A DNA stretch of 64,000 nucleotides from NCBI GenBank assembly GCA_016929595.1, contig JAFGIN010000143.1:1-64000 (forward strand). Reading direction: 5' to 3'. The translations under genes and the position numbers were made by a program. The notes beneath the pieces are model-generated. The model was not told where the DNA came from and did no database searches. It saw only the letters and a program-made list of their open reading frames with translations. This document shows, piece after piece, positions 1-64,000 of the stretch (positions within the stretch are counted from its first letter, which is position 1; every line of letters begins with the position of its first letter). Origin of the DNA: Chitinispirillaceae bacterium. GTDB taxonomy: Bacteria > Fibrobacterota > Chitinivibrionia > Chitinivibrionales > Chitinispirillaceae.

Positions 1-601
1 CCAATGGAGAGGGGGATCGAGGCGGTCACTGAGCTGAGTCGAAGTGGGGTGAGGCGATATGCGAATCGATGAGTATTCTCATACCAAACAAATGCATACC
101 CATACAAGAATATTTGAACATTTGAAATTCATAGATAAAAATTCAGCCAATAACATAGGCCTTACGCCATGAGTACACGGCGCAAGGCCTATCAACGGTG
201 GGCCATTATGGACAATAGTAGGGGGGCGGGGCTGAAACGCCCTTGACCTTGTGTACCGTTTTTGTACAACAGCAGATACTGCATGCCAAATCAGCTCAAT
301 TTCAACGACCGAATAATGCAGAGGCTTTCATTTTGAAGTCGGGGTCGGGTCGCAATCGGTATTGGCATCGAGCATTTGAGAATCGATCCCGATCCCGATT
401 CCGATACCGACAGCGACCCCGATTACTGCTCAACACAAGCGGTCACGTAAACGTTGGTGTCAATGTACCTGAATAGTTACAAAATAGAAATAGAAATGAA
501 GATAAAAATCAGAAAAATTTGTTACTGTTGGTGGAGAGGATACTGATTAGTCAATCTTATTTACACTTTTTATCACAATACTAAATTCAAGGAGAGCAAC
601 A
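1..601. other. Left-edge intergenic region without a supported gene
   Basis: No convincing coding sequence is seen. The stretch holds a perfect-looking inverted repeat (155-192) and a C/G-rich run of GATCCCGATTCCGATACC-like hexamers around 385-425, related in style to the hexanucleotide tracts found elsewhere in the window. A short reading frame covering 243-476 is made largely of these repeats and is Arg/Ser rich, so it is not accepted as a gene. The segment near 27-47 resembles the widespread CTGAGC-TCGAAG intergenic motif that recurs at 41268. Confidence 0.5.
155..192. repeat. Inverted repeat (14-bp arms)
   Basis: The left arm ATAGGCCTTACGCC at 155-168 pairs with 179-192 with one mismatch across a 10-nt loop. 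No T-tract follows, so it is not a canonical terminator. It may be a stable RNA hairpin or a palindromic repeat copy. Confidence 0.6.
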
Positions 602-1009
602 ATGAACAATAAAATTGACGAAATCATGAAATCAATGACATTTGATTTCTTTGGAAACGGAAAACATAAAATAACTCCATCAATACATCTTTCTTCGAAA
701 AATTCTGTATTTCTGGATGTAAGATCTAAAGAAGAGTTAGAAACAATTGCATTTAGCCTTGTACATCATATGCCGGTCCTGCATATTCCGATTGATGAAA
801 TCCCTGCCCGATTATCAGAAATACCTTGCGACAAAACGGTTGGTATTTTTTGTTCTTCAGGTGTTCGATCCACAATGACTTATTTCTATTTACGAACACT
901 TGGCTTTGACAATGTTAGAATAATTGAAGGTGGTTACGCTGAATTGGTAGATGATTTTAAACCTGGAAAATTGTTGAAGCATATCACAAAAGGCAAGACA
1001 AAAGAATGA
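602..1009 (+). CDS. Rhodanese-like domain protein
   Basis: Single-domain rhodanese of 135 aa. Family members carry persulfide sulfur on a catalytic Cys and move it between donors and acceptors. The fold signature is seen as FLDVRS (about 37-42) and the active-site loop CSSGVRS starting at Cys84, followed by a typical GGYAEL tail. There is no signal peptide, so it is probably cytoplasmic. The start has a clear AAGGAG ribosome site 8 nt upstream. It overlaps the TauE/SafE gene by an ATGA junction, so the two are almost certainly co-translated. Inference: a sulfur-handling pair with the downstream sulfur-compound exporter. Base use is AT-rich. Confidence 0.9.
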   Translation: MNNKIDEIMKSMTFDFFGNGKHKITPSIHLSSKNSVFLDVRSKEELETIAFSLVHHMPVLHIPIDEIPARLSEIPCDKTVGIFCSSGVRSTMTYFYLRTLGFDNVRIIEGGYAELVDDFKPGKLLKHITKGKTKE

Positions 1010-1800
1010 CAAACATAATAATTATTAGTTTATCTGTTTTTGCTATTGGTCTTGTAATGACCATGTCAGGAAGAGGTGGTGGTAATTTCTATGTACCGCT
1101 CCTTGTTATTGCAGGATTGAGAATGCACCAGGCCGCTGCTATGGGACAATTTATTCTTATGATTGCAGCATTAACCGGAATGCTTGTTTTTAACAAAAAG
1201 AAAATGGTTGATTGGAAACTTGCTTTGGTTATTGATCCACCTACCGATATAATGGCATTTGTAGGTGGATACTTTTCCAGTTATTTAAGTGGTTCAACTC
1301 TCAAGGTCATTCTGTCAGTATTTCTGGTTTTGGCTGGTATTTCAATGTTGACAAAGGTTAAAGAAAGACCTCTTAAAACAGATAAAAGATTCGGTTATTG
1401 GCACAGAAAATTTGGAAATGAAGAATATGTTGTTAATCTGTGGTACACAATACCAATAACTGCACTTGCCGGCCTTGTGGCTGGTGCTGTAGGAATATCA
1501 TGCGGCTCATTTAAGATACCTTTGATGGTATTACTATGCGGAGTACCCATGCATATAGCTGTAGGTACTTCGTCCGCAATGGTTGCGGCTACAGCGATAA
1601 TGGGTTTTTTGGGTCATACAATGAGAGGGCATTTTCAGCCTGAGTTTGCCATTCCCTTAGCAATAGCAGCTATATTGGCGGGTATATTTGGAGGAAAATT
1701 AGCGATAAAAATAAACCCTAAGTATCTAAAGTTACTATTTGCCGTGACAACATTTGCAGCCGCAGGATTTATGATAATTAATACACTTTCAACTAATTAA
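1006..1800 (+). CDS. TauE/SafE family sulfite/organosulfur exporter, membrane protein
   Basis: A 264-aa polytopic membrane protein of the TauE/SafE (DUF81) family, which moves sulfite, sulfoacetate or related sulfur anions across the inner membrane. Two repeats typical of the family are visible: an N-terminal GGGNFYVPLLVIAG segment (about 24-37) and a second GISCGSFKIPLMVLLCGVP segment (about 163-181), each preceding a helix pair. About seven or eight hydrophobic helices can be traced. It follows the rhodanese gene with an ATGA overlap and precedes a strong terminator, defining a two-gene transcription unit. The exact substrate cannot be read from sequence. Confidence 0.88.
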   Translation: MTNIIIISLSVFAIGLVMTMSGRGGGNFYVPLLVIAGLRMHQAAAMGQFILMIAALTGMLVFNKKKMVDWKLALVIDPPTDIMAFVGGYFSSYLSGSTLKVILSVFLVLAGISMLTKVKERPLKTDKRFGYWHRKFGNEEYVVNLWYTIPITALAGLVAGAVGISCGSFKIPLMVLLCGVPMHIAVGTSSAMVAATAIMGFLGHTMRGHFQPEFAIPLAIAAILAGIFGGKLAIKINPKYLKLLFAVTTFAAAGFMIINTLSTN

Positions 1801-1815
1801 CTAACTATTGCCTGA

Positions 1816-1856
1816 TCGGTGTGAATACGTGCTGTATTCACACTGATATTTTTTAT
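1816..1856 (+). terminator. Rho-independent terminator after the rhodanese-TauE pair
   Basis: A 13-bp hairpin (1816-1828 with 1834-1846, one G-U pair, 5-nt loop GTGCT) is followed by TATTTTTTAT. It lies 16 nt after the TauE stop codon. Confidence 0.88.
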
Positions 1857-2113
1857 GATAGGAGGCACACAAGAAAACCTGGCTTAACAGTTTTTTCCAA
1901 TCGTTGATCTTATCTGATTTTTTTCATGGATTGCATTGATTTTGATTTCTGATTTAAGCCAAAATATCTGAAGCAGTTACAAAACAGGCGCTTCGGTTGT
2001 TTTGCAGCCCGCGGTAAGTGAAATTGGCTATAGTAACATCGTGTCCTGCGGTGGGTTGATGACTGTAAATAGACTGTACGGATTGCTTATATGACGCAGA
2101 AAGAGAATTACAA
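1857..2113. other. Intergenic, possible recombination-site remnant
   Basis: No gene is supported. The stretch 1985-2090 has local similarity to 2665-2790 on the other side of the next gene, including a GTTGTTTTGCA-like core and a TAACATCGTGTCCTG block matched by TAACAACGCATGTTCTG downstream. See the attC-like finding. Confidence 0.35.
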
Positions 2114-2629
2114 ATGATTACAAATGCACCAACCATAGAAATGCTTGAAGAATGGAAATCTGTATGGATGCAGTATAAAGATATACTTAAGCCAAATAGA
2201 AAGTCGGGAATGGAGTTACTTGAATATTTACAAAATAAATATACTCTGACCGAGATATATGAAAAAGAAGCTACAGATTCAATTATTTTAAGTGTTACTA
2301 AGAATAAGGTTTACGCAGAAAAACTACCAGTCGGTATAACTCCGGTTCCAAGAGCATTTTTTCTTGAGAACACGGGAAATAGTGCAATTTTTTATCTGGA
2401 TGAGAATAAAGATCCCATCGAAATTTGGGGTAGGGATATTACCAGGATTTTTGTTGGTATTGATGAAGTGACAGGTTTTTTTACGGTAGAAGGAAGTACA
2501 ATGCTGTGGGATGAAATGTGTGCTTTTTGTGGAATTGATGAAAAAGACCTTCGAAATTTTGTATGCGTTTCAGAATATATTAATTCCTTGAAAAGGTTTG
2601 ATTTATTGAAGGTTATGTTATCCGGATAA
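2114..2629 (+). CDS. Hypothetical protein, possibly cassette-borne
   Basis: I do not recognise this 171-aa soluble protein. It has no signal peptide or membrane segment. It is acidic and aromatic-rich, with a central IEIWGRDITRIFVGID segment and a CAFCGID motif (two Cys) near residue 137. No family motif is clear. It stands alone, AT-rich, between two intergenic stretches that resemble each other (about 1985-2090 and 2665-2790), which would fit a gene cassette or another inserted unit. The start ATG at 2114 follows only a weak AGAGA ribosome site. The open frame and codon pattern support a real gene; function unknown. Confidence 0.65.
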   Translation: MITNAPTIEMLEEWKSVWMQYKDILKPNRKSGMELLEYLQNKYTLTEIYEKEATDSIILSVTKNKVYAEKLPVGITPVPRAFFLENTGNSAIFYLDENKDPIEIWGRDITRIFVGIDEVTGFFTVEGSTMLWDEMCAFCGIDEKDLRNFVCVSEYINSLKRFDLLKVMLSG

Positions 2630-3001
2630 AATGAGCATAGCCTTTTGAGGAAAGTTTAAGGCCGCCATGTTGTGTGGTTTTTGCACTGCGGGTCGGTCAA
2701 CATCATTTAACAACGCATGTTCTGTTTGCAGCAGGTGGTGTTTGGGCACGGAAAGCTCTGTTTGGTTGGCGATTGAAGGTGGTTCTGGTAATTTGGAGCA
2801 AGCAATAACTATTATTAAAATCAGAAATGACATTATTTATGGTATACTGTGTAGCAAAACATCATCATTAAAAGATTATATACAAGTGGTAACACTAAAA
2901 GGTGCGACCAATAGTAAATGCCTTTATGAGAATGCATTGTTGAGTGATAGTCGGTGCAAGATAAAAATTGCCCGCCGTGGGCAGATGAAAGGGCGTTCAA
3001 A
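2630..3001. other. Intergenic, attC-like sequence candidate
   Basis: No accepted gene. A stretch from about 2665 contains CATGTTGTGTGG, then TTTAACAACGCATG near 2706-2720 and a GT-rich run to about 2790. TAACAACGC resembles the left end of known attC (integron cassette) sites. The right half is not clear, so this remains a candidate only. Short reading frames here on both strands lack family signals. Confidence 0.3.
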
Positions 3002-6000
3002 ATGGCAAAGGTGCCTATGATATCATTTGCAGACATTCCTGTGACTTTGCTGGAAAAGTGGCAGAGTCTGGCAGATCTTGCTGCGGGTATTATTTCAGTT
3101 CCCGCTGCATTGATTATGAAAACCGGGAATGAGTATATGGAAGTACTCATTTCCAGCAAGACAGAAGACAATCCTTACCATCCTGGCGATAGAGAAAAAC
3201 TGCTCAGTTTGTACTGTGGAACGGTTATCAAAACACAGAAAGAGCTGTTGATTCCTGATTTGACAGCTGATTCGTATTGGTGTAAAGACCTGGATATAAA
3301 ACCTGGTATGATTTCGTATCTGGGATATCCCATAAACTTCCCAGACAACAGGCCTCTTGGTACGTTATGTGTGCTCGATAATAAGGCGAATGCATTTTCT
3401 CCTTTGCATGCACAATTGCTGTGTCAACTCCGCGACACTATAGAATGCGACATCGCGCTATTAAAGGAGCATGCTGCAGTGGTTTTGGCTGTTACTGAGC
3501 AACAAAAGGCAGAATCTGTATATAGAAAAATGCTTAGCGGTATCAGTGATGTTATAGTCGTTATTAATAAGAACGGAATCATCAGATACAAGAGTCCCAA
3601 CATTGGGAAGCACTTTGGCTGGAAGGCCGAGGAGCTTATCGGCAAAAGCGCGTTTGAAAACATTCATCCTGAAGATGTCGGTGAATTAAAGGCTGCTTTT
3701 TGCGAAAATCTGAATGCTCCGGACGCAACAATAGCTGCCGAGTGTCGATACCGTTGCAAGGATGGTACATATAAATGGGTTAAAATTAATGCGATAAATC
3801 GTTTAAACGATCCCGATATCTGCGGGATTCTCGGAAATTACCAGGATATTACGCAGAGAAAAACTGCGGAAAAAGCTATTCGGGATAGCGAGGAAATGCA
3901 CCGTATACTGGTAGAAAATGCCAATGATATCATCTATTCCGTTTCTACTGAGGGCATATTTACCTACATTTCTCCGAACTGGCAACTGTTTATGGGCGAA
4001 CCCGCGGAAAACGCTATAGGTAAGCCTTTTAAACTGTATGTACATCCCGAAGATGCACATCTGTGCCAGGAATTTCTTCGCACGGTTTTAACAACAGGGA
4101 AAAAACAAAGCAATTCAGAGTACAGGGTCAGGCATTTTGATGGCACATGGAGATGGCATGTCTCCAACGGGGCACCCCTTAAAGATTCTGAAGGCAATGT
4201 AAGCGGGTACATGGGGGTAGCGCGTGATGTTACAATGCAGAAACAATCAGATGAATTGTTACACAATGAACGGAAACAGCTCATTTCAATTTTTGACAGT
4301 ATAGACGAATCCATATACGTTGCTGATACCAATACATATGAGTTATTGTTTGCTAATCAGGCTTTGGTACGGAGCCTTGGGAAAAATCCTGTTGGGTCTA
4401 TTTGCTACCGGGAACTTCAAGGCAAGAGTGTACCCTGTGAATTCTGCACAAACGAAATAATACTCAAACGGTCTCCCAACCCATACACCTGGGAACATTA
4501 TAACCCGGCATTGAACCGCACATACGTTCTTCATGATCGTATTATTCGATGGCCGGATGGGCGGGATGTGCGCCTCGAACTTGCAGTAGATATAACAGCG
4601 CAGAAAAATGTCGAAGGACGTCTTGCAGCAGAAAAGGAACGGCTTTCAGTAACGTTACGCAGCATTGGCGACGGTGTAATCACAACAGATATTAAAGGCA
4701 ATATAACTCTGATGAATAAAGTTGCCGAAGAACTTACCGGCTGGAAGCAGAATGGAGCAGAGGGGAAAAACTTTGATTCTGTATTCACTATAGTCAATGA
4801 AATAACCCGTGAACCTCATGAAAATCCGGTACAAAGAGTACTCTCTACCGGAGCCGTAATTGAACTGGCCAACCATACGCTCATGATTGCGCGAGATGGT
4901 ACGGAGCGAATAATCGCTGATTCCGGAGCGCCGATCAAAGATAAGGATGGCCACACCATTGGGGTCGTCCTTGTATTCCGCGATATGACGGAAAAACAGA
5001 GGTTTCTTGATATCACACAAAATTCACAGAAACTTGAATCGTTAGGAGTTCTCGCCGGAGGCATTGCCCATGACTTCAACAATTTACTCGGTGGTATTTA
5101 CGGATACATCGATATTGCTTTGGGTGAACCCATAAAGAGTGAGGTGGTCTCGCGATATCTATCAAATGCAATGAGCACAATTGACAGGGCCCGTGACCTT
5201 ACCCGGCAACTTCTTACATTCGCCAAGGGGGGAGCGCCGCTACAAAAGGTCGAGAAGGTATTTCCCTTTGTTCAGGAAACCGTCCTGTTCGCTTTGAGCG
5301 GATCTAATGTCACCTGCAACTTTGATGTTCCGGTTGATTTGTGGCCCTGCAATTGTGATAAAAACCAGATCGCACAGGTCATTGATAACCTTGTTATCAA
5401 TGCTATTCAGGCAATGCCGATGGGAGGGGCGATAGCGGTAACCGCACGTAACATCACTCTCGGGGAAAAAGAGCATCCAGTTTTGTCAAAGGGCTATTAT
5501 GTGTTCATGTCAATTAAGGATTCCGGTATCGGTATTCCGCGAGAAATACTTTCCAGAGTGTTTGACCCGTTTTTTACCACAAAATCCAAAGGCCATGGAC
5601 TTGGACTGGCAACCAGCTATTCAATTGTGAATCGGCACGGAGGATGCATAGATGTCGATTCCGACTCCGGCAATGGTACGGTATTTAAAGTATACCTGCC
5701 GGCTGTGGAGACTGTACCTGTTTCTATCGACAAGCAAATGGCTGGTCAACACAAGGGTCGCGGAACATTTGTTGTGATGGATGATGAGGAGGTTGTGCGC
5801 GAAACTCTAAAAGGCATACTTAAGACCTTTGGGTACGATGTTGTTTGTAAGAGCAACGGTAAGGATGCCGTAGATTATTTTACCGTTGAATTGAAAGCGA
5901 ATCGACAAATATCCGGAATGATTTTTGACCTTACTGTTCCTGGCGAAATGGGCGGCATGGAGGCTGTCGCAGAAATAAGGAAAATAGACAGCAAAACACC

Positions 6001-6163
6001 AGTGTTTGTAGTAAGCGGGTATGCCGATGGGCCTGTCATGAAGAATCCGGCCAAATATGGATTTACGGCAAGCATTTGCAAGCCATTCAGACGAGTGGAG
6101 CTCATGGAAATGCTTCAAAAACACATGAAAGAGAATAAATCGAAACAGGAAGACCATGTATAA
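3002..6163 (+). CDS. GAF/multi-PAS hybrid sensor histidine kinase with C-terminal receiver
   Basis: A soluble hybrid kinase of 1053 aa from this start. Order: GAF-like sensor domain (about 5-165), four PAS domains (about 170-295, 300-420, 425-545, 550-670), HisKA with GGIAHDFNNLLGG and phosphoacceptor His690, an HATPase domain ending in GHGLGLATSYSIV, and a receiver with DDEE and phosphoacceptor Asp976. The third PAS has two Cys (VPCEFC) that could bind a metal or haem. The AHDFNN-type H-box with a C-terminal receiver is common in deltaproteobacterial and Fibrobacter kinases. Start choice: ATG 3002 has AAAGGG 8 nt upstream; GTG 2954 in the same frame has no ribosome site. No output gene is adjacent, so the partner is unknown. 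Confidence 0.9.
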   Translation: MAKVPMISFADIPVTLLEKWQSLADLAAGIISVPAALIMKTGNEYMEVLISSKTEDNPYHPGDREKLLSLYCGTVIKTQKELLIPDLTADSYWCKDLDIKPGMISYLGYPINFPDNRPLGTLCVLDNKANAFSPLHAQLLCQLRDTIECDIALLKEHAAVVLAVTEQQKAESVYRKMLSGISDVIVVINKNGIIRYKSPNIGKHFGWKAEELIGKSAFENIHPEDVGELKAAFCENLNAPDATIAAECRYRCKDGTYKWVKINAINRLNDPDICGILGNYQDITQRKTAEKAIRDSEEMHRILVENANDIIYSVSTEGIFTYISPNWQLFMGEPAENAIGKPFKLYVHPEDAHLCQEFLRTVLTTGKKQSNSEYRVRHFDGTWRWHVSNGAPLKDSEGNVSGYMGVARDVTMQKQSDELLHNERKQLISIFDSIDESIYVADTNTYELLFANQALVRSLGKNPVGSICYRELQGKSVPCEFCTNEIILKRSPNPYTWEHYNPALNRTYVLHDRIIRWPDGRDVRLELAVDITAQKNVEGRLAAEKERLSVTLRSIGDGVITTDIKGNITLMNKVAEELTGWKQNGAEGKNFDSVFTIVNEITREPHENPVQRVLSTGAVIELANHTLMIARDGTERIIADSGAPIKDKDGHTIGVVLVFRDMTEKQRFLDITQNSQKLESLGVLAGGIAHDFNNLLGGIYGYIDIALGEPIKSEVVSRYLSNAMSTIDRARDLTRQLLTFAKGGAPLQKVEKVFPFVQETVLFALSGSNVTCNFDVPVDLWPCNCDKNQIAQVIDNLVINAIQAMPMGGAIAVTARNITLGEKEHPVLSKGYYVFMSIKDSGIGIPREILSRVFDPFFTTKSKGHGLGLATSYSIVNRHGGCIDVDSDSGNGTVFKVYLPAVETVPVSIDKQMAGQHKGRGTFVVMDDEEVVRETLKGILKTFGYDVVCKSNGKDAVDYFTVELKANRQISGMIFDLTVPGEMGGMEAVAEIRKIDSKTPVFVVSGYADGPVMKNPAKYGFTASICKPFRRVELMEMLQKHMKENKSKQEDHV

Positions 6164-6168
6164 CGTTG

Positions 6169-6194
6169 TCCTTCCTCCTTCATCCTTCACCCTA
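6169..6194. repeat. Heptad-type repeat (CCTTCCT/CCTTCAT)
   Basis: CCTTCCTCCTTCATCCTTCACCCT-like run. It is the reverse complement in style of the larger array at 23087-23164, so the same simple-repeat family occurs here in the opposite orientation. Confidence 0.55.
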
Positions 6195-6207
6195 TGGAGT
6201 GACAATT

Positions 6208-6795
6208 ATGGAAAACGGAAATTCATCGCTTGATTTTGCGGGCAAATCTCTCAGCGAAATGACAACAGAAGAATTAGGTATACTATTTCCGATTATTATA
6301 TCCGACTATTCAGACAAATGGACTGAATTGTATTTCTCTGAGGCAAAAATGATTACTGACTCATTTTCAAAAACTGAAATAGTAAGAATTGACCATATCG
6401 GCAGTACGGCAATTGCTGGATTGAAAGCTAAACCAACGATTGATATATTGATGCAGGTTTCAGAACAGATTGATATTCAAAAATTAAAGGATACTTTCAA
6501 ATCACTTGGATATTTAATCAATAACCATCCCGAAAATCCAGCACCACATCTAACTTTTGTAAAAGGCTATACAAAGCAGGGATTTAAAGGACAGGCGTAT
6601 CATGTTCATATCAGATACCGTGGAGATTGGGATGAAATAAGGTTCAAAGAGTATCTGCTAAAGCATGATAAAGTTGCTAAAGAGTACGAAACATTGAAGT
6701 TGAAACTTGCTGAAAAATATCCAAATGACAGGGAGGCATATACCAATTCAAAAACTGAATGGATCGAGAAGATTAATAAGTTGACAAGAAGATGA
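6208..6795 (+). CDS. GrpB/UPF0157 family protein (nucleotidyltransferase-like fold)
   Basis: The GrpB family signature is clear: a DHIGSTAIAGLKAKPTIDI segment preceded by the W-containing YSDKWTELYFSEA block, and the C-terminal HVHIRYRGDWDE and FKEYLLKHD blocks. The family has a nucleotidyltransferase-like fold; its substrate is not established. The chosen start ATG (195 aa) has GGAGTG 8 nt upstream; the longer frame from 6166 would begin inside a simple repeat. It stands alone after a kinase gene, is AT-rich and is often found on accessory DNA, so recent acquisition is possible. Confidence 0.85.
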   Translation: MENGNSSLDFAGKSLSEMTTEELGILFPIIISDYSDKWTELYFSEAKMITDSFSKTEIVRIDHIGSTAIAGLKAKPTIDILMQVSEQIDIQKLKDTFKSLGYLINNHPENPAPHLTFVKGYTKQGFKGQAYHVHIRYRGDWDEIRFKEYLLKHDKVAKEYETLKLKLAEKYPNDREAYTNSKTEWIEKINKLTRR

Positions 6796-6884
6796 TATGC
6801 AGCCCGGCCAAAACTCGTTTTTTTTTCTTCCCGGGCTCGGGGTGGAATTAACTGTCTCATAATACTATGTATAGGTTTTCATTT

Positions 6885-6916
6885 CGGTATCGGTATCGGT
6901 ATCGGTATCGGAATCG
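6885..6916. repeat. Hexanucleotide tandem repeat (CGGTAT)
   Basis: About five copies of CGGTAT, lying between the convergent GrpB-like and peroxiredoxin genes. Copy number at such tracts often differs between strains. Confidence 0.85.
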
Positions 6917-7012
6917 AAAGGCACTGTATTGAGGATCGATCCCGACTTCCGATAACTACTATCGAAAAAAGAGGCTGATAATTATGTGATTGTTAATACC
7001 TGGGGGGAAAAA

Positions 7013-7726
7013 CTACTTTTTTAATATCGTGTTCATCACTTTTTCCTTGTCCAGTTTTTTTGTGCAGAAGAACCAGTCATAGCAATGCATCTCTTCTTTA
7101 TTCTCCATTCGTTCTTTGGCAACTCCGCATGAATCGGCTGTTGGAACGATCACATCATCACCTGGTTGCCAATCTGCAGGAGTTGCAATCTTGAATGCAT
7201 CGGCGGCCTGCAATGCGATGACTACCCTGTACAATTCATCGAAATTACGTCCGAGACTTAAAGGATAATAGATGATCGTGCGAATAACGCCGCTGGGGTC
7301 GATCACAAATACTGCGCGAACAGCTTTTGTGTTGCTTTCACCCTGAATCATTCCATACTTTTTTGCCACCTCCATTGTGATATCTTCGATAAGCGGGAAT
7401 GTTACTTCAACATTTTTCATGCCTTTATACTCAATTTTTTCTTTGATAGTCCGAAGCCAGGCAATGTGGCTGTAGAGTCCATCAACGGATAGACCGACAA
7501 GTTTACAGTTCGCATCGGCAAATTTTTTATCAAGTGATGCAAAGGTCATGAATTCCGATGTGCATACCGGAGTAAAATCCGCCGGATGGCTGAAGAGTAT
7601 TACCCAGCTTCCTTTGTACTGTTCGGGGAAGTTGATCTCTCCCTGAGTAGTGACTGCCTTGAACGACGGAGCATTGTCGCCGATGCGGGGCATTGATGTC
7701 TGCTGATTAACTGTAGTGGTTTCCAT
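7013..7726 (-). CDS. Peroxiredoxin, Prx6/1-Cys subfamily (archaeal-like type)
   Basis: Thiol peroxidase of 237 aa that reduces H2O2 and organic peroxides. The peroxidatic Cys55 sits in HPADFTPVCTSE, and the PLSLGRNFDE segment and C-terminal arm are typical of the Prx6 group. Near the C-terminus are further Cys in DSCGVAKERM and MHCYDWFFCTKK; the C-x-DWFFC tail is like that of archaeal three-Cys enzymes, where these residues take part in disulfide formation. The start has AAGGAG 8 nt upstream. It is divergent from the NifX-type island, consistent with protection of oxygen-labile metal clusters (inference). Confidence 0.92.
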   Translation of the reverse strand: METTTVNQQTSMPRIGDNAPSFKAVTTQGEINFPEQYKGSWVILFSHPADFTPVCTSEFMTFASLDKKFADANCKLVGLSVDGLYSHIAWLRTIKEKIEYKGMKNVEVTFPLIEDITMEVAKKYGMIQGESNTKAVRAVFVIDPSGVIRTIIYYPLSLGRNFDELYRVVIALQAADAFKIATPADWQPGDDVIVPTADSCGVAKERMENKEEMHCYDWFFCTKKLDKEKVMNTILKK

Positions 7727-7959
7727 AGGAATCTCCTTGTAAAAATGGTTAAGTGTGTATTAAGTGATGCGCAAGGTGCATGCCTGACTTAATCGTTTCA
7801 AAATATGATATGTGCAGCCGCATTGCTAATATGCAATTAATTATTGCGGATATTGCATCGTTGCAAAGGTGTAGATGCCTTGAAAATGATGGAAATTGGC
7901 TGTATTCCTGTTGAATCGGGCTTTTTGAAATCGGCATGGAAATAGCTTGGGAACAGTGC

Positions 7960-8346
7960 ATGGAAACAATCGCAATCACCGACTGGAATGGAATTGTATC
8001 TCCGATGTTCGATGCATCTTGTTGCCTTTTGATTGTGCAGGGGGATGGGCAGCGTTTCTCTTTTAATGTCAGAGACATGACTTTATTTGAGAAAGTTGAA
8101 TTCTGTTCAAGGAAGGGTATAAAGGTAGTTATGTGTGGCGCTATATCGAATATCGCAGTGACAATGTTGCGAGATAACGACATCAAAGTCTTTTCCTGGG
8201 TCAGTGGATCTGTTGAAGACATTATTAACGCTTATAACAATAACCTGAACGTAATAGATTTGTTTTCGTTACCGGGTTGTAACCAGAAATCGTACGGTAG
8301 CAGGAGACGGTTTCGTCGTCATGGAGGTCAGTGTGGAATGCGATAA
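7960..8346 (+). CDS. NifX/NifB-family cluster-binding protein 1
   Basis: Dinitrogenase iron-molybdenum cofactor biosynthesis domain (COG1433 type). The conserved start IAITDWNGIVSPMFD and the VVMCGAISN core are visible. Relatives such as NifX, NafY and the orange protein ORP bind metal-sulfur clusters. This copy has an unusual tail (residues about 102-128) ending in basic RRRFRRHGGQCGMR with two extra Cys. I prefer ATG 7960 because it aligns with family starts; an in-frame ATG at 7936 adds eight residues. First of three paralogs in a row, here divergent from the peroxiredoxin. There is no nitrogenase gene in view, so a role in nitrogen fixation is not implied. Confidence 0.83.
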   Translation: METIAITDWNGIVSPMFDASCCLLIVQGDGQRFSFNVRDMTLFEKVEFCSRKGIKVVMCGAISNIAVTMLRDNDIKVFSWVSGSVEDIINAYNNNLNVIDLFSLPGCNQKSYGSRRRFRRHGGQCGMR

Positions 8347-8476
8347 GGTTATCACAATTATACTACCCCGGGAATTGTAATCACAGTACCAGGTGAAGTA
8401 TTGTTCTCTGATATGATGAAATCGAATTTTTTGACAAATATATTTGTAAAAGAAAACTGACAAAGGAGATCGTTGC

Positions 8477-8836
8477 ATGAGAATCGCTGTGACAGCAGAA
8501 AATGAATCCATAGAGGGTGTAGTGGACCCTCGGTTTGGTAGGGCAAAATTTTTCCTTGTGTATGATGAGGATAAAAAATCATGGGAAACTATTGACAATA
8601 AGCAGAATCTGGAGGCTGCCCAGGGGGCAGGGATTCAGTCTGCGGCAAACATTGTCAATGCTGGTTGCAATGTTTTGATTAGTGGACATTGCGGCCCGAA
8701 GGCATTCACGGCCCTTACAAAGGCTGGCGTAGAAGTCTATACAGCTACTAGTGGAACTGTCCGGAACGCTATCGATTTATTTAAACAGGGAAAACTCATT
8801 AAGATCGGGTCGGCCGATGTTGAGGGACACTGGTGA
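8477..8836 (+). CDS. NifX/NifB-family cluster-binding protein 2
   Basis: A 119-aa COG1433-type protein. It has the family start RIAVTAENESIEGVVDPRFGRA, the ISGHCGPKAFTAL core and a GTVRNAIDLFKQGKL helix. These are small cytoplasmic carriers or storage proteins for metal-sulfur clusters. A strong AAAGGAG ribosome site precedes ATG 8477. It lacks the basic tail of copy 1. Copies 2 and 3 are separated by an 89-bp inverted repeat. Confidence 0.9.
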   Translation: MRIAVTAENESIEGVVDPRFGRAKFFLVYDEDKKSWETIDNKQNLEAAQGAGIQSAANIVNAGCNVLISGHCGPKAFTALTKAGVEVYTATSGTVRNAIDLFKQGKLIKIGSADVEGHW

Positions 8837-8887
8837 AAAGCGGATTAATAAACAAGTTATAATAGAAAAACAGTAACTATTCAGGTC

Positions 8888-8976
8888 CGCCCCCTAAATC
8901 CCCCGCAGGGGGACTTTAAGCTGTACTACGTGGGATTTTTGTTTTACAAGTCCCCCCGCAGGGGATGTAGAGGGCG
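8888..8976. repeat. Long inverted repeat between NifX copies 2 and 3
   Basis: The arms 8888-8916 and 8948-8976 (29 nt each) are reverse complements with about four mismatches; the loop is 31 nt. The arms contain CCCCCTAAATCCCCCGCAGG, a motif seen widely in intergenic regions of many bacteria. It may be a mobile palindromic unit; in RNA it would form a strong hairpin that could set different expression of the flanking genes. Confidence 0.8.
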
Positions 8977-9052
8977 CAAAACAGGTAAAAGGTATACTAC
9001 CTAATAGTACGAAAAAAAATTTAAGAACTATTCTCAAACCATTGGAGGTCAT

Positions 9053-9391
9053 ATGAAAATCGCCATACCCACTGCTGATAACAAACTCTGCATGCATTTC
9101 GGGCATTGCGAAAAATTTGTGCTTATAGATGTTGACGAAAAAACCAAAACAATAACAGGTAAAGAAGAAGTGGTACCCCCTGCGCATGAGCCGGGTGTGT
9201 TGCCCAAATGGCTTCATGAAAAAGGTGCCAGTGTAATCATTGCGGGTGGAATGGGCATGCGGGCGCAACAGCTATTTGAACAATGTGGTATTCAGGTTGT
9301 AGTTGGTGCTCCATCAGATCATCCACAGACAGTAGCATTGAGCTGGCTGAAGGGGGCACTGGTGACGGGAGGCAATATTTGCGACCATTGA
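9053..9391 (+). CDS. NifX/NifB-family cluster-binding protein 3
   Basis: A 112-aa COG1433-type protein, starting KIAIPTADNKLCMHFGHCEKF with Cys and His residues in the CMHFGHC segment that could ligate a cluster. This N-terminus with HFGHC is the classic form found beside MinD-type ferredoxin ATPases in anaerobes. It has the conserved IIAGGMGMRAQQLFEQCGIQVV core. GGAGGT lies 5-6 nt upstream of the start. It is followed closely by a thioesterase-like gene and a DUF5320 gene. Confidence 0.92.
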   Translation: MKIAIPTADNKLCMHFGHCEKFVLIDVDEKTKTITGKEEVVPPAHEPGVLPKWLHEKGASVIIAGGMGMRAQQLFEQCGIQVVVGAPSDHPQTVALSWLKGALVTGGNICDH

Positions 9392-9414
9392 TTGCAGAGA
9401 TTGTAGAACCTGAT

Positions 9415-9891
9415 ATGCCTGTTGCTGTTTTGAACAGGGCTGGTAACTCTGAAGACAGGCAGCATGGCGCTTTGAAATATGAACAAAAACTTGCCGAATT
9501 GAAAAAACAACATCATTCGCAGTGTCTTTTTAATAGGCAACCGTCAATTGTTCCCGGATTGAAATTCTGGTTTGATGATACAGGAACTTTTAACGGACGT
9601 TTTAATTGCAATGCTTACCAGCAAGGGTATGATACGATGGTCCATGGTGGTATCATTGCGGCCATTATCGATTCTTCGATGGCGCAATGTCTTATGGGGC
9701 ATGGTATAGTTGGGTACACAGCAAACTTATCGGTTAAGTACAGGAAGCCTGTTGCGATTCGTACTGTGACAAAACTTCAGACATCAATCGTCGCTGTTAA
9801 TTACCGCGTTTTGTATTCGGTAAGCTGCAGGATGACTCAAAATGATGTATGCGTTGTTAAAGCTGACGGAAGATTTTTCAAGGTTAAATGA
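9415..9891 (+). CDS. PaaI-type hotdog-fold thioesterase-like protein
   Basis: Hotdog-fold domain of the PaaI/4HBT type, recognised from YDTMVHGGIIAAIIDSSMAQ (about residues 77-96) and the downstream ANLSVKYRKPV strand. Such enzymes hydrolyse acyl-CoA or acyl-carrier thioesters; the substrate here is unknown. The N-terminal HHSQCLF segment precedes the hotdog domain as in related proteins. The open frame begins upstream within NifX copy 3 in another frame; ATG 9415 (158 aa) is the first sensible ATG, but no good ribosome site is seen, and TTG codons nearby are also possible. A thioesterase is not an obvious partner for a cluster-assembly operon. Confidence 0.75.
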   Translation: MPVAVLNRAGNSEDRQHGALKYEQKLAELKKQHHSQCLFNRQPSIVPGLKFWFDDTGTFNGRFNCNAYQQGYDTMVHGGIIAAIIDSSMAQCLMGHGIVGYTANLSVKYRKPVAIRTVTKLQTSIVAVNYRVLYSVSCRMTQNDVCVVKADGRFFKVK

Positions 9892-9939
9892 AGCATCATT
9901 TACAGGTGCTTGGAGTTACATTTTTCAAGGGAGGTTTTT

Positions 9940-10290
9940 ATGCCACGAGGAGACAGAACCGGGCCAATGGGAATGGGGCCGATGACAGGCAGAGGTGCAG
10001 GAATTTGCGGCGGGTTTGGAGTGCCGGGTTTCATGAACGCAATGCCGGGAAGAGGCGGAATGGGAATGGGACTGGGACGAGGACGCGGCAGGGGTTTTGG
10101 TATGGGTATGGGATGGGGACGTGGATGGGGACGTGGATGGGCATTCCAGGGTGCTCAGGTAGCTCCTCAACCGGTTTCCAGTCAGCAGGTTGATGAGCTT
10201 TCGTTGCTCAAAAATCAAGCCAAATACTTTGACGAGGCTCTCCAGTCAATTAACAGCAGGATCTCTGAACTCGACACAGAGACGAAGTAA
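9940..10290 (+). CDS. DUF5320 glycine/methionine-rich protein with coiled-coil tail
   Basis: A 116-aa protein with the DUF5320 signature MPRGDRTGPMGMGPMTGRG at the N-terminus, a low-complexity Gly-Arg-Met-Trp-rich middle (GRGRGRGFGMGMGWGRGWGR) and a C-terminal predicted coiled coil (VDELSLLKNQAKYFDEAL). GGGAGG lies 5 nt before the start. DUF5320 proteins are nearly always encoded beside NifX and MinD-ferredoxin genes in anaerobes; their function is unknown. Met, Trp and Arg residues could bind metal or nucleic acid (speculative). The repeated GGACGTGGATGG codons inside the gene make its length prone to change. Confidence 0.85.
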   Translation: MPRGDRTGPMGMGPMTGRGAGICGGFGVPGFMNAMPGRGGMGMGLGRGRGRGFGMGMGWGRGWGRGWAFQGAQVAPQPVSSQQVDELSLLKNQAKYFDEALQSINSRISELDTETK

Positions 10291-10382
10291 GTGATGCCTG
10301 GTATTCCCGGCTCAAGTCGTGGCTTATTCAAAGTTATATCGGGCCGGGATTTTAATAGAATATACAGCGGGACAGAATTGTA

Positions 10383-11303
10383 ATGAGAACCTATTTTGAA
10401 TGCCTTTCGTGCTTTGTCAACCAGGCACTGGGATCTTTGAAGAATTGTGATGCAGATGATGATCAGATAAAGAGTGTAATGCGGTCGGTATTATGTGAGT
10501 TGGCCGAGATTGATTATAGTGCGACACCTCCTGTCACTGCACAAAAAATTCATCGTCTGGTTTCAAAAGCTGTCGGAGCGAGGGATCCATATGCGTCCCA
10601 AAAGCAGCGCTATAATCTTTTTGCTACTGAATTATTGACAACTATGCAAAAGACTGTTGATTTGCAGCAGGATACTTTGGCTGCAAAGGTAAAGCTTGCA
10701 ATTGCTGCCAATATAATTGATTTCGGTAAGAATAATAACCTGACTGAAAACGAGGTACAATCCTGTTTTGAAAAAGCAATGGGAGTTACGCTTGACTCAA
10801 GTGCCCTTGAAAATTTCAGGGAAATCATACTCGAGGCGAATAGCATACTTTTTTTATGTGATAATGCGGGAGAGATTGTATTCGATCGTTTTCTGATCGA
10901 AGAGATGCCTTACAGGAAGATAACCTGTGTTGTCAGGGGCAAGCCGGTTATCAATGATGCGACGCTTGAAGATGCTCAGGCTGTCGGACTTACTGAAATA
11001 GTGAAGGTCATACCTAACGGTTCTGATGCTCCAGGGACAATTCCTGAAGATTGTTCATCGGAATTCAAACAGCTATTTGACAATGCAGATCTTATCATCG
11101 CTAAAGGACAAGGAAACTTTGAAACGCTGAGTGGCATTACCAATAAGAGAATATTTTTTCTTTTTCAAGTGAAATGTCCGGTTATCGCGCGGGATGCCGG
11201 GTATCCTGTGGGGTCGTTTGTAGTTAAAGACAATAGATCACAAGGTGATGGCGGAGTAACTGAATATCCTCAATCAATCAGAATGGAGATGAAAAATGGC
11301 TAA
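10383..11303 (+). CDS. DUF89/ARMT1-like damage-control metal-dependent phosphatase
   Basis: A 306-aa DUF89 (COG1578) protein. The N-terminal CLSCFVNQA with two Cys is typical of the prokaryotic subfamily. Metal and phosphate-binding motifs seen are LCDNAGEIVFDRFLIEEM (about 157-174), GKPVINDATLEDA and KGQGNFETLSG. Family members are metal-dependent phosphatases thought to remove damaged or surplus phosphometabolites. Its last codons overlap the start of the 53-aa zinc-ribbon gene by 8 nt, so they are translationally coupled. Confidence 0.88.
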   Translation: MRTYFECLSCFVNQALGSLKNCDADDDQIKSVMRSVLCELAEIDYSATPPVTAQKIHRLVSKAVGARDPYASQKQRYNLFATELLTTMQKTVDLQQDTLAAKVKLAIAANIIDFGKNNNLTENEVQSCFEKAMGVTLDSSALENFREIILEANSILFLCDNAGEIVFDRFLIEEMPYRKITCVVRGKPVINDATLEDAQAVGLTEIVKVIPNGSDAPGTIPEDCSSEFKQLFDNADLIIAKGQGNFETLSGITNKRIFFLFQVKCPVIARDAGYPVGSFVVKDNRSQGDGGVTEYPQSIRMEMKNG

Positions 11304-11457
11304 TGGACAAGGAATGGGAAGAATGGGTGGCGGTGGAGCAGGACTAGGTGGGGAATGTGTATGCACTGCATGTGGTTATCGTGAACCGCATCAGCAAGGG
11401 CAGCCCTGCAATCAGAAGAAATGTCCCAAATGCGGACAAACTATGAGTCGTGGATAG
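11296..11457 (+). CDS. Small Gly-rich zinc-ribbon/rubredoxin-like protein (53 aa)
   Basis: A short gene easily missed by ORF callers. The start overlaps the DUF89 stop (ATG at 11296). The first 19 residues are Gly/Met-rich like DUF5320 proteins, then Cys21, Cys23, Cys26, Cys38, Cys43 and Cys46 form CVCTACGY and KKCPKCGQ knuckles, ending in TMSR. This is a four-Cys metal site, probably zinc or iron. Very similar small proteins occur next to NifX and MinD-ferredoxin genes in anaerobes. The reading frame ends at TAG 11457, overlapping the region upstream of panD. Confidence 0.78.
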
Positions 11458-11489
11458 GGAGTGTTTATTTCAAGAGTGAGTGTTTATAT

Positions 11490-11846
11490 ATGCAATTAAC
11501 AATTCTTAAGTCAAAAATTCATCGGGCGACTCTTACTGGTGCGAATCTCGACTATGAAGGCAGTATTTCAATTGACGAGGAATTGCTCAGGGTTTCTGGT
11601 ATTTATTGTAATGAGCAGGTTCATGTTGTGAATGTAAATAATGGTACCCGATTGATTACCTATGTAATTCCAGCGAAATCAGGTTCTGGTGAAATTGCGT
11701 TGAATGGAGCTGCTGCTCGATTGGGTATGCCTGGAGATATAGTGATCATAATTGCTTATTGCAATATTGACGAAGATGAGGCAGAACGACATGTTCCAAG
11801 GATCGTTCTGGTCGATTCGGAAAATCACGTAAGGAATGAAGAATAA
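11490..11846 (+). CDS. panD: Aspartate 1-decarboxylase (pyruvoyl enzyme)
   Basis: PanD makes beta-alanine from aspartate for pantothenate and CoA. From ATG 11490 the protein is 118 aa, normal for the family, and the self-processing Gly24-Ser25 site (YEGSISID) is in the canonical place; Ser25 becomes the pyruvoyl cofactor after cleavage. [19 protein letters not shown] matches the catalytic C-terminal core. A frame from 11421 would add 23 unrelated residues. The location inside a metal-cluster island is unusual: no panB or panC is nearby. Confidence 0.93.
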
Positions 11847-11907
11847 GGTCTATTCGGGCTGTAATGTGAAACGAATTTACAATTATTAATTCTTGAGGAG
11901 TTGCCAT

Positions 11908-12174
11908 ATGCCTACGTACGAATATAAATGCAGTTCTTGTGGAAAGATATTCGAGAAATTTCAAAGCATGACCGATAACGCCTTGACTGAGTGCCCATCA
12001 TGTAATGGGCCGGTTAAGCGGATTATTGGTACGGGTGGTGGAGTGATTTTTAAGGGTGCCGGTTTCCACAGTAACGATTATCCGAGTACGCATAATGGTG
12101 GTTCTCCTTGTGGAAGAGAAACACCCTGTTGCGGAAGGGATTCGTATTGCGGAAGTCCGAAGTGCGAAGAATAA
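11908..12174 (+). CDS. FmdB-type zinc-ribbon regulatory protein
   Basis: An 88-aa protein starting MPTYEYKCSSCGKIFEKFQS, the FmdB/CxxC_CxxC_SSSS family signature, with a second knuckle CPSCNG. The C-terminal half is Cys- and Gly-rich (CGRETPCCGRDSYCGSPKC) and could bind another metal. FmdB was named from a formylmethanofuran dehydrogenase operon in methylotrophs; most members are small putative regulators of unknown action. The ribosome site TGAGGAG is 8 nt upstream of ATG 11908. Confidence 0.87.
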   Translation: MPTYEYKCSSCGKIFEKFQSMTDNALTECPSCNGPVKRIIGTGGGVIFKGAGFHSNDYPSTHNGGSPCGRETPCCGRDSYCGSPKCEE

Positions 12175-12226
12175 GAAAACTAATTGGAATCAGGTTGATA
12201 ATCACAAAAATTAAGGAGATGAAAAG

Positions 12227-12394
12227 ATGGCTGTAAAAGTGGACAAGGAAAAATGTACAGGTTGTGCTGCCTGCAAATCGGCATGCCCGGTGGATGCAAT
12301 AGAGATTAAGGATGGCAAAGCTTCCGTAAGTGAGATGTGTGTTGAGTGTGGAGCATGCATATCTGAATGTCCTTGTGGAGCTCTGAGTTTGTAG
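12227..12394 (+). CDS. 2[4Fe-4S] ferredoxin, 55 aa
   Basis: A small clostridial-type ferredoxin missed by length cut-offs. Two CxxCxxCxxxCP motifs are present (Cys10, 13, 16, 20 and Cys38, 41, 44, 48), sufficient for two [4Fe-4S] clusters; there is one extra Cys50. AAGGAG is 7 nt before the start. It probably supplies low-potential electrons to partners in the island, such as the MinD-ferredoxin ATPases or a cluster-forming step (inference). Confidence 0.93.
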   Translation: MAVKVDKEKCTGCAACKSACPVDAIEIKDGKASVSEMCVECGACISECPCGALSL

Positions 12395-12422
12395 ATTGCT
12401 GATAATAATCAAGGAGAATAGT

Positions 12423-12752
12423 ATGCCTTTACATGATGGAACAGGACCCTGGGGTCTGGGACCAAGGACTGGACGTGGAAGCGGTAGATGTTATACGGGG
12501 GTTGGTCATAGAAGCGTTTTTCAACCAGGATTCAGCAGAAAAAATGGCTGGTTGCTTGGGATGCTGTTGCCGCTTGGCACTGCGGTAATACGAGATTTGT
12601 TGAACCCATCCGGAGTACTTCGGCGGATTGTGCATGTGCCATCTGCTTCGAAAAGCGGGAGTGATGCCCGTAAGATAAGACGGGATGCAGAATTTACCGT
12701 AATGGATGAAAAAACGGTCCCGATTATAAATGAAAAGAAGATTTTAGAATGA
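12423..12752 (+). CDS. DUF5320-like N-terminus joined to a hydrophobic segment
   Basis: A 109-aa protein with the DUF5320-style start MPLHDGTGPWGLGPRTGRGSG, but instead of a coiled coil it continues into a hydrophobic stretch (GWLLGMLLPLGTAVIRDLL, about 44-62), possibly a membrane anchor, and then a basic, charged tail. AAGGAG precedes the start. The stop overlaps TsaA by ATGA. Seen: the two DUF5320-type proteins of this island share the N-terminal motif but differ after it. Inferred: they may share a partner through that motif, with this one at the membrane. Confidence 0.72.
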   Translation: MPLHDGTGPWGLGPRTGRGSGRCYTGVGHRSVFQPGFSRKNGWLLGMLLPLGTAVIRDLLNPSGVLRRIVHVPSASKSGSDARKIRRDAEFTVMDEKTVPIINEKKILE

Positions 12753-13258
12753 ATTTATTTAATGTTAAGCCTATCGGCATAATAAGGAGCGAGCATAAAA
12801 TAGCCGGGAACACGCCAATTCAGCCGGTATATGCTGAAGAATGTACCGGCAGTGTTGAAATATTTTCAGAATATGCCGAAGGCCTTCAGGATATAGAAGG
12901 GTTTTCACATATTATATTGCTTTGCTGGCTGCATATGGCGAAATCCGGCCCATTGCTCGTAAAACCGTTTTTGCAGGATGTTACGCATGGCGTTTTTGCT
13001 ACACGCGCTCCCGGTCGACCAAACCCGGTCGGTATCTCGATAGTTCGACTTGTCTCTCGCGATGGATCGGTTCTCAATATACAGGGTGTTGATATTTTAG
13101 ATGAAACACCCGTTCTGGATATCAAACCTTATTCAAGCATCTTCGACTGTTATTCTGATGCCCGCAATGGCTGGCAGGAAGCTGTAGATGGGGAAGAAGC
13201 TGCAAAAAAGGGGAAACGCGGTTATCAAAAAAGCATTGCCGGAAAGGAAAATTTTTAA
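12749..13258 (+). CDS. TsaA/TrmO-family tRNA t6A37 N6-methyltransferase-like protein
   Basis: A 169-aa protein of the TsaA (YaeB, TrmO) beta-barrel family, identified from FNVKPIGIIRSEH at the start, DIEGFSHIILLCWLH, and TRAPGRPNPVGIS with the conserved RPNPVG SAM-binding motif, and DETPVLDIKPYSSIFD. E. coli TrmO methylates t6A37 of tRNA-Thr. In anaerobes short TsaA proteins often sit next to NifX and MinD-ferredoxin genes, so the substrate may not be tRNA. ATGA overlap upstream and TAATG overlap downstream show tight coupling. Confidence 0.88.
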   Translation: MNLFNVKPIGIIRSEHKIAGNTPIQPVYAEECTGSVEIFSEYAEGLQDIEGFSHIILLCWLHMAKSGPLLVKPFLQDVTHGVFATRAPGRPNPVGISIVRLVSRDGSVLNIQGVDILDETPVLDIKPYSSIFDCYSDARNGWQEAVDGEEAAKKGKRGYQKSIAGKENF

Positions 13259-14106
13259 TGAAAATAGCAATCGCCAGTGGTAAGGGTGGAACAGGAAAGA
13301 CGACCGTTTCGACTAACCTTGCATTTTTCTTATGTGAAGTTAATGATAATGTGGTTTATCTCGATTGTGATGTCGAGGAGCCCAATGGTCATCTGTTTCT
13401 CAATCCTGTTCTCAGTGAAAAAATAGTTTCATCAATTCCAGTTCCTGTAGTTGATGAATCAAAATGTGATATCTGTGGAGAATGTGTACGTTTTTGCGAG
13501 TATAAAGCTCTGGTAAGACTTGGAAAAACTGTTATGGTGTTTCCGGAGCTATGCCATGGTTGCGGCGGATGTACATTAGTCTGTCCTCAACATGCAATAC
13601 AGGAGCAGCCACGCGAGATCGGATTCGTTGAATCGGGGAACTCTGGAAAAATCGGATTTGTACATGGACGACTCAATATTGGTGAGGCAATGAGTCCTCC
13701 TCTTATTCGTGGTGTTTTGAGGCAGATTCACAGCGATGGAGTAAACATTATCGATGCTCCTCCGGGAACATCATGTCCGGTAATCGCTTCGATCCGGGAT
13801 GTGGATTTTGTTGTTCTTGTTACTGAGCCAACTCCGTTCGGGCTTAATGATCTCGGGCTTGCTCTTGACATGGTAAGAGAATTGGGCGTTCCACATGGTG
13901 TTGTTGTCAATCGTGCAGAGGAGGATAACCGTGATGCGGAAAACTTCTGCGAAAAGAAGCAGGTAGAGATTTTGACTAAAATTCCTGATGACCGAAGAAT
14001 TGCAGAATGCTATTCAAAAGGAGGAATGATCCTTAAGGACGTTCCGGATGTAAGAAAAAACTTCGAGGAACTCTGGAATGCGATCCGAAAGCGAGTTAAA
14101 GAATGA
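13258..14106 (+). CDS. MinD/Mrp-family P-loop ATPase with inserted ferredoxin domain (1)
   Basis: A 282-aa ATPase of the COG1149 type. The deviant Walker A motif GKGGTGKTT begins at residue 8. Between the first strand block and the ATPase core lies an inserted 2[4Fe-4S] ferredoxin domain with CDICGECVRFC and CHGCGGCTLVCP motifs (about 72-110). Switch DAPPGTSCPV is seen later. Related proteins in Desulfovibrio belong to the ORP complex and can bind metal clusters in an ATP-dependent manner. It is the first of a coupled pair with the next gene (ATGA overlap), suggesting a heterodimer. Confidence 0.93.
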   Translation: MKIAIASGKGGTGKTTVSTNLAFFLCEVNDNVVYLDCDVEEPNGHLFLNPVLSEKIVSSIPVPVVDESKCDICGECVRFCEYKALVRLGKTVMVFPELCHGCGGCTLVCPQHAIQEQPREIGFVESGNSGKIGFVHGRLNIGEAMSPPLIRGVLRQIHSDGVNIIDAPPGTSCPVIASIRDVDFVVLVTEPTPFGLNDLGLALDMVRELGVPHGVVVNRAEEDNRDAENFCEKKQVEILTKIPDDRRIAECYSKGGMILKDVPDVRKNFEELWNAIRKRVKE

Positions 14107-14990
14107 AAGAGATAGTTATTATTAGTGGTAAAGGCGGTACAGGAAAAACAAGCATTGCGGCTTCATTTGCATCGCTTGCGGCAGAAAAGGCTGTATTCGC
14201 TGATTGTGATGTTGATGCTGCGGATCTGCATCTGATTTTAAAACCGACGATCAGGCAAAGAACCGAATTTCGCAGTGGGCACAGGGCATTGATAAAAAGT
14301 AATTTGTGTACAGGCTGCGGAAGGTGTATTGAATTATGTCGTTTCGAGGCAATAGCAAAAAGAAAAAGTGATGATAAGATTCCGGAAATAGATCCTGTTG
14401 CGTGTGAAGGATGTGGGGTATGCGTGCGGTTTTGCCCTTCACAGGCTATCGACTTCAATGAAGAAGTTTGCGGAGAGTGGTTTATTTCTGATACCCGTTT
14501 TGGGCCGATGGTACATGCCAAACTTGGTGTTGCATCAGAGAATTCCGGAAGACTGGTGACGCTGGTACGTAATGAAGCGAAGCGGGTTGCTAAGGATAAA
14601 GGTGCTGCTTATGTGCTGATAGACGGTTCTCCTGGAATCGGATGTCCGGTAATTGCATCGCTTACTGCGACAAGTTTAGCTCTGATCGTCACAGAACCAA
14701 CGGTATCTGGTAATCATGATTTTCGGAGAATTGCGGGTCTTACCAGACGGCTGGGAGTGCCGGCTATGGTATGTGTCAATAAATGGGATATCAATCCTGA
14801 GAAGACGGAAGAAATAAAGGCCTACGCATTACAGGAGGGTTTAACATTCGCAGGAATGGTACAATACGGCAAGACTGCAACTATTGCGCAGCGGGCAGAA
14901 AAATGTATTGTGGAATTTCCAGATTCCAAAATGGCTGCAGATATTAAAAATATATGGGTAAAAGTTAATGAGTGGCTAAAGAAACAATAA
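14103..14990 (+). CDS. MinD/Mrp-family P-loop ATPase with inserted ferredoxin domain (2)
   Basis: A 295-aa paralog of the preceding ATPase. Walker A GKGGTGKTS starts at residue 8, the ferredoxin insert has CTGCGRCIELCRFEAI and CEGCGVCVRFCP (about 65-115), and DGSPGIGCPVIAS is the switch region. The two proteins are different enough to be a heterodimer rather than a recent duplication. The stop is followed by about 100 nt before the NifU-type gene. Confidence 0.93.
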   Translation: MKEIVIISGKGGTGKTSIAASFASLAAEKAVFADCDVDAADLHLILKPTIRQRTEFRSGHRALIKSNLCTGCGRCIELCRFEAIAKRKSDDKIPEIDPVACEGCGVCVRFCPSQAIDFNEEVCGEWFISDTRFGPMVHAKLGVASENSGRLVTLVRNEAKRVAKDKGAAYVLIDGSPGIGCPVIASLTATSLALIVTEPTVSGNHDFRRIAGLTRRLGVPAMVCVNKWDINPEKTEEIKAYALQEGLTFAGMVQYGKTATIAQRAEKCIVEFPDSKMAADIKNIWVKVNEWLKKQ

Positions 14991-15089
14991 TCCTGGAAAG
15001 CGCAGTTGGCTTCATACTGTTTGTGTCAAGCTGCTGCGGTTTTCAGGATAGTGGTAAAACAATTTGGTTCAGCAGGGAGTAGGGAGCTT

Positions 15090-15461
15090 ATGGCTGAAAA
15101 TAAAGATTCAAACAAATTGATAGAACCCGATAACATGGGACGAATGAATGATCCCGACGGATCAGCGTTTATCGATGGGATTTGTGGTGATTCGATGGAG
15201 ATGTATCTTGTGATAGAGAATGGTTTAATCTCCGACTCAAAATTTTTCACTGACGGCTGCAATTCATCGCGGTTCTGTGGTGCAACCGCTGCTCGGCTTG
15301 CAAAAGGAAAATCTCTCAAAGATGTTCTGCGGTTGTCACCGGCTGATGTGATCGATGCCTGGGGAGAAATACCTGGAGGTAATGTACACTGCGCAATTCT
15401 GGCGGTGAGTACGCTCCACAAGGCACTAGCGGATTATTTGATCAAGACACAGAATGGATAG
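15090..15461 (+). CDS. NifU/IscU-type iron-sulfur scaffold protein
   Basis: A 123-aa NifU N-terminal (IscU-like) domain. The three cluster-ligand Cys are visible in DGICGDSMEMYL, DGCNSSRFCGA and NVHCAILA. The start PDNMGRMNDPDGSAF is typical for the anaerobic NifU-like subgroup next to MinD-ferredoxin genes. Scaffold proteins assemble and hand over Fe-S clusters. ATG 15090 has AGGGAG at 5-6 nt; the longer frame from 15006 adds 28 residues with no homology signal. Confidence 0.9.
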   Translation: MAENKDSNKLIEPDNMGRMNDPDGSAFIDGICGDSMEMYLVIENGLISDSKFFTDGCNSSRFCGATAARLAKGKSLKDVLRLSPADVIDAWGEIPGGNVHCAILAVSTLHKALADYLIKTQNG

Positions 15462-15476
15462 AAAGTGGAAAAAGTT

Positions 15477-16169
15477 ATGAATGCCTTTATTATTGCTAAC
15501 GGGGAACTCGATTTCCAGCCTGTTCTCAATTGCAATTCCGGTGACCCTGTATCATGTGACTGTGTTATAGCTGCTGATGGTGGTGCCCGACACTGTATCA
15601 AACTAGGTATCAAACCGGATCTTATAATCGGCGACATGGACTCTATCGATTCTGTTACTGAATCGACGCTTGCTGGAGTTGAGAAAATATCATTACCACA
15701 GGGAAAAAATACAACAGATACAGAATGTGCGATCAATGAAGCTTTGAGGCGTAGTTTTTCTCAGGTTACAATTTTGGGTGGTCTTGGTGGCAGGATCGAT
15801 CACACTATGGGTAATCTGGCTCTTACTGCAAAGTACGCTGGTAAAGTCGCTCTCGTAACGAAAGATGGATTGCTGCTTGGTCTTGGTGCATCACATGAGT
15901 GCAAATTAAGAGGCTCTATAGGTTCGATTGTCTCTATCTTCTCCTGGGGGGAAGGTGCAAAAGTTCAAACCAGAGGATTGAAATATCCTATAAATAATGA
16001 ACTTCTCGAAAATGGATCCAGAGGCATAAGCAACGAAATCTCTGAGAGCTCAACGTCAATCTATGTTATCACCGGGACAATTCTTCTGTTCATCGAGAGA
16101 AACATTCAATTCTGTTTTACACAGCACCATATGACTTTTTCAAATTCGACAGGAAACGTTCCCGGATGA
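15477..16169 (+). CDS. thiN: Thiamine pyrophosphokinase (thiamine diphosphokinase)
   Basis: Converts thiamine and ATP to thiamine diphosphate. Motifs: IAADGGARHCIKLGIKPDLIIGDMDS (Asp-rich active site, positions about 30-55), QGKNTTDTECAI and GGLGGRIDHTMGN. The protein is 230 aa, usual for ThiN. The C-terminal half carries the thiamine-binding domain (SIFSWGEGAKV, then GLKYPINNELL and GISNEIS). GTG 15465 would add four residues. The stop overlaps the ZIP gene by ATGA. Its presence in this island is unexplained; thiL lies 28 kb away, without thiamine synthesis genes in view. Confidence 0.9.
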   Translation: MNAFIIANGELDFQPVLNCNSGDPVSCDCVIAADGGARHCIKLGIKPDLIIGDMDSIDSVTESTLAGVEKISLPQGKNTTDTECAINEALRRSFSQVTILGGLGGRIDHTMGNLALTAKYAGKVALVTKDGLLLGLGASHECKLRGSIGSIVSIFSWGEGAKVQTRGLKYPINNELLENGSRGISNEISESSTSIYVITGTILLFIERNIQFCFTQHHMTFSNSTGNVPG

Positions 16170-16918
16170 AAATATTCTTTCTGATTTTGGTGTTCACCGC
16201 TCTTGGCAGTGTAATCTCTGTATCGTTTGCATCAGTTTTCCTGGTTGTATCATCCGGGATCAGGCAGAAGATCATTCCCATTCTTGTCAGCTATGCCGCA
16301 GGAACCCTTCTTGGTGCTGCTTTTATTGGCATGCTCCCTAAAGCCCTTGCTTTGGGAGGTGCATTTCCAGACAAAATCATGTTTTCTTTACTTATGGGTA
16401 TTGTTTTGTTTTTTGTTCTTGAGAAATTCGTTTTATGGCGACATTGTCACAAGCCAGATTGCGAAGTACATAATGCAGCAGGCCCACTTATTCTTTTTGG
16501 AGATGCGCTTCATAATTTCATTGATGGGATTGTAATTGCCAATACATTCATCGTTTCAATTCCGGCAGGAATAGCGGTTGCAATAGCGGTAATTGCACAT
16601 GAAGTGCCCCAGGAAATAGGTGATTTTGCGCTGCTGATAGATTATGGGTATACCCGGCGAAAAGCATTTATTTACAATTTAATATCAAGCGCAACGGCTC
16701 TTCTTGGTGCCGTTGCCGGTTATTTCGCACTGAAATCCTTTCAGGGCTTCATACCGTATGTGCTTTCCTTTTCTGCAGCAAGCTTTGTTTATATCGCATT
16801 GGCAGATATACTGCCGGGATTAAACAAGAAATCCGATTTAGTCTCAAGTATGCTTCAGCTTACTCTGATGCTTGCCGGTATAGCTACAATCATTCTCATT
16901 AAAAGTGTGAGCCATTGA
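16166..16918 (+). CDS. ZIP-family divalent metal transporter
   Basis: A 250-aa inner-membrane protein with about eight hydrophobic helices. The diagnostic helix IV and V motifs are present: GDALHNFIDGIVIA and IAHEVPQEIGDFALL, which form the binuclear metal site. ZIP proteins import Zn2+, Fe2+ or related ions. A His/Cys-containing loop (WRHCHKPDCEVHNAAG, about 91-106) could sense or bind metal. Overlap with thiN and the island context suggest it feeds metal to the cluster-assembly proteins (inference). Confidence 0.93.
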   Translation: MKIFFLILVFTALGSVISVSFASVFLVVSSGIRQKIIPILVSYAAGTLLGAAFIGMLPKALALGGAFPDKIMFSLLMGIVLFFVLEKFVLWRHCHKPDCEVHNAAGPLILFGDALHNFIDGIVIANTFIVSIPAGIAVAIAVIAHEVPQEIGDFALLIDYGYTRRKAFIYNLISSATALLGAVAGYFALKSFQGFIPYVLSFSAASFVYIALADILPGLNKKSDLVSSMLQLTLMLAGIATIILIKSVSH

Positions 16919-17038
16919 AAAATGTTCAATCGCGATTTGATTTCGATCAGGAGTGCAGCCGTCTAAGATGAATGGTTTTCAATTACGAACATGCAATAAT
17001 GTATGTCCCTTGAAACATGAAGGAGATTGCGGGAAACT

Positions 17039-17851
17039 ATGATACAGGAAACTGATTTACTTTATTTCAAAAACTGGTTCGAAATGTATGTTAAGCAATT
17101 CTGTACCGGAAACGAACGGATCGATTCTGCAATTTGTTTGAAAGTAACGCACACAAAAAATGTTGCTCTTGAGATTCTTGGTTTGGCAAACTCGTTGAAT
17201 CTTGATGCAGAACATTGCTATCTGGCAGAGATTGTCGCTATATTCCATGATATAGGTCGATTCGAGCAGTACCTCAGGTACCACACTTATTCAGACCAGA
17301 AATCCGAAGATCATGCAAAACTGGGACTGGAAGTAATAGCCTCCACAGGCGTGATCAGCAGGCTTCCGCTATACGAACAGGAACTTGTCAGAAATGTGGT
17401 GGCTCACCATAATCGTGCTTCTTTGCCCCAGGGTGATGATCAGAAATTTCTTCTCCTTCTGAAATTGCTTCGGGATGCTGATAAGATAGATATCCTTCGT
17501 GTGGTAACCGAACATTATGCAGGTTTCAGTCGCAATGAAGCAATCAATATAGGCCTTCCCGATACGCCTGAAATATCGGATGAGATCGTGAACAGTATTC
17601 TGAACTGCACATTGGCAAAAGTTCAGGACATAAAAACAATCAACGATTTCAAGCTTCTGCAGGTTGGTTGGATTTTCGATCTGAATTTCCCAAGGACATA
17701 TCAAATATTCAAACAGCGGTGTTATCTTGATAAATTATCTGCGGCGCTGCCACAAACGGTAAATGTTATTCAAGCAATAGATTCAGCACGCAGATTTTTG
17801 ATGCGAAAATGCACTATTGAAAGGAGTGTGCACGAATGCCAGATCCCTTGA
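17039..17851 (+). CDS. HD-domain phosphohydrolase
   Basis: A 270-aa HD-superfamily protein. Metal-ligand residues are seen in HTKNVALEI, IFHDIGRFEQYLRYHTY and NVVAHHNRASLP, followed by RDADKIDIL. The form is close to uncharacterised HD hydrolases acting on nucleotides or phosphate esters; it lacks a GYP motif. ATG 17039 is chosen, with AAGGAG 13 nt upstream; TTG 17027 would place the ribosome site too close. Its last 16 nt overlap the next PLP-enzyme gene. Confidence 0.85.
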   Translation: MIQETDLLYFKNWFEMYVKQFCTGNERIDSAICLKVTHTKNVALEILGLANSLNLDAEHCYLAEIVAIFHDIGRFEQYLRYHTYSDQKSEDHAKLGLEVIASTGVISRLPLYEQELVRNVVAHHNRASLPQGDDQKFLLLLKLLRDADKIDILRVVTEHYAGFSRNEAINIGLPDTPEISDEIVNSILNCTLAKVQDIKTINDFKLLQVGWIFDLNFPRTYQIFKQRCYLDKLSAALPQTVNVIQAIDSARRFLMRKCTIERSVHECQIP

Positions 17852-18972
17852 CGCCTTATGGCAATAAGCCAATGGTTACCCCGATAGTCAATGCGGTTAA
17901 TTATCGTTATGCATCTTTTGATGTTCTTCGCAGAATAACAAACGGAGAAGTTGATGGATACACTTATCATCGGGATGATAATCCTACGGTAAGAGAGGTT
18001 GAGAAGAAAATCGCAATAATGGAAAAGGCAGAAGATTGCATTGTATGCACTTCCGGAATGGCCGCCTGTACGCTTGTATATCTCACATATCTCAAAGCTG
18101 GCGATCATCTTATTTTGTTTCATGATATTTACGGAGCGCATTATAAGGTTTCGCTTGCTCTTGAGCGGTTCGGGGTCAAAATTACCTGGATCAATGCCGA
18201 TGAATCCCAAACAATCGAACAATACATTACTCCCGAAACGAGGATGATCTTCTGCGAAACGCCGAGTAATCCTCTCTGCAAAGTCATTGATATCAGGGCA
18301 TTGAGCATACTTTCAAGAAAATACGGTATAAAGCTGGTCGTTGATAATACATTTGCAACTCCATATCATCAGAATCCTCTTGACCTTGGAGCAGATCTGG
18401 TTGTCCATAGTGCAACAAAAGCACTTGGTGGACATAATGATCTTATGGCTGGTGCCATCGCAGGCAGTAAAGAAGATTATGACAAATTGTGGTTCAGCAG
18501 ACAGGCATTCGGGACGACTCTTGATGCGTATTCTGCTTCGCTCCTGGAGCGGGGATTGAAAACTTTTTCGCTTCGTGCAGAACGTATGTCGGAAAATGCA
18601 CACATTATTGCCACTTACCTTTCACAACATCCGGCAATTACAAATGTCCGCTATCCTGGTTTAGCCTCGGATAAGGGAAACAAAATTGCATCATCTCAGA
18701 TGGTGAAAGGTTATGGAGGAATGATGGCTTTTGATGTCGGGAAGAGTATTGATGATGCCAGAAAATTTATTGGCAACCTGAAAGTGATTCATCATGCAGT
18801 AAGTCTTGGCGCTACGGAGTCTCTGATATGTGTACCGTATCTGACGACGATGTTATATATGCCTCCGGAACGACGGACTTCATTTGGTGTGAAAGAAAAT
18901 ACTGTTCGATTTTCTGTTGGTATTGAGCCTGTTGAGACTATCGTTGATGATCTGGAACAGGGACTTCATTGA
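17836..18972 (+). CDS. Cys/Met-metabolism PLP enzyme (trans-sulfuration family)
   Basis: A 378-aa fold-type I PLP enzyme of the MetB/MetC/MGL family. The PLP-binding Lys195 is in VVHSATKALGGHNDLM, with TSGMAA upstream (phosphate loop) and the ETPSNPLCKVIDI strand. The family includes cystathionine gamma-synthase and -lyase, and methionine gamma-lyase; I cannot decide between them. YTYHRDDNPTVREVEKK is the N-terminal family block. Position after HD hydrolase and before PNPOx/MBL genes gives no pathway. A lyase could release sulfide or H2S for cluster assembly (inference). Confidence 0.88.
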   Translation: MPDPLTPYGNKPMVTPIVNAVNYRYASFDVLRRITNGEVDGYTYHRDDNPTVREVEKKIAIMEKAEDCIVCTSGMAACTLVYLTYLKAGDHLILFHDIYGAHYKVSLALERFGVKITWINADESQTIEQYITPETRMIFCETPSNPLCKVIDIRALSILSRKYGIKLVVDNTFATPYHQNPLDLGADLVVHSATKALGGHNDLMAGAIAGSKEDYDKLWFSRQAFGTTLDAYSASLLERGLKTFSLRAERMSENAHIIATYLSQHPAITNVRYPGLASDKGNKIASSQMVKGYGGMMAFDVGKSIDDARKFIGNLKVIHHAVSLGATESLICVPYLTTMLYMPPERRTSFGVKENTVRFSVGIEPVETIVDDLEQGLH

Positions 18973-19093
18973 TTAAAATGGTGATCAGGTATCTCGATGT
19001 GGAAAGAAGTTACAAAAAAAGGTCTGCTTAACCGGTTTTTAGAATTTCTGAAATAACCAAAATCAAATGCAAACCTCTTAGAAAGAATGTAAA

Positions 19094-19324
19094 ATGACAA
19101 ACGATATAGAATCCGAAAAATATGAAGCAAATGAAATTGATCTAGGCTATCATCCTACGGGATTTAGAATCGATAAAGGGGCTGATCCCTTGAATCGTTA
19201 TACTCAATGGACAATAGATAATGATGGCAAATGGATAAATAGCAAACCTGTCTGCTTTCATACATTACCTGCGGATGGATGGATCAAAATAGAAAATGAC
19301 AGTAGGACAGAAAACCGGAAATGA
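19094..19324 (+). CDS. Small hypothetical protein (76 aa)
   Basis: Unrecognised acidic soluble protein with many Asp, Glu and Trp. It contains YHPTGFRIDKG, PLNRYTQWTID and PADGWIKIEND, a pattern suggesting a compact beta-rich fold. It lies between the PLP-enzyme gene and a PNPOx-like gene and its stop precedes that start by about 30 nt. The start ATG has a weak AAAGAA upstream. Codon use is like its neighbours, so it is likely real, but no family is assigned. Confidence 0.5.
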   Translation: MTNDIESEKYEANEIDLGYHPTGFRIDKGADPLNRYTQWTIDNDGKWINSKPVCFHTLPADGWIKIENDSRTENRK

Positions 19325-19355
19325 TCGACCAAGTAACAATATAAAGGAGTTTACC

Positions 19356-19739
19356 ATGACTAAAAAATTACCCGACGAAGTGATGAATGCGTGGCAGGAA
19401 CGTGAAGGACCGCTGGTATTGATAACGGTGAGCAAAAATGGTATCCCGAACGCCATATATGCTTCAATTGTAAAAATAATAGATGATGGAAGAATTGCAG
19501 TTGTTGACAATTATTTCGACAAAACAAAATTGAACATCGATGAAGGCAATTGCAAAGCAAGCGCTTTATTTATTGCAAGTGGGCATAAATCATACCAGAT
19601 AAAGGGCAGTGTAGAATACCATACCCAAGGTCCTCTTTATGAGGAAATCCTCTCATGGGCTGATCCGAAGCATCCGAGGAAAGGGGTTGCAATAATAAAC
19701 TGCGAAGAAGTATACAGAGGCAAGGACAGGCTCGCATGA
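19356..19739 (+). CDS. Pyridoxamine 5'-phosphate oxidase-like FMN-binding protein
   Basis: A 127-aa split-barrel flavoprotein of the PNPOx-like type. Family features: an N-terminal helix, the strand GPLVLITVSKNGIPNA, the KTKLNIDEGNCKASALF FMN-phosphate block and the YQIKGSVEYHT strand. Small relatives bind FMN, haem or F420; the substrate is unknown. The ribosome site AAAGGAG is 8 nt before ATG 19356; a frame from 19296 lacks homology. It overlaps the MBL gene by ATGA. Confidence 0.85.
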   Translation: MTKKLPDEVMNAWQEREGPLVLITVSKNGIPNAIYASIVKIIDDGRIAVVDNYFDKTKLNIDEGNCKASALFIASGHKSYQIKGSVEYHTQGPLYEEILSWADPKHPRKGVAIINCEEVYRGKDRLA

Positions 19740-20572
19740 TACGCAATCTAAGTATCAAGATTCTCGTTGACAATAAGTCAGGCAATGAAATGTTGCACAG
19801 TGAACATGGGTTGTCATTCTGGATTGAAGCCGATGAACGGCGTATTGTATTTGACACCGGCAAAAGCGACATCCTCATTGGTAATGCTGAAGTTTTGGGT
19901 ATAGATCTGCGTACTGCAGGTACTATGATACTTTCGCACGGGCACTATGATCATACCGGGGGTGTAGCTGCAGTTCGAGGTTTGAATCCTGAAATTTCCG
20001 TTTACTGTCATCCTGGTATTTTTATACCCCGATATAGCCGACAGACAGATGGAAAAATGAAACCGATTGGTATTAACGAGAATGCTTCAAATGAGCTTCA
20101 TAAAATGATCGACAGGATACATTGGATTAATGAGCCATTCTACCTTTCCGACGATATTGGTATAACTGGGCCGATTCCACGTTTATCCGATTTTGAAGAT
20201 ACCGGTGGTTCATTTTTTCTGGATCCCGAAGCCCAGAGACCAGATCCGATCAGTGATGATCTTGCTTTATGGTTTAAAACGACGAAGGGAATTGTTGTTG
20301 TAACAGGTTGTTGCCATTCCGGAATAGTTAATACACTTGAATATATTCAGACTATTACAGGTGACAAGAATATATTGACAGTTTTAGGGGGCTTGCATCT
20401 TCTTAATGCATCATTGGAAAGGTTGGAAAAAAGTTGCGAATACCTGAATCGTGCTGTGTCTGGTAAAATATATCCTTGTCATTGTACTGGAGATAAAGCA
20501 ATCGGGTTCTTACGAACCAGATTCCATGACAGGATAATTGTTGGGAATGTCGGTGCTTCTTTCCAATTTTAG
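19736..20572 (+). CDS. MBL-fold metallohydrolase (RibFAP synthase-like)
   Basis: A 278-aa metallo-beta-lactamase fold enzyme. Metal ligands are visible in SHGHYDHTGG (about 63-72), TGCCHSGIVN and the terminal PCHCTGDKA. This subgroup resembles the 7,8-dihydropterin-6-yl-methyl-4-(beta-D-ribofuranosyl)aminobenzene 5'-phosphate synthase family known from methanopterin synthesis, but many bacterial members are uncharacterised. ATGA overlap with the PNPOx-like gene marks a functional pair. A paralog lies at 35482-36321. Confidence 0.87.
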   Translation: MIRNLSIKILVDNKSGNEMLHSEHGLSFWIEADERRIVFDTGKSDILIGNAEVLGIDLRTAGTMILSHGHYDHTGGVAAVRGLNPEISVYCHPGIFIPRYSRQTDGKMKPIGINENASNELHKMIDRIHWINEPFYLSDDIGITGPIPRLSDFEDTGGSFFLDPEAQRPDPISDDLALWFKTTKGIVVVTGCCHSGIVNTLEYIQTITGDKNILTVLGGLHLLNASLERLEKSCEYLNRAVSGKIYPCHCTGDKAIGFLRTRFHDRIIVGNVGASFQF

Positions 20573-20932
20573 AGTTTCTGACATTAAATGTTTTCTGGAA
20601 ATGTCAGTTGTTTAGAACAGCACTGTCGTCCTGTGATATTCAATTCAGTGTGGTTTGCAGGTTAGTACGAATATGGGCTGCAGGCCTTTTGATTATTGTA
20701 GTGTGCGTAAAAAATTCATGTTGGAAGCAGGATTATTCCAGATCTGGGCTTTATTTCAATATTATTAACAGGCATCTCTGGTTTTTCAATGCGTTCAATA
20801 GTATATTGAGTTGTAATACGAGGTTCAGGAAGGACTTTTCTGAATAAGTATTAAAAAACCTATCATCCCCTCGCTATTTTGTCACATCTTACCTGGAAAA
20901 ATCAAGTTCTGCGAAAAAAGTGAAAATATAAC
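20573..20932. other. Intergenic, no gene seen
   Basis: It begins with an 8-bp inverted repeat (20578-20585 with 20600-20607) that may act as a weak end signal for the MBL gene, then AT-rich DNA without a supported gene. A short frame at 20608-20847 has no ribosome site or family signal. Confidence 0.5.
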
Positions 20933-20961
20933 TTGCCGTTATCTACTGTAATTAGTAGAAT
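20933..20961 (+). promoter_or_regulatory. Sigma70-type promoter upstream of the REC-kinase
   Basis: TTGCCG (20933-20938), a 17-nt spacer, then TAGAAT (20956-20961). The palindrome CTACTGTAATTAGTAG overlaps the spacer and -10 region and could bind a regulator. The GTG start of the REC-kinase is about 28 nt downstream. Confidence 0.45.
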
Positions 20962-20988
20962 ATTCAGAAAATAAAAAAAGGATTAATA

Positions 20989-22074
20989 GTGGAATCTGCA
21001 GTAAAAGGCCATATTCTGATAGTTGATGATGAGATATCAATATGCACAGGTATCAGTGGCCTTCTGGAACTGGATGGTTTTAAAACTGATTTTGCTCATG
21101 GTGAAAAGGATTGTCTGGCGTACCTGGATAAAAATCCCGATGTTGATATAATTCTTCTCGATGTAAATCTTGGTCCCGGTCTGGATGGATTACAGCTGCT
21201 TCCTTTAATAAAAAGCAGGTATAAATATGTTCAGGTTGTAATGTTTACATCACATGACAGTCTTTCTATCGGAATCGAAAGTATGAAAAAGGGGGCATTC
21301 GATTTTCTGACAAAGCCATTCAACGAGCTTCAGTTTCTTAAAATTGCTGATGCTGCCATAGAGCGCAAGAAGTTGATACAGATCAAGGATCTTTATTTTG
21401 ATATGGTGGTGCATGATCTGAAAAATCCGCTTCAGTGCATATCCGGTGCGCTTGAAATTCTCAGGGAGATGTATACGGAACAAAATACTATTCAAAAGCG
21501 GCTCTTTGAAACTGCAGAGAATGGGGTGAAGCAGATTTTTTCAATGGTCAGCAATATGCTTGGTGTGACAAGTTTTGAAAAGGGTACTATTGTTGCAAGA
21601 AAATCTCAGGTTGATTTTAAATCAACAGTTCTCAATGAATTGAAAATGTTTTCGCTGATACATATTTCGTTTTCCGATTCTGTTCCGGACAAGGCATATA
21701 TAGATAAAGATCTTTTTTTCAGAGTTGTGTCAAATATTACCGGGAATGCTATACGGTTTTCGATACCGGATTCAATTGTAAATATTTCATTTGACTGTCA
21801 TGATGATCAGCTCGAAATTTCTGTCAAAAACACAGGTTCGTTTATCCCGGAGGATATGCGGGAGGTTGTATTCGATAAATTTTCGGGGGTACAAAAGTCA
21901 ATGAACAGTATAAAAGGGCAAAATTTCGGCCTTGGGCTGACCTTCAGTAAGATGGCTGTGAATGCGATGAATGGAAAAATATGGGTTGAAGGAGATTCAT
22001 CAGTTCCCGAAACGGTGTTCAAATTTACAGTAGATTGCTCATCACACGAAGATACAGAGTGTTACGCAAGGTAA
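20989..22074 (+). CDS. Receiver-histidine kinase protein (REC-HisKA-HATPase)
   Basis: A 361-aa soluble kinase with a receiver at the N-terminus (IVDDE; phosphoacceptor Asp58; TSHDS and Lys109) followed by a histidine kinase: VHDLKNPL H-box with His142, SNITGNAIRFSI N-box, and NFGLGLTF G2-box. So it is controlled by phosphorylation from another kinase instead of sensing a ligand directly. The start is GTG, with AGGA 6 nt upstream. It opens a signalling island and has a promoter candidate just upstream. Confidence 0.9.
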   Translation: MESAVKGHILIVDDEISICTGISGLLELDGFKTDFAHGEKDCLAYLDKNPDVDIILLDVNLGPGLDGLQLLPLIKSRYKYVQVVMFTSHDSLSIGIESMKKGAFDFLTKPFNELQFLKIADAAIERKKLIQIKDLYFDMVVHDLKNPLQCISGALEILREMYTEQNTIQKRLFETAENGVKQIFSMVSNMLGVTSFEKGTIVARKSQVDFKSTVLNELKMFSLIHISFSDSVPDKAYIDKDLFFRVVSNITGNAIRFSIPDSIVNISFDCHDDQLEISVKNTGSFIPEDMREVVFDKFSGVQKSMNSIKGQNFGLGLTFSKMAVNAMNGKIWVEGDSSVPETVFKFTVDCSSHEDTECYAR

Positions 22075-22267
22075 AAAAAAATATACAAAATCGTTTTGTT
22101 TTGCTCCTGAATTGTTGTATATTACTTAACACTTAGATAATTTATACTGCAAGCATTAAATTCGTGTTTGTCAAATTTTTCACTGTTTTTCTGCTTCTGA
22201 ATTGTCAAAAAATTCAGTTACAGAAACGTTAGTTCCAATTCTGCTTTCCAAAGCCAGTGGAGTTGTA

Positions 22268-23086
22268 ATGGCAATCGAGACAGTATCTTCAACATCTCCT
22301 CTTTTAAATAACGTTCGTGCATCTGATATCTGGAGTCAGATAACAGCTTATGATAAAGTTGATTCATCACTACCAGAAATTGTAAAAATCAAGAAAATCA
22401 GCAAAACTCGTTCCGAATGGCATCTGATGCTCGATGGAATCCCGTTTTCATGGTATCAGAAGGATAGGCATGAAAATAGGAACTATGTCTCCAATTTCAC
22501 GCAGCTTATTGGCGATTTTGAACATTTCAGTGGAAGCTGGAAAATTGTAAAAAATATAAATAATAGTCTGAAGTTTCAATTTCAGATTCACTACTCCATC
22601 GGGTTACCGGCAGTTGAGGATTCCCGTTCTAATGTATGTAAAGTGATGCTTCAGAATTTCACCGATATGCTGGTTAACTGGCACTATAAAAAATTTGTCG
22701 GGTATGCTACAGATACCCGCAGCACTCTGAGGTATCCAGTTAACGATAAAAAAGAGATCCTTATTGGAAGTAAAACTGCTGAAGTACATGTTGTCAATAT
22801 ATCACGTTCTGGAATAATGTTTTCTATTAATAATAACCATTCGAAGGTGCCATCAGCAGCAGATGCAGATATTACGCTTGGAAAGCAGCGCATCTTTGGA
22901 AAAATTTATTCTGATCCCTATTATTCGATCTGCCGTATACAATTTAGTAAAGAGTTATCTGATGAGGAGATGTGGTCGATTCTTTCGATGTGGAAACTCT
23001 ACCCGGATCGCAGCCTGCTTACCGTTTTTGAAGTGCTCACTTCCGACAGTAACAAAATATCATCCGAGGTGATGAAGGGATTGTAG
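22268..23086 (+). CDS. PilZ-like domain protein
   Basis: A 272-aa protein whose C-terminal third fits PilZ-type beta barrels: RSTLRYPVNDKKEILIGSKT, then VHVVNISRSGIMFSI with the conserved NISRSGI strand and a later YYSICRIQF strand. PilZ domains bind cyclic di-GMP, but the usual RxxxR motif is not clean here, so binding is uncertain. The N-terminal 170 residues are unrecognised. ATG 22268 has GGAG 5 nt upstream; TTG 22202 would add 22 residues without a ribosome site. Confidence 0.6.
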   Translation: MAIETVSSTSPLLNNVRASDIWSQITAYDKVDSSLPEIVKIKKISKTRSEWHLMLDGIPFSWYQKDRHENRNYVSNFTQLIGDFEHFSGSWKIVKNINNSLKFQFQIHYSIGLPAVEDSRSNVCKVMLQNFTDMLVNWHYKKFVGYATDTRSTLRYPVNDKKEILIGSKTAEVHVVNISRSGIMFSINNNHSKVPSAADADITLGKQRIFGKIYSDPYYSICRIQFSKELSDEEMWSILSMWKLYPDRSLLTVFEVLTSDSNKISSEVMKGL

Positions 23087-23164
23087 TGAAGGGTGAAGGG
23101 TGAAGGAGGAAGGGTGAAGGAGGAAGGGTGAAGGAGGAAGGAGGAAGGAGGAAGGAGGAAGGAT
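23087..23164. repeat. GA-rich heptad tandem repeat array
   Basis: Repeated GGGTGAA and GGAGGAA units, about eleven in all, just after the PilZ-like gene. A C/T-rich stretch at 23174-23212 is roughly complementary, so the region could fold as a long hairpin or form a triplex. Confidence 0.85.
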
Positions 23165-23925
23165 TGTTCCAATTTCACACTTCTCCCTTCTCACTTCACA
23201 CTTCTCACTTCATTGTGTGTCCTCGCACTTTGATGACAGAGATGTCGTCTGATAGAGAAGTTTTTATATTGTCAGGTAAATGATGCTTCTTCAGTGAAAT
23301 ATGATTTGCATAATTGCTCGTTTTTTACAATAATGTATTCATCCATCAAACAACAATTACAGTATAACTTGAATCGGGCGAATGCTTTTCGCGATCTGCT
23401 TGGCATACTTAGCGCGTCGCCGGCTTTAAATTGATAGTACATCACGATAAATCAGGATGTACTGCGCGTATCTTAGAAATCAGTGTCGCTCAAGGTTATT
23501 GTGCACCTCATCATCAATGAATCGTCCGAACAGGTACAAAAGAGTTTTTTTAATACATAGGGGTCAGAATACAGAATTCATCCCGAGCTCAGTGTATACC
23601 CTGAATTATGAATACCTGAAGTTGTAGCAATAAATTTTTGTATTTAAAAAACCAGGCAATAATTCACTTCCAAATGACTTATGACTACGACATAATAGTG
23701 TCAGCCACCCTGATCAGCGATACTGAAAGTCAAAAAGAGATTGATCTTTTCGCTCCGGAAATGCAAGCTTTAGTAATTAACAAAAGTACGTTTCCGATAT
23801 TTTTATCGCTAATTTACTGTCAGAGGTTCACCTTCGTTGAAACGATGGAAGACAGGTGACAGTGCCACACGAACTTGAATAATTTCGGAATCTGTTTTTG
23901 TTCCATCCTGCAATAGAATACAATT
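23165..23925. other. Intergenic, mobile palindromic element, no gene
   Basis: A long stretch holding the CT-rich partner of the array, a palindromic element at 23366-23537 and AT-rich DNA. A 73-aa frame at 23638-23859 has no recognisable feature and no clear ribosome site. Confidence 0.5.
23366..23537. repeat. Palindromic element, long copy
   Basis: The left end (GAATCGGGCGAATGCTTTTC then GCGATCTGCTT) and right end (CACCTCATCATCAATGAATC then GTCCGAACAGG) match the two ends of the 78-bp element at 41503-41580. About 95 bp of extra DNA sits in the middle, containing its own perfect 8-bp inverted repeat AGTACATC/GATGTACT. This suggests a MITE-like family with variable cores. Confidence 0.6.
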
Positions 23926-26900
23926 ATGGAGAAAAAACAGTTAGTAACTATACAGGACTTCCAGTTTGATGATGCCTGGGTGTACCGTAACGGGGCAACC
24001 GGATTTATATATCGTATTGGAATAATTCCAGGAAGAATACTATTGTCCGAAATGAAAGGATGTATTACTGATTTTGATGTTGAAGGAGTGGCACCTTTTC
24101 TGGAAGCGGTATACAGTAATGGAGGTTTTGAAGATACCGAATATATCCGCGTTGCTGATTATTCCGGGATTACTGATTCTGCGATAAAGGTTCGAAAGAA
24201 GTATTCTTCTCTTTTAAACAAACTCAATAAAGAGCATCATTGTAAACCGTGGATAACATGGATTTGTGGAGCTGACAGGCTTCTTCAGGTCCAGCTTCAG
24301 CTTTTTGCTCACATTGTCAATCAAAGATTCCGATTTGTCAGTTCGCTTGATGAAGCATTAAGTAAGATTGAACTTACCGATGAAAAAAAGGCAATTGAGG
24401 ATGATAAAATCAGTGAAATTATTATACTGACACGAGCGCATCTGACTGAATTTAATGCGGTTTTCGGAAAGCTGCTATGGGATGAAAAGCTCACGAAAAC
24501 AGATCATCTGACACTATCTCCGGATAACCCGCTTTCAATTTTACAGCAATCAATCGATGTGCTTCAGGGCGATATCTACGAATTACTCCGGAATGATCAG
24601 GAAAATGCAAATAACCTCAGCGATATTTTAAATACTGTTGAAGCCGGAGTATTAATTGTTAATAGAAAAAGTCATATCACTCTTTTTGTTAATTTCAAGG
24701 CAGCACAACTGGCACATACAACCCGGGAAGAACTGATCAACAGGCATTGTAATGCTCTTTTTAAATATGATGAATGTCATGTGTGTCCATTTGATACCGT
24801 TGATGTGCAACTGGATAAACGGGAAATACTTTTTCGGGCAGTTGATGGTTCAACGATTCCCGTTCTCAAAACGGTCAAACCTTTTATTTACAAAAAAGAA
24901 GAGTGTGTGCTCGAAACGTTTGTAGATATAAGAGATACTAAAAAAAATCAGTATCGATTTGAGCGCCTGTTCAACGGGAATCCTGCATTGATGGCAATTT
25001 GTTCACTTCCGGACAAGGTTCTCACGCAGGTAAATGACCGGTTTGTCGCGACCCTTGGATTTACCCGTGAAGAATTGATAGGAAAAAAAGCCATTGATTC
25101 GCCTTTGCTGGCATATCCTGAACAGTGTCATTATATCGATGAGCAGATTCGTGCTAATGGTGCAGTGTGCGATTATCTCATTGAAATGCGCTGCAAAGAT
25201 GGAACTACTCTGTATGGCGTTATCAGCATTGAAGTCATTGAAGATCATGGTGAAGAGTTTCTGCTCTCGGTTATAATCGATGTAACACAGCGTATTGCTC
25301 TGGAAAAAACCCTTAGCGAGGAGCGGGATCGTCTCAATAACGTTGTGGAAGGCGCCAATATTGGTATTTGGGAGTGGAATATTCAAACACAGGAATTTAC
25401 TGTTAATGAGGAGTACGGAAGGATTGCAGGGTATACTGTCGAAGAGATCTCTCCACTGCTCAGGAAAAACTGGCATGCATTGGTATTTAATGATGATTTG
25501 AAGAGTGTGAAACATCAATTACAAGCCCACATTGATAGAAAATCTTTAGCCTATGATTCTGAATTTCGTATTAGGCACAGCAATGGGAGTCTGATCTGGG
25601 TTCATGATCGGGGAAAAATAATAAAAAGGGATAACGACGGCAATCCTCAGGTCCTTTACGGTGTCAGAACAGAAATTTCGGATCGTAAAGGAATAGAAGA
25701 GGATCTTCTTAACACTATAGAACAGCTTTCAAACGAGAGATTGCGTTCCGGTAAGCTTACCGTTGCTGCAAATGCTGCCAGTCAGGCAAAAAGTGATTTT
25801 CTTGCGAATATGAGTCATGAGATCAGGACACCGTTAAATGGTATCATTGGTATGTCAGGACTGCTTCTGAATACCCCGGTCAGTGAAGAACAACAGCAGT
25901 TTGCAGCAGCGATAAAAATGAGCGGGGAATCACTGCTTGCACTGGTTAATGATATACTTGACTTCTCAAAGATCGAAGCCGGAAGACTCGAACTGGAGAT
26001 CATCGAATTCGATCTGATTGATCTTGTCGAACAGGTTGCAATGATGATCGCGCTTCGGGCTGAGGAGAAACATATCGAACTTGTCATTGATATTGATCAT
26101 CGCTGTCCATCAAAAGTAACTGGAGACCCGGCCCGGCTACGTCAGATTCTATTGAATATTGCAGGTAATGCTGTCAAGTTTACTGAAACAGGTGAAATTG
26201 TCATAGTTGCGCATCTTATAAATGATTACGGGCAACCGTATATCCGTTTTTCAGTAAGGGATAGTGGTGTCGGTATACCCGAACATAAGCAATCAACGAT
26301 TTTTGAAAAATTTGTACAGGCCGATGCGTCAACTACGCGGAAATTCGGCGGTACCGGTCTTGGATTGACCATATCTAAAAGCCTTGTTGAAAAAATGGGG
26401 GGGACAATTGGTATTATTTCACCAGTAACTGAATGCGTTGGATCTGGTCATAATGGTACTGAATTCTGGTTTACTTTACCAGTAAAAACAACGACAAGGG
26501 CGGGGAAAAAATGCGAAATTCAGGATATAGCCCAGGGTAAAAGATTACTTGTTATAGACGACAACGGCTCGAGTCGAAGATCACTGTGTAACCTTTTAAG
26601 GGGATGCGGATTCAGCACGGATTGTGCGGCTGATGCAGAAAATGGTTTAATGATGGTGCGTAAGGCTGTGTCCGGGAACTCTTCATATGATCTGGTAGTA
26701 ATTGATATGACCTTACCCGATAGAGATGGTCTGACGCTGGGAAAAGAGATAAAAGAGAATCCTCCACTTAAGCACATTCCACTGGTGCTTATGATTGCGA
26801 TGAAAGATTTTACTGATGTGGGGCGTTTTAAAAAGTCAGGTATTACAGAATGTATTTCAAAGCCTGTGCGAAGGAATGATTTAGTTTCTGTACTGATAAA

Positions 26901-27759
26901 AATATTTACAGGAAAGAGCGGTGTCTCTGAAGAGCTGACAGCCGGGAGCAAAACCGGTAATGAAAAGAATACTCTTGCAGGTATACGAATTCTCCTTGCT
27001 GAAGATAATGATGTTAACAGACAGGTTGCCTGTGGTATTATGAAAATGTTCGGTCTTGAAGTGAAAGCTGTTGTCAATGGTGCAGAAGCAATAAAGGCTC
27101 TAGAAGAAGAGCATTTTGATGCAGTTCTGATGGATGTGCAGATGCCGGTACTTGATGGATATGAAGCAACAAAACGTATTCGCGATAAAACTTCATCAGG
27201 TAAAAACCATCAGGTTCCGGTTATTGCCATGACAGCACACGCCGGAGCGGATGATAGAAGCAGATGTCTCAATGCCGGTATGGATGATTATCTCACGAAG
27301 CCTCTCATGGCTGAACAACTGAAAAATGTTTTACTGAAATGGACTGGAGGCGCTAAAGGAACTACGGATGTTTCTTCTGATACAGTTGTTAAAGAGGCCA
27401 TTATATTTGATGAAAAGGATTTTCTCAAGCGACTTATGAATAACAGGGAGCTGGCAGCAAAAGTACTCCTGGCGTTTCTCCATGATATGCCACGGAAAAT
27501 TGTGACCATAAAATCACTTGCTGAAGCGGGGGATACAGAGACCTGCAAACGTATTGCACACTCAATAAAAGGGGCAGCTGCCAATCTGGGCGCTGATGCA
27601 ATCAGGGAGGTTGCCATTGCAGTTGAAAATGCCGGTGCTGCTGATGACAAAAAACGCCTGGTTGATTTGGTAATGAAAATTGAGCACCAGTTTGAACTGT
27701 TCAAAATCACCATTGAAGAATTAAAAAATGATCCGGCATCGCAGATTCATTTGTTATAA
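23926..27759 (+). CDS. Large multi-PAS hybrid kinase with two receivers and HPt domain
   Basis: A 1277-aa soluble hybrid kinase. Order: unrecognised N-terminal domain (about 1-145) and linker helix, PAS 1 (about 235-345) with a CHVCPF motif, PAS 2 (about 345-465), PAS 3 (about 465-590), HisKA with [12 protein letters not shown] (His631), HATPase with [12 protein letters not shown], a first receiver (about 870-1000), a second receiver with [11 protein letters not shown] and [12 protein letters not shown], and a C-terminal HPt with [10 protein letters not shown] (His1212). This is the BarA/ArcB-type phosphorelay layout on one chain. The CHVCPF PAS could bind haem or metal. The first receiver looks divergent. 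It lies just before a REC-PP2C protein that may receive the signal. Confidence 0.93.
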
Positions 27760-27841
27760 GCAGAGGGTGTTCATAAATAATTAAATATGGTAAAATCTCT
27801 GATGTGAGTTACAAATTCTTATAAGAAGGTTAGCGGCTGTT

Positions 27842-28981
27842 ATGGATACCGCCCTGCAGAAAAAATCTGAAACGTACAAAGTCTTGATAATTGATGATGA
27901 TATTACATCGGTTATGATGCTCGAAGGATGGCTTCAGCACCATGGTTACGAGACTTTCGGGTGCATAAGCGGGGAAGAGGGGATTGAGGCGGCAAATAAT
28001 CAACGCCCTGATGTAATATTGCTTGATGTTGACCTTGGTACAAGCTGGGGGCCGGATATCTGCAGAAAACTAAAGCTATTTAGCAACACCTCCGAAATAC
28101 CGGTATTGTTTTTATCTGCCAATGTTGATGTAAAAACAAAGCTGGAGTGTTTCGAAGCGGGAGGTCTGGATTATATAACCAAACCTTATGAACCGCATGA
28201 AGTTCTTGCAAGGGTAAGGACACATATCTGGTTAGTTCAGGCATTGCGAATAGCAATTGAAGTACAGACTGCAAGGATACAGGAGCTCTCGGAGGCACAA
28301 CTGGCGTTCATGCCTCCGGACTCGTCAGAGTTTCCAAACGCAAGATTTGCGGTACATATGCGTCAGTTAGCTGGTGCTGGAGGAGATTTTTATGATATTA
28401 TTCGGGTCAATGAACGCATTTATGATTACATTGTTGCGGATGTTTCAGGACACAATATCGGTATTGCGCTTGTCACATCTGCACTTAAAACCCTCTTCAA
28501 GCAGAATTGTACGACGATTAATTCTCCCGGAGATGTGTTATCTATTATAAATAAAGTAATTCCGGCTGTACTCCAATCCGGCCAGTATGTCAGTATATCA
28601 TGGCTGCGGATAAACAGAATCGGCAATACGGCAGTAATTATCAATGCCGGTCAGCCGCCTGTTCTTTTTATTCCAAAAAACGGCCCTGTTCGTTCAATTG
28701 CTGTTTCGGGCGATATTATTGGCGCATTTGAAAATGTCGTATTCGAAGAGCTGGAATTGGGTGTTCAACCTGGTGACCGATTTCTTTTGTATAGCGATGG
28801 TATCATTGAGACCGGGAATAAATCTCCGGCAGCACGCGAAAACGGAATCGCTGCACTTATCGGAATGTGCGAAAAATCGAAAGATAAGAACCTTAATGAC
28901 TTTGTAGCACATATACCTTCACAGGTCTTTCAGAATGTTGCTCCTGATGACGATATTGTGATTCTTGGAATTGATGTGTAA
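27842..28981 (+). CDS. Response regulator with PP2C-type phosphatase output (RsbU-like)
   Basis: A 379-aa protein with an N-terminal receiver (LIIDDDI; phosphoacceptor Asp62 in LLDVDLG) and a C-terminal SpoIIE/PP2C phosphatase. Phosphatase motifs: [38 protein letters not shown] and DDDIVILGI, covering the metal-binding Asp residues. Such proteins dephosphorylate STAS anti-anti-sigma factors in partner-switch systems. A STAS protein is encoded 29 kb away (57465) next to another PP2C. The nearby hybrid kinase may phosphorylate this receiver. Confidence 0.93.
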
Positions 28982-29000
28982 CCTGAAAAAAGGGGAAAAA

Positions 29001-31010
29001 ATGAAATTACGGCTTGGTCATAAGATGGTGTTGGTTGGTTTAATTCCGCTCGCTGCTTTCACTATTGTGGGTATCCGGGAGTTTTCGGTAAAATATGGTG
29101 AATACAAAATAATGAATGAAATGTTATTGAACATCAAACTGGCTAAGGCATCATCGGTCCTGATACGTGATCTGCAGCGGGAACGTGGACGTACCTCACT
29201 GTTTCTTGCCGGAGGCAGCGGGTTTGATGATATAAAAAAACTCCAGTCAGAAACAGACGATGATATCGTCAGGTTTCAAGCTACGCTTGATCGTTCGGCA
29301 ATCGATAAAACTGCAAAAGAAAGGTACTTGACAATAGCAAGAGATTTGGGGGATATGCGTCCTCTTTATTCCAGGCAGGAAATTACATTGCGGAAACAGC
29401 AGGTGTCCGATTACACAATGATTATCAGAAGTGTAATGCAACTTCAATCGGATATTGCCCGGACAAAGACTACTGGGGGGTTCGGAAAAGTACTGACAAG
29501 TTTATGCCTGCTTGAAGAAGCGCGGGAGAATGCCGGATTACTTCGTGCAAACATTTCTTCACTGTTATCTATTGATAAGGAATTGTCAGATGAGGATTTT
29601 TCATACGTGCTGGGATTAAAGGCTGGTGTCGATGCCAACCTGTTTTCACCTGCCCTTGCAATGTCAAAAAACTCGATTGCCAAACTTGACAGTATGAGAC
29701 AATCACAACAATGGAAACAAATAGAAGAGATGGTACAGGCATTGATAATTAAGGCTGTAACTGGAAATTTCGGAGTATCCGGCGACACTTTTTTCAAGAT
29801 GATGACAGAAAAAATCGATGGTATCGGAGAAATTATCGAAAAAGAGGTTACTCTCATGGAACAGCGGGCTTCTAACGAGAAATCTGTCATAGTTAGAAGT
29901 TTTACAGCTTTGACTTCATTTCTGATTCTCATAATAATTGCTGTCGCAGTACTGATCTGGAATATTGCAGGTACAACAAGGATGAGATTGGGCAATCTCA
30001 ATAAATTGCTGACAGAAATTTCGATGGGAGAAGGGGATCTGACACGGCGGCTTGATGTAAAAGGGGGAGATGAAATTACTGAAATGGCTGCTTCATTTAA
30101 TATGTTCGTTGATAAAATAGATGCCATTGTCAAAAAGGTCAAATCGTCAGCAGCGATGGTATCATCATCCGTTCAATCTTTGAATCAGGCAGCGATACAG
30201 GTTTCGGAGAGTGCCCGTAGTACAGCAGATCTAAACTCAGTTGCTTCTTCTGCAGAACAGACAACTGAGCGTATGAATAATACTTCACATTATATGAAAC
30301 GGACAAATGAAAGTCTGGAATCTGTTGCAGCGGCAACAGAGCAGATGAGTACCACTATAGCAGATGTTGCGGAGAATGCTCAGAAAGCAATGACTACAAG
30401 TAAAGATGCTGCAACGCAGGCAAGGGATGTTGCTGAACAGATCAGAGTACTGGGTGATGCTGTCAGGGAGATCGGTACCGTGACAGAAACGATTGCCAAT
30501 ATTTCAGCTCAGACTAATCTTCTTGCATTGAATGCAACAATAGAAGCTGCAAGAGCCGGAGTGGCCGGAAAGGGATTCGCCGTTGTCGCCAATGAGATAA
30601 AAACACTTGCTGAGCAGACTGCTGAGGCAACCGGTGACATCCGCACAAAAATCGTTTCTATTCAGAATCTGACCGGCACGACCGTTGATGAAGTTCAGAA
30701 AATTGATGGTATTGTAAAGAATGTCGACGAGATAATTTCCATGATAGCCACTGCTATCGAAGAGCAGGCTGCAGTTACCAAAGATGTCGCTTCAAATATT
30801 GCACGTGCGACAGATGGCGCACGTGAAGCAGGAAAGGGCGTTGATGAAACTGCTTTTGCAGCGCAGAACACTGCAGACAGCATCAATGAGATCTCCAGCT
30901 CCGCAGCGGATCTGAAATCAGCAAGTTCGAGTGTTGGTGTTGCATCTGAGGAATTAAAACAGGTCGCCGAAAATCTTCAGGACATGGTGAATAAGTTTAA
31001 AACAAACTGA
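29001..31010 (+). CDS. Methyl-accepting chemotaxis protein with NIT sensor domain
   Basis: A 669-aa chemoreceptor. From ATG 29001: a transmembrane helix (about 8-26), a periplasmic NIT-type domain (about 35-280; family senses nitrate/nitrite, note [19 protein letters not shown]), a second helix ([18 protein letters not shown], about 305-325), HAMP (about 325-380), and a cytoplasmic signalling domain with the hairpin tip [24 protein letters not shown] lies upstream of the start; the longer frame from 28965 would begin inside the preceding gene. No CheA/CheW genes are in view, so it uses a pathway encoded elsewhere. Confidence 0.93.
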
Positions 31011-31029
31011 GGTTTGCAGGATAGATTGC

Positions 31030-33147
31030 TTATGACGAGAGAAGTTTTGATATCATCTCAGCAAGTTCGACTCTGTGAAACGGTTTACGAAGGAAACAGG
31101 ATACTCCCATCTGGTGTAATGCTTCGAGATCTTCACTGGTCGAAAATCCGGAGGAAATTATCACCGGAAGCGATGGGGAAAGTTCTTGTAATTTTTTAAA
31201 TGTTTCCCTTCCACCCTTTATCGGCATGATGATATCCAGGATCACCAGCCGGATCTCTTTATGATGTTCCAGGAACATTTCAATACCGCGTATTCCATTT
31301 TCAGCGATAAGAACTGTGTAACCAAGTTTGGAAAGGAGGGTAGAGGTAACGGTCTGTACCATCTCTTCATCATCAATAAGAAGTATCGTTCCGCTGCCTT
31401 GAGGTAACGGCGTTTCCAGATGCTGATGTGTCTCGTATTTACTTGACATTGGAAGGTATACGTTAAAAACGGTTCCCTTACCAACTTCAGAATAAACTGT
31501 AATTGCACCATGATGATCCCGAATGGTACCATAGACAGCTGAAAGTCCCAGTCCAGTCCCTTTCCCCAGCTCTTTGGTAGTGAAAAAAGGTTCGAAAATT
31601 CTGGAGATAATTTCCGGTGCAATACCGTGACCTGTATCACGAGCTGTTATTTCGATGTAAGTACCGGGGATAATTTTAAATGCGGATAATGAGCTGTAGG
31701 TGCTGTTTAATTCGACGGTATCAATTGAAAAAATGAGCTGGCCGCCATCGGGCATTGCATGTCCGGCGTTTATTCCCAGGTTAAGAAATACATTCTGCAG
31801 AAGGGCCCCATCACCTTCAATCCATGCGGATTTAATACGGTAATCTCCTGTTACAGATACTTTTTTATCAATGGTTCGATGAAGAATTTCGATGGTGTCG
31901 CTCAGGATGGGTATCAGATCAAGCGGCTTTGCCACTGCAGTTCCTTTTCGTGAAAAGGTCAGAAGTTTTCTTGTCAGATCACTGGCTTTTTCTGCTGCAG
32001 CAAGAATAAGATCTGCATGCTTTTGACGCTCCTCAGGTGTGGTATCATGGTATCGCAGAAGCTCAGCACCTCCGATTATACCGGAAAGATTATTGTTAAA
32101 ATCGTGCGCAATACCACCTGCAAGTGTTCCAATAGACTCCATTTTCTGTATCTGTGTCAAATTTTCCTGAAGCTGATTTTTTTCTTCAAGCGCTTTTCGG
32201 ACCTCTGAAACATCACGTAATATTGCGTCAAACCCCGCAAATTCACCAGCCTGGTTAATGTGTTTTCGTACATTTATAGATACCCAGATGGAGGATCCGT
32301 CTTTTTTCTGGACCTCTATCTCAAAGTTTACGATACGAATCGATCCCGTCATTTTGGCTATAAGGCTATCTTTTACGGTCGGATCCTTATAAAAACTATA
32401 GATTTTTTGGCCGATCAGCTCTTCGGGTTTGTAGCCGAACACTTTTTCACAGGAGGGTGAAATAATTGTAATTGTACTGGTGGTGTCGGTTCGCAAACTG
32501 ACATCGATAAGGCTTTCAAAGAGCTCCCGGTATCTTCTTTCCGATAACAAAAGGTCGTTTTTTATTCTATGGCGATTTTCTTCAGAATTTAAAAGTAATC
32601 CGGTAATAAATACTCCGGTATAAATTGCTGAACCATAAGGAATGATCATTTTCTGCAGTAATGCAAATCCGGTTTGAAAACTACCGATAGGAAGGAATCC
32701 CGGGAGAATAAAAAACGTGGCGGCTAAGGCTGCCACGGCAGCTTTCAATGGTGTGTCAATTTTATCTCGATTGTAAAAACCTATGATTCCTGCAATCAAT
32801 GAAAGTGTAATTCCCAAGCAACCGCCAAGTACCCCCATTCCCCCAAGGTAGATTCGGAATGATGCTGCAATAATAGCACATGTCAATCCGGCAAGAGGCC
32901 CTCCAAATGCGCCTGCAAGAATAATGATAGCATTACGCTGATCGACAACGACACCTTCGTGGACAGGTATTTTTACCTGCATGCAAACGATGACGGTAAT
33001 CCCGAATACAAGACCCATAGCGATACCTCGCAGGCTGGGTTTACGGGAATAGTAAAAACCATGCAGGTAGCTGTATACCGCAATAAGAATAATAAAGATC
33101 GCCAGATTGTTAATAAGTCCCCAGAATAATGAAGATCCATGGATCAT
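31030..33147 (-). CDS. 5TM membrane hybrid histidine kinase (PAS-HisKA-HATPase-REC)
   Basis: A 705-aa membrane kinase. The N-terminal 190 residues hold the 5TMR-LYT type membrane sensor (hydrophobic helices near 10-30, 38-58, 72-95, 105-125, 135-155 and 165-187); then PAS (about 203-315), HisKA with QKMESIGTLAGGIAHDFNNN (His348), HATPase with GKGTGLGLSAVYG, and a receiver with LLIDDEEMV, LVILDIIMP and KPF. LYT-type sensors in Bacillus bind cell-wall or murein-related signals, so a cell-envelope cue is possible (inference). It is convergent with the chemoreceptor gene. Confidence 0.92.
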   Translation of the reverse strand: MIHGSSLFWGLINNLAIFIILIAVYSYLHGFYYSRKPSLRGIAMGLVFGITVIVCMQVKIPVHEGVVVDQRNAIIILAGAFGGPLAGLTCAIIAASFRIYLGGMGVLGGCLGITLSLIAGIIGFYNRDKIDTPLKAAVAALAATFFILPGFLPIGSFQTGFALLQKMIIPYGSAIYTGVFITGLLLNSEENRHRIKNDLLLSERRYRELFESLIDVSLRTDTTSTITIISPSCEKVFGYKPEELIGQKIYSFYKDPTVKDSLIAKMTGSIRIVNFEIEVQKKDGSSIWVSINVRKHINQAGEFAGFDAILRDVSEVRKALEEKNQLQENLTQIQKMESIGTLAGGIAHDFNNNLSGIIGGAELLRYHDTTPEERQKHADLILAAAEKASDLTRKLLTFSRKGTAVAKPLDLIPILSDTIEILHRTIDKKVSVTGDYRIKSAWIEGDGALLQNVFLNLGINAGHAMPDGGQLIFSIDTVELNSTYSSLSAFKIIPGTYIEITARDTGHGIAPEIISRIFEPFFTTKELGKGTGLGLSAVYGTIRDHHGAITVYSEVGKGTVFNVYLPMSSKYETHQHLETPLPQGSGTILLIDDEEMVQTVTSTLLSKLGYTVLIAENGIRGIEMFLEHHKEIRLVILDIIMPIKGGRETFKKLQELSPSLPVIISSGFSTSEDLEALHQMGVSCFLRKPFHRVELAEMISKLLSS

Positions 33148-34126
33148 GCAGGATTCTTTCTTTGTGAATTATCAGTGCCGTGTGATCAGTTCTATAATAT
33201 ATCATATAAAACTGGTTTATTGAACTAATTTTTAGTGTGGAGTCCCGTGGGTGACTGGGTGACTGGGTGACTGAGTGACTGAGTGACTGAGTGACTGAGT
33301 GACTGAGTGACTGAGTGACTGAGTGAATAAGCGAACTGCCAGTCTTATGTCGGTATCATTTTTTCTCAATTCTTTTTTCAATATCGATAACGACTACGAT
33401 AACGATATCTGATTATAACCTGGTTTCAATATAAATATTTATTACGTTGTTGTGTTTATGCCTTGGGCGGCATGGGCGGTTGTTCCATAGATAGGCAGGT
33501 TCTCGTTCCGGATCATGTTTATTCCGAATGATTTCAGGATCAGGATACTATCCGAATGGGCATTTTGCAAAATACCCCTAAGGGTCAAAACATATTTTGA
33601 CAAATATATTGTTCTCTCCCCGTCACCCTCTCGCATTTGCTTCCCAGTGTCCGGCCGTCATCCTTAACCTTGATCTCCGATTCCGTTTAACGTATCTTGT
33701 AATAGTTATATCAGTTCACATAAGAGTCGTGTATATTCGAGGGTCTCGTTTTTTCAATCGAAAATTTCTTAGTTGTATCTGTCCCCGGGTGAGATTTTGC
33801 GGCTTTTTGAGGTTTCCGGACGTGATGGGGGAAAGGAGCGACCAGGATTTAATGGATTTATCTGTTTTCACGGACGGGAAAGTAACCGTGAGGGGATTTC
33901 CTCCGGGTAATTTCGCAACCGGGCGAAGTGTAAGCTCCCACCTTCGCTAAAGCTACGGTAGGCAGGCCGTGTGTCATGATCAACACATGTAAATGCGAAA
34001 TTGTCACAATGCCTTTGCCTGGCACAAGAGCTGCGCGTCTTGCGCAGAAAAAAAGTGAGGAAGCAAAGAAAACTGATACAATAGTACTGGATAGCTTGTA
34101 AATTAAAAATTTGGTAAGAACAGCTT
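33148..34126. other. Long intergenic region, no supported gene
   Basis: It holds the octamer array at 33251-33325 and otherwise non-coding-looking DNA. A 117-aa frame at 33597-33950 is Arg/Phe/Cys rich with no family signal and no ribosome site. Around 33910-33960 is a hairpin-prone GCGAAGTG/CACCTTCGC motif. Such a long gap in an otherwise dense window may mark a site of past insertions. Confidence 0.5.
33251..33325. repeat. Octamer tandem repeat (GTGACTGA)
   Basis: About nine copies of GTGACTGA/GTGACTGG, upstream of the 5TM kinase gene on the minus strand (about 100 nt from its start). It could serve as a variable-length spacer or binding array. Confidence 0.88.
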
Positions 34127-34618
34127 ATGATTAATTATAAATTGTTAAAAGATATTTCAAACCATTCGTTAAAAGATGATGATTTGCGCCTTTATTTTAA
34201 GGAAATAAAACCGGCAACAGAGCCAGATACGAGTGTATCTGCTTACCATTTTTCAATGCAGAATATCATGACGAATGAAGAAATGGGTGGAATTAACATC
34301 AAGACAGGATATACAGAAAATATTGAGAAATATCGAGGGAATATCGGGTTCACGGTATTTGAACCCTACAGAGGTAATCACTATTCAGCCAGAAGCTGCA
34401 TCCTGTTACTTCCAGTCTTAAAGATACTTGAAATGAATCTGGTTTATCTAACCTGCAATTTGGATAATTATGCTTCCATGAAAAACATAGAAAGAATAGG
34501 TGCTGTTTACCAGGAAACGGTAACAATTCCTGATGATTATCCACATCTCACATATTATCCAAAAGATGCGAGGATAAAGATCAGATACAAATGGGCTATT
34601 GATACAAACGAAAACTAA
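34127..34618 (+). CDS. GNAT-family N-acetyltransferase
   Basis: A 163-aa protein with GNAT features: strand-rich middle GGINIKTGYTENIEKYRGNIGFTVFEPYRGNHYSARSCILLLPVLK (seen 69-113), containing the acetyl-CoA loop EPYRGNHYSA, and the MNLVYLTCNLDNYASMKNIERIG segment that is the conserved N-x-S-x-x-x-x-E-x-x-G of the fold. The substrate is unknown. It is AT-rich and isolated, like the GrpB-like gene, and could be accessory DNA. Confidence 0.85.
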   Translation: MINYKLLKDISNHSLKDDDLRLYFKEIKPATEPDTSVSAYHFSMQNIMTNEEMGGINIKTGYTENIEKYRGNIGFTVFEPYRGNHYSARSCILLLPVLKILEMNLVYLTCNLDNYASMKNIERIGAVYQETVTIPDDYPHLTYYPKDARIKIRYKWAIDTNEN

Positions 34619-34834
34619 TTTCTATATGTATTTAATAATATTTCACTGTTTTAATTTGCAGATTGAGAATAGTCAGATGAATCTATTCGATGATAAGTGA
34701 TCAGAATTATTGGAAAATAAAAAAGTAAAAAAGTTTCAAAATAATTTAAAAAAATGGCTATAAGAAAATGTTCGGGAAAAAAAGGAATAGAATTATCAAT
34801 GACAACGACAGTTAAGAATAAAGCGAACAAACAA

Positions 34835-34880
34835 AATCTTAATCTTAATCTTAATCTTAATCTTAATCTTAATCTTAATC
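34835..34880. repeat. Hexanucleotide tandem repeat (AATCTT) upstream of the FMN-binding lipoprotein
   Basis: About 7.7 copies of AATCTT end 18 nt before the start of the FMN-binding lipoprotein, leaving only the ribosome site (CCTGGAGGT) between. A length change would move the promoter relative to the ribosome site. Confidence 0.92.
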
Positions 34881-34898
34881 ATTACCTGGAGGTCAAAC

Positions 34899-35276
34899 AT
34901 GCTCAAAGTTTCTATATTGTGTCTTTTTTTCGTGATAGGTTGTTCCCAGTATTATACTCTCAAAACTTCACAGGAAGTTTTTGAAAAAACTTCTTTTGAA
35001 AAGGTTGACATTAACCTTGTTAAGAATGGAACATATGTTGGATATTATGATATGTTATTGGTTAACGCGATGGTGCGGGTCACCGTTAATGATGGTAAGA
35101 TTGTTAAACTGGCTATTCTGGAACATCGTTTTAATCGTGAATATGATGGATCAGCAGTTGTTCAGCAAATATTACAGAAACAATCCCTGGAAGTTGATGG
35201 AGTATCCGGGGCTACTTATAGTTCGAAATCAATTATTAAGGCTACAGAACGGGCGCTGAAAACTGGATTGGAATAA
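34899..35276 (+). CDS. FMN-binding domain lipoprotein
   Basis: A 125-aa protein with a lipoprotein signal peptide (FFVIGCSQ; the Cys at 15 is the acylation site) and an FMN_bind domain. The covalent-flavin site DGVSGATYSS is visible near 100-109; the Thr of SGAT is the flavin attachment site, transferred by an ApbE-type enzyme in related RnfG/NqrC-like proteins. So it probably is an electron-transfer protein anchored to the outer side of a membrane. GGAGGT lies 6 nt upstream. It stands near other redox proteins. Confidence 0.88.
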   Translation: MLKVSILCLFFVIGCSQYYTLKTSQEVFEKTSFEKVDINLVKNGTYVGYYDMLLVNAMVRVTVNDGKIVKLAILEHRFNREYDGSAVVQQILQKQSLEVDGVSGATYSSKSIIKATERALKTGLE

Positions 35277-35481
35277 GTATGACAAGAAATGGTGGCTGAG
35301 GAATTGGGATAAGATACAGAAGGAATGATGGAACGGGGAACATACATTGTTAAGTGGTTTCAACCTGCCGAATTGTCGGATGTTAAATTTGGAAAGTAAA
35401 TCCTTTACAATTTTCATTTGTAAAATCAAATGCAGTTCATAGTAATTCAGTAATTTTTTAAAAAATCTAAGGATAAAATAT

Positions 35482-36321
35482 ATGAAACTGACAGTGTTAA
35501 TCGATAATAACACATTGATAGACCGATATTTTCTAGGTGAGCCGGGAGTATCTTATCTAATCGAAGATGAAACTAAGCAGATATTATTTGATGTTGGTTA
35601 CTCCAGCGCTTTTATTATTAATGCACAAAAACTAAAATTAAATTTGTTACAAAGTGATTTTATCGTCCTTTCACATGCGCATTTGGATCATACCTGGGGA
35701 CTTGATCCACTTTTGAAGTTATATACTGAGGCAAAGATTGAATCTATCCCCCACAATGAACCCAAACTTATTGCTCATCCAGTGATTTTTGCAACACGGT
35801 CATTAGATGGTTTAAATGAAATAGGGTGTACTATTTCTCAATCGAAATTGTGCAGGCATTTTCAAATTGAATTACACAAAGATCCTTTTTGGCTTACAGA
35901 TAAACTTGTTTTTCTTGGCGAAATAGAAAGAAAAAATAATTTTGAGAACAAAACGTCTGTTGGAAATATTCATATTGATAAGGATACGAAACCTGATTAT
36001 TTACTTGATGATACTGCGTTAGCGTACAAAGGGAAAGAAGGCCTGTTTATAATTACAGGATGTTCTCATTCGGGGATCTGTAATATCATTGAATACGCCA
36101 AAAAGGTTTGTAAGGAAGATAAAATTTATGATGTCATTGGAGGTTTTCATTTGATGCAACCTTCGGAAAAACAACTCTCAGGCACTCTTGATTATTTTAA
36201 GAAATTGAAAACTAAAGAGATACATGCTTGTCATTGTGTTGATTTAGATTCAAAAATCGCTTTAGCAAAAGTAGCGAATTTAAAAGAGGTTGGCGTTGGA
36301 TTGTCTTTAAATTATGAGTAA
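35482..36321 (+). CDS. MBL-fold metallohydrolase (paralog of the 19.7-kb gene)
   Basis: A 279-aa MBL enzyme like that at 19736: SHAHLDHTWGLD metal site, TGCSHSGICNIIEYA and CHCVDLDSK near the end. The first site has W in place of the second G of HTGG. The sequence is AT-rich compared with the paralog, so it is likely of separate origin. The function is unknown; its neighbours are the FMN-binding lipoprotein and peroxiredoxin. Confidence 0.83.
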   Translation: MKLTVLIDNNTLIDRYFLGEPGVSYLIEDETKQILFDVGYSSAFIINAQKLKLNLLQSDFIVLSHAHLDHTWGLDPLLKLYTEAKIESIPHNEPKLIAHPVIFATRSLDGLNEIGCTISQSKLCRHFQIELHKDPFWLTDKLVFLGEIERKNNFENKTSVGNIHIDKDTKPDYLLDDTALAYKGKEGLFIITGCSHSGICNIIEYAKKVCKEDKIYDVIGGFHLMQPSEKQLSGTLDYFKKLKTKEIHACHCVDLDSKIALAKVANLKEVGVGLSLNYE

Positions 36322-36756
36322 AATTATTAACAAATGGTTAAGAATAACACCGAATCCAGTTTAGTGAAAAAAACATATTATGAGCGATGATGCACCCCTT
36401 TACGACATAAAAAATTATGATCTTCTGTATGAACCTATTTACACCAAATCGCACAAGAAAATGCCTGAGGAACTAAAAAACAGATATGAAAATTGTTTTT
36501 TAAGTAAATAACAATGTATAGGACGAAGATAGTGCTTATAATTTTAGAATTCAGAGTTTATATTATAGTTTAACAAGCCTCTGGGGTGGGTTTATTATAG
36601 AGTAAAAATTAAAACGTCAGTTTATAGTGAACAAACGCCAACCTTAAACCGAAAGGATAATCCATAATGGGATGTGACACAGGTTTAAAACCACGAAAAA
36701 AAACACAGTCTCAAACAAATGACACTAACATTCAACAACCAAAGGAGGTTCAAACG
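36322..36756. other. AT-rich intergenic region before ahpC-type gene
   Basis: It contains a possible 43-aa micro-ORF (36380-36511) and otherwise AT-rich DNA. The ATG at 36667 in frame with the peroxiredoxin is an alternative start; see that entry. Confidence 0.45.
36380..36511 (+). CDS. Possible micro-ORF or gene remnant (43 aa)
   Basis: A short frame beginning MSDDAPLYDIKNYDLLYE and ending at TAA 36511. YDIKNYDLLYEPIY resembles the first helix of some SAM methyltransferases, so this could be the stump of a deleted methyltransferase gene. No clear ribosome site is seen. Unproven. Confidence 0.3.
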   Translation: MSDDAPLYDIKNYDLLYEPIYTKSHKKMPEELKNRYENCFLSK

Positions 36757-37371
36757 ATGAGTTCAAGCATGGTACGGCAGGAGATGCCGAAATTCGATAT
36801 GGATGCATATGATGCCAAAACGGGGCACTTTAAAAAAGTCTCAAGTGATGATTATAAAGGTAAATGGGCTGTGATATGTTTTTATCCAGCTGATTTCACA
36901 TTCGTTTGTCCTACCGAGATTGCTGCGATGAATGCAAAATATGATGAGTTTCAGAAAATGAATACAGAAATACTTGCTGTATCGGTGGATTCAAAATTTT
37001 CGCACAAGCGGTTTGCCGAAACAGAAACCATTTTAAAGGGACTTAAATTGACTATGGGTGCGGATACGAATCATGAAGTAAGCCGTGCTTTTGGAGTTCT
37101 TGTCGAAGAAGAGGGCGTAGCGCTCAGAGGAAGGTTTTTGTTCAATCCAGATGGAATTTGCGTGGCACAGGAGGTTCAGGCAGATTCTGTCGGTAGAAAT
37201 GTTAATGAATTTTTACGGCAGGTTGCGGCATGGCAGCACGCAACAAAAACTGGTGAAGTGTGTCCGGCCGGATGGCGGCCTGGCAAAAGGACACTGCCGG
37301 TTAATACTGACGCAGAAAAAATGGCTGGTCATGTAGGTGACTATATTACCCTTGAAGAGATATTGGATTAA
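36757..37371 (+). CDS. Typical 2-Cys peroxiredoxin (AhpC/Prx1 type)
   Basis: Reduces peroxides. From ATG 36757 (204 aa): peroxidatic Cys51 in FYPADFTFVCPTE, and resolving Cys in TGEVCPAGWRPGK near residue 170. AAGGAGGT is 8 nt upstream of this ATG, the strongest ribosome site in the region; ATG 36667 would add 30 residues. A strong terminator follows. It is a different subfamily from the 7-kb peroxiredoxin. Confidence 0.92.
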   Translation: MSSSMVRQEMPKFDMDAYDAKTGHFKKVSSDDYKGKWAVICFYPADFTFVCPTEIAAMNAKYDEFQKMNTEILAVSVDSKFSHKRFAETETILKGLKLTMGADTNHEVSRAFGVLVEEEGVALRGRFLFNPDGICVAQEVQADSVGRNVNEFLRQVAAWQHATKTGEVCPAGWRPGKRTLPVNTDAEKMAGHVGDYITLEEILD

Positions 37372-37381
37372 ACGTGAAACT

Positions 37382-37421
37382 ACTTCGGTTGTTTGTGATC
37401 AAATGGCCGAAGTGTTTTTTC
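37382..37421 (+). terminator. Rho-independent terminator after peroxiredoxin
   Basis: ACTTCGG pairs with CCGAAGT, with an inner GTTTG/CAAAT stem and TGAT loop, then GTTTTTTC. It starts 11 nt after the stop. Confidence 0.85.
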
Positions 37422-37715
37422 GCAATCGCGCTGTAAATCGTATGTAATTTCAAAAAATAATGCATTTACTTGTATGACATACCGGGAAATGAATTAAGGG
37501 AAAGAAAAATTTGCGTTGAAGATAGCTTATCTGGTTTTTTCTATCGCACAAGAACCTCATGTTGTACGGTCAAAGCTCAGCATCAAATTGCCGGATCAGG
37601 AAGAAGTACTTTTGGTCTCAACAGGCTATCCGCGATCTTTCCTTGCAGTTAAGAAACAATCTGTGGGACAAAAGAATACTGGGGTCTGATAAACATATAC
37701 GGAGTAAGAAATGTT
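37422..37715. other. Intergenic region, nothing recognised
   Basis: Between the terminator and the DUF2249-CMD gene. A short frame 37470-37652 has no ribosome site or family signal. Confidence 0.5.
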
Positions 37716-38405
37716 ATGGAGAAAGAATGGTTAAATAACAGGAACATTTTTGAAATATTTGATGTGAGAAATCTAAAAGGGAATTTTTTGCAGGCAATTA
37801 TTGCAAAAGCAAAAAAGATACAAAAAGGAAATGGAATAACAATAATTCAAAATTTTGAACCAATTCCATTGTATACTACCATGAGTAATTTAGGGTTCGA
37901 ATATTATACAGAAAAAAATATCGATAATGATTACTACTGTCACTTCTATAGAATGGAAGAAGTTGACAAAGAAGATAACGAACTCCCGCTAAAGCCTATT
38001 GTTATGACAAAATACGCTGATATAGACCCTGAAATCGCCGATTTAGCAGTTAATTTCTGGAATAACATATGGAATAAAGAAAAACCCTCAATCGATCTGA
38101 AATATAAATTTTTAATCTCACTGGCGAATGCAGTCGGATCAGGTCGGATACGACAAGCAACCAGGGAGCTGATAAAAGCTTATTATTTAGGAGTTACTGT
38201 TGAACAGATGGAGGAGTTGTTTTCATTATTTGTCTGGAATCAGGGGATCGGTCATTTTTCTTCTGAATTAGCGCAGTCATCACTTTTTAAGGCATTCCTT
38301 GTGATTAAGGAGCTAGAAAAGAAAGGTAAAAACCATAGCGAAATTATGGTTATACTTAACGATAAATTTGGTGAAAGAAACCCGGAAATGGGCTTTAACA
38401 ATTAA
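37716..38405 (+). CDS. DUF2249 plus AhpD/CMD-like domain fusion
   Basis: A 229-aa protein with two parts. The N-terminus (about 10-75) is a DUF2249 domain: FDVRNLKGNFLQAIIAKAKK and GNGITIIQNFEPIPLYTTM; DUF2249 proteins often accompany hybrid-cluster and NO-related genes. The C-terminus (about 120-215) resembles carboxymuconolactone decarboxylase/AhpD-like helices: KFLISLANAVGSGRIRQATRELI. It lacks the CxxC redox motif of AhpD, so it may not be a peroxidase. Next is a broken hybrid-cluster protein gene, consistent with a nitrosative stress context (inference). AT-rich. Confidence 0.75.
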   Translation: MEKEWLNNRNIFEIFDVRNLKGNFLQAIIAKAKKIQKGNGITIIQNFEPIPLYTTMSNLGFEYYTEKNIDNDYYCHFYRMEEVDKEDNELPLKPIVMTKYADIDPEIADLAVNFWNNIWNKEKPSIDLKYKFLISLANAVGSGRIRQATRELIKAYYLGVTVEQMEELFSLFVWNQGIGHFSSELAQSSLFKAFLVIKELEKKGKNHSEIMVILNDKFGERNPEMGFNN

Positions 38406-38421
38406 AAATATGGAATTTGTT

Positions 38422-38570
38422 ATGAGTATGTTTTGTAATCAATGTCAGGAAACAGCTAAAAACACCGACTGTACAATCAAGGCGTATGCGGTAAAACAGA
38501 AGTAACATCCAACATTCAGGATGTACTGATTTATGCCTGTGTCTGTCAAGGGTTATCTTTAAAGGAGCTA
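38422..38570 (+). pseudogene. Hydroxylamine reductase / hybrid-cluster protein (hcp) remnant
   Basis: The first 19 codons encode MSMFCNQCQETAKNTDCTIK, the classic Hcp N-terminus with the first cluster Cys (C-x2-C-x8-C). A single-base deletion near 38481 then breaks the frame (TAA at 38503-38505). In the next frame VCGKTEVTSNIQDVLIYA continues as Hcp, including the fourth Cys. Homology ends near 38565; about 450-500 codons that Hcp normally has are missing. The BFD gene begins at 38576. So this is a frameshifted and truncated fragment. Confidence 0.8.
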
Positions 38571-38575
38571 AAAAC

Positions 38576-38758
38576 ATGGAGAAAGATATAATAATTTGTA
38601 CATGTGAGGAAGTATACAAAAGTACAATAGTTAAAGCAATAAAAGATAAAGGATTAAAAACTGTTGAAGCCGTAGGTGAAGAGACTGGGGCGGGTACTGT
38701 TTGTGGGCAATGTCAGGATGATATTCAGAAAATTCTTGATGAGATAAACAATAAGTAG
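38576..38758 (+). CDS. BFD-like [2Fe-2S] ferredoxin
   Basis: A 60-aa bacterioferritin-associated ferredoxin-type domain. Cys ligands sit in IICTCEEV and TVCGQCQDD. Such domains hold a [2Fe-2S] cluster and hand electrons to partners such as bacterioferritin, nitrite reductase or Hcp. AAAGGAG precedes the start; the frame begins immediately after the broken hcp, so it may originally have been co-transcribed with hcp. Confidence 0.88.
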   Translation: MEKDIIICTCEEVYKSTIVKAIKDKGLKTVEAVGEETGAGTVCGQCQDDIQKILDEINNK

Positions 38759-38970
38759 AGTCTGTTTCAGAAACTGGTTTTCCAAAAAAATTTGTGAAAA
38801 CAGTTGTTTTCTCACCATAAAATTGACTTAAACCTCATCAGATGCAGCCTTTTGTGTTAAGCAAAAATAAAGGTTGTTCGTATGTTAATGCTTATAACAA
38901 ATGATTCAGATACCGTCGATTAATATAATTTATCACATGATAAACTCACGTATACCATGGAGGTCATAGA

Positions 38971-40317
38971 ATGAAAAAAACTGATGTACTGGTGCTTGGT
39001 GGATTGTCTGGCATAACAGCTGGACTTAGTTGCAGACGTCACTATCCTGACAAATCCGTTACTCTTGTAAGGAAAGAGGGAACTGTGTTGATACCATGCG
39101 GCATACCTTATATCTTCGGTACGGTTGGCGGACCACAGAACAATGTTGTTCCTGATGGGCTTCTGGAGTCAAACAGTATCGAGCTTATCAAAGGGGAAGC
39201 TGTAGCGATTGATCGGGACAAAAAGATTGCGACATTAAAGGATACAACACAAATAGAATATGACAAACTGATATTTGCAACCGGGTCATTACCAGTAATT
39301 CCGCCGATTCCCGGTATTAACAAAAAAAATGTTTTCCCTGTAAAAAAAGAGTTCGAGTATCTTGGTGATGTACTTAACAGCATGAAAACAGTCGAGGATG
39401 TTGTTATTATTGGTGGTGGATTTATTGGTGTTGAGTTCGCCGACGAATGTCGCAAAGGGCGTGATATCAATGTGACTCTTGTTGAGGCTCTTCCTCATTG
39501 TCTTCAGATGGCGATGGATGATGAATACTGCACTGAAGCGGAAGGCAGGCTTAATGAAGCCGGTGTGAAAATCATGGTCAATACAATGGTAAAGGAAATT
39601 GTGGGAGATGATGTAGTTACTGGTGTAAAACTTGCAGATGGCACAGTCCTTAAAGCTGATGCGGTGATTCTTGGGATTGGTGCCAATCCGAATACCTTTC
39701 TGGCCGAAAAAGCCGGGTTGGAACTGGGATACAAGAAGGCAATTAAAGTGGATCGGTACATGCAAAGTTATTCCGATCCGAACATTTTTGCTTGTGGTGA
39801 TTGTGCTGAAAAATTTTCCTTTTTTAATGGACGACCTGTACCAATCATGTTGGCATCTATCGCTACAGCTGAAGCAAGAATTGCAGGTGCAAATCTCTTC
39901 TCTCCAGTTCATCAGAACTGTGGAGCAATAAGTGTTTTTTCGACAATGATTAACAAACGGGCCTTTGCTGTTGCTGGTATTACCGAACGAATGGCGAAAC
40001 AATCGGAAATGTCTTATGTCATAGGGCGACATGAAGCATCTGATACTCATCCTGTCGGAATGCCTGATTCGAGTATTGTTAAAGTAAAAATTGTCTTCGC
40101 CAAGAGTACCGGAGTAATTCTTGGAGGTTCTATTTCGGGGGGGCGATCGGCCGGAGAAATGATTAATGTGTTAAGTGCGTGTATTATGCATCGAATGACT
40201 GCTAATGATATGGCACAATTCCAGATGGGAACTCATCCTGCTCTTACTCCGTCGCCAATTGCTTATCCTATTGTCAATGCGGCGTGTAAGGCGGTACTTG
40301 AGATCCATTGCCACTGA
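38971..40317 (+). CDS. FAD-dependent NAD(P)H oxidase/CoA-disulfide reductase-like oxidoreductase
   Basis: A 448-aa pyridine nucleotide-disulfide oxidoreductase. Motifs: N-terminal FAD fold (VLVLGGLSGITAG, a slightly unusual GGLSG in place of GGGPAG), single redox Cys43 in IPCGIPY, NAD-binding VVIIGGGFIGVEFADE, and FAD-binding IFACGDCAE. A single Cys at this place is typical of NADH oxidase, NADH peroxidase and CoA-disulfide reductase. GGAGGT is 7 nt upstream. It probably removes O2, peroxide or disulfide in the redox region. The C-terminal dimerisation domain ends at about residue 445. Confidence 0.9.
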   Translation: MKKTDVLVLGGLSGITAGLSCRRHYPDKSVTLVRKEGTVLIPCGIPYIFGTVGGPQNNVVPDGLLESNSIELIKGEAVAIDRDKKIATLKDTTQIEYDKLIFATGSLPVIPPIPGINKKNVFPVKKEFEYLGDVLNSMKTVEDVVIIGGGFIGVEFADECRKGRDINVTLVEALPHCLQMAMDDEYCTEAEGRLNEAGVKIMVNTMVKEIVGDDVVTGVKLADGTVLKADAVILGIGANPNTFLAEKAGLELGYKKAIKVDRYMQSYSDPNIFACGDCAEKFSFFNGRPVPIMLASIATAEARIAGANLFSPVHQNCGAISVFSTMINKRAFAVAGITERMAKQSEMSYVIGRHEASDTHPVGMPDSSIVKVKIVFAKSTGVILGGSISGGRSAGEMINVLSACIMHRMTANDMAQFQMGTHPALTPSPIAYPIVNAACKAVLEIHCH

Positions 40318-40547
40318 ATATTGAAATGATGGTGTCAGATGATTATAATGTAAGTGGTGTCTCGCATTTCCTGGATTTCAGGATGGTATTGGGTATATCA
40401 CAAGATTGATTTTTGTGATATTACCTGGTACCTGGTTCAAAACACAGTCTTTGAAAGCGGTTTTTTAACCCAAAATTAAATTTTTTATCTTATATTGATA
40501 CTAACCCCATCAAAAATGTAACAATTCATAACCAGAGGATTTTTATC

Positions 40548-41141
40548 ATGGAACTGCATACATTCTGGCTCTGTTTTGTTCCTCTGTTTATCGCTGGTGA
40601 TGCGATTGGGGCGCTTCCTGTGTTCATGTCAATTACAGAGGGTATCGGGAAGAAGGAGATGCCCCGATTGCTGTTGATCTCGGTAATTACTGCCGCAGTA
40701 GTGGGGTTGGCGTTTGTGTTCGTCGGGGAGTGGCTGTTGCGGCTTATGGGCATAACAGTTGCCGATTTCATGGTTGCCGGCGGGGCGATGCTGTTTGTGC
40801 TTGCACTTGGTGACCTGGTTATGTTCGAGAAACCTACAAGGAAGGTACATGCGGAAGAGATTGGACCTGTTCCGATAGGCGTTCCGCTTATTGTCGGGCC
40901 GGGGGTACTTACCACGGTGATGCTTCTTGTTAAAGAATATGGTTTCATTCCGACGACAAGTGCGCTTGTCGCTAATATCATTGTTGCCGCTGTAATTTTT
41001 TACTCCCGCAATTATATTATCCGGGTAGTAGGCAAGAACGGGACAAAAGTGATCTCCAAAATTGCCAGCCTCTTTCTTGCAGCCATTGCAGTCATGATTT
41101 TTCGTAGAGGGCTTTTTATCATATTTCGCTGGGATATGTAA
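40548..41141 (+). CDS. MarC-family integral membrane protein
   Basis: A 197-aa protein with six hydrophobic helices. MarC family signature: FVPLFIAGDAIGALPVFMSITEG at the N-terminus (about 7-29), GGAMLFVLALGDLV, VPIGVPLIVGPGVLTTVMLL. The family is widespread; transport activity is unproven. AGAGGA ribosome site. It is monocistronic. Confidence 0.9.
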   Translation: MELHTFWLCFVPLFIAGDAIGALPVFMSITEGIGKKEMPRLLLISVITAAVVGLAFVFVGEWLLRLMGITVADFMVAGGAMLFVLALGDLVMFEKPTRKVHAEEIGPVPIGVPLIVGPGVLTTVMLLVKEYGFIPTTSALVANIIVAAVIFYSRNYIIRVVGKNGTKVISKIASLFLAAIAVMIFRRGLFIIFRWDM

Positions 41142-41267
41142 TCTATCAGGAATGATATCTTTAATTATGATATCTCTTTTTTCTGGGATTTTTCACTCTC
41201 AACTGCCATGCGGGTCCCCCCTGAATATAATTCGACCTTTACATTACGCTGCTCCCGCCTTCAGATG

Positions 41268-41317
41268 ACACATTCGGCAAGCTCAGTGCACCGCACATTC
41301 GGCAAGCTCAGTGCACC
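41268..41317. repeat. Two tandem copies of a 25-bp unit
   Basis: Unit CACATTCGGCAAGCTCAGTG then CACCG, copies at 41268-41292 and 41293-41317. The ATTCGGCAAGCTCAGTG core resembles the widespread CTTCGACAAGCTCAGTG intergenic motif. Confidence 0.8.
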
Positions 41318-41502
41318 CGCCCAAACTGAAGCCTTTAGCCTCATATTGGTTTTATATAGAACCGGGGAGAGGACGCGCTGCAAGTATATCTGGTATCCCA
41401 TAGATTCGGCATTATGGGAAAGTTCCCATTGTGTAAATAGAACTGCCGAAATCCTGACTGCGACATGATCTGGTCTGAAGTTCGCTACTCGTAGAAATAA
41501 GC

Positions 41503-41580
41503 TTAAACCTAAATCGGATGATTCCTTTACGCGATCTGCTTCGCATCTCATCATCAAGCAATCGTCCGAATCAGGTTAAA
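41503..41580. repeat. 78-bp palindromic element, short copy
   Basis: Terminal inverted repeats 41503-41523 and 41560-41580 match over about 21 nt with a few mismatches (core AATCGTCCG/CGGATGATT). The internal motif GCGATCTGCTTCGCATCTCA and the CATCATCAA block match the long copy at 23366-23537. Confidence 0.7.
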
Positions 41581-41616
41581 TAAAGAAGTACCAGTCTTAA
41601 AAAGAGGTTGAGGAAT

Positions 41617-42186
41617 ATGCTTCTGCCATTACAAATTGACTACAGAGACGTTGAAAACGTACCCGAAATTGATGAATTGATACGCAAAAAGGCTTCGCAT
41701 CTTGAAAGAATTTGTGATCATATCAACAGTTGCCGGATCATTGTTGAGAAAGTGGAGAAGCACACCAGGACTCATCAGGAATACCACGTCAGGCTTGATA
41801 TTCGAATACCTCCGGGGCATGAGATTGTTGTAAGCCGTGATGGTGGAAGGAGTGCTCCTCACATGGAGCTTGAAGCCGAGGTGCGATGGGCATTTGAAAC
41901 TGCGGAAAAGCAACTCAGAGAGTTAGTTGAAAAACAGCATGGTGATATAAAGGTGCATCCGTACCAGGAAGTTCAGGGTGTCATTAAATGGATCAATGTA
42001 AAAGATTCCTGCGGGTTTATTCTTACTCTTGATGGACGTGAAATATACTTTCATCGTAATAGTATATTGCATGAACGATTTGAGACTTTGAAACCAGGTA
42101 TGGGAGTACGTTTTTCTGAAGAGATGGGGGAGAAGGGGCCCCAGGCTACCTCTGTAAAAATTACGGATGTGCAGGAATCTTTGTAG
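41617..42186 (+). CDS. Ribosome-hibernation (HPF/RaiA) domain fused to cold-shock domain
   Basis: A 189-aa fusion. The N-terminal 105 residues fit an HPF/RaiA ribosome-associated fold (LPLQIDYRDVE, then VEKVEKHTRTHQEYHVRLDIRI and FETAEKQLRELVEK). After a linker, residues about 118-185 form a cold-shock domain (GVIKWINVKDSCGFILTLDGREIYFHRNSI). Domain order is known in some deltaproteobacteria. It may tie ribosome hibernation to RNA binding. ATG 41617 has GAGG 9 nt before; TTG 41608 would add three residues. Confidence 0.88.
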   Translation: MLLPLQIDYRDVENVPEIDELIRKKASHLERICDHINSCRIIVEKVEKHTRTHQEYHVRLDIRIPPGHEIVVSRDGGRSAPHMELEAEVRWAFETAEKQLRELVEKQHGDIKVHPYQEVQGVIKWINVKDSCGFILTLDGREIYFHRNSILHERFETLKPGMGVRFSEEMGEKGPQATSVKITDVQESL

Positions 42187-42199
42187 TCGATGACAGGCT

Positions 42200-42279
42200 G
42201 AGGTAGAGGTAGAGGTTGAGGTTGAGGTTGAGGTTGAGGTTGAGGTTGAGGTTGAGGTTGAGGTTGAGGTTGAGGTTGG
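42200..42279. repeat. Hexanucleotide tandem repeat (GAGGTT)
   Basis: About thirteen copies of GAGGTT (first two GAGGTA), just after the HPF-cold-shock gene. A 102-aa antisense frame running through it consists of Pro-Gln repeats and is rejected. Confidence 0.92.
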
Positions 42280-42384
42280 AAGAACGCGCGTTTCTTCTTT
42301 CTTAGCCTTAACCTTAGCCTAATTCCTAATTCCTGATTCTGATTTTCTGTGCAATTCATTGTCAGTAAATAATATATTCTGCTG

Positions 42385-42418
42385 AAAAAAAAAGCCGCTG
42401 TTAAGCGGCTTTTTTTTA
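42385..42418. terminator. Bidirectional Rho-independent terminator
   Basis: GCCGCT-GTTA-AGCGGC hairpin flanked by A9 and T8 tracts, so it works on both strands for the convergent HPF fusion and RRM genes. It overlaps the stop of the RRM gene. Confidence 0.93.
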
Positions 42419-42754
42419 TTGATCATTATAATCATTAAATCTTTTCTTTCTGAAACCGCCACCACCGTTGCCCCTGTTGCCGCCATGGAAACCACCACCG
42501 CCACCGGGTCTTTGCTCCCGTTCACGTGCCTCGGTGACAGTTAATTTACGACCGTTCAGTTCTGCGCCATTGAGTTCTGAGATTGCTGCATCAGCATTTT
42601 CCATCTCAACAAAACAGAAACCACGAGATTTCTGCGTCTCACGATCTGTGATGATTTTAACTGAATGTACTTCACCGACTTTGGCAAAATGCTCCCTTAT
42701 GTCATCTTCTGTCGCGGAGAACGGGAGATTGCCGATGTACAATTTCCTGGCCAC
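42416..42754 (-). CDS. RRM-domain RNA-binding protein with Gly-rich tail
   Basis: A 112-aa protein. One RRM with RNP2 KLYIGNLPF and RNP1 RGFCFVEM (residues about 4-12 and 44-51), then a glycine/arginine/asparagine-rich tail (about 85-105). Bacterial RRM proteins of this type are cold- or stress-related RNA binders. The start is GTG with GGAGGT 6 nt upstream. It is monocistronic and convergent with another RNA-binding gene (HPF-cold-shock). Confidence 0.92.
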   Translation of the reverse strand: MARKLYIGNLPFSATEDDIREHFAKVGEVHSVKIITDRETQKSRGFCFVEMENADAAISELNGAELNGRKLTVTEAREREQRPGGGGGFHGGNRGNGGGGFRKKRFNDYNDQ

Positions 42755-42999
42755 AAAGAACCTCCATGAGAAACGTTACAAAAAGGTAAAAAATTCTGGA
42801 GTATCAGATTCTCCTGAACGAAACAATTATGTAAATAATCTCTTACCAGTAGAAAAAGCAAGAGAAATTTTAATTTTACCATAAAAAAATGAAAAATAGC
42901 AGGATATTGCTGGTTTATTCTGGTGGAGGTTCAGGCTGGAAACCAGTTAACATCGCTATCCAGCTGTTCATTGATATTTATCGTCAACAATGTGTCAGT

Positions 43000-44001
43000 T
43001 CATTTCAAAATGGATCTGATTCTGTCCCATCCTTCATCGGGAATTGTTGCACCGACTACTTTGCAGACTTCAAAGCCGCAGGCACTTCCGATTTCACCAC
43101 TTTTTTCAAGTGAATATCCGTGAATAAGGCCATATAAAAATCCTGCAGCCCACAAATCGCCAGCGCCTGTTGTATCGATGACTGGTGATCCATCTCCCTT
43201 AGGCGCAATGGTAACTGATTTACCATCATGAGCGATATAGCTTCCGCGTTTACCAACTTTCAGTACTGCAACAGGGGCTTTTTCCGAAAGTATTTTTAGT
43301 GCCTTTTGTTCATCATTGCACCCAGTGAAGACCCGGGCTTCGTCTTCATTGGCAATCAGTACATCCACGTATTCCTGACAGATCTGTTCCAGAAGATCTT
43401 TGGATGCTTCGACAACGGTGTAACTGGCAAGGTCTAAAGAGATCAGGGCTCCGGCATCTTTGACTGCTTTGAGAGCTGACAGGATCAGTTTCTGATTAAA
43501 AAGCAGGTAGCCTTCAAGGTGTACAAGTGCAGTGTTTGCAAAGAGTTCGGGAGTGATTTCAGATGGCTGCGTTTCCGAAGATGCTCCCAGGTAGGTAAAC
43601 ATTGACCGCTGCGCGTCCGGGGTAATAATTGAAAGTACATGTCCAGTTGGAAGGGATGACTGCATAAGGAGTGGTTCAACATTATGATTTTTCAATCCAT
43701 TCTCAAAAATCGTTCCCAGTTCATCATTGCCTCGTTTGCCAATAAATTTTGTATTACCACCAAGTTTCCCAATTCCCAGAATCGTGTTACAGGCTGAACC
43801 CCCCGGAACAACTGCTGGTTTCCTGATTGTTTTAGTTAAAAGATCTTTGATAAATGAGCTTTCGACTAAGGTCATTCCCCCTTTTGCCGCACCGCTTGAT
43901 GTAAGAAAATCATCTGTTTCCTGAAGGCACATATCGACTAATGCTGAGCCGACACCTGCAATGTAATTTCTGGGGTGTGAAATTTGAAATGGAATGTTCA
44001 T
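43000..44001 (-). CDS. PfkB-family carbohydrate/adenosine kinase
   Basis: A 333-aa ribokinase-like kinase. The glycine-rich N-terminal signature is seen (VPGGSACNTILGIGKLGG, about 62-79) and the C-terminal PfkB signature DTTGAGDLWAAGFLYG (catalytic Asp in GAGD). The closest bacterial form is adenosine kinase-like PfkB proteins. The length is usual. It stands alone; the substrate is a guess. Confidence 0.88.
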   Translation of the reverse strand: MNIPFQISHPRNYIAGVGSALVDMCLQETDDFLTSSGAAKGGMTLVESSFIKDLLTKTIRKPAVVPGGSACNTILGIGKLGGNTKFIGKRGNDELGTIFENGLKNHNVEPLLMQSSLPTGHVLSIITPDAQRSMFTYLGASSETQPSEITPELFANTALVHLEGYLLFNQKLILSALKAVKDAGALISLDLASYTVVEASKDLLEQICQEYVDVLIANEDEARVFTGCNDEQKALKILSEKAPVAVLKVGKRGSYIAHDGKSVTIAPKGDGSPVIDTTGAGDLWAAGFLYGLIHGYSLEKSGEIGSACGFEVCKVVGATIPDEGWDRIRSILK

Positions 44002-44304
44002 TGTAATGGAGTCTCCTGAAAAAGTAAATAAACTGATTTTGAGAGAAAAAATAGTAAATGCATCTTCGGTACAGAACCTATATTCAAGAAATATCCAGGG
44101 TATTCAGAAAATAGTATTCAGAATTCAGAATGCAGGAATCAGCAAAAATTCCAAAAATACGTGTGGAATTCATATCCTCAGATAAGCTGAATTCATATTC
44201 TGGATTCTGGATATCTGAGGTTACCTGTCATTTTAATTTACCAAACTCTCAGAAGAACAGGTTGAACTGAGAATTTAATAACTACTTGTTTTCGTGGATA
44301 TCCG
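44002..44304. other. Intergenic region with nested inverted repeats
   Basis: Several TATTCAGAA-like motifs occur at 44100-44130, and CCTCAGATA pairs with TATCTGAGG over about 45 nt (about 44175-44221). No gene is seen. Confidence 0.5.
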
Positions 44305-45321
44305 ATGAGTAATGGCAATAAATTTCCTTCCAATGAATACGAATTACTTCGCAGTCTTCAGGAGATTATTGGGGAGTTCACCAACGGGAAATATGAGGTT
44401 TCAATTGGTGATGACGCGGCGATACGACGATGTCTCAGTAATGAGCAGCTTATCATCACTACCGATATCGCGGTCGAGAATGTGGATTTTAAACTCGATT
44501 ACATGAGTTTTCGTGAAATCGGGTATCGGGCCATGGTATCAAATCTCAGTGATTGTGCTGCGATGGGAGCATTACCGGACAGTGCTCTGATTCAGCTTAT
44601 ATTTCCATCAGAAAAATCGGGTATACGGGAGAGTATTTCAGAGATATATCGCGGTTTTGCTGATGCGTGCAGAAGATGGCATTTTCCGATAGTCGGTGGA
44701 GATCTTTCATCCGGGCCTTTGTGGTCGATAGGTATAACGCTGCTGGGATCTCTTGAAAACGGAGCGAGACCACTTAAACGTTGCGGTGTATGCGATGGGG
44801 ATCTTTTGTGGGTAAGTGGTGTTCCAGGGTTAAGTGCTGCGGGGCTGCAGGCTTTGAGCAGATGGGGGAGAGAGAGAAAAGCAATAGAGTTCCCGCGACT
44901 GATTCGTGCTCATATTTCACCGGAACCACGTATCGATCTGGGGGTGAAATTGAGAAAAACCACATCTGTTCATGCTGCAATGGATCTTTCTGATGGTCTT
45001 TCCAAGGATTGTCGTACTCTGGCGTATGAGAACAACCTGGGGATAATTTTAAAGCGGGATACTTCCCTTATCCCTGATGAAATGATAAAATTAAGTGACT
45101 TTTTTGGGGTACCCTGGGAAAACTGGTATTTTCATGGTGGAGAAGAGTATGAACTTCTTTTTGCTGCATCAGCCGATTTTGAACCTGAAATCTCTGATGG
45201 CATGGATGGATGTATTTGTATTGGAAAGTTTACAAAAAATGTTCGGGATGTTGTTATCGACGCTGATGGGGATTACATCGGATTATCAAGAGACAGTTTT
45301 GATCATATAAAATTCTTTTAG
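44305..45321 (+). CDS. thiL: Thiamine-monophosphate kinase
   Basis: Phosphorylates TMP to thiamine pyrophosphate, using ATP. ThiL motifs: SIGDDAAI and TTDIAVENVDF near the N-terminus (metal and ATP site), NLSDCAAMGA, GGDLSSG, AAMDLSDGLSKD and GGEEYELLFAA. The 338-aa length is normal. Its stop abuts the pilB region. No other thiamine genes are nearby; with thiN at 15.5 kb the cell appears able both to salvage thiamine and to finish the synthetic route. Confidence 0.93.
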   Translation: MSNGNKFPSNEYELLRSLQEIIGEFTNGKYEVSIGDDAAIRRCLSNEQLIITTDIAVENVDFKLDYMSFREIGYRAMVSNLSDCAAMGALPDSALIQLIFPSEKSGIRESISEIYRGFADACRRWHFPIVGGDLSSGPLWSIGITLLGSLENGARPLKRCGVCDGDLLWVSGVPGLSAAGLQALSRWGRERKAIEFPRLIRAHISPEPRIDLGVKLRKTTSVHAAMDLSDGLSKDCRTLAYENNLGIILKRDTSLIPDEMIKLSDFFGVPWENWYFHGGEEYELLFAASADFEPEISDGMDGCICIGKFTKNVRDVVIDADGDYIGLSRDSFDHIKFF

Positions 45322-45440
45322 TGGTTTGCGGTATCCTCAAAACAGATGCGGTTCTTAAATGTGTAGTGTTCCAGGCTGATTACTTTTCGTTTAAGACCCC
45401 GCTAAAAGTAATTTTTTACAAAAAACCTACGGATGGTACT

Positions 45441-47330
45441 ATGGTTGAACGACGGAGAAAAAAACTGGGCGAAATTCTTATCGCACAGGGAATGATCACC
45501 GATGAACAGTTGCTGCAGGCGCTTCAGGAGCATAAAAGAAGCGGAATAAGTCTTGGAACTGTTCTGGTAAAGATGGGATATATCAGCGATGATGATTTAT
45601 CCAGCGTGCTTGGTGAGCAGATTCATCTACGCAGTAAGAAAAGGATTGGTGAGGTACTTATTGAAGCGGGTATTATTACAAATGAACAATTAAACGAGGG
45701 ACTTGACGAACAAAAAAATACAGGAGTCCGGCTTGGCAAATGTTTGATAAAGCTTGGGTTTATAACAGAAAGTAAACTTTTTGACGTTCTGAGCGCCCAG
45801 CTTGATGTGCAGCATGTTGTTCTTGAAAACTTTACCTTTTCCAAAGATCTTGTTCGTCTGATCCCTGAAGAGATGGCCAGAAGGTACAAAGCGATACCGT
45901 TGTTTGAGACAGATGGTATTCTCACCGTCGCGATGGCGGACCCTACCAATCTCAGAACTATCGATCATCTCAAATTTAAAACTGGTAAAGAGGTTGACCC
46001 GGTGATAGCGTCAGACGTGAGTATAATGGCTGCTATCGAAAAAAATTATAAGCTCGGTCTTGATGACATGTCACAGCTTTTCGAAAATGTTAGTGTCAAG
46101 AATGATGTCGACCTGATTAATAGGGAAGAAGAGGCAGAAAAAGGTATTACTGATGAAGAGGGGGCTCAGGTTGTCAAACTTGTCAATCTGATGATCAGTC
46201 AGGCTATTGCTGATGGAGCATCGGATATTCATCTGGAGCCACTTGAAAAATATGTACGACTGCGGTATCGTGTGGACGGGGATCTCAAAGAGAAAAACCC
46301 TATCCCGTTGCAATTAAGGCCCCAGATTACCTCCCGTCTGAAAATATTGTCCGGGATGGACATTGCCGAAAAGCGTAAACCCCAGGATGGGCGTTTTCAG
46401 GTTCGTGTTGATGGAAGGGAAGTTGATCTTCGTGTTTCATCTTATCCGGTCATGACCCGGCACCGGGGTGTTAATGAGAAAATAGTGATGCGTATTCTCG
46501 ATCCACAGTCAAAGAAACTTTCGCTTGATCAGATGGGATTTTTACCTAAGATGCTGGCTCAATTTGATGCGATAATACGAAAACCGGATGGCATTGTGCT
46601 TGTCACCGGTCCAACCGGGAGTGGAAAAAGTTCAACACTCTATTCTGTTCTGCAAACAATTCATGACATCACGATGAATATAGTGACAATGGAGGATCCG
46701 GTAGAACTGCATGTTGATGGTATCATACAGGGACAGATCAATTCAAAAGCGGGCTTTACATTTGCGGATGGCATGCGTTCTATTCTCCGGCAGGATCCCG
46801 ATGTGATAATGATTGGAGAAATGCGTGACCGGGAAACATCAGAGATGGCAATTCAGGCTGCGCTCACAGGGCATCTGGTCTTTTCGACACTTCATACCAA
46901 CGATTCACCAAGTGCTTACACCAGATTACTCGATATGGGACTTGAGCCATTTCTCATAACATCGACGGTTATCGGTATCGTTGCCCAGCGCCTTGTACGA
47001 AAAATATGTCAGAGGTGCAAACAACCCTATGAACCGGATCCTGAGCTTCTGGCCAGTCTGGGGTTACGTCCAGGGTTACCGATGTTTAAAGGTAAAGGGT
47101 GTAAGGTATGTAATGGAACGGGGTTTAAAGGACGTATGGGCTTGTATGAGCTGCTGGTTCCCGATGAAGAAATAACGAAAATGGTTATCCAGCATGCTCC
47201 CGCCGAACAGGTGAAACGACATTTATTGAAGCGAGGGGATTTTGACTCATTGCGACGTGACGGATTGAGGAAAGTATTGGATGGTAAGACAACACTTGAG
47301 CAGGTACTTGGAGCAACACAGGATGATTAA
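45441..47330 (+). CDS. pilB: Type IV pilus extension ATPase, PilB/GspE family
   Basis: A 629-aa ATPase. N-terminal MshEN-type domains (about 1-110) with repeats KKLGEILIAQGMITDEQLLQ and RIGEVLIEAGIITNEQLNEG, a second domain, then the ATPase core with Walker A GPTGSGKSS, Asp box EDPVE and Walker B-like QDPDVIMIGEMRD. Near the C-terminus a four-Cys zinc site (CQRCKQPY, CKVCNGTG). ATG 45441 is the first start matching the MshEN domain; a frame from 45321 is longer by 40 residues without homology. MshEN domains in relatives bind c-di-GMP, fitting the HD-GYP genes nearby. Confidence 0.92.
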   Translation: MVERRRKKLGEILIAQGMITDEQLLQALQEHKRSGISLGTVLVKMGYISDDDLSSVLGEQIHLRSKKRIGEVLIEAGIITNEQLNEGLDEQKNTGVRLGKCLIKLGFITESKLFDVLSAQLDVQHVVLENFTFSKDLVRLIPEEMARRYKAIPLFETDGILTVAMADPTNLRTIDHLKFKTGKEVDPVIASDVSIMAAIEKNYKLGLDDMSQLFENVSVKNDVDLINREEEAEKGITDEEGAQVVKLVNLMISQAIADGASDIHLEPLEKYVRLRYRVDGDLKEKNPIPLQLRPQITSRLKILSGMDIAEKRKPQDGRFQVRVDGREVDLRVSSYPVMTRHRGVNEKIVMRILDPQSKKLSLDQMGFLPKMLAQFDAIIRKPDGIVLVTGPTGSGKSSTLYSVLQTIHDITMNIVTMEDPVELHVDGIIQGQINSKAGFTFADGMRSILRQDPDVIMIGEMRDRETSEMAIQAALTGHLVFSTLHTNDSPSAYTRLLDMGLEPFLITSTVIGIVAQRLVRKICQRCKQPYEPDPELLASLGLRPGLPMFKGKGCKVCNGTGFKGRMGLYELLVPDEEITKMVIQHAPAEQVKRHLLKRGDFDSLRRDGLRKVLDGKTTLEQVLGATQDD

Positions 47331-49578
47331 AGGTTTGAACAGGGGATCGATTCTTGATAACCTGGTATTAAATAAAGTACAGAGAGATGCTGCGGCGTAT
47401 AATGATGGTCCTCAGCTAGTGTTTGCTGGAGCCGGAACCGGAAAGACACGGGTACTTACGGCCAAGATATGTTTTCTTCTGGAAAGTGGTGTGCCGCCAT
47501 CAGGAATTTTTGCAGCTACATTTACGAATAAAGCTGCAAAAGAGATGCGCTCACGTGTTGAAGAGTACCTGAAACGATCCTGCAACGGGATGTGGATAGG
47601 AACGTTTCATTCTCTCTGCACAAGAATACTGCGAAACGAAAGTGCTGCGATTGGATTCAGAAGTTCATTTTCGATCTATGATACCGATGATCAGCTGGTG
47701 CTGATAAAGCGGATTCTTAAAAAACTGGAGATTGACGATCGAAGTGCTTCTCCACGTTTCATTCTCGGCAGGATCTCAAGGCTTAAAAATAACTGTATTA
47801 CTCCGCGTGATGCTGCTAACGCGGCGGTGGGGTATAGTGAACAGGAATTGGTAAATGTTTACAAGTCATATCAGAAGGCGTTAACGGATCAGGATGCTAT
47901 GGATTTTGATGATCTTATCATGATGACCGTGCTGCTTTTCAAAGGAGTGCCGGAAATACTGCAGAAATACCATAATATCTTCCGGTATTATCTGATTGAT
48001 GAATTCCAGGATACCAATGCGTCACAGTTTGATCTTATCAAAATGCTTGCTAAAAAATCGGGGAATATTTTTGCAGTAGGTGATGATGATCAGAGTATTT
48101 ACAGCTGGAGAGGTGCGCAGGTAAAAAACATTCTTTCTTTCGAAAAAGAGTTTGATGCTACAAGGGTGTTCAAACTGGAACAGAATTACCGTTCAACAAA
48201 AAAGATTCTTGATTTTTCCAATGCTGTAATTTCTGAAAATGCAAACAGAGCCCCCAAAGAGTTATGGTCTGAAAGGTTGATTGGTGATACAGTGGCGGTA
48301 ACGCGGTATCGTGATGACAGGCAGGAGGCACAAACTGTTGCTGTAAAAGTCAGAAGATTAATTGATAATAATACCCGCGGAACAGATATCGCCATACTGT
48401 TCAGAACCAATGCTCAGTCACGCTCATTTGAGGAGTCGTTTCGAAGACATAAGATTCCGTATGTTCTGGTAGGCGGAATGAGTTTTTACGAGCGAATGGA
48501 AATAAAAGACTGTCTTGCGTTTCTTCGTCTTCTTGTTAATCCAAGGGATTCAATCAGTTTTGAGCGTATTTACAATAAACCGGTACGTGGACTTGGTGAA
48601 AAAGCTATGGAAGCGATTACCGAAAAGGCAGCAGTTCTCAAGCTTTCTCTGCTTGAGACACTTCTTGTTGTCAATACTGAAGAGTTCGGGAGCAGGAGCA
48701 GGAGCGGCTTTTCTGAACTGAAGACGGTGTTTGAGCTGCTGTTTGGAATGTACAAAAGTAAAGAGACTTTTGTAGAAATTTTAAAACAGGCTCTTGATCT
48801 TTCGGGATACTGGAAATCGCTGAAAATGGAAGCCAGTGTTGAAAATGAGAGTCGTATGGAAAATATCGAGGAACTCGGTAATGCACTTGCAATATGGGAA
48901 AAGGAAAACCCGGGAAGAGATCTGTCTGCGTTTCTGGAAGAGGTTGCGCTGGTCAGTGATGTTGATTCGTGGGAAAAAAAAGATCTTGCTGTTAACATGA
49001 TGACGATGCATAGTGCAAAGGGACTTGAGTTCAGAAATGTTTTTCTTGTGGGAATCGAAGATGGAATTATCCCATCAAAGCAGAATTTTGACAGTGAATC
49101 TTCCATCGAAGAGGAGCGGCGGCTGTTTTATGTCGGAGCAACCCGTGCGATAGATACACTTGAGTGCTCTTATGCTGAGCGGCGGCTGCGTTTTGGACAA
49201 GTGCAGTTTGAAACGCCTTCAAGGTTTCTGGAAGCGATACCACCCGGACTTTATCAGTTTAATAATGAAAGTTCCGTTTTTGATGATGAACGGAGAATCG
49301 AACAGCCCAGGGTACAACCGATGCCAGCAGTCCTGATTAATAAGCGTTCTGGTAAAAAAACTCCTGTCAGCTATAATGAATTTGATCAACGACCTGCATT
49401 TCCCTCCTGTTCGCAGGAGACCGTTGAGTTCCGGATAGGGCAGCATGTGCGACACAAAGTACATGGACCGGGAAAGATACTGACGATAAGCGGCTTTGGT
49501 GAGGATATGAAACTCACCGTACTGTTTAATAATGGACAACGATTAAAAATGATGGCAAAATTTGCAGCATTTGAATAA
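47323..49578 (+). CDS. UvrD/PcrA-type DNA helicase
   Basis: A superfamily 1 helicase of 751 aa. Motifs: Q-like NKVQRDAAAY, Walker A FAGAGTGKTRVLT, Ia FAATFTNKAAKEM, II LIDEFQDTN, III GDDDQSIYSWRGA, IV LEQNYRSTKKIL, V MTMHSAKGLEFRNVFL and VI RRLFYVGATRA. It unwinds DNA in repair and replication restart. The start ATG 47323 overlaps the pilB stop (ATGATTAA). A C-terminal Tudor-like segment (QHVRHKVHGPGKILTI) as in PcrA is seen, which binds RNA polymerase in PcrA. Confidence 0.93.
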   Translation: MIKGLNRGSILDNLVLNKVQRDAAAYNDGPQLVFAGAGTGKTRVLTAKICFLLESGVPPSGIFAATFTNKAAKEMRSRVEEYLKRSCNGMWIGTFHSLCTRILRNESAAIGFRSSFSIYDTDDQLVLIKRILKKLEIDDRSASPRFILGRISRLKNNCITPRDAANAAVGYSEQELVNVYKSYQKALTDQDAMDFDDLIMMTVLLFKGVPEILQKYHNIFRYYLIDEFQDTNASQFDLIKMLAKKSGNIFAVGDDDQSIYSWRGAQVKNILSFEKEFDATRVFKLEQNYRSTKKILDFSNAVISENANRAPKELWSERLIGDTVAVTRYRDDRQEAQTVAVKVRRLIDNNTRGTDIAILFRTNAQSRSFEESFRRHKIPYVLVGGMSFYERMEIKDCLAFLRLLVNPRDSISFERIYNKPVRGLGEKAMEAITEKAAVLKLSLLETLLVVNTEEFGSRSRSGFSELKTVFELLFGMYKSKETFVEILKQALDLSGYWKSLKMEASVENESRMENIEELGNALAIWEKENPGRDLSAFLEEVALVSDVDSWEKKDLAVNMMTMHSAKGLEFRNVFLVGIEDGIIPSKQNFDSESSIEEERRLFYVGATRAIDTLECSYAERRLRFGQVQFETPSRFLEAIPPGLYQFNNESSVFDDERRIEQPRVQPMPAVLINKRSGKKTPVSYNEFDQRPAFPSCSQETVEFRIGQHVRHKVHGPGKILTISGFGEDMKLTVLFNNGQRLKMMAKFAAFE

Positions 49579-49598
49579 TACGGTAAAGGATAAAAACG

Positions 49599-49883
49599 AT
49601 GATTGACAAAAAGGACGTGTTGCACATAGCGGCACTTGCCCGTTTGACACTTTCTGAAGAAGAAGTTGAGGGAATGACAAAACAGCTTGATTCGATTCTT
49701 GGCTACATCGATCTGCTTAACAGTGCAGATACATCGGGCGTTGAAGCATCAGCTCATATGAAATATGATCATAATCCACTGAGAGAAGATGCAACAAAGG
49801 AATCACTGCCGCATGATGAGCTCCTCCGGAATGGGCCTTCGGTCAGGAAAGGGCATTTTGCGGTGCCAAAAGTGATTGGATAA
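49599..49883 (+). CDS. gatC: Asp/Glu-tRNA amidotransferase subunit C
   Basis: A 94-aa GatC subunit of the tRNA-dependent amidotransferase that makes Gln-tRNA or Asn-tRNA. Family block: HIAALARLTLSEEEVEGMTKQLDSILGYIDLLNSADTSGVEAS (seen 8-50), then NPLREDATKESLPHDE. gatA and gatB are not in the window, so the complex is split. It sits 20 nt after the helicase. Confidence 0.93.
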   Translation: MIDKKDVLHIAALARLTLSEEEVEGMTKQLDSILGYIDLLNSADTSGVEASAHMKYDHNPLREDATKESLPHDELLRNGPSVRKGHFAVPKVIG

Positions 49884-49884
49884 A

Positions 49885-50631
49885 ATGACGATGAACAAAG
49901 TATTATGCGTTATACCTGCCAGGTATGCATCAAGTCGTTTACCGGGAAAACCGTTAGCGCTCATTAGTGGAAAGCCACTGGTTATGTGGGCTTATGAGCG
50001 GGCCCTTGCATCCGGGGCTTTTGACAAGGTCTGTGTTGCAACTGATGATCAGAGAATTCTGGATACGGTACAAAACTGTGGTGGGGAAGTGGTGATGACT
50101 TCATCAAAACACTCGCGGGGAACTGATCGTGTGTTTGAGGTTACAGAAAAGGTCAAATGTACTCACGTTGTGAATCTGCAGGGGGATGAACCGGTTTTGC
50201 CTGTTGATGTGGTTAAAGATTTTACCCGTGCACTTACGCAAATTAATGGTAATTCCTTGCTAACAATTGTATCACATGCTACAATCAGTGATATAGACAG
50301 ACCTGATGTTGTTAAGGTGGTACTGAACCGGATGGATGAGGCGCTTTATTTTTCGAGGTCGCCAATTCCATTCGAACGTGAAGGAAAAGGTGTTTTTTAC
50401 AAGCACAAAGGTATTTACGGATTCTCTGTTGATGCTTTGAGACGGTTCTGTTCATTTGCGGAAGGGGACCTGGAGAAGAGAGAGAGTCTGGAACAACTCA
50501 GGGCGCTCGAGAATGGGATGAGCATCAAGTGTCTTATCCGGAATTTTGATTCCATTGGAATTGATACTCCGGAGGATCTTGAAGCGTTCAGGGCAATGGT
50601 AGCGATGGGTAAATATGGAGTTGGAATCTAA
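49885..50631 (+). CDS. kdsB: 3-deoxy-manno-octulosonate cytidylyltransferase
   Basis: Activates Kdo as CMP-Kdo for lipopolysaccharide core synthesis. Motifs: VIPARYASSRLPGKPL, VATDDQRI, NLQGDEPV, and YFSRSPIPFER. This supports a Gram-negative envelope. ATG 49885 follows GGA; TTG 49876 is possible. The 3' end overlaps the next gene by 17 nt. Confidence 0.93.
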   Translation: MTMNKVLCVIPARYASSRLPGKPLALISGKPLVMWAYERALASGAFDKVCVATDDQRILDTVQNCGGEVVMTSSKHSRGTDRVFEVTEKVKCTHVVNLQGDEPVLPVDVVKDFTRALTQINGNSLLTIVSHATISDIDRPDVVKVVLNRMDEALYFSRSPIPFEREGKGVFYKHKGIYGFSVDALRRFCSFAEGDLEKRESLEQLRALENGMSIKCLIRNFDSIGIDTPEDLEAFRAMVAMGKYGVGI

Positions 50632-52072
50632 ACACATTCTGGTAGTTGATGATGAGATTTCAATTGCTGAAATTCTCAGTCAATTTTTACGGAAAAAGGG
50701 ATATAAAATTACCACAGCTTCAAGTGGTGATGCAGCTCTTGGAATTATACATGCAACAGATATTGACCTGGTGATTTCTGACATAAAGATGCCCGGAATG
50801 TCGGGCGTTGACCTGCTGAAAGTGATTAAACTGGAAAGACCTGAAATTCAGGTCTTAATGACTACCGGGTTTCCTACACTGGATACTGCCATTGAAGCGT
50901 TAAAGCTTGGAGCGGTTGATTATCTGACCAAACCGTTTCATCTTGAAGAAATTGGTGAAAAGGTCAAAAGGGCGTTTTCTAACAGGAAAATGGAGGAGGA
51001 AAATCTTCTTTTTTCCCGCCTCGTTTCGCTTCATGAAGTAACAAAGATCCTTTCGTTAACCAGAGAGCTTGATGATCTTCATAAAAAATTTCTTGATTTT
51101 TGTATAAAAATGGTGAAGGCAGATGGGGGGGCACTTTTTTTTACTACTGCCGATGGAAAATTATCACCGGCACTTTTTCAGGGTGTCTGGACCCAGAGAA
51201 CTTTCTGGCTCAACAGGCATATCTACTCATCATCGTTGTGGGTCGCAAACTCTGAGGAGCCCCTGGTGATTGAGCAAGGTCAGTCACCACTTCCTGGTGG
51301 TGTTCATCCAATTCCGCCAGAGGTGTCTTCATTGATCGCTTTGCCTCTGAAAACGCCATCGCGCACTATAGGTGTTCTTAATCTGGCAAGGCTCCCCGGA
51401 AAGGAGCGTTTCTCAAGTCTTGATCTGGAAATTATCAATGTTTTATCATCTCAGGCGAGCATTTCTATTGAAAACGTCCGTTTATACTATAATATTCATG
51501 ATAATTATCTCAAAACAATACGCGCTTTTGCTCTGGCTGTTGAAGCAAAAGACGAATACACCCATGGCCACTCAGAAAATGTCATGAAATACACGGTGAT
51601 TTTAGCAAAGCATATGGGGTTGTCTGATGCGGAAATAGAACATGTAAAGTATGCTGGATTACTTCATGATATTGGAAAAATTGGTATTAGTGAGGCGATT
51701 CTCAATAAAGCAGCCAAGCTTACCGATGGTGAATTCAGTGAGATCAAGAAACATCCGGAATTGGGAGCCAGGATTATTTCAGATGTTCCTTTTTTGAAAT
51801 CACTGGTTCCAATGGTTCTGCATCATCATGAATTCTACAATGGACTTGGTTACCCAAATGGTATCTCCGGTGAGGTGATACCATTTGGAGCGAGGATATT
51901 AAGTGTTTCGGATGCTTTCGAAGCAATGACATCCAATCGGCCTTACAGGAAATCATTACCCAGAGAAGTTGCGTTTAAAATACTGTTCGACGAAAAAGGA
52001 AAGCAATTCGATCCACAAATTGTTGATGCATTTCTTGATGTTATGCAAAAGGAGGGGAATATAGGCGTGTGA
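50615..52072 (+). CDS. Response regulator with GAF and HD-GYP domains
   Basis: A 485-aa protein. REC (about 5-120; phosphoacceptor Asp56 in LVISDIKMPG, TGFPT and KPF), GAF (about 140-290) and C-terminal HD-GYP (about 300-480) with GHSENVMK, LLHDIGKIGI, KHPELGARI, LHHHEFYNGLGYP. It probably degrades cyclic di-GMP under phosphorylation control. Coupled to kdsB by overlap, and close to the pilus genes. Confidence 0.92.
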   Translation: MELESKHILVVDDEISIAEILSQFLRKKGYKITTASSGDAALGIIHATDIDLVISDIKMPGMSGVDLLKVIKLERPEIQVLMTTGFPTLDTAIEALKLGAVDYLTKPFHLEEIGEKVKRAFSNRKMEEENLLFSRLVSLHEVTKILSLTRELDDLHKKFLDFCIKMVKADGGALFFTTADGKLSPALFQGVWTQRTFWLNRHIYSSSLWVANSEEPLVIEQGQSPLPGGVHPIPPEVSSLIALPLKTPSRTIGVLNLARLPGKERFSSLDLEIINVLSSQASISIENVRLYYNIHDNYLKTIRAFALAVEAKDEYTHGHSENVMKYTVILAKHMGLSDAEIEHVKYAGLLHDIGKIGISEAILNKAAKLTDGEFSEIKKHPELGARIISDVPFLKSLVPMVLHHHEFYNGLGYPNGISGEVIPFGARILSVSDAFEAMTSNRPYRKSLPREVAFKILFDEKGKQFDPQIVDAFLDVMQKEGNIGV

Positions 52073-52277
52073 AGAGGGTGTGTCACGTCGCAAACCTGTG
52101 CATCATGACCTGACTTATGCACCAGACGCAGGGGCCAGTTGGGTGTATTCGATTTTTGGTGCAAAGGTCGGATAATAAATTTAACCGGAACAGTTGAACA
52201 TTCTGATTCTAAAAATGATATTTAATATCTGTTCTATAATATATTTTGCTGGCTAAAGGAATTTCTGGCTATCAGAT

Positions 52278-53186
52278 ATGAAAAAAAATACGCAATTTAT
52301 TAACAGTATTGATATTCAGAAAGAGTATCTAAGCATCGTACAGTATTCGCCACAGGATAACGCTGTCGTTTTGATGGCAATACAGCCCATGGCCGCTGGC
52401 GGGATAGATACTATCTGGAGCAGGACATCAAGTGCTTTGCTAGAATTGAAAACAAAATATAAATTCAGCAGTTCTGAAATAATATGCTCCGTACCCGCCG
52501 AACTTGCATTTGTAAAGAGGTTGACTATAGATGAGACTATTGCAAAATCACCTGAAATGTTAGAATGGGAATTCAGTCAGCATCTGTTGGGATCTATGGA
52601 AGAGTACGCTGTAGATTTTCAGAATGATGGTATATTTCAGTCACAGACGTGCGATGAGTATCTTGCAGTTGCATATCGTAAAGAAAATCTGGATCATCTT
52701 CTTTCTGCGCTTAAAGTGCTGAAGCTCAAACCGTTGGTTATCGATCTCGACATGTTTGCAGTTGTTACTGTTTTCGAAGCGAATTATAAAGATCGGGTAT
52801 CTGAACCGGCGATGCTTGTTCATTCTGAAGGCGGTAGAACTAAAATTTTACTGACTCAGGAGGGGTATTTCATTGATACGCATATTTTCGAGTCTGAAAA
52901 TGAGCAGACTGATCCAGGTACGTTTGCTGAGAGGTTTGTTGGAGAACTGAATAGTTTTTTACAATACAACTCTTCCAGGCTGACCCAGTCTGTATCATTA
53001 TATTTCACGGGTTCTTTGTTTGCCGATCAGGATTTTTTTAACGCAGTTATTTTAAAAACCGGGAATGGTGAACTTTTAAACCCATTTCGTGAAATTGGTT
53101 GTCGGGTTGGTACTGAGAGTGATCAGATGACTTATGCACCACAGCTCGCTGTTGCAGTAGGATTGGCATTACGGGGGTATGAATAG
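52278..53186 (+). CDS. PilM-like type IV pilus actin-fold protein
   Basis: A 302-aa protein fitting PilM/GspL actin-like folds: INSIDIQKEYLSIVQY at the N-terminus (phosphate-1-like), IICSVPAELAFVKRL, EMLEWEFSQHLLG, and PLVIDLDMFAVVTVFEANY. Some catalytic residues diverge. Followed directly by a PilN-like gene, as in pilMN operons. pilB is 5 kb upstream. Confidence 0.75.
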   Translation: MKKNTQFINSIDIQKEYLSIVQYSPQDNAVVLMAIQPMAAGGIDTIWSRTSSALLELKTKYKFSSSEIICSVPAELAFVKRLTIDETIAKSPEMLEWEFSQHLLGSMEEYAVDFQNDGIFQSQTCDEYLAVAYRKENLDHLLSALKVLKLKPLVIDLDMFAVVTVFEANYKDRVSEPAMLVHSEGGRTKILLTQEGYFIDTHIFESENEQTDPGTFAERFVGELNSFLQYNSSRLTQSVSLYFTGSLFADQDFFNAVILKTGNGELLNPFREIGCRVGTESDQMTYAPQLAVAVGLALRGYE

Positions 53187-53192
53187 TAGCAG

Positions 53193-54104
53193 ATGATACG
53201 AATTAATCTTTTAAAAAGTGCTGCGCGAAAAAAGGCAAAACCGGGAAATATCCTTACCCCAAAGGTAATGATTATTGCCCTTATAGCGGTTATATGCGGT
53301 ATAGGTGCATTTTTGGGTATTACATTAAAGCCTGTAAGAAAACCGGCCAGGACAGCGGCACCGACAGTCGCGGTTACTGTTCCACCACCGGTTCCTGTTC
53401 GGTCAGGACCAGATATGATAGAGGAAGTAGTAAAAGAGATAGGTGAGCGGCACAATGAACCTGCCAGGCTCAATATTCCATATCCGGAGATGACTTTTCT
53501 TGAAAAAGTCAATTATGAAGCGTTGTTTGCCAGACAGGTATTTCTGCTCCTGAGCAGAGCGATACCACCAGGGATCGGGCTCAAAATGCTTGAGGTTGAT
53601 AATTTTCTTACTGTATATGCTACAGGGGTTGGAGACTCCAGAGAGTTAATCAGTTCAACTTTTACTGCATTGAAGAATGAGAAACTTGAAATTTTATCAC
53701 AACCGCACTCATATATATCCGCAAATGGAAGTAAAGGGTACAAATTTGTAGTCACATGCAAAGCTGATTTTGGCATAGATCATGGGGATCCTTTTCAAGC
53801 TTGGGAACATATCGATACAAGGGAGAATATTCCATTTATTATCAAAAAAATTTCTGAAATCGGGGTTGCTAACAAAATATCTTTCAAAGGTAAACCAGTT
53901 CAGACTTCTGCCGAGGATGTCGGGTTGTACCGGAGATATATCTACAGTTTCAAAGGTAAGGGTGAGTATAAGAGTTTTGTAAGCTTGATTCTGGGTCTTT
54001 ACACGGAGAAGATTCCCTGTGCTTTTAAAAAAGTTGTTTTGAACGCTGGTACTGGAACTGATGTAGATATTGCGATGGACATTCTCCTTACCTTGAAAGA
54101 ATAA
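53193..54104 (+). CDS. PilN-like pilus assembly protein, single-pass membrane
   Basis: A 303-aa protein with the PilN-style N-terminus MIRINLLKS followed by one membrane helix (MIIALIAVICGIGAFLGI, about 27-45), a Pro/Val linker and a periplasmic domain with two ferredoxin-like folds. The length is greater than usual PilN (about 180), so it may include PilO-like sequence in one chain. No pilO or pilP is in view. It follows PilM by 6 nt. Confidence 0.7.
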   Translation: MIRINLLKSAARKKAKPGNILTPKVMIIALIAVICGIGAFLGITLKPVRKPARTAAPTVAVTVPPPVPVRSGPDMIEEVVKEIGERHNEPARLNIPYPEMTFLEKVNYEALFARQVFLLLSRAIPPGIGLKMLEVDNFLTVYATGVGDSRELISSTFTALKNEKLEILSQPHSYISANGSKGYKFVVTCKADFGIDHGDPFQAWEHIDTRENIPFIIKKISEIGVANKISFKGKPVQTSAEDVGLYRRYIYSFKGKGEYKSFVSLILGLYTEKIPCAFKKVVLNAGTGTDVDIAMDILLTLKE

Positions 54105-54105
54105 C

Positions 54106-54660
54106 ATGCGTTTGCGAATTATTGCCGGAGAGCTTGGGGGGCGCTACATTACGCTCAAGGAAGGTGAGACCGCTTTTCGGCCCACACAGGAACGGGTTCG
54201 TCAGTCGGTCGCTGAAATTCTTAAGCACATTACTAAAGGTTCCATTGTTGCAGACATCTGTGCTGGAAGTGGGGCTTTTGGTTTTGAGATGATCAGCAGA
54301 GGTGCTGATACAGTCGATTTTATTGAAAAAGACCGTCAGCGGGCAAAGAAAATTAGTGAAAATGCTGAGATTCTTGGATGTGCTCACAAATGTACCGTTT
54401 ATCCCCGCGATATACTTTTTTTCCTGAAAGCTTCCATTCGCCGTTACGATATCATCTATTTTGATCCTCCGTATGATATGTCTCTGAGTGACTCTATCGT
54501 CTCTGATCTGGGAGGACTATTAACAGAGGATGGAATACTGATTTTTGAGCATCGTCGCGATACTATCAATCGTGAGAATCTATACTCACATCTGAAATTG
54601 TATGATTCTCGTGTATATGGAGAGACTGTAACAGATTTTTTTGAAACTAAAAAATCATAA
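54106..54660 (+). CDS. rsmD: 16S rRNA (guanine-966 N2)-methyltransferase
   Basis: A 184-aa Rossmann methyltransferase. Seen: RIIAGELGGRYI and RPTQERVRQSVAEIL at the N-terminus, SAM-binding DICAGSGAFGFEMISRGA and catalytic DPPYD. The start is one base after the PilN stop. The downstream hairpin and coaD neighbour are the common rsmD-coaD arrangement. Confidence 0.92.
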   Translation: MRLRIIAGELGGRYITLKEGETAFRPTQERVRQSVAEILKHITKGSIVADICAGSGAFGFEMISRGADTVDFIEKDRQRAKKISENAEILGCAHKCTVYPRDILFFLKASIRRYDIIYFDPPYDMSLSDSIVSDLGGLLTEDGILIFEHRRDTINRENLYSHLKLYDSRVYGETVTDFFETKKS

Positions 54661-54669
54661 ACTTTGCTG

Positions 54670-54712
54670 CCCGGGTATTTTGAATACCGGGACAGCCACT
54701 TTATTTTTCATA
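54670..54712 (+). terminator. Possible weak terminator after rsmD
   Basis: CCCGGGTATT pairs with AATACCGGGA across TTG-type loop with one bulge, then TTTATTTTTC about 13 nt on. Not immediate, so weak. Confidence 0.45.
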
Positions 54713-54727
54713 AGGAACTGTGTCTGA

Positions 54728-55213
54728 ATGAAAACCGCGTTATATCCTGGTACCTTTGATCCTATCACCTATGGGCATATCGACATTGCAAAAAGAGCAT
54801 CGCAGATCTTTAACAGGGTCATAGCAGTGGTTGCTGAAAATCCATCTAAGAATCCATTATTCAGTGTTGAAGAGCGTCTGGAAATGGTTACAGAATCTTT
54901 AATGGATGTTAAAAATCTCGAGGTTATTCGTTATGATGGTCTCATTGTAGACTGTCTCAGGGAGAACAATGGATCTGTAATAATCAGAGGACTCCGGGCA
55001 CTTTCCGATTTTGAATATGAATTTCAGATGGCGTATACAAATCGTAATCTTTATTCTGTTGCTGAAACCGTTTTTTTCATGCCTAGTTCCAAATATACCT
55101 ATCTCAGTTCAACAATGGTGAAACAGATTGGCCGTTTAAATGGAGCTATATCTGACTTTGTACCTGATCATGTTAAAATGAGACTTCAGAAAAAATTCAG
55201 TATCAGCAGTTAA
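54728..55213 (+). CDS. coaD: Phosphopantetheine adenylyltransferase
   Basis: Makes dephospho-CoA from 4'-phosphopantetheine and ATP. The HxGH-type motif is seen in YPGTFDPITYGHIDIAKRA, with IIRGLRALSDFEYEFQMA and SSTMVKQI. The 161-aa length is normal. With panD at 11.5 kb it shows that CoA synthesis is encoded. Confidence 0.94.
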   Translation: MKTALYPGTFDPITYGHIDIAKRASQIFNRVIAVVAENPSKNPLFSVEERLEMVTESLMDVKNLEVIRYDGLIVDCLRENNGSVIIRGLRALSDFEYEFQMAYTNRNLYSVAETVFFMPSSKYTYLSSTMVKQIGRLNGAISDFVPDHVKMRLQKKFSISS

Positions 55214-55234
55214 CCGGAAGGGGTATACTGTCAA

Positions 55235-56074
55235 ATGCTCTCTAATTCTTCGGGGACTATATCTAATGCCATAAAATGGTTAATTATTATTACCTCCGGT
55301 TTTTTTCTCCTGCAACTGCTTCCAGTAACAGGATCACTGTTACGATACTACTTTCCTCTTGTGCCTTATCAAACATTTCTTAATGGTCAAATATGGCGTT
55401 TACTGACCTATATGTTCATGCATGACACCGTTTCTCCATTGCACATTCTGTTTAATATGCTGGTTCTATGGATGTTTGGTGTTGAGTTGGAAAATCTCTG
55501 GGGTACCGTTCGGTTTTCTGTGTTTTATATCCTCTGTGGTATCGGTTCCGGGTTATTCAGTATTATAAGTATATTTACACCTGCAATTTATGCACCTGTA
55601 ATCGGAGCATCCGGGGCTGTTCTGGGTGTCATTACCGCTTTTGCGCTTTTTTATCCGGATCGTCAAATTATGCTGTTTTTTATTCTTCCTGTTAATATTC
55701 GCATTTTTGTTCTGGGATATGCTCTGTATTCAGTATATGGGGCACTTATACCTCATGGAAATATTTCACACCTTACACATCTTGGTGGAATAATTGTGGC
55801 ACTGTTTTACGTTAAATTGTATCCTTACATATTCGAGGTCTTTCGGGAATACTCAGAAAAAATCAAAGAGAAGCGTCGTCGAAATGACGCAGAAAAGACC
55901 AGGGAATTCAGTCGTTATTTTGAGCAGCAGGTTGATCCGATACTTGAGAAAATCAGTCGTGAAGGGATGCAGTCGCTTACAATGAAAGAAAAAGAGATAC
56001 TGAAAAAAGCTGCCAGGCGAGATCGGGAACGATTGAAAAATAATAAAATTGTACCTTTGGATCCATTCAGGTGA
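55235..56074 (+). CDS. Rhomboid intramembrane serine protease
   Basis: A 279-aa membrane protein, about six helices in the first 200 residues. The catalytic Ser is in IGASGAVLGVI and the His in SHLTHLGGIIVALFY; the FNMLVLWMFG motif of the rhomboid core precedes them. A charged, helical cytoplasmic tail (about 205-279) follows. Cleaves single-pass membrane proteins; its substrate is unknown. Confidence 0.93.
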   Translation: MLSNSSGTISNAIKWLIIITSGFFLLQLLPVTGSLLRYYFPLVPYQTFLNGQIWRLLTYMFMHDTVSPLHILFNMLVLWMFGVELENLWGTVRFSVFYILCGIGSGLFSIISIFTPAIYAPVIGASGAVLGVITAFALFYPDRQIMLFFILPVNIRIFVLGYALYSVYGALIPHGNISHLTHLGGIIVALFYVKLYPYIFEVFREYSEKIKEKRRRNDAEKTREFSRYFEQQVDPILEKISREGMQSLTMKEKEILKKAARRDRERLKNNKIVPLDPFR

Positions 56075-56080
56075 AAATCA

Positions 56081-57463
56081 ATGACATCTGCCAATATACA
56101 AAATTCTTTAAACCGCTCAGAGCATGAGCACTGGAAACGTTTAAAGCTTCTGGAAGCTTATCGTAAGAAACGGTGGGAATTAAAAGTAACGAATGAGAAA
56201 CTCCGGGCGCTTCAGAGAACTGTTGATTCTCAGGATGTTTTGCTTAAGGAAGCTTCATATAACCTGAGCAGAATTCATTCTGAGATGGAAGATGAACTGG
56301 AAACAGCAAAAAGGATTCAGGAGGGGCTGATCCCGCAGGATTTTCCAGAGTTGATAAATGTTAAATCTGCAGCGGTCTATATTCCTACAGGTAAAGTTGG
56401 TGGAGATCTCTATGATATTATTATTACACCAAACCAGAAAATCGGTGTACTCATCTTTGATGTGAGTGGTCACGGCATACCTGCAGCCATGATTGGTGCA
56501 ATGGCAAAGATGCTTTTCATGCATTATTTAGAAAAGACAGATTCACCGGCTGAAGTTTTTCGTGAAGTAAACATACAGTTGTGCAGGTTTATCAAGACAG
56601 AGCAGTATCTTACTGCATTCCTTGGTATTATTGATCCTATTGTCAATTCTATGGTATATTCCAGGGCTGGACATGTGCCACCAATAATTTTTAATCACAA
56701 AACGGGAACCATTACCAGACTGGATTCAAAAGGTTTTTTTATCGGGCATAGTGCACTTCTCAATCTTGCAGAGTACTGGGATCAGACGGTTCAGCTGTCT
56801 GCAGGTGATAAGATCCTTTTTTATACTGATGGCTTGACAGAAGGTTGCAGCGCCGAAGGTAAGCTCTATGGGAGTGATCGTCTCAGAGATATATTCATGA
56901 AAAATGGCAGTATGGATCTTCAGCAGCTGCTGGATGTGATTGTAATGGATCAGACCCGTTTTCGTAGCGGTGCTCCTTTGCGGGATGATTTTACACTTTT
57001 GATTACTGAAATAGGAAATTCAGATTATCTTCTGACAGATTCAGGTTTTACGAAAGAAGATGGACCGCATATATTAATGGTCAATGGATTTAACGATATT
57101 GAACGTGTATGTGCCATGATTCTCAGGGAAATGGATAGAAATGGATTTTCCGATAAAAAAATCAAGCAATTCAAGATATGTATCTTTGAAATGTTGACAA
57201 ATGCTATTGTACATGGAAATAATGCTGAAAAGGGCAAAAAGGTTACCGTGTTCTATAAAGTAAATACCACCTGTTCAACCATTAGTGTTATTGATGAGGG
57301 AGACGGTTTTGATTACAACAACCTTCCGGATCCACTCAGCCCGGAGAATATTATGAAAGATCACGGGCGGGGTGTTTTTCTGATCCGGAATTACCTTGAT
57401 TATGTAGAGTATAATCATCGGGGTAACAGAATTCTTGGACGCAAACTTATTAACGGCAGGTAA
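56081..57463 (+). CDS. PP2C phosphatase - HATPase fusion (RsbU/RsbW-like)
   Basis: A 460-aa protein. An N-terminal coiled coil (about 10-75), a SpoIIE/PP2C phosphatase (about 95-310) with GGDLYDIII, FDVSGHGIPAAM, DKILFYTDGLTEG and LRDDFTLLI, and a C-terminal HATPase of anti-sigma-kinase type (about 335-460) with EMLTNAIVHGN and HGRGVFLIRN. Both halves of a partner switch are on one chain. The STAS protein gene begins 2 nt after its stop. Confidence 0.93.
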   Translation: MTSANIQNSLNRSEHEHWKRLKLLEAYRKKRWELKVTNEKLRALQRTVDSQDVLLKEASYNLSRIHSEMEDELETAKRIQEGLIPQDFPELINVKSAAVYIPTGKVGGDLYDIIITPNQKIGVLIFDVSGHGIPAAMIGAMAKMLFMHYLEKTDSPAEVFREVNIQLCRFIKTEQYLTAFLGIIDPIVNSMVYSRAGHVPPIIFNHKTGTITRLDSKGFFIGHSALLNLAEYWDQTVQLSAGDKILFYTDGLTEGCSAEGKLYGSDRLRDIFMKNGSMDLQQLLDVIVMDQTRFRSGAPLRDDFTLLITEIGNSDYLLTDSGFTKEDGPHILMVNGFNDIERVCAMILREMDRNGFSDKKIKQFKICIFEMLTNAIVHGNNAEKGKKVTVFYKVNTTCSTISVIDEGDGFDYNNLPDPLSPENIMKDHGRGVFLIRNYLDYVEYNHRGNRILGRKLINGR

Positions 57464-57464
57464 T

Positions 57465-57815
57465 ATGGAAATCGTAACATCAGTCAGCGGGGATGTTTCA
57501 ACATTCAATTTGATAGGACAGTTGTGGAGAAAAGAGGATCTCAGTTCACTTGAAGTTGCTGTAGAAAAATTTATAGTTGAAAAGAAGTCTATTCTTGTAC
57601 TGGATATCAGCAGACTCAGTTTTATTAATAGTCAGGGTCTAGGACTGCTGGTTCGATGTCATGTAAGAACCAGGGATTGTGGTGCAAAAATGATCCTGTT
57701 CGGACCAAATGAGGCTGTTTCGGAAGTTATAGAGTTATCGGGGTTTGCGATGTTTATGACGATTGCTGCGACGGAGGATGAACTGGATAAAACTCTTACA
57801 ACGATCTGCAGGTAA
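57465..57815 (+). CDS. STAS-domain anti-sigma-factor antagonist
   Basis: A 116-aa STAS protein (SpoIIAA/RsbV-like). The conserved phosphoserine region is LSFINSQGLGLLV, where a Ser is phosphorylated by the anti-sigma kinase and dephosphorylated by PP2C. Starts right after the PP2C-HATPase gene, so this is a complete partner-switch pair. The sigma factor it controls is not assigned; the ECF gene at 60.2 kb is one candidate. Confidence 0.92.
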   Translation: MEIVTSVSGDVSTFNLIGQLWRKEDLSSLEVAVEKFIVEKKSILVLDISRLSFINSQGLGLLVRCHVRTRDCGAKMILFGPNEAVSEVIELSGFAMFMTIAATEDELDKTLTTICR

Positions 57816-57935
57816 TCTGTTTTTTTTAAAAAAGGAAAGATACACTGTTGTTGCTGCAAAAGCGGTGTAGAAGCCATCCGGAATTCTGTATACTCTGACA
57901 ATGCTACATTTTAATAAAAAGGTGTAAATCAGCCT

Positions 57936-59168
57936 TCAATATTTATAGAATAGAAGGTCATTGATTGTTGCATTATTGAACTTCACTTCATCTATCCAGA
58001 CTGAATTTCCTTTCAATTCAATTGGAAAGGTAACCCAGTGCAGACGTGACCTGACGCCCTGCCAGCTCGTATGGTAGGTATCTTTAATGAGCATATCTGT
58101 AGTTGCAATTTTGTACAATTTCCAGGTGGAATCAAGTGTTACCTTGTATGTTGCCTGAGGCATATTCCACGGTTCTTCTCCGTGTAGCCGAACGGTTATC
58201 TGATCATTTCCTTTGGCCATAAAGGATATTGTGTCGATATTTGAAAAACCAACCGTGTTAAATCCGAGTCTGATGCCTGGAATGAGGAATTCAGTGCTGT
58301 TGTTGTTTACAGGAAGGTATTCCAGGTGTAATGATTTGTCTTTAAATGCGCCGTCACTTGAAACAAGTGCATCCAATATATTTACGTATGCAGTGTCTAT
58401 CTCCCGGGTGGTCGGGAATGTCACTGCTATATGAGTTGATTTTACTACGTACCAATAGGCTTTTTTTTGAAATTTTGCCAAAGGGCTCCAGTAACCTTCA
58501 TGGTCAAAATTGTCAATAAGGAGATTTGTGAAATCGCATTCGAATGCAGATTCGATCTCCTGGGCTTCTGCAATGATTTGAGTACCTGCTTCAGCCAGTC
58601 TGCTGACATTTTTAGTCGTATTGATGGAAACAGCAATGAGTGTATACTCACCGGGAGGGATACCTGTGAAAGAAAACTGTGATGTCTGGGGGGAAAAGGG
58701 TGTACTATAATCGGTGCCCATAAGAGCGATATACTCCGGTATATCACCGTTACAGGTCAGGGTACCGCTCAGTGTTCCGTGTTGCTCAAGATAGATGGTA
58801 TCGAGTACAAAATTTCTTCCAAGCTCAATAGTTGTAAAAATGCCTTTATTCTGGCAATCGATAAGGAGATTTACTTTTTTATAGGAACGTATAATGTAAT
58901 CGGGTATGGTGAAAAAGCCGTTACTGTCGGATACTGTTGAATCTATTACAACAGGTTTGTTCAATGCGATATTCTGAAACCAGCTCTCAGGATTGATAAA
59001 GCGAACAGATGCGCCTTTTTTAATAACCCCGTTTCGTTCTGCAACTGCGTACGTATTGATTGTTTCTGAACCGCCGTTACCTGAAATTGGGGCTACGGAG
59101 CAATTTATATGTGGTAGTGACAGCAGTACAGTCGTTAAAAAGAGTAGTTGTTTGATTCTTAAGATCAT
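57936..59168 (-). CDS. Predicted surface lipoprotein with carbohydrate-binding-like C-terminus
   Basis: A 410-aa secreted protein with a signal peptide (KQLLFLTTVLLSLPHIN then Cys23, a lipoprotein-like but atypical lipobox). Carboxypeptidase regulatory-like Ig segments follow (about 45-125 and 130-190). The C-terminal part (about 218-410) resembles a CBM11/CIA30-type jelly roll: LLIDNFDHEGYW, ISFMAKGNDQITVRL, STWKLYKIATTDM and VWIDEVKFN. It may bind polysaccharide at the cell surface. It overlaps the TIGR02147 gene by ATGA. Confidence 0.8.
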   Translation of the reverse strand: MILRIKQLLFLTTVLLSLPHINCSVAPISGNGGSETINTYAVAERNGVIKKGASVRFINPESWFQNIALNKPVVIDSTVSDSNGFFTIPDYIIRSYKKVNLLIDCQNKGIFTTIELGRNFVLDTIYLEQHGTLSGTLTCNGDIPEYIALMGTDYSTPFSPQTSQFSFTGIPPGEYTLIAVSINTTKNVSRLAEAGTQIIAEAQEIESAFECDFTNLLIDNFDHEGYWSPLAKFQKKAYWYVVKSTHIAVTFPTTREIDTAYVNILDALVSSDGAFKDKSLHLEYLPVNNNSTEFLIPGIRLGFNTVGFSNIDTISFMAKGNDQITVRLHGEEPWNMPQATYKVTLDSTWKLYKIATTDMLIKDTYHTSWQGVRSRLHWVTFPIELKGNSVWIDEVKFNNATINDLLFYKY

Positions 59169-60007
59169 ACTTTGGTCCTGTGGTAGTTACCAGGTGTTGA
59201 CGCTACAGGAATCAGTTGAACATTGAGTTGATAGATCATTTCCGGCTCCGCTTCATTTTCGATAACCTTGCGCAGAACATTCTTCCGAAACTCTGCAATC
59301 ATTGCCTTAAATTCCGGAAGAGTGTTCTTAGGTAAGGATATCGTTACTGATGATATATCCCGCAGTTCTGGTGGATCGTTAATAAGAGATTGCTCACTCA
59401 ATTGAATTGTCTGTTGCTGAAAGTGTCGGACTGCAAGCATTCTCCAGTTGCCGCCACCAGAAATAAACTTCTCGGTCATTTTCAGTATACCGTCAGTATT
59501 TTTTGAAATCAGTCCCAGTTCCAGGAGGAGTTCGATGGATTCCCGAACTTCTGCTTCGCTTATCGCAGGAGTAAGGAGTTGACCGAATTTCTTATAATCT
59601 CCATCGAACGGGAATATTTCGAGTAAAATTCTTACAACTGAATAATACCATTTATGATAAAAATGATCCTGATCCGGTTTTAAACTCGGAATACTCAGAT
59701 CTTTCAGCTCCATCAGCTTATCGAAATAAAGGCTGGTTTCATCTCCGGTTTTTGCTTTGTTGAAACGTACAAGACAGGTAAAATACTCAGCTTCTCTCTG
59801 TTCCAATCCCAGGAAAGATATAAAATCAGGGAGCACTCTTTCGGAGATATGTCTTTGCCCCTGTAAAATTTTAACGAGTTGTCCAGCGTCAATTTTAAGT
59901 TTTTGAGCAATCAACCTGTATGAAAACCAGGATTTTTCCTTCCGGATCTCATCAAAGTGTTCCTTAAGGAAGGAACGATAGTCTAACGATTCAAAAAGCT
60001 TTTTCAT
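59165..60007 (-). CDS. TIGR02147-family (DUF4423) protein
   Basis: A 280-aa protein of the TIGR02147 family, known mainly from Fibrobacter and relatives. The N-terminus (LDYRSFLKEHFDEIRKEKSWFSYRLIAQKL, seen 8-37) includes a helix-turn-helix-like segment, then a DUF4423 domain (FLGLEQREAEYFTCLVRFNKAKT). Members are thought to be DNA-binding regulators linked to surface or secreted proteins, and here a lipoprotein gene follows with an ATGA overlap. No good ribosome site precedes ATG 60007. Divergent from an ECF sigma-factor gene. Confidence 0.88.
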   Translation of the reverse strand: MKKLFESLDYRSFLKEHFDEIRKEKSWFSYRLIAQKLKIDAGQLVKILQGQRHISERVLPDFISFLGLEQREAEYFTCLVRFNKAKTGDETSLYFDKLMELKDLSIPSLKPDQDHFYHKWYYSVVRILLEIFPFDGDYKKFGQLLTPAISEAEVRESIELLLELGLISKNTDGILKMTEKFISGGGNWRMLAVRHFQQQTIQLSEQSLINDPPELRDISSVTISLPKNTLPEFKAMIAEFRKNVLRKVIENEAEPEMIYQLNVQLIPVASTPGNYHRTKV

Positions 60008-60062
60008 ATAATATAATATAAAGAAAAAATAATGCTGATTTAACTCGTATTAAAATTTATGA

Positions 60063-60123
60063 TGGCATATTTGCCAACATAGTCAATTAACTCAAATTAT
60101 AGCATGTTGGCATGAAGGCCAAC
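60063..60123. promoter_or_regulatory. Paired TGGC-N6-GCCA palindromes, candidate operators
   Basis: Two copies of TGGC-N6-GCCA: 60063-60076 and 60108-60121, the second extended to GTTGGC-N6-GCCAAC. Their starts are 45 bp apart, about four helical turns. They also form a long inverted pair (TGCCAACAT with ATGTTGGCA). They lie between the divergent TIGR02147 and ECF sigma genes. Confidence 0.6.
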
Positions 60124-60226
60124 GATAAATACTATTGGTGTTTTAAAAAACCGCTAAAAATAATAAAATTTGTTTATTATAACTGTAGGATGATCAAAAA
60201 TTCAACACTTAAAAGCAAAAGACATT

Positions 60227-60847
60227 ATGCAGAAAACTGAAATGCTCGAACCACCAGTACTTCCAAGTGAAACCAGTCTGCCCAGGCATCCGGAACCTGA
60301 TGCCGAACTACTTGAGAAATGCAGAGACGGTGACAGAAATGCATTCAGGACTCTGTTTTACATGTATCGATCATATGTAAAAAACATAATCTATAAGATA
60401 ACCGGAGTTCACAGTGAGCATGAAGATCTGATTCAAAGTGTGTTTATGCAGATGTATGTCTCATTTCATACTTTTAAAGGCGATTCATCTTTTAAAACCT
60501 GGTTTCATCGCCTGGTTCTATACAATTGTATTAACTGGTTGAGGTATAATCAGGCCGGGAAAAGAAATGGAAAATTTATTTCTGCGGAAATCGAGTCCAT
60601 TGAAGATAACCTTCTGGATCATGGAACCAATCAGCTTAATGCACTGCTGATGCGTGATCTGGTAAGCAAAGCTTTGAAACTGTTGAGTATACGTTTACGT
60701 GTACCGCTCGTACTGAGTGTATATAGTGACCTTAACATATCGGAAATAGCACTGATTCTTAAAGTTCCGGAAGGTACTGTTAAGAGCCGGTTGTTCGCTG
60801 CCCGAAAAATTATCAAGGATTTTGTACTGTCAGCTGAGCTTGTCTGA
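60227..60847 (+). CDS. ECF-type RNA polymerase sigma factor
   Basis: A 206-aa sigma factor. Region 2 (about 33-100) has AFRTLFYMYRSYVKNII, EDLIQSVFMQM, and FKTWFHRLVLYNCINWLR; region 4 (about 150-195) has VPLVLSVYSDLNISEIALIL and PEGTVKSRLFAARK. No anti-sigma gene is adjacent. A 30-aa N-terminal extension, Pro/Glu rich, precedes region 2. Divergent from the TIGR02147 operon, with shared operator-like sites, so it may be co-regulated with it. Confidence 0.92.
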   Translation: MQKTEMLEPPVLPSETSLPRHPEPDAELLEKCRDGDRNAFRTLFYMYRSYVKNIIYKITGVHSEHEDLIQSVFMQMYVSFHTFKGDSSFKTWFHRLVLYNCINWLRYNQAGKRNGKFISAEIESIEDNLLDHGTNQLNALLMRDLVSKALKLLSIRLRVPLVLSVYSDLNISEIALILKVPEGTVKSRLFAARKIIKDFVLSAELV

Positions 60848-60852
60848 GCAGT

Positions 60853-62232
60853 CTAAAAACCTCTGAGTAAATCGATAATGGCGGTAGTAGCGGGGCTGGC
60901 TCTTACGATCTGTATAGTGGTGTTTTTTGAGAGGTCTTCATAATACTGCTTTTCTTCAGGCAGAACGTTTCCGTTCTTCTCCGTTAAAACACATACTTTA
61001 GGTTTTGCAAAAGATGTTCCGTTTGACTGGACAACTTTAGCGACAAGGCCGTTACTTAATTCAACAAGCGAACCGACCGGAAACAGGGATGTGTACTCAA
61101 GGAGTGCTTTAACGTATTCACCAGAAAGCAGTCCCTGCCTGGTCATCTTAATAACTGATTCCATTGCCTTATAAGGAATATTGGGATTACGATAGGCTCT
61201 GGGTGCCGTAAGTGCTTCAAAAACGTCTGCAATAGCGCAGATCTTCGCATAGGGATGAATAAGGCGGGTACTGCGCTGTTTGGGATACCCTTTACCGTTT
61301 TCTCTTTCATGTGATTGATAAGCGGGGATTGTTACAGCTGGAGGCAGTCTGTCAATCCTCTCCAGAATATGCACACCAAGAATCGGGTGTTTTTGAATTT
61401 CATACCATTCATCTTCTGTAATGCGGTCTTTTTTAAAACGGATTTCAGAAGGGATCAGCAGCATTCCAACATCATGAAGCAGGGCTCCCATTCCGATCTC
61501 AACAACCTGCTGTTCGTTGAATCCGTAGGAGGCTGCAATATTAATAGACAATATGCTTGTATTTAGAGAATGGTTGTAAACATAATCACCCTCAGTAGTT
61601 TTAATTGTTGACAGGTTGAGCAAAAAATCCTTATCCATGAGGAACGTCTGAATAAGTTGACCGGTAACATGTCTGATCGCTCCCAGACTGACCAGGATAC
61701 CTGAGGCAAGGTTATCAAGAAGAGATCTGGTTTTTACAAGCGCTTCTTCGTAACTGGTTTTAAACTGGATTTTTGCAAGCTCTTCACGTTTGCCAGTCTG
61801 CGTTTCGCGGAGGTTTTTTTTTAGTGGTATACCAGTGGGTTGCGCAGTGATGTTCTGTCCTGTAATTTTATCGAGTGTTTCACACTTTTTACTCTCCATG
61901 AGCTGCATTAAACCCTTTTTGCCAGCTTGAACAGACTTGAGTTCAGTCAAGAACTGAGGGATGATATTGGGAATGGGTGGGGTATCAGGACCGGGTAAAT
62001 CGATGTCTATATTGTCAAATAATTTGAATTCCGCACTAAGAATTTTTTCAAGCTCCCTGTCCTGGAAATCGTCCATAAGGTATAAGGTAGAAACGTTTTG
62101 CTGTCTCAACGATGCCAGACAGTCGCCAGTGATTTTTACTCCTTTGTGCAGTACAATATTTCCATCTTTGTCATAGAGCTCATTATCAACAAATTGACCT
62201 TCATTAAGCATTGAGATTTGAATTTTAAGCAT
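60853..62232 (-). CDS. HD-GYP domain c-di-GMP phosphodiesterase
   Basis: A 459-aa protein. An N-terminal DUF3391-like segment (about 1-60: LNEGQFVDNELYDKDGNIVLHKGVK), a charged linker, and HD-GYP (about 210-385) with SLNTSILSI, LLHDVGMLLIP, KHPILGVHIL, SHERENGKGYP and ADVFEALT. ATG at 62232 has AAGGG upstream; a frame from 62268 lies inside the FapA gene. The stop lies 6 nt from the ECF stop (convergent). Confidence 0.9.
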   Translation of the reverse strand: MLKIQISMLNEGQFVDNELYDKDGNIVLHKGVKITGDCLASLRQQNVSTLYLMDDFQDRELEKILSAEFKLFDNIDIDLPGPDTPPIPNIIPQFLTELKSVQAGKKGLMQLMESKKCETLDKITGQNITAQPTGIPLKKNLRETQTGKREELAKIQFKTSYEEALVKTRSLLDNLASGILVSLGAIRHVTGQLIQTFLMDKDFLLNLSTIKTTEGDYVYNHSLNTSILSINIAASYGFNEQQVVEIGMGALLHDVGMLLIPSEIRFKKDRITEDEWYEIQKHPILGVHILERIDRLPPAVTIPAYQSHERENGKGYPKQRSTRLIHPYAKICAIADVFEALTAPRAYRNPNIPYKAMESVIKMTRQGLLSGEYVKALLEYTSLFPVGSLVELSNGLVAKVVQSNGTSFAKPKVCVLTEKNGNVLPEEKQYYEDLSKNTTIQIVRASPATTAIIDLLRGF

Positions 62233-62242
62233 AGCTATACCC

Positions 62243-64000
62243 TTAGAGAATCCGGATTTCGAAATCAAGCAACATGACCGTTTTGGGGCCTGGAGTCTCT
62301 TCCTTGACTAAAAAGTGTCTTTCTCCAAATTTGAACAGCGTGCCGGGGAATGCTGTTCGTTCGAATTTAATGAAAACTTTTTCAAAATTGAATAGTTTTT
62401 TTTCCAGAATTTTTTTACGCAATTCAAAAACTTTAATCTGCTGATTGTATTTTAAAAGGAACTCATTAAATTTGGCTTTAAGTGCCTGGTCTTTCAATGA
62501 CAATCGTCTGTGAAGAGCTGATGATTTATCAATTTTATTTATATTTTCGATAATTTTGTTCTGGTTAAGAAGCAGTTCAGAAAGGTGTGCTTCGATTGTT
62601 TGAAGTTCCTCACCCAGAGTATAATCATATCCAACTTCACACAATGTTTTTATACCGCTGTGATTTCCGATGGAATTAACAGTTATTGATTCACCAGCCG
62701 TTAAATTTCCGCCTGCGACTGAGAGGGGATTTCCATGAATATGAATAGTTTCCTTCGCATAAATAGTGCTGTTAATTGCTTCACGAGCAATATTTACATT
62801 CTTTCTGCTTCTAATGGTCTGGTTTTTCGTAAAACCAAGATTAATATCGCCTTTAGCATCTATCAAACCTTTTCCCTGTCCGCAGAATCCAAACCGGCAG
62901 AGGATGTTACCCCCGATTTTTAAAGTACAGTCTTCAATAGTACCCCCCGTCTGCAGGTCGCCGCCGCACTCAATCCCGAAGCCCGATTTCACGTCACCTG
63001 TAACAACCACGGAATGGTCATATTTGATGTTACCTGTTGAAAAATCAACATCACCGTTGACTACAAATCCTTCACAAACTTCAACAGCAGTTCCGACACG
63101 ACGTACTATTCCGTTTATCGAGGCGATAAGGGTGTCAGGATCCTGAGTGTCTGGTTCAGTATTAGGGCCCAATGGCAGAAGCGCGGGTTTGCCATCCGTA
63201 CAGGATAGTGGATCACCGAAGAGGTTCTTTCCGGGCACTCCTTTTTCCGGAGGTTCCAGTGATGCGAGTTTTTCCCCTTTTGCGACGGAAATAACAATGT
63301 CGACACTTTTGTAATCAACGCTTCCGTCAGGATTGATTTTTGGCTTGAGTGATGTTTCTGTGCTGAAATGATAAATTATTTTTCCGTTACTACCATTTAC
63401 AGGTGGAATTCCAAGTGCAATTGTGACGCGATCTTCCGGAACGTTTCCATTTTTCAGGCCTGCTATAATTTCCCTGAGTTTTTTATCGTCAATGCCAGTG
63501 TTTATCTCTGAATGTTGAAATGCTTCTATGATCTCTTTTTCTCCCGGAAGAGCGCCGTCGTCAACAGGCTTGTGAAAAATCAGGCATGCTTTCATTTTGT
63601 CAGGAGAAACTTCAATATCTACAGAACCATCAAAACTGACAGGAATAACTTCGAGCGTATTGTCAATAAAAGAAAGGACCCCACTTGTGTCCGAAATGTA
63701 ATTCTGAAGATCCTCGCAATAGCGTATTCCCTTACCCGTAAAAAATTTTTTCCGAATAATATCATCTGTAAATATTAATTCGCCTTTGACATTTTTTCCA
63801 GGAATTGGTGGTTTGCCCGGAAGCCGGGTGGCTACAATCATATCGGGTTTAACATGTTGAACCTGTGTAAATAAATCTACTGCCTGCCATATAAAACGGC
63901 AATTGCGGACCTCTTTTAAATCGCTGTCATTGGATATATGCTTTACCTGTATGTCTATCTCACCTTCAACAGCCGGTTTGGGTGGATAGCCTCTGGCAAT
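62243..64000 (-). CDS. FapA/DUF342-family protein, 5' end beyond the window
   Basis: DUF342 (FapA) proteins contain beta-helix repeats; seen here are the polymer-like segments GDVDFSTGNIKYDHSVVVTGDV, GGDLQTGGTIEDCTLKIGGNI and AKETIHIHGNPLSVAGGNL, each at about 280-380 of the seen frame, then a coiled coil and a C-terminal barrel. FapA is linked to polar or cell-envelope functions in some bacteria. The frame is open upstream of 63841 to the window edge (…PKPAVEGEIDIQVKH), so the gene is partial and the ATG at 63841 is not its start. It precedes the HD-GYP gene, probably in the same operon. Confidence 0.85.
   Translation of the reverse strand: MARGYPPKPAVEGEIDIQVKHISNDSDLKEVRNCRFIWQAVDLFTQVQHVKPDMIVATRLPGKPPIPGKNVKGELIFTDDIIRKKFFTGKGIRYCEDLQNYISDTSGVLSFIDNTLEVIPVSFDGSVDIEVSPDKMKACLIFHKPVDDGALPGEKEIIEAFQHSEINTGIDDKKLREIIAGLKNGNVPEDRVTIALGIPPVNGSNGKIIYHFSTETSLKPKINPDGSVDYKSVDIVISVAKGEKLASLEPPEKGVPGKNLFGDPLSCTDGKPALLPLGPNTEPDTQDPDTLIASINGIVRRVGTAVEVCEGFVVNGDVDFSTGNIKYDHSVVVTGDVKSGFGIECGGDLQTGGTIEDCTLKIGGNILCRFGFCGQGKGLIDAKGDINLGFTKNQTIRSRKNVNIAREAINSTIYAKETIHIHGNPLSVAGGNLTAGESITVNSIGNHSGIKTLCEVGYDYTLGEELQTIEAHLSELLLNQNKIIENINKIDKSSALHRRLSLKDQALKAKFNEFLLKYNQQIKVFELRKKILEKKLFNFEKVFIKFERTAFPGTLFKFGERHFLVKEETPGPKTVMLLDFEIRIL

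Follow-up and report, generated by a model that had tools for sequence, protein, structure and literature searches.

In class-I activation of the CRP type, the palindrome is centred at -61.5, the classical class-I activator position, no good -35 box is present and one activator serves many promoters. For hemicellulase genes, HTCS, ECF/anti-sigma systems and catabolite repression are reviewed as the canonical systems, and Fibrobacter is not mentioned in the text of that review (PMC10766802). The Fibrobacter succinogenes genome paper treats the regulation of the cellulase genes as an unanswered question, with few regulators near them (PMC3079729). In the literature searched, no function, operator or target was described for TIGR02147 or DUF4423; DUF4423 appeared once, as a table entry, and TIGR02147 was not mentioned, which agrees with the first-pass annotation, to which no reported TIGR02147 operator was known.

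The window, i.e. the whole stretch of 64 kb analysed, carries a gene for a TIGR02147 protein and a divergent gene for an ECF-type sigma factor, separated by 219 bp (60008-60226). As described in the first-pass annotation, this gap contains two TGGC-N6-GCCA palindromes (60063-60076 and 60108-60121) spaced 45 bp apart, the second of which lies within GTTGGC-N6-GCCAAC (60106-60123). Feature coordinates are presented in Table 1. We consider it probable that a dimeric HTH protein of the TIGR02147 family binds 20-bp palindromes at these positions and acts as a class-I activator of its own operon and of the ECF sigma gene. The protein, probably a dimer, would recognize TGTTGGCA-N4-TGCCAWCA. Operator A would serve TIGR02147 and the translationally coupled lipoprotein gene and operator B the divergent sigma gene, each from 39 bp upstream of a -10 box, and the bound protein would recruit RNA polymerase as a class-I activator. 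Since operator A is assigned to the regulator's own operon and operator B to the sigma gene, the likely wiring is a regulator that activates its own expression and, in addition, that of a sigma factor.

Table 1. Features of the TIGR02147/ECF sigma locus (window coordinates).
Feature	Position	Strand	Basis and remarks
Predicted lipoprotein (410 aa, GGSETIN motif), partner gene	57936..59168	-	Start overlaps TIGR02147 stop by 4 bp; same arrangement in orthologs
TIGR02147 family protein (NCBIfam Fsuc_second; C-terminal DUF4423, PF14394), predicted DNA-binding regulator	59165..60007	-	Profile matches
Residues 41-52 (AGQLVKILQGQR), predicted recognition helix and next turn	59852..59887	-	Best predictor of operator inner bases; helix 41-48 in AF2 model
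Predicted -10 box TATATT, TIGR02147 promoter	60015..60020	-	Positional signal; +1 about 60008, practically leaderless
Operator A (putative), TGTTGGCAAATATGCCATCA	60060..60079	-	Ortholog conservation at -72 to -76; TIGR02147-lipoprotein operon; centre -61.5
Operator B (putative), TGTTGGCATGAAGGCCAACG	60105..60124	+	Same sequence class, -10-like box 39 bp on; ECF sigma gene; centre -61.5
Predicted -10 box TAAAAT, ECF sigma promoter	60164..60169	+	Positional signal; +1 about 60176
ECF-type sigma factor, predicted to be activated from operator B	60227..60847	+	Pfam Sigma70_r2 and r4_2; extra copy, this genome only

The predicted arrangement resembles CRP-type class-I activation in that TIGR02147 palindromes are centred at -61.5, without a good -35 box, and that one activator would serve several to many promoters. 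Unlike CRP, TIGR02147 is an unrelated family with many paralogs that have different operators, is apparently autoactivating and has a lipoprotein gene as partner. With HTCS and anti-sigma systems it shares the tie to polysaccharide-degrading regulons and the many paralogs per genome; instead, an HTH-DUF4423 regulator is paired here with a lipoprotein. Domain searches of the TIGR02147 and lipoprotein products found no histidine kinase, response-regulator or anti-sigma domains.

Genome-wide frequencies were determined by pattern searches. TGGC-N6-GCCA matched at the two sites in the window and nowhere else in it (0.6 expected; two or more matches in 9 of 100 shuffles). The genome scan proposed in the first-pass annotation gave a chance frequency (69 places versus 71 for the reversed control in 6.6 Mb), and searches covering 400 bp ahead of each of the other 53 TIGR02147 genes gave no match. 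The motif was thus rejected as a general TIGR02147 operator. The annotation had counted a random frequency or absence at other TIGR02147 loci against an operator; both were found, and they mislead as an operator test because specificity differs from paralog to paralog. The window palindromes themselves, judged from orthologs and co-variation, most likely serve the TIGR02147 protein as operators. The actual operator unit is the 20-bp palindrome, not TGGC-N6-GCCA.

Exact copies of GTTGGC-N6-GCCAAC occur at two places only in the 6.6 Mb genome. The copy outside the window (G000:C118:29092-29111; L154:2093-2112) is intergenic, 77 bp before an L-PSP-domain gene, with flagellin genes nearby and without a clean -10 box; it is a possible further target. 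Other near-matches to the window operator that were inspected were mostly intragenic. Two identical palindromes, TGTTGATATGTAATTCAACA, lie 611 bp apart elsewhere in the genome (L164:1892-1911 and 2503-2522; G000:C195), with no TIGR02147 gene identified nearby.

Outside the genus, clear orthologs of the TIGR02147 protein (65-70% identical) were found in four genomes; the next best match reached about 42%. The position of operator A is kept in all four, the 20-bp palindrome starting 72-76 bp before the gene. The window form is TGTTGGCA-AATA-TGCCATCA and those of the orthologs are TGTTGGCATCCCTGTCATCA, TGTTGACACCTCTGCCATCA, TGTTGGCACTTTTGTCATCA and the weaker AATTGGCAGCCCTGCCACCA; their consensus is TGTTGRCA-N4-TGYCATCA, less well matched in G004. 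The lipoprotein gene directly follows TIGR02147 in every ortholog, and an ECF gene adjoins it in none. A second, perfectly symmetric copy of the palindrome is found after the lipoprotein gene in three of the four. In G008 and G010 it stands ahead of GH5 glycosidase genes. In G001 it lies about 0.5 kb upstream of an MFS transporter gene, which has a GH5 gene as its divergent neighbour. The fourth ortholog has a GH94 gene as divergent neighbour. The closest ECF relatives elsewhere (49-52% identical) are without the operator, and the search for operator-carrying ECF orthologs gave 0/9. For operator B, comparison between genomes gives no separate support, because the ECF gene is a target in a single genome; the gene is a predicted target on the strength of site B itself.

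In a set of 81 TIGR02147 genes from across the family, some of them close relatives, 22 had GTTG-N10-CAAC within the 250 bp before the gene; any other spacing was found at 0-3. After thinning to less than 55% identity the count was 10/60 (other spacings 0-3). In the window genome, YGTTG-N10-CAACR was found at five paralogs versus 0.085 expected (P = 3e-8). The common element is GTKG-N10-CMAC within a 20-bp palindrome, and the inner bases differ between paralogs. One subfamily carries nearly all of these sites (28/45 versus 2/43 outside); the strict site is absent from 17 genes of this 45-gene clade. GQLVKILQGQR-type proteins go with inner bases GGCA (palindrome TGTTGGCA-N4-TGCCAACA), GFLLKVLQGKH-type proteins with GAA (operator GTTGAA-N6-TTCAAC), SYLAKVL..ARHI-type proteins with GTGGACA and the Fibrobacter-type GNLLRISQGKI proteins with TTGT. 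Twin palindrome copies at most paralogs were rejected as a general feature, with few clear cases in the fetched flanks (L022, L002 and the window).

The TIGR02147 protein of the window matches the NCBIfam profile over its full length (259 bits versus a cutoff of 50, profile positions 1-270 of 272). It belongs to a large paralogous family of Fibrobacterota, with 54 matches in the window genome and none in 14 control genomes. DUF4423 was identified by Pfam and an N-terminal multi-helix fold was predicted; the Pfam search of this protein gave no HTH hit, and the sequence search for solved relatives in the PDB returned none. The AF2 model, which is weak (mean pLDDT 63), places helices at residues 10-24, 30-36, 41-48, 56-66 and 70-84. 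With regard to the N-terminal five-helix fold of XRE/lambda-repressor-like HTH proteins, a fold search with this model gave HigA-type matches at E values of 0.2-0.5 only, which are not significant. In a sliding-window Mantel test, residues 41-52 gave the best prediction of operator distance (partial r = 0.43, permutation p = 5e-4; all windows, mean 0.05, sd 0.11). As the model is modest and the fold matches are not significant, the HTH assignment draws mainly on this co-variation of residues and operator. Because the inner bases track residues 41-52, the TIGR02147 protein itself is the likely binder of the window palindromes; binding and dimerization are predictions from sequence. The assignment of the palindromes as operators is strong computationally.

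About 48 of the 54 TIGR02147 genes in the window genome (G000) have a lipoprotein-like gene immediately after them, as selected with a crude lipobox filter, and 23 of these overlap TIGR02147 by 4 bp. TIGR02147 and the lipoprotein form an undescribed two-gene module. As the pairing is near-universal, a sensory role may be guessed for the lipoprotein. Many of the partners have a G-x-S-x-T-x-x-N-like motif after the lipobox. At L220:4320-6808 the order is reversed, with the lipoprotein gene first and overlapping TIGR02147, and CGTTGAAGCCGCTTCAACG lies upstream of the pair.

The promoter geometry was first spotted by eye in the orthologs, in which TATATT lies about 40 bp past the palindrome, and was then tested on 41 promoters (23 thinned TIGR02147 and 18 target promoters), sets that include the training cases. 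A TANNNT hexamer (TATATT-like -10 box) was present at a gap of 38-41 bp in 30/41. The -10-like peak at the expected gap had z-scores of 5.7 and 6.3 in the two sets separately and 8.5 combined (family-wise P <= 0.001, the permutation limit). No -10 signal was found on the opposite side of the palindrome in the 41 promoters, and no -35 box was evident at the expected offsets (TTGACA z-scores near or below 0). Three tested targets had no clean -10 box at the expected gap (the GH5 gene of G010, GH26 and SGBP-like). In 168 genomes, GTTG-N10-CAAC-N39-42-TATATT gave 199 hits versus 15 for the reversed control (summed by hand, training cases included). Unrelated palindromes such as GTTTCC-N4-GGAAAC and TGATCAC-N5-GTGATCA, found at paralogs that do not belong to the subfamily, had the same centre-to--10 distance (49-50).

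Start sites were predicted by setting +1 seven bases after the -10 box, which gives the operator centres listed in Table 1. Given these centres and the lack of an evident -35 box, class-I recruitment of RNA polymerase is probable. Promoter geometry is what suggests activation rather than repression, and a centre at -61.5 is no proof of it. The spacing of the two palindromes had been taken in the first-pass annotation to fit cooperative binding. Cooperativity is superfluous because each operator has its own -10 box 39 bp away, and the two sites do not recur together at 45-bp spacing; the distance simply results from two promoters placed back to back. The TIGR02147 ATG lies seven bases after the -10 box in the window and 6-9 in many relatives. 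By the predicted starts, TIGR02147 transcripts of this type are nearly leaderless, unlike those of most target genes. A second divergent site pair, about 77 bp apart and with a TATATT box on each side, was seen at L337 (G016:C384:15998-16139); one side leads to a GH10 xylanase gene.

Autorepression is common among HTH regulators, and on the same palindromes the TIGR02147 protein might block RNA polymerase instead of recruiting it. Operator A contains TTGGCA, which together with N17 and TTTAAT makes a possible -35/-10 pair, and TTGGCA-N17-TACTAT is found in operator B. The -35 overlap, and with it repression, was rejected as a conserved feature: what the orthologs keep is TATATT, about 40 bp past the site, and not the TTTAAT box. 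With no -35 signal 17 bp before the TATATT-like box and an activator-like geometry that holds over many promoters and target genes, we regard repression as improbable.

It is less probable still that the palindromes belong to another protein that controls TIGR02147 and the hydrolases, either the ECF sigma factor, through GCCAAC as a -35-like element, or an unrelated regulator. The ECF gene does adjoin operator B, and binding by TIGR02147 is itself a prediction; however, the orthologs retain operator A without an ECF neighbour, related ECF genes lack the site, and the inner bases follow the TIGR02147 clade, best of all residues 41-52. A sigma element would also not be expected to be a symmetric palindrome that differs by paralog. 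A chance origin, at least for operator B, would fit the genome-wide frequency of TGGC-N6-GCCA and a pair of matches that is only mildly unusual for the window. It is very hard to reconcile with the conservation of operator A, the rarity of exact GTTGGC-N6-GCCAAC and the -10-like box at the expected gap from operator B, and we give it hardly any weight. Class-I activation by the TIGR02147 protein is therefore retained as the preferred reading.

Across the phylum Fibrobacterota, related pairs of regulator and site are found ahead of genes for secreted enzymes of plant polysaccharide digestion. The same site geometry is seen in front of genes for xylanases, mannanases, esterases and some proteases, most of which are secreted; the genes after such operator-like sites encode GH5, GH10, GH11, GH26, GH43, GH62 and CE15-type enzymes, SASA and deacetylase esterases and secreted proteases. 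In nine genomes of the genus Fibrobacter, YGTTGT-N8-ACAACR occurred up to 11 times per genome versus 0-1 for the control in most; G050 and G060 had no clear excess. Most of the sites inspected lie about 80-115 bp ahead of the start codon, and the genes behind them encode GH11 xylanases, glucuronoyl esterases, SASA-type esterases, a polysaccharide deacetylase, CotH and TIGR02147 itself. Among the sites retrieved with the phylum-wide pattern, those of the GTTGAA type lie ahead of GH10, GH30-like, GH43 and GH62 genes in four genomes; in a further genome they lie ahead of genes for predicted secreted metallopeptidases. In the window genome, the operon of one paralog is flanked by twin sites, one of them before an esterase and GH26 operon.

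It is possible, and is proposed here tentatively, that the secreted polysaccharide-degrading enzymes of Fibrobacterota are controlled mainly by TIGR02147 proteins. A genome would then encode up to 50 or more of these class-I activators, each of them autoactivating, with its own palindrome set by the recognition helix and with a translationally coupled envelope lipoprotein that may report the substrate. A candidate regulator family can thereby be named, with its operator, promoter geometry, specificity helix and predicted regulons (xylanases, mannanases and esterases), and a large family of uncharacterized function becomes a readable protein-DNA recognition code.

CotH-kinase proteins were repeatedly found with the xylanase-type operator in Fibrobacter-genus genomes (L287, L279, L281 and L268), which suggests that their role is linked to polysaccharide degradation.
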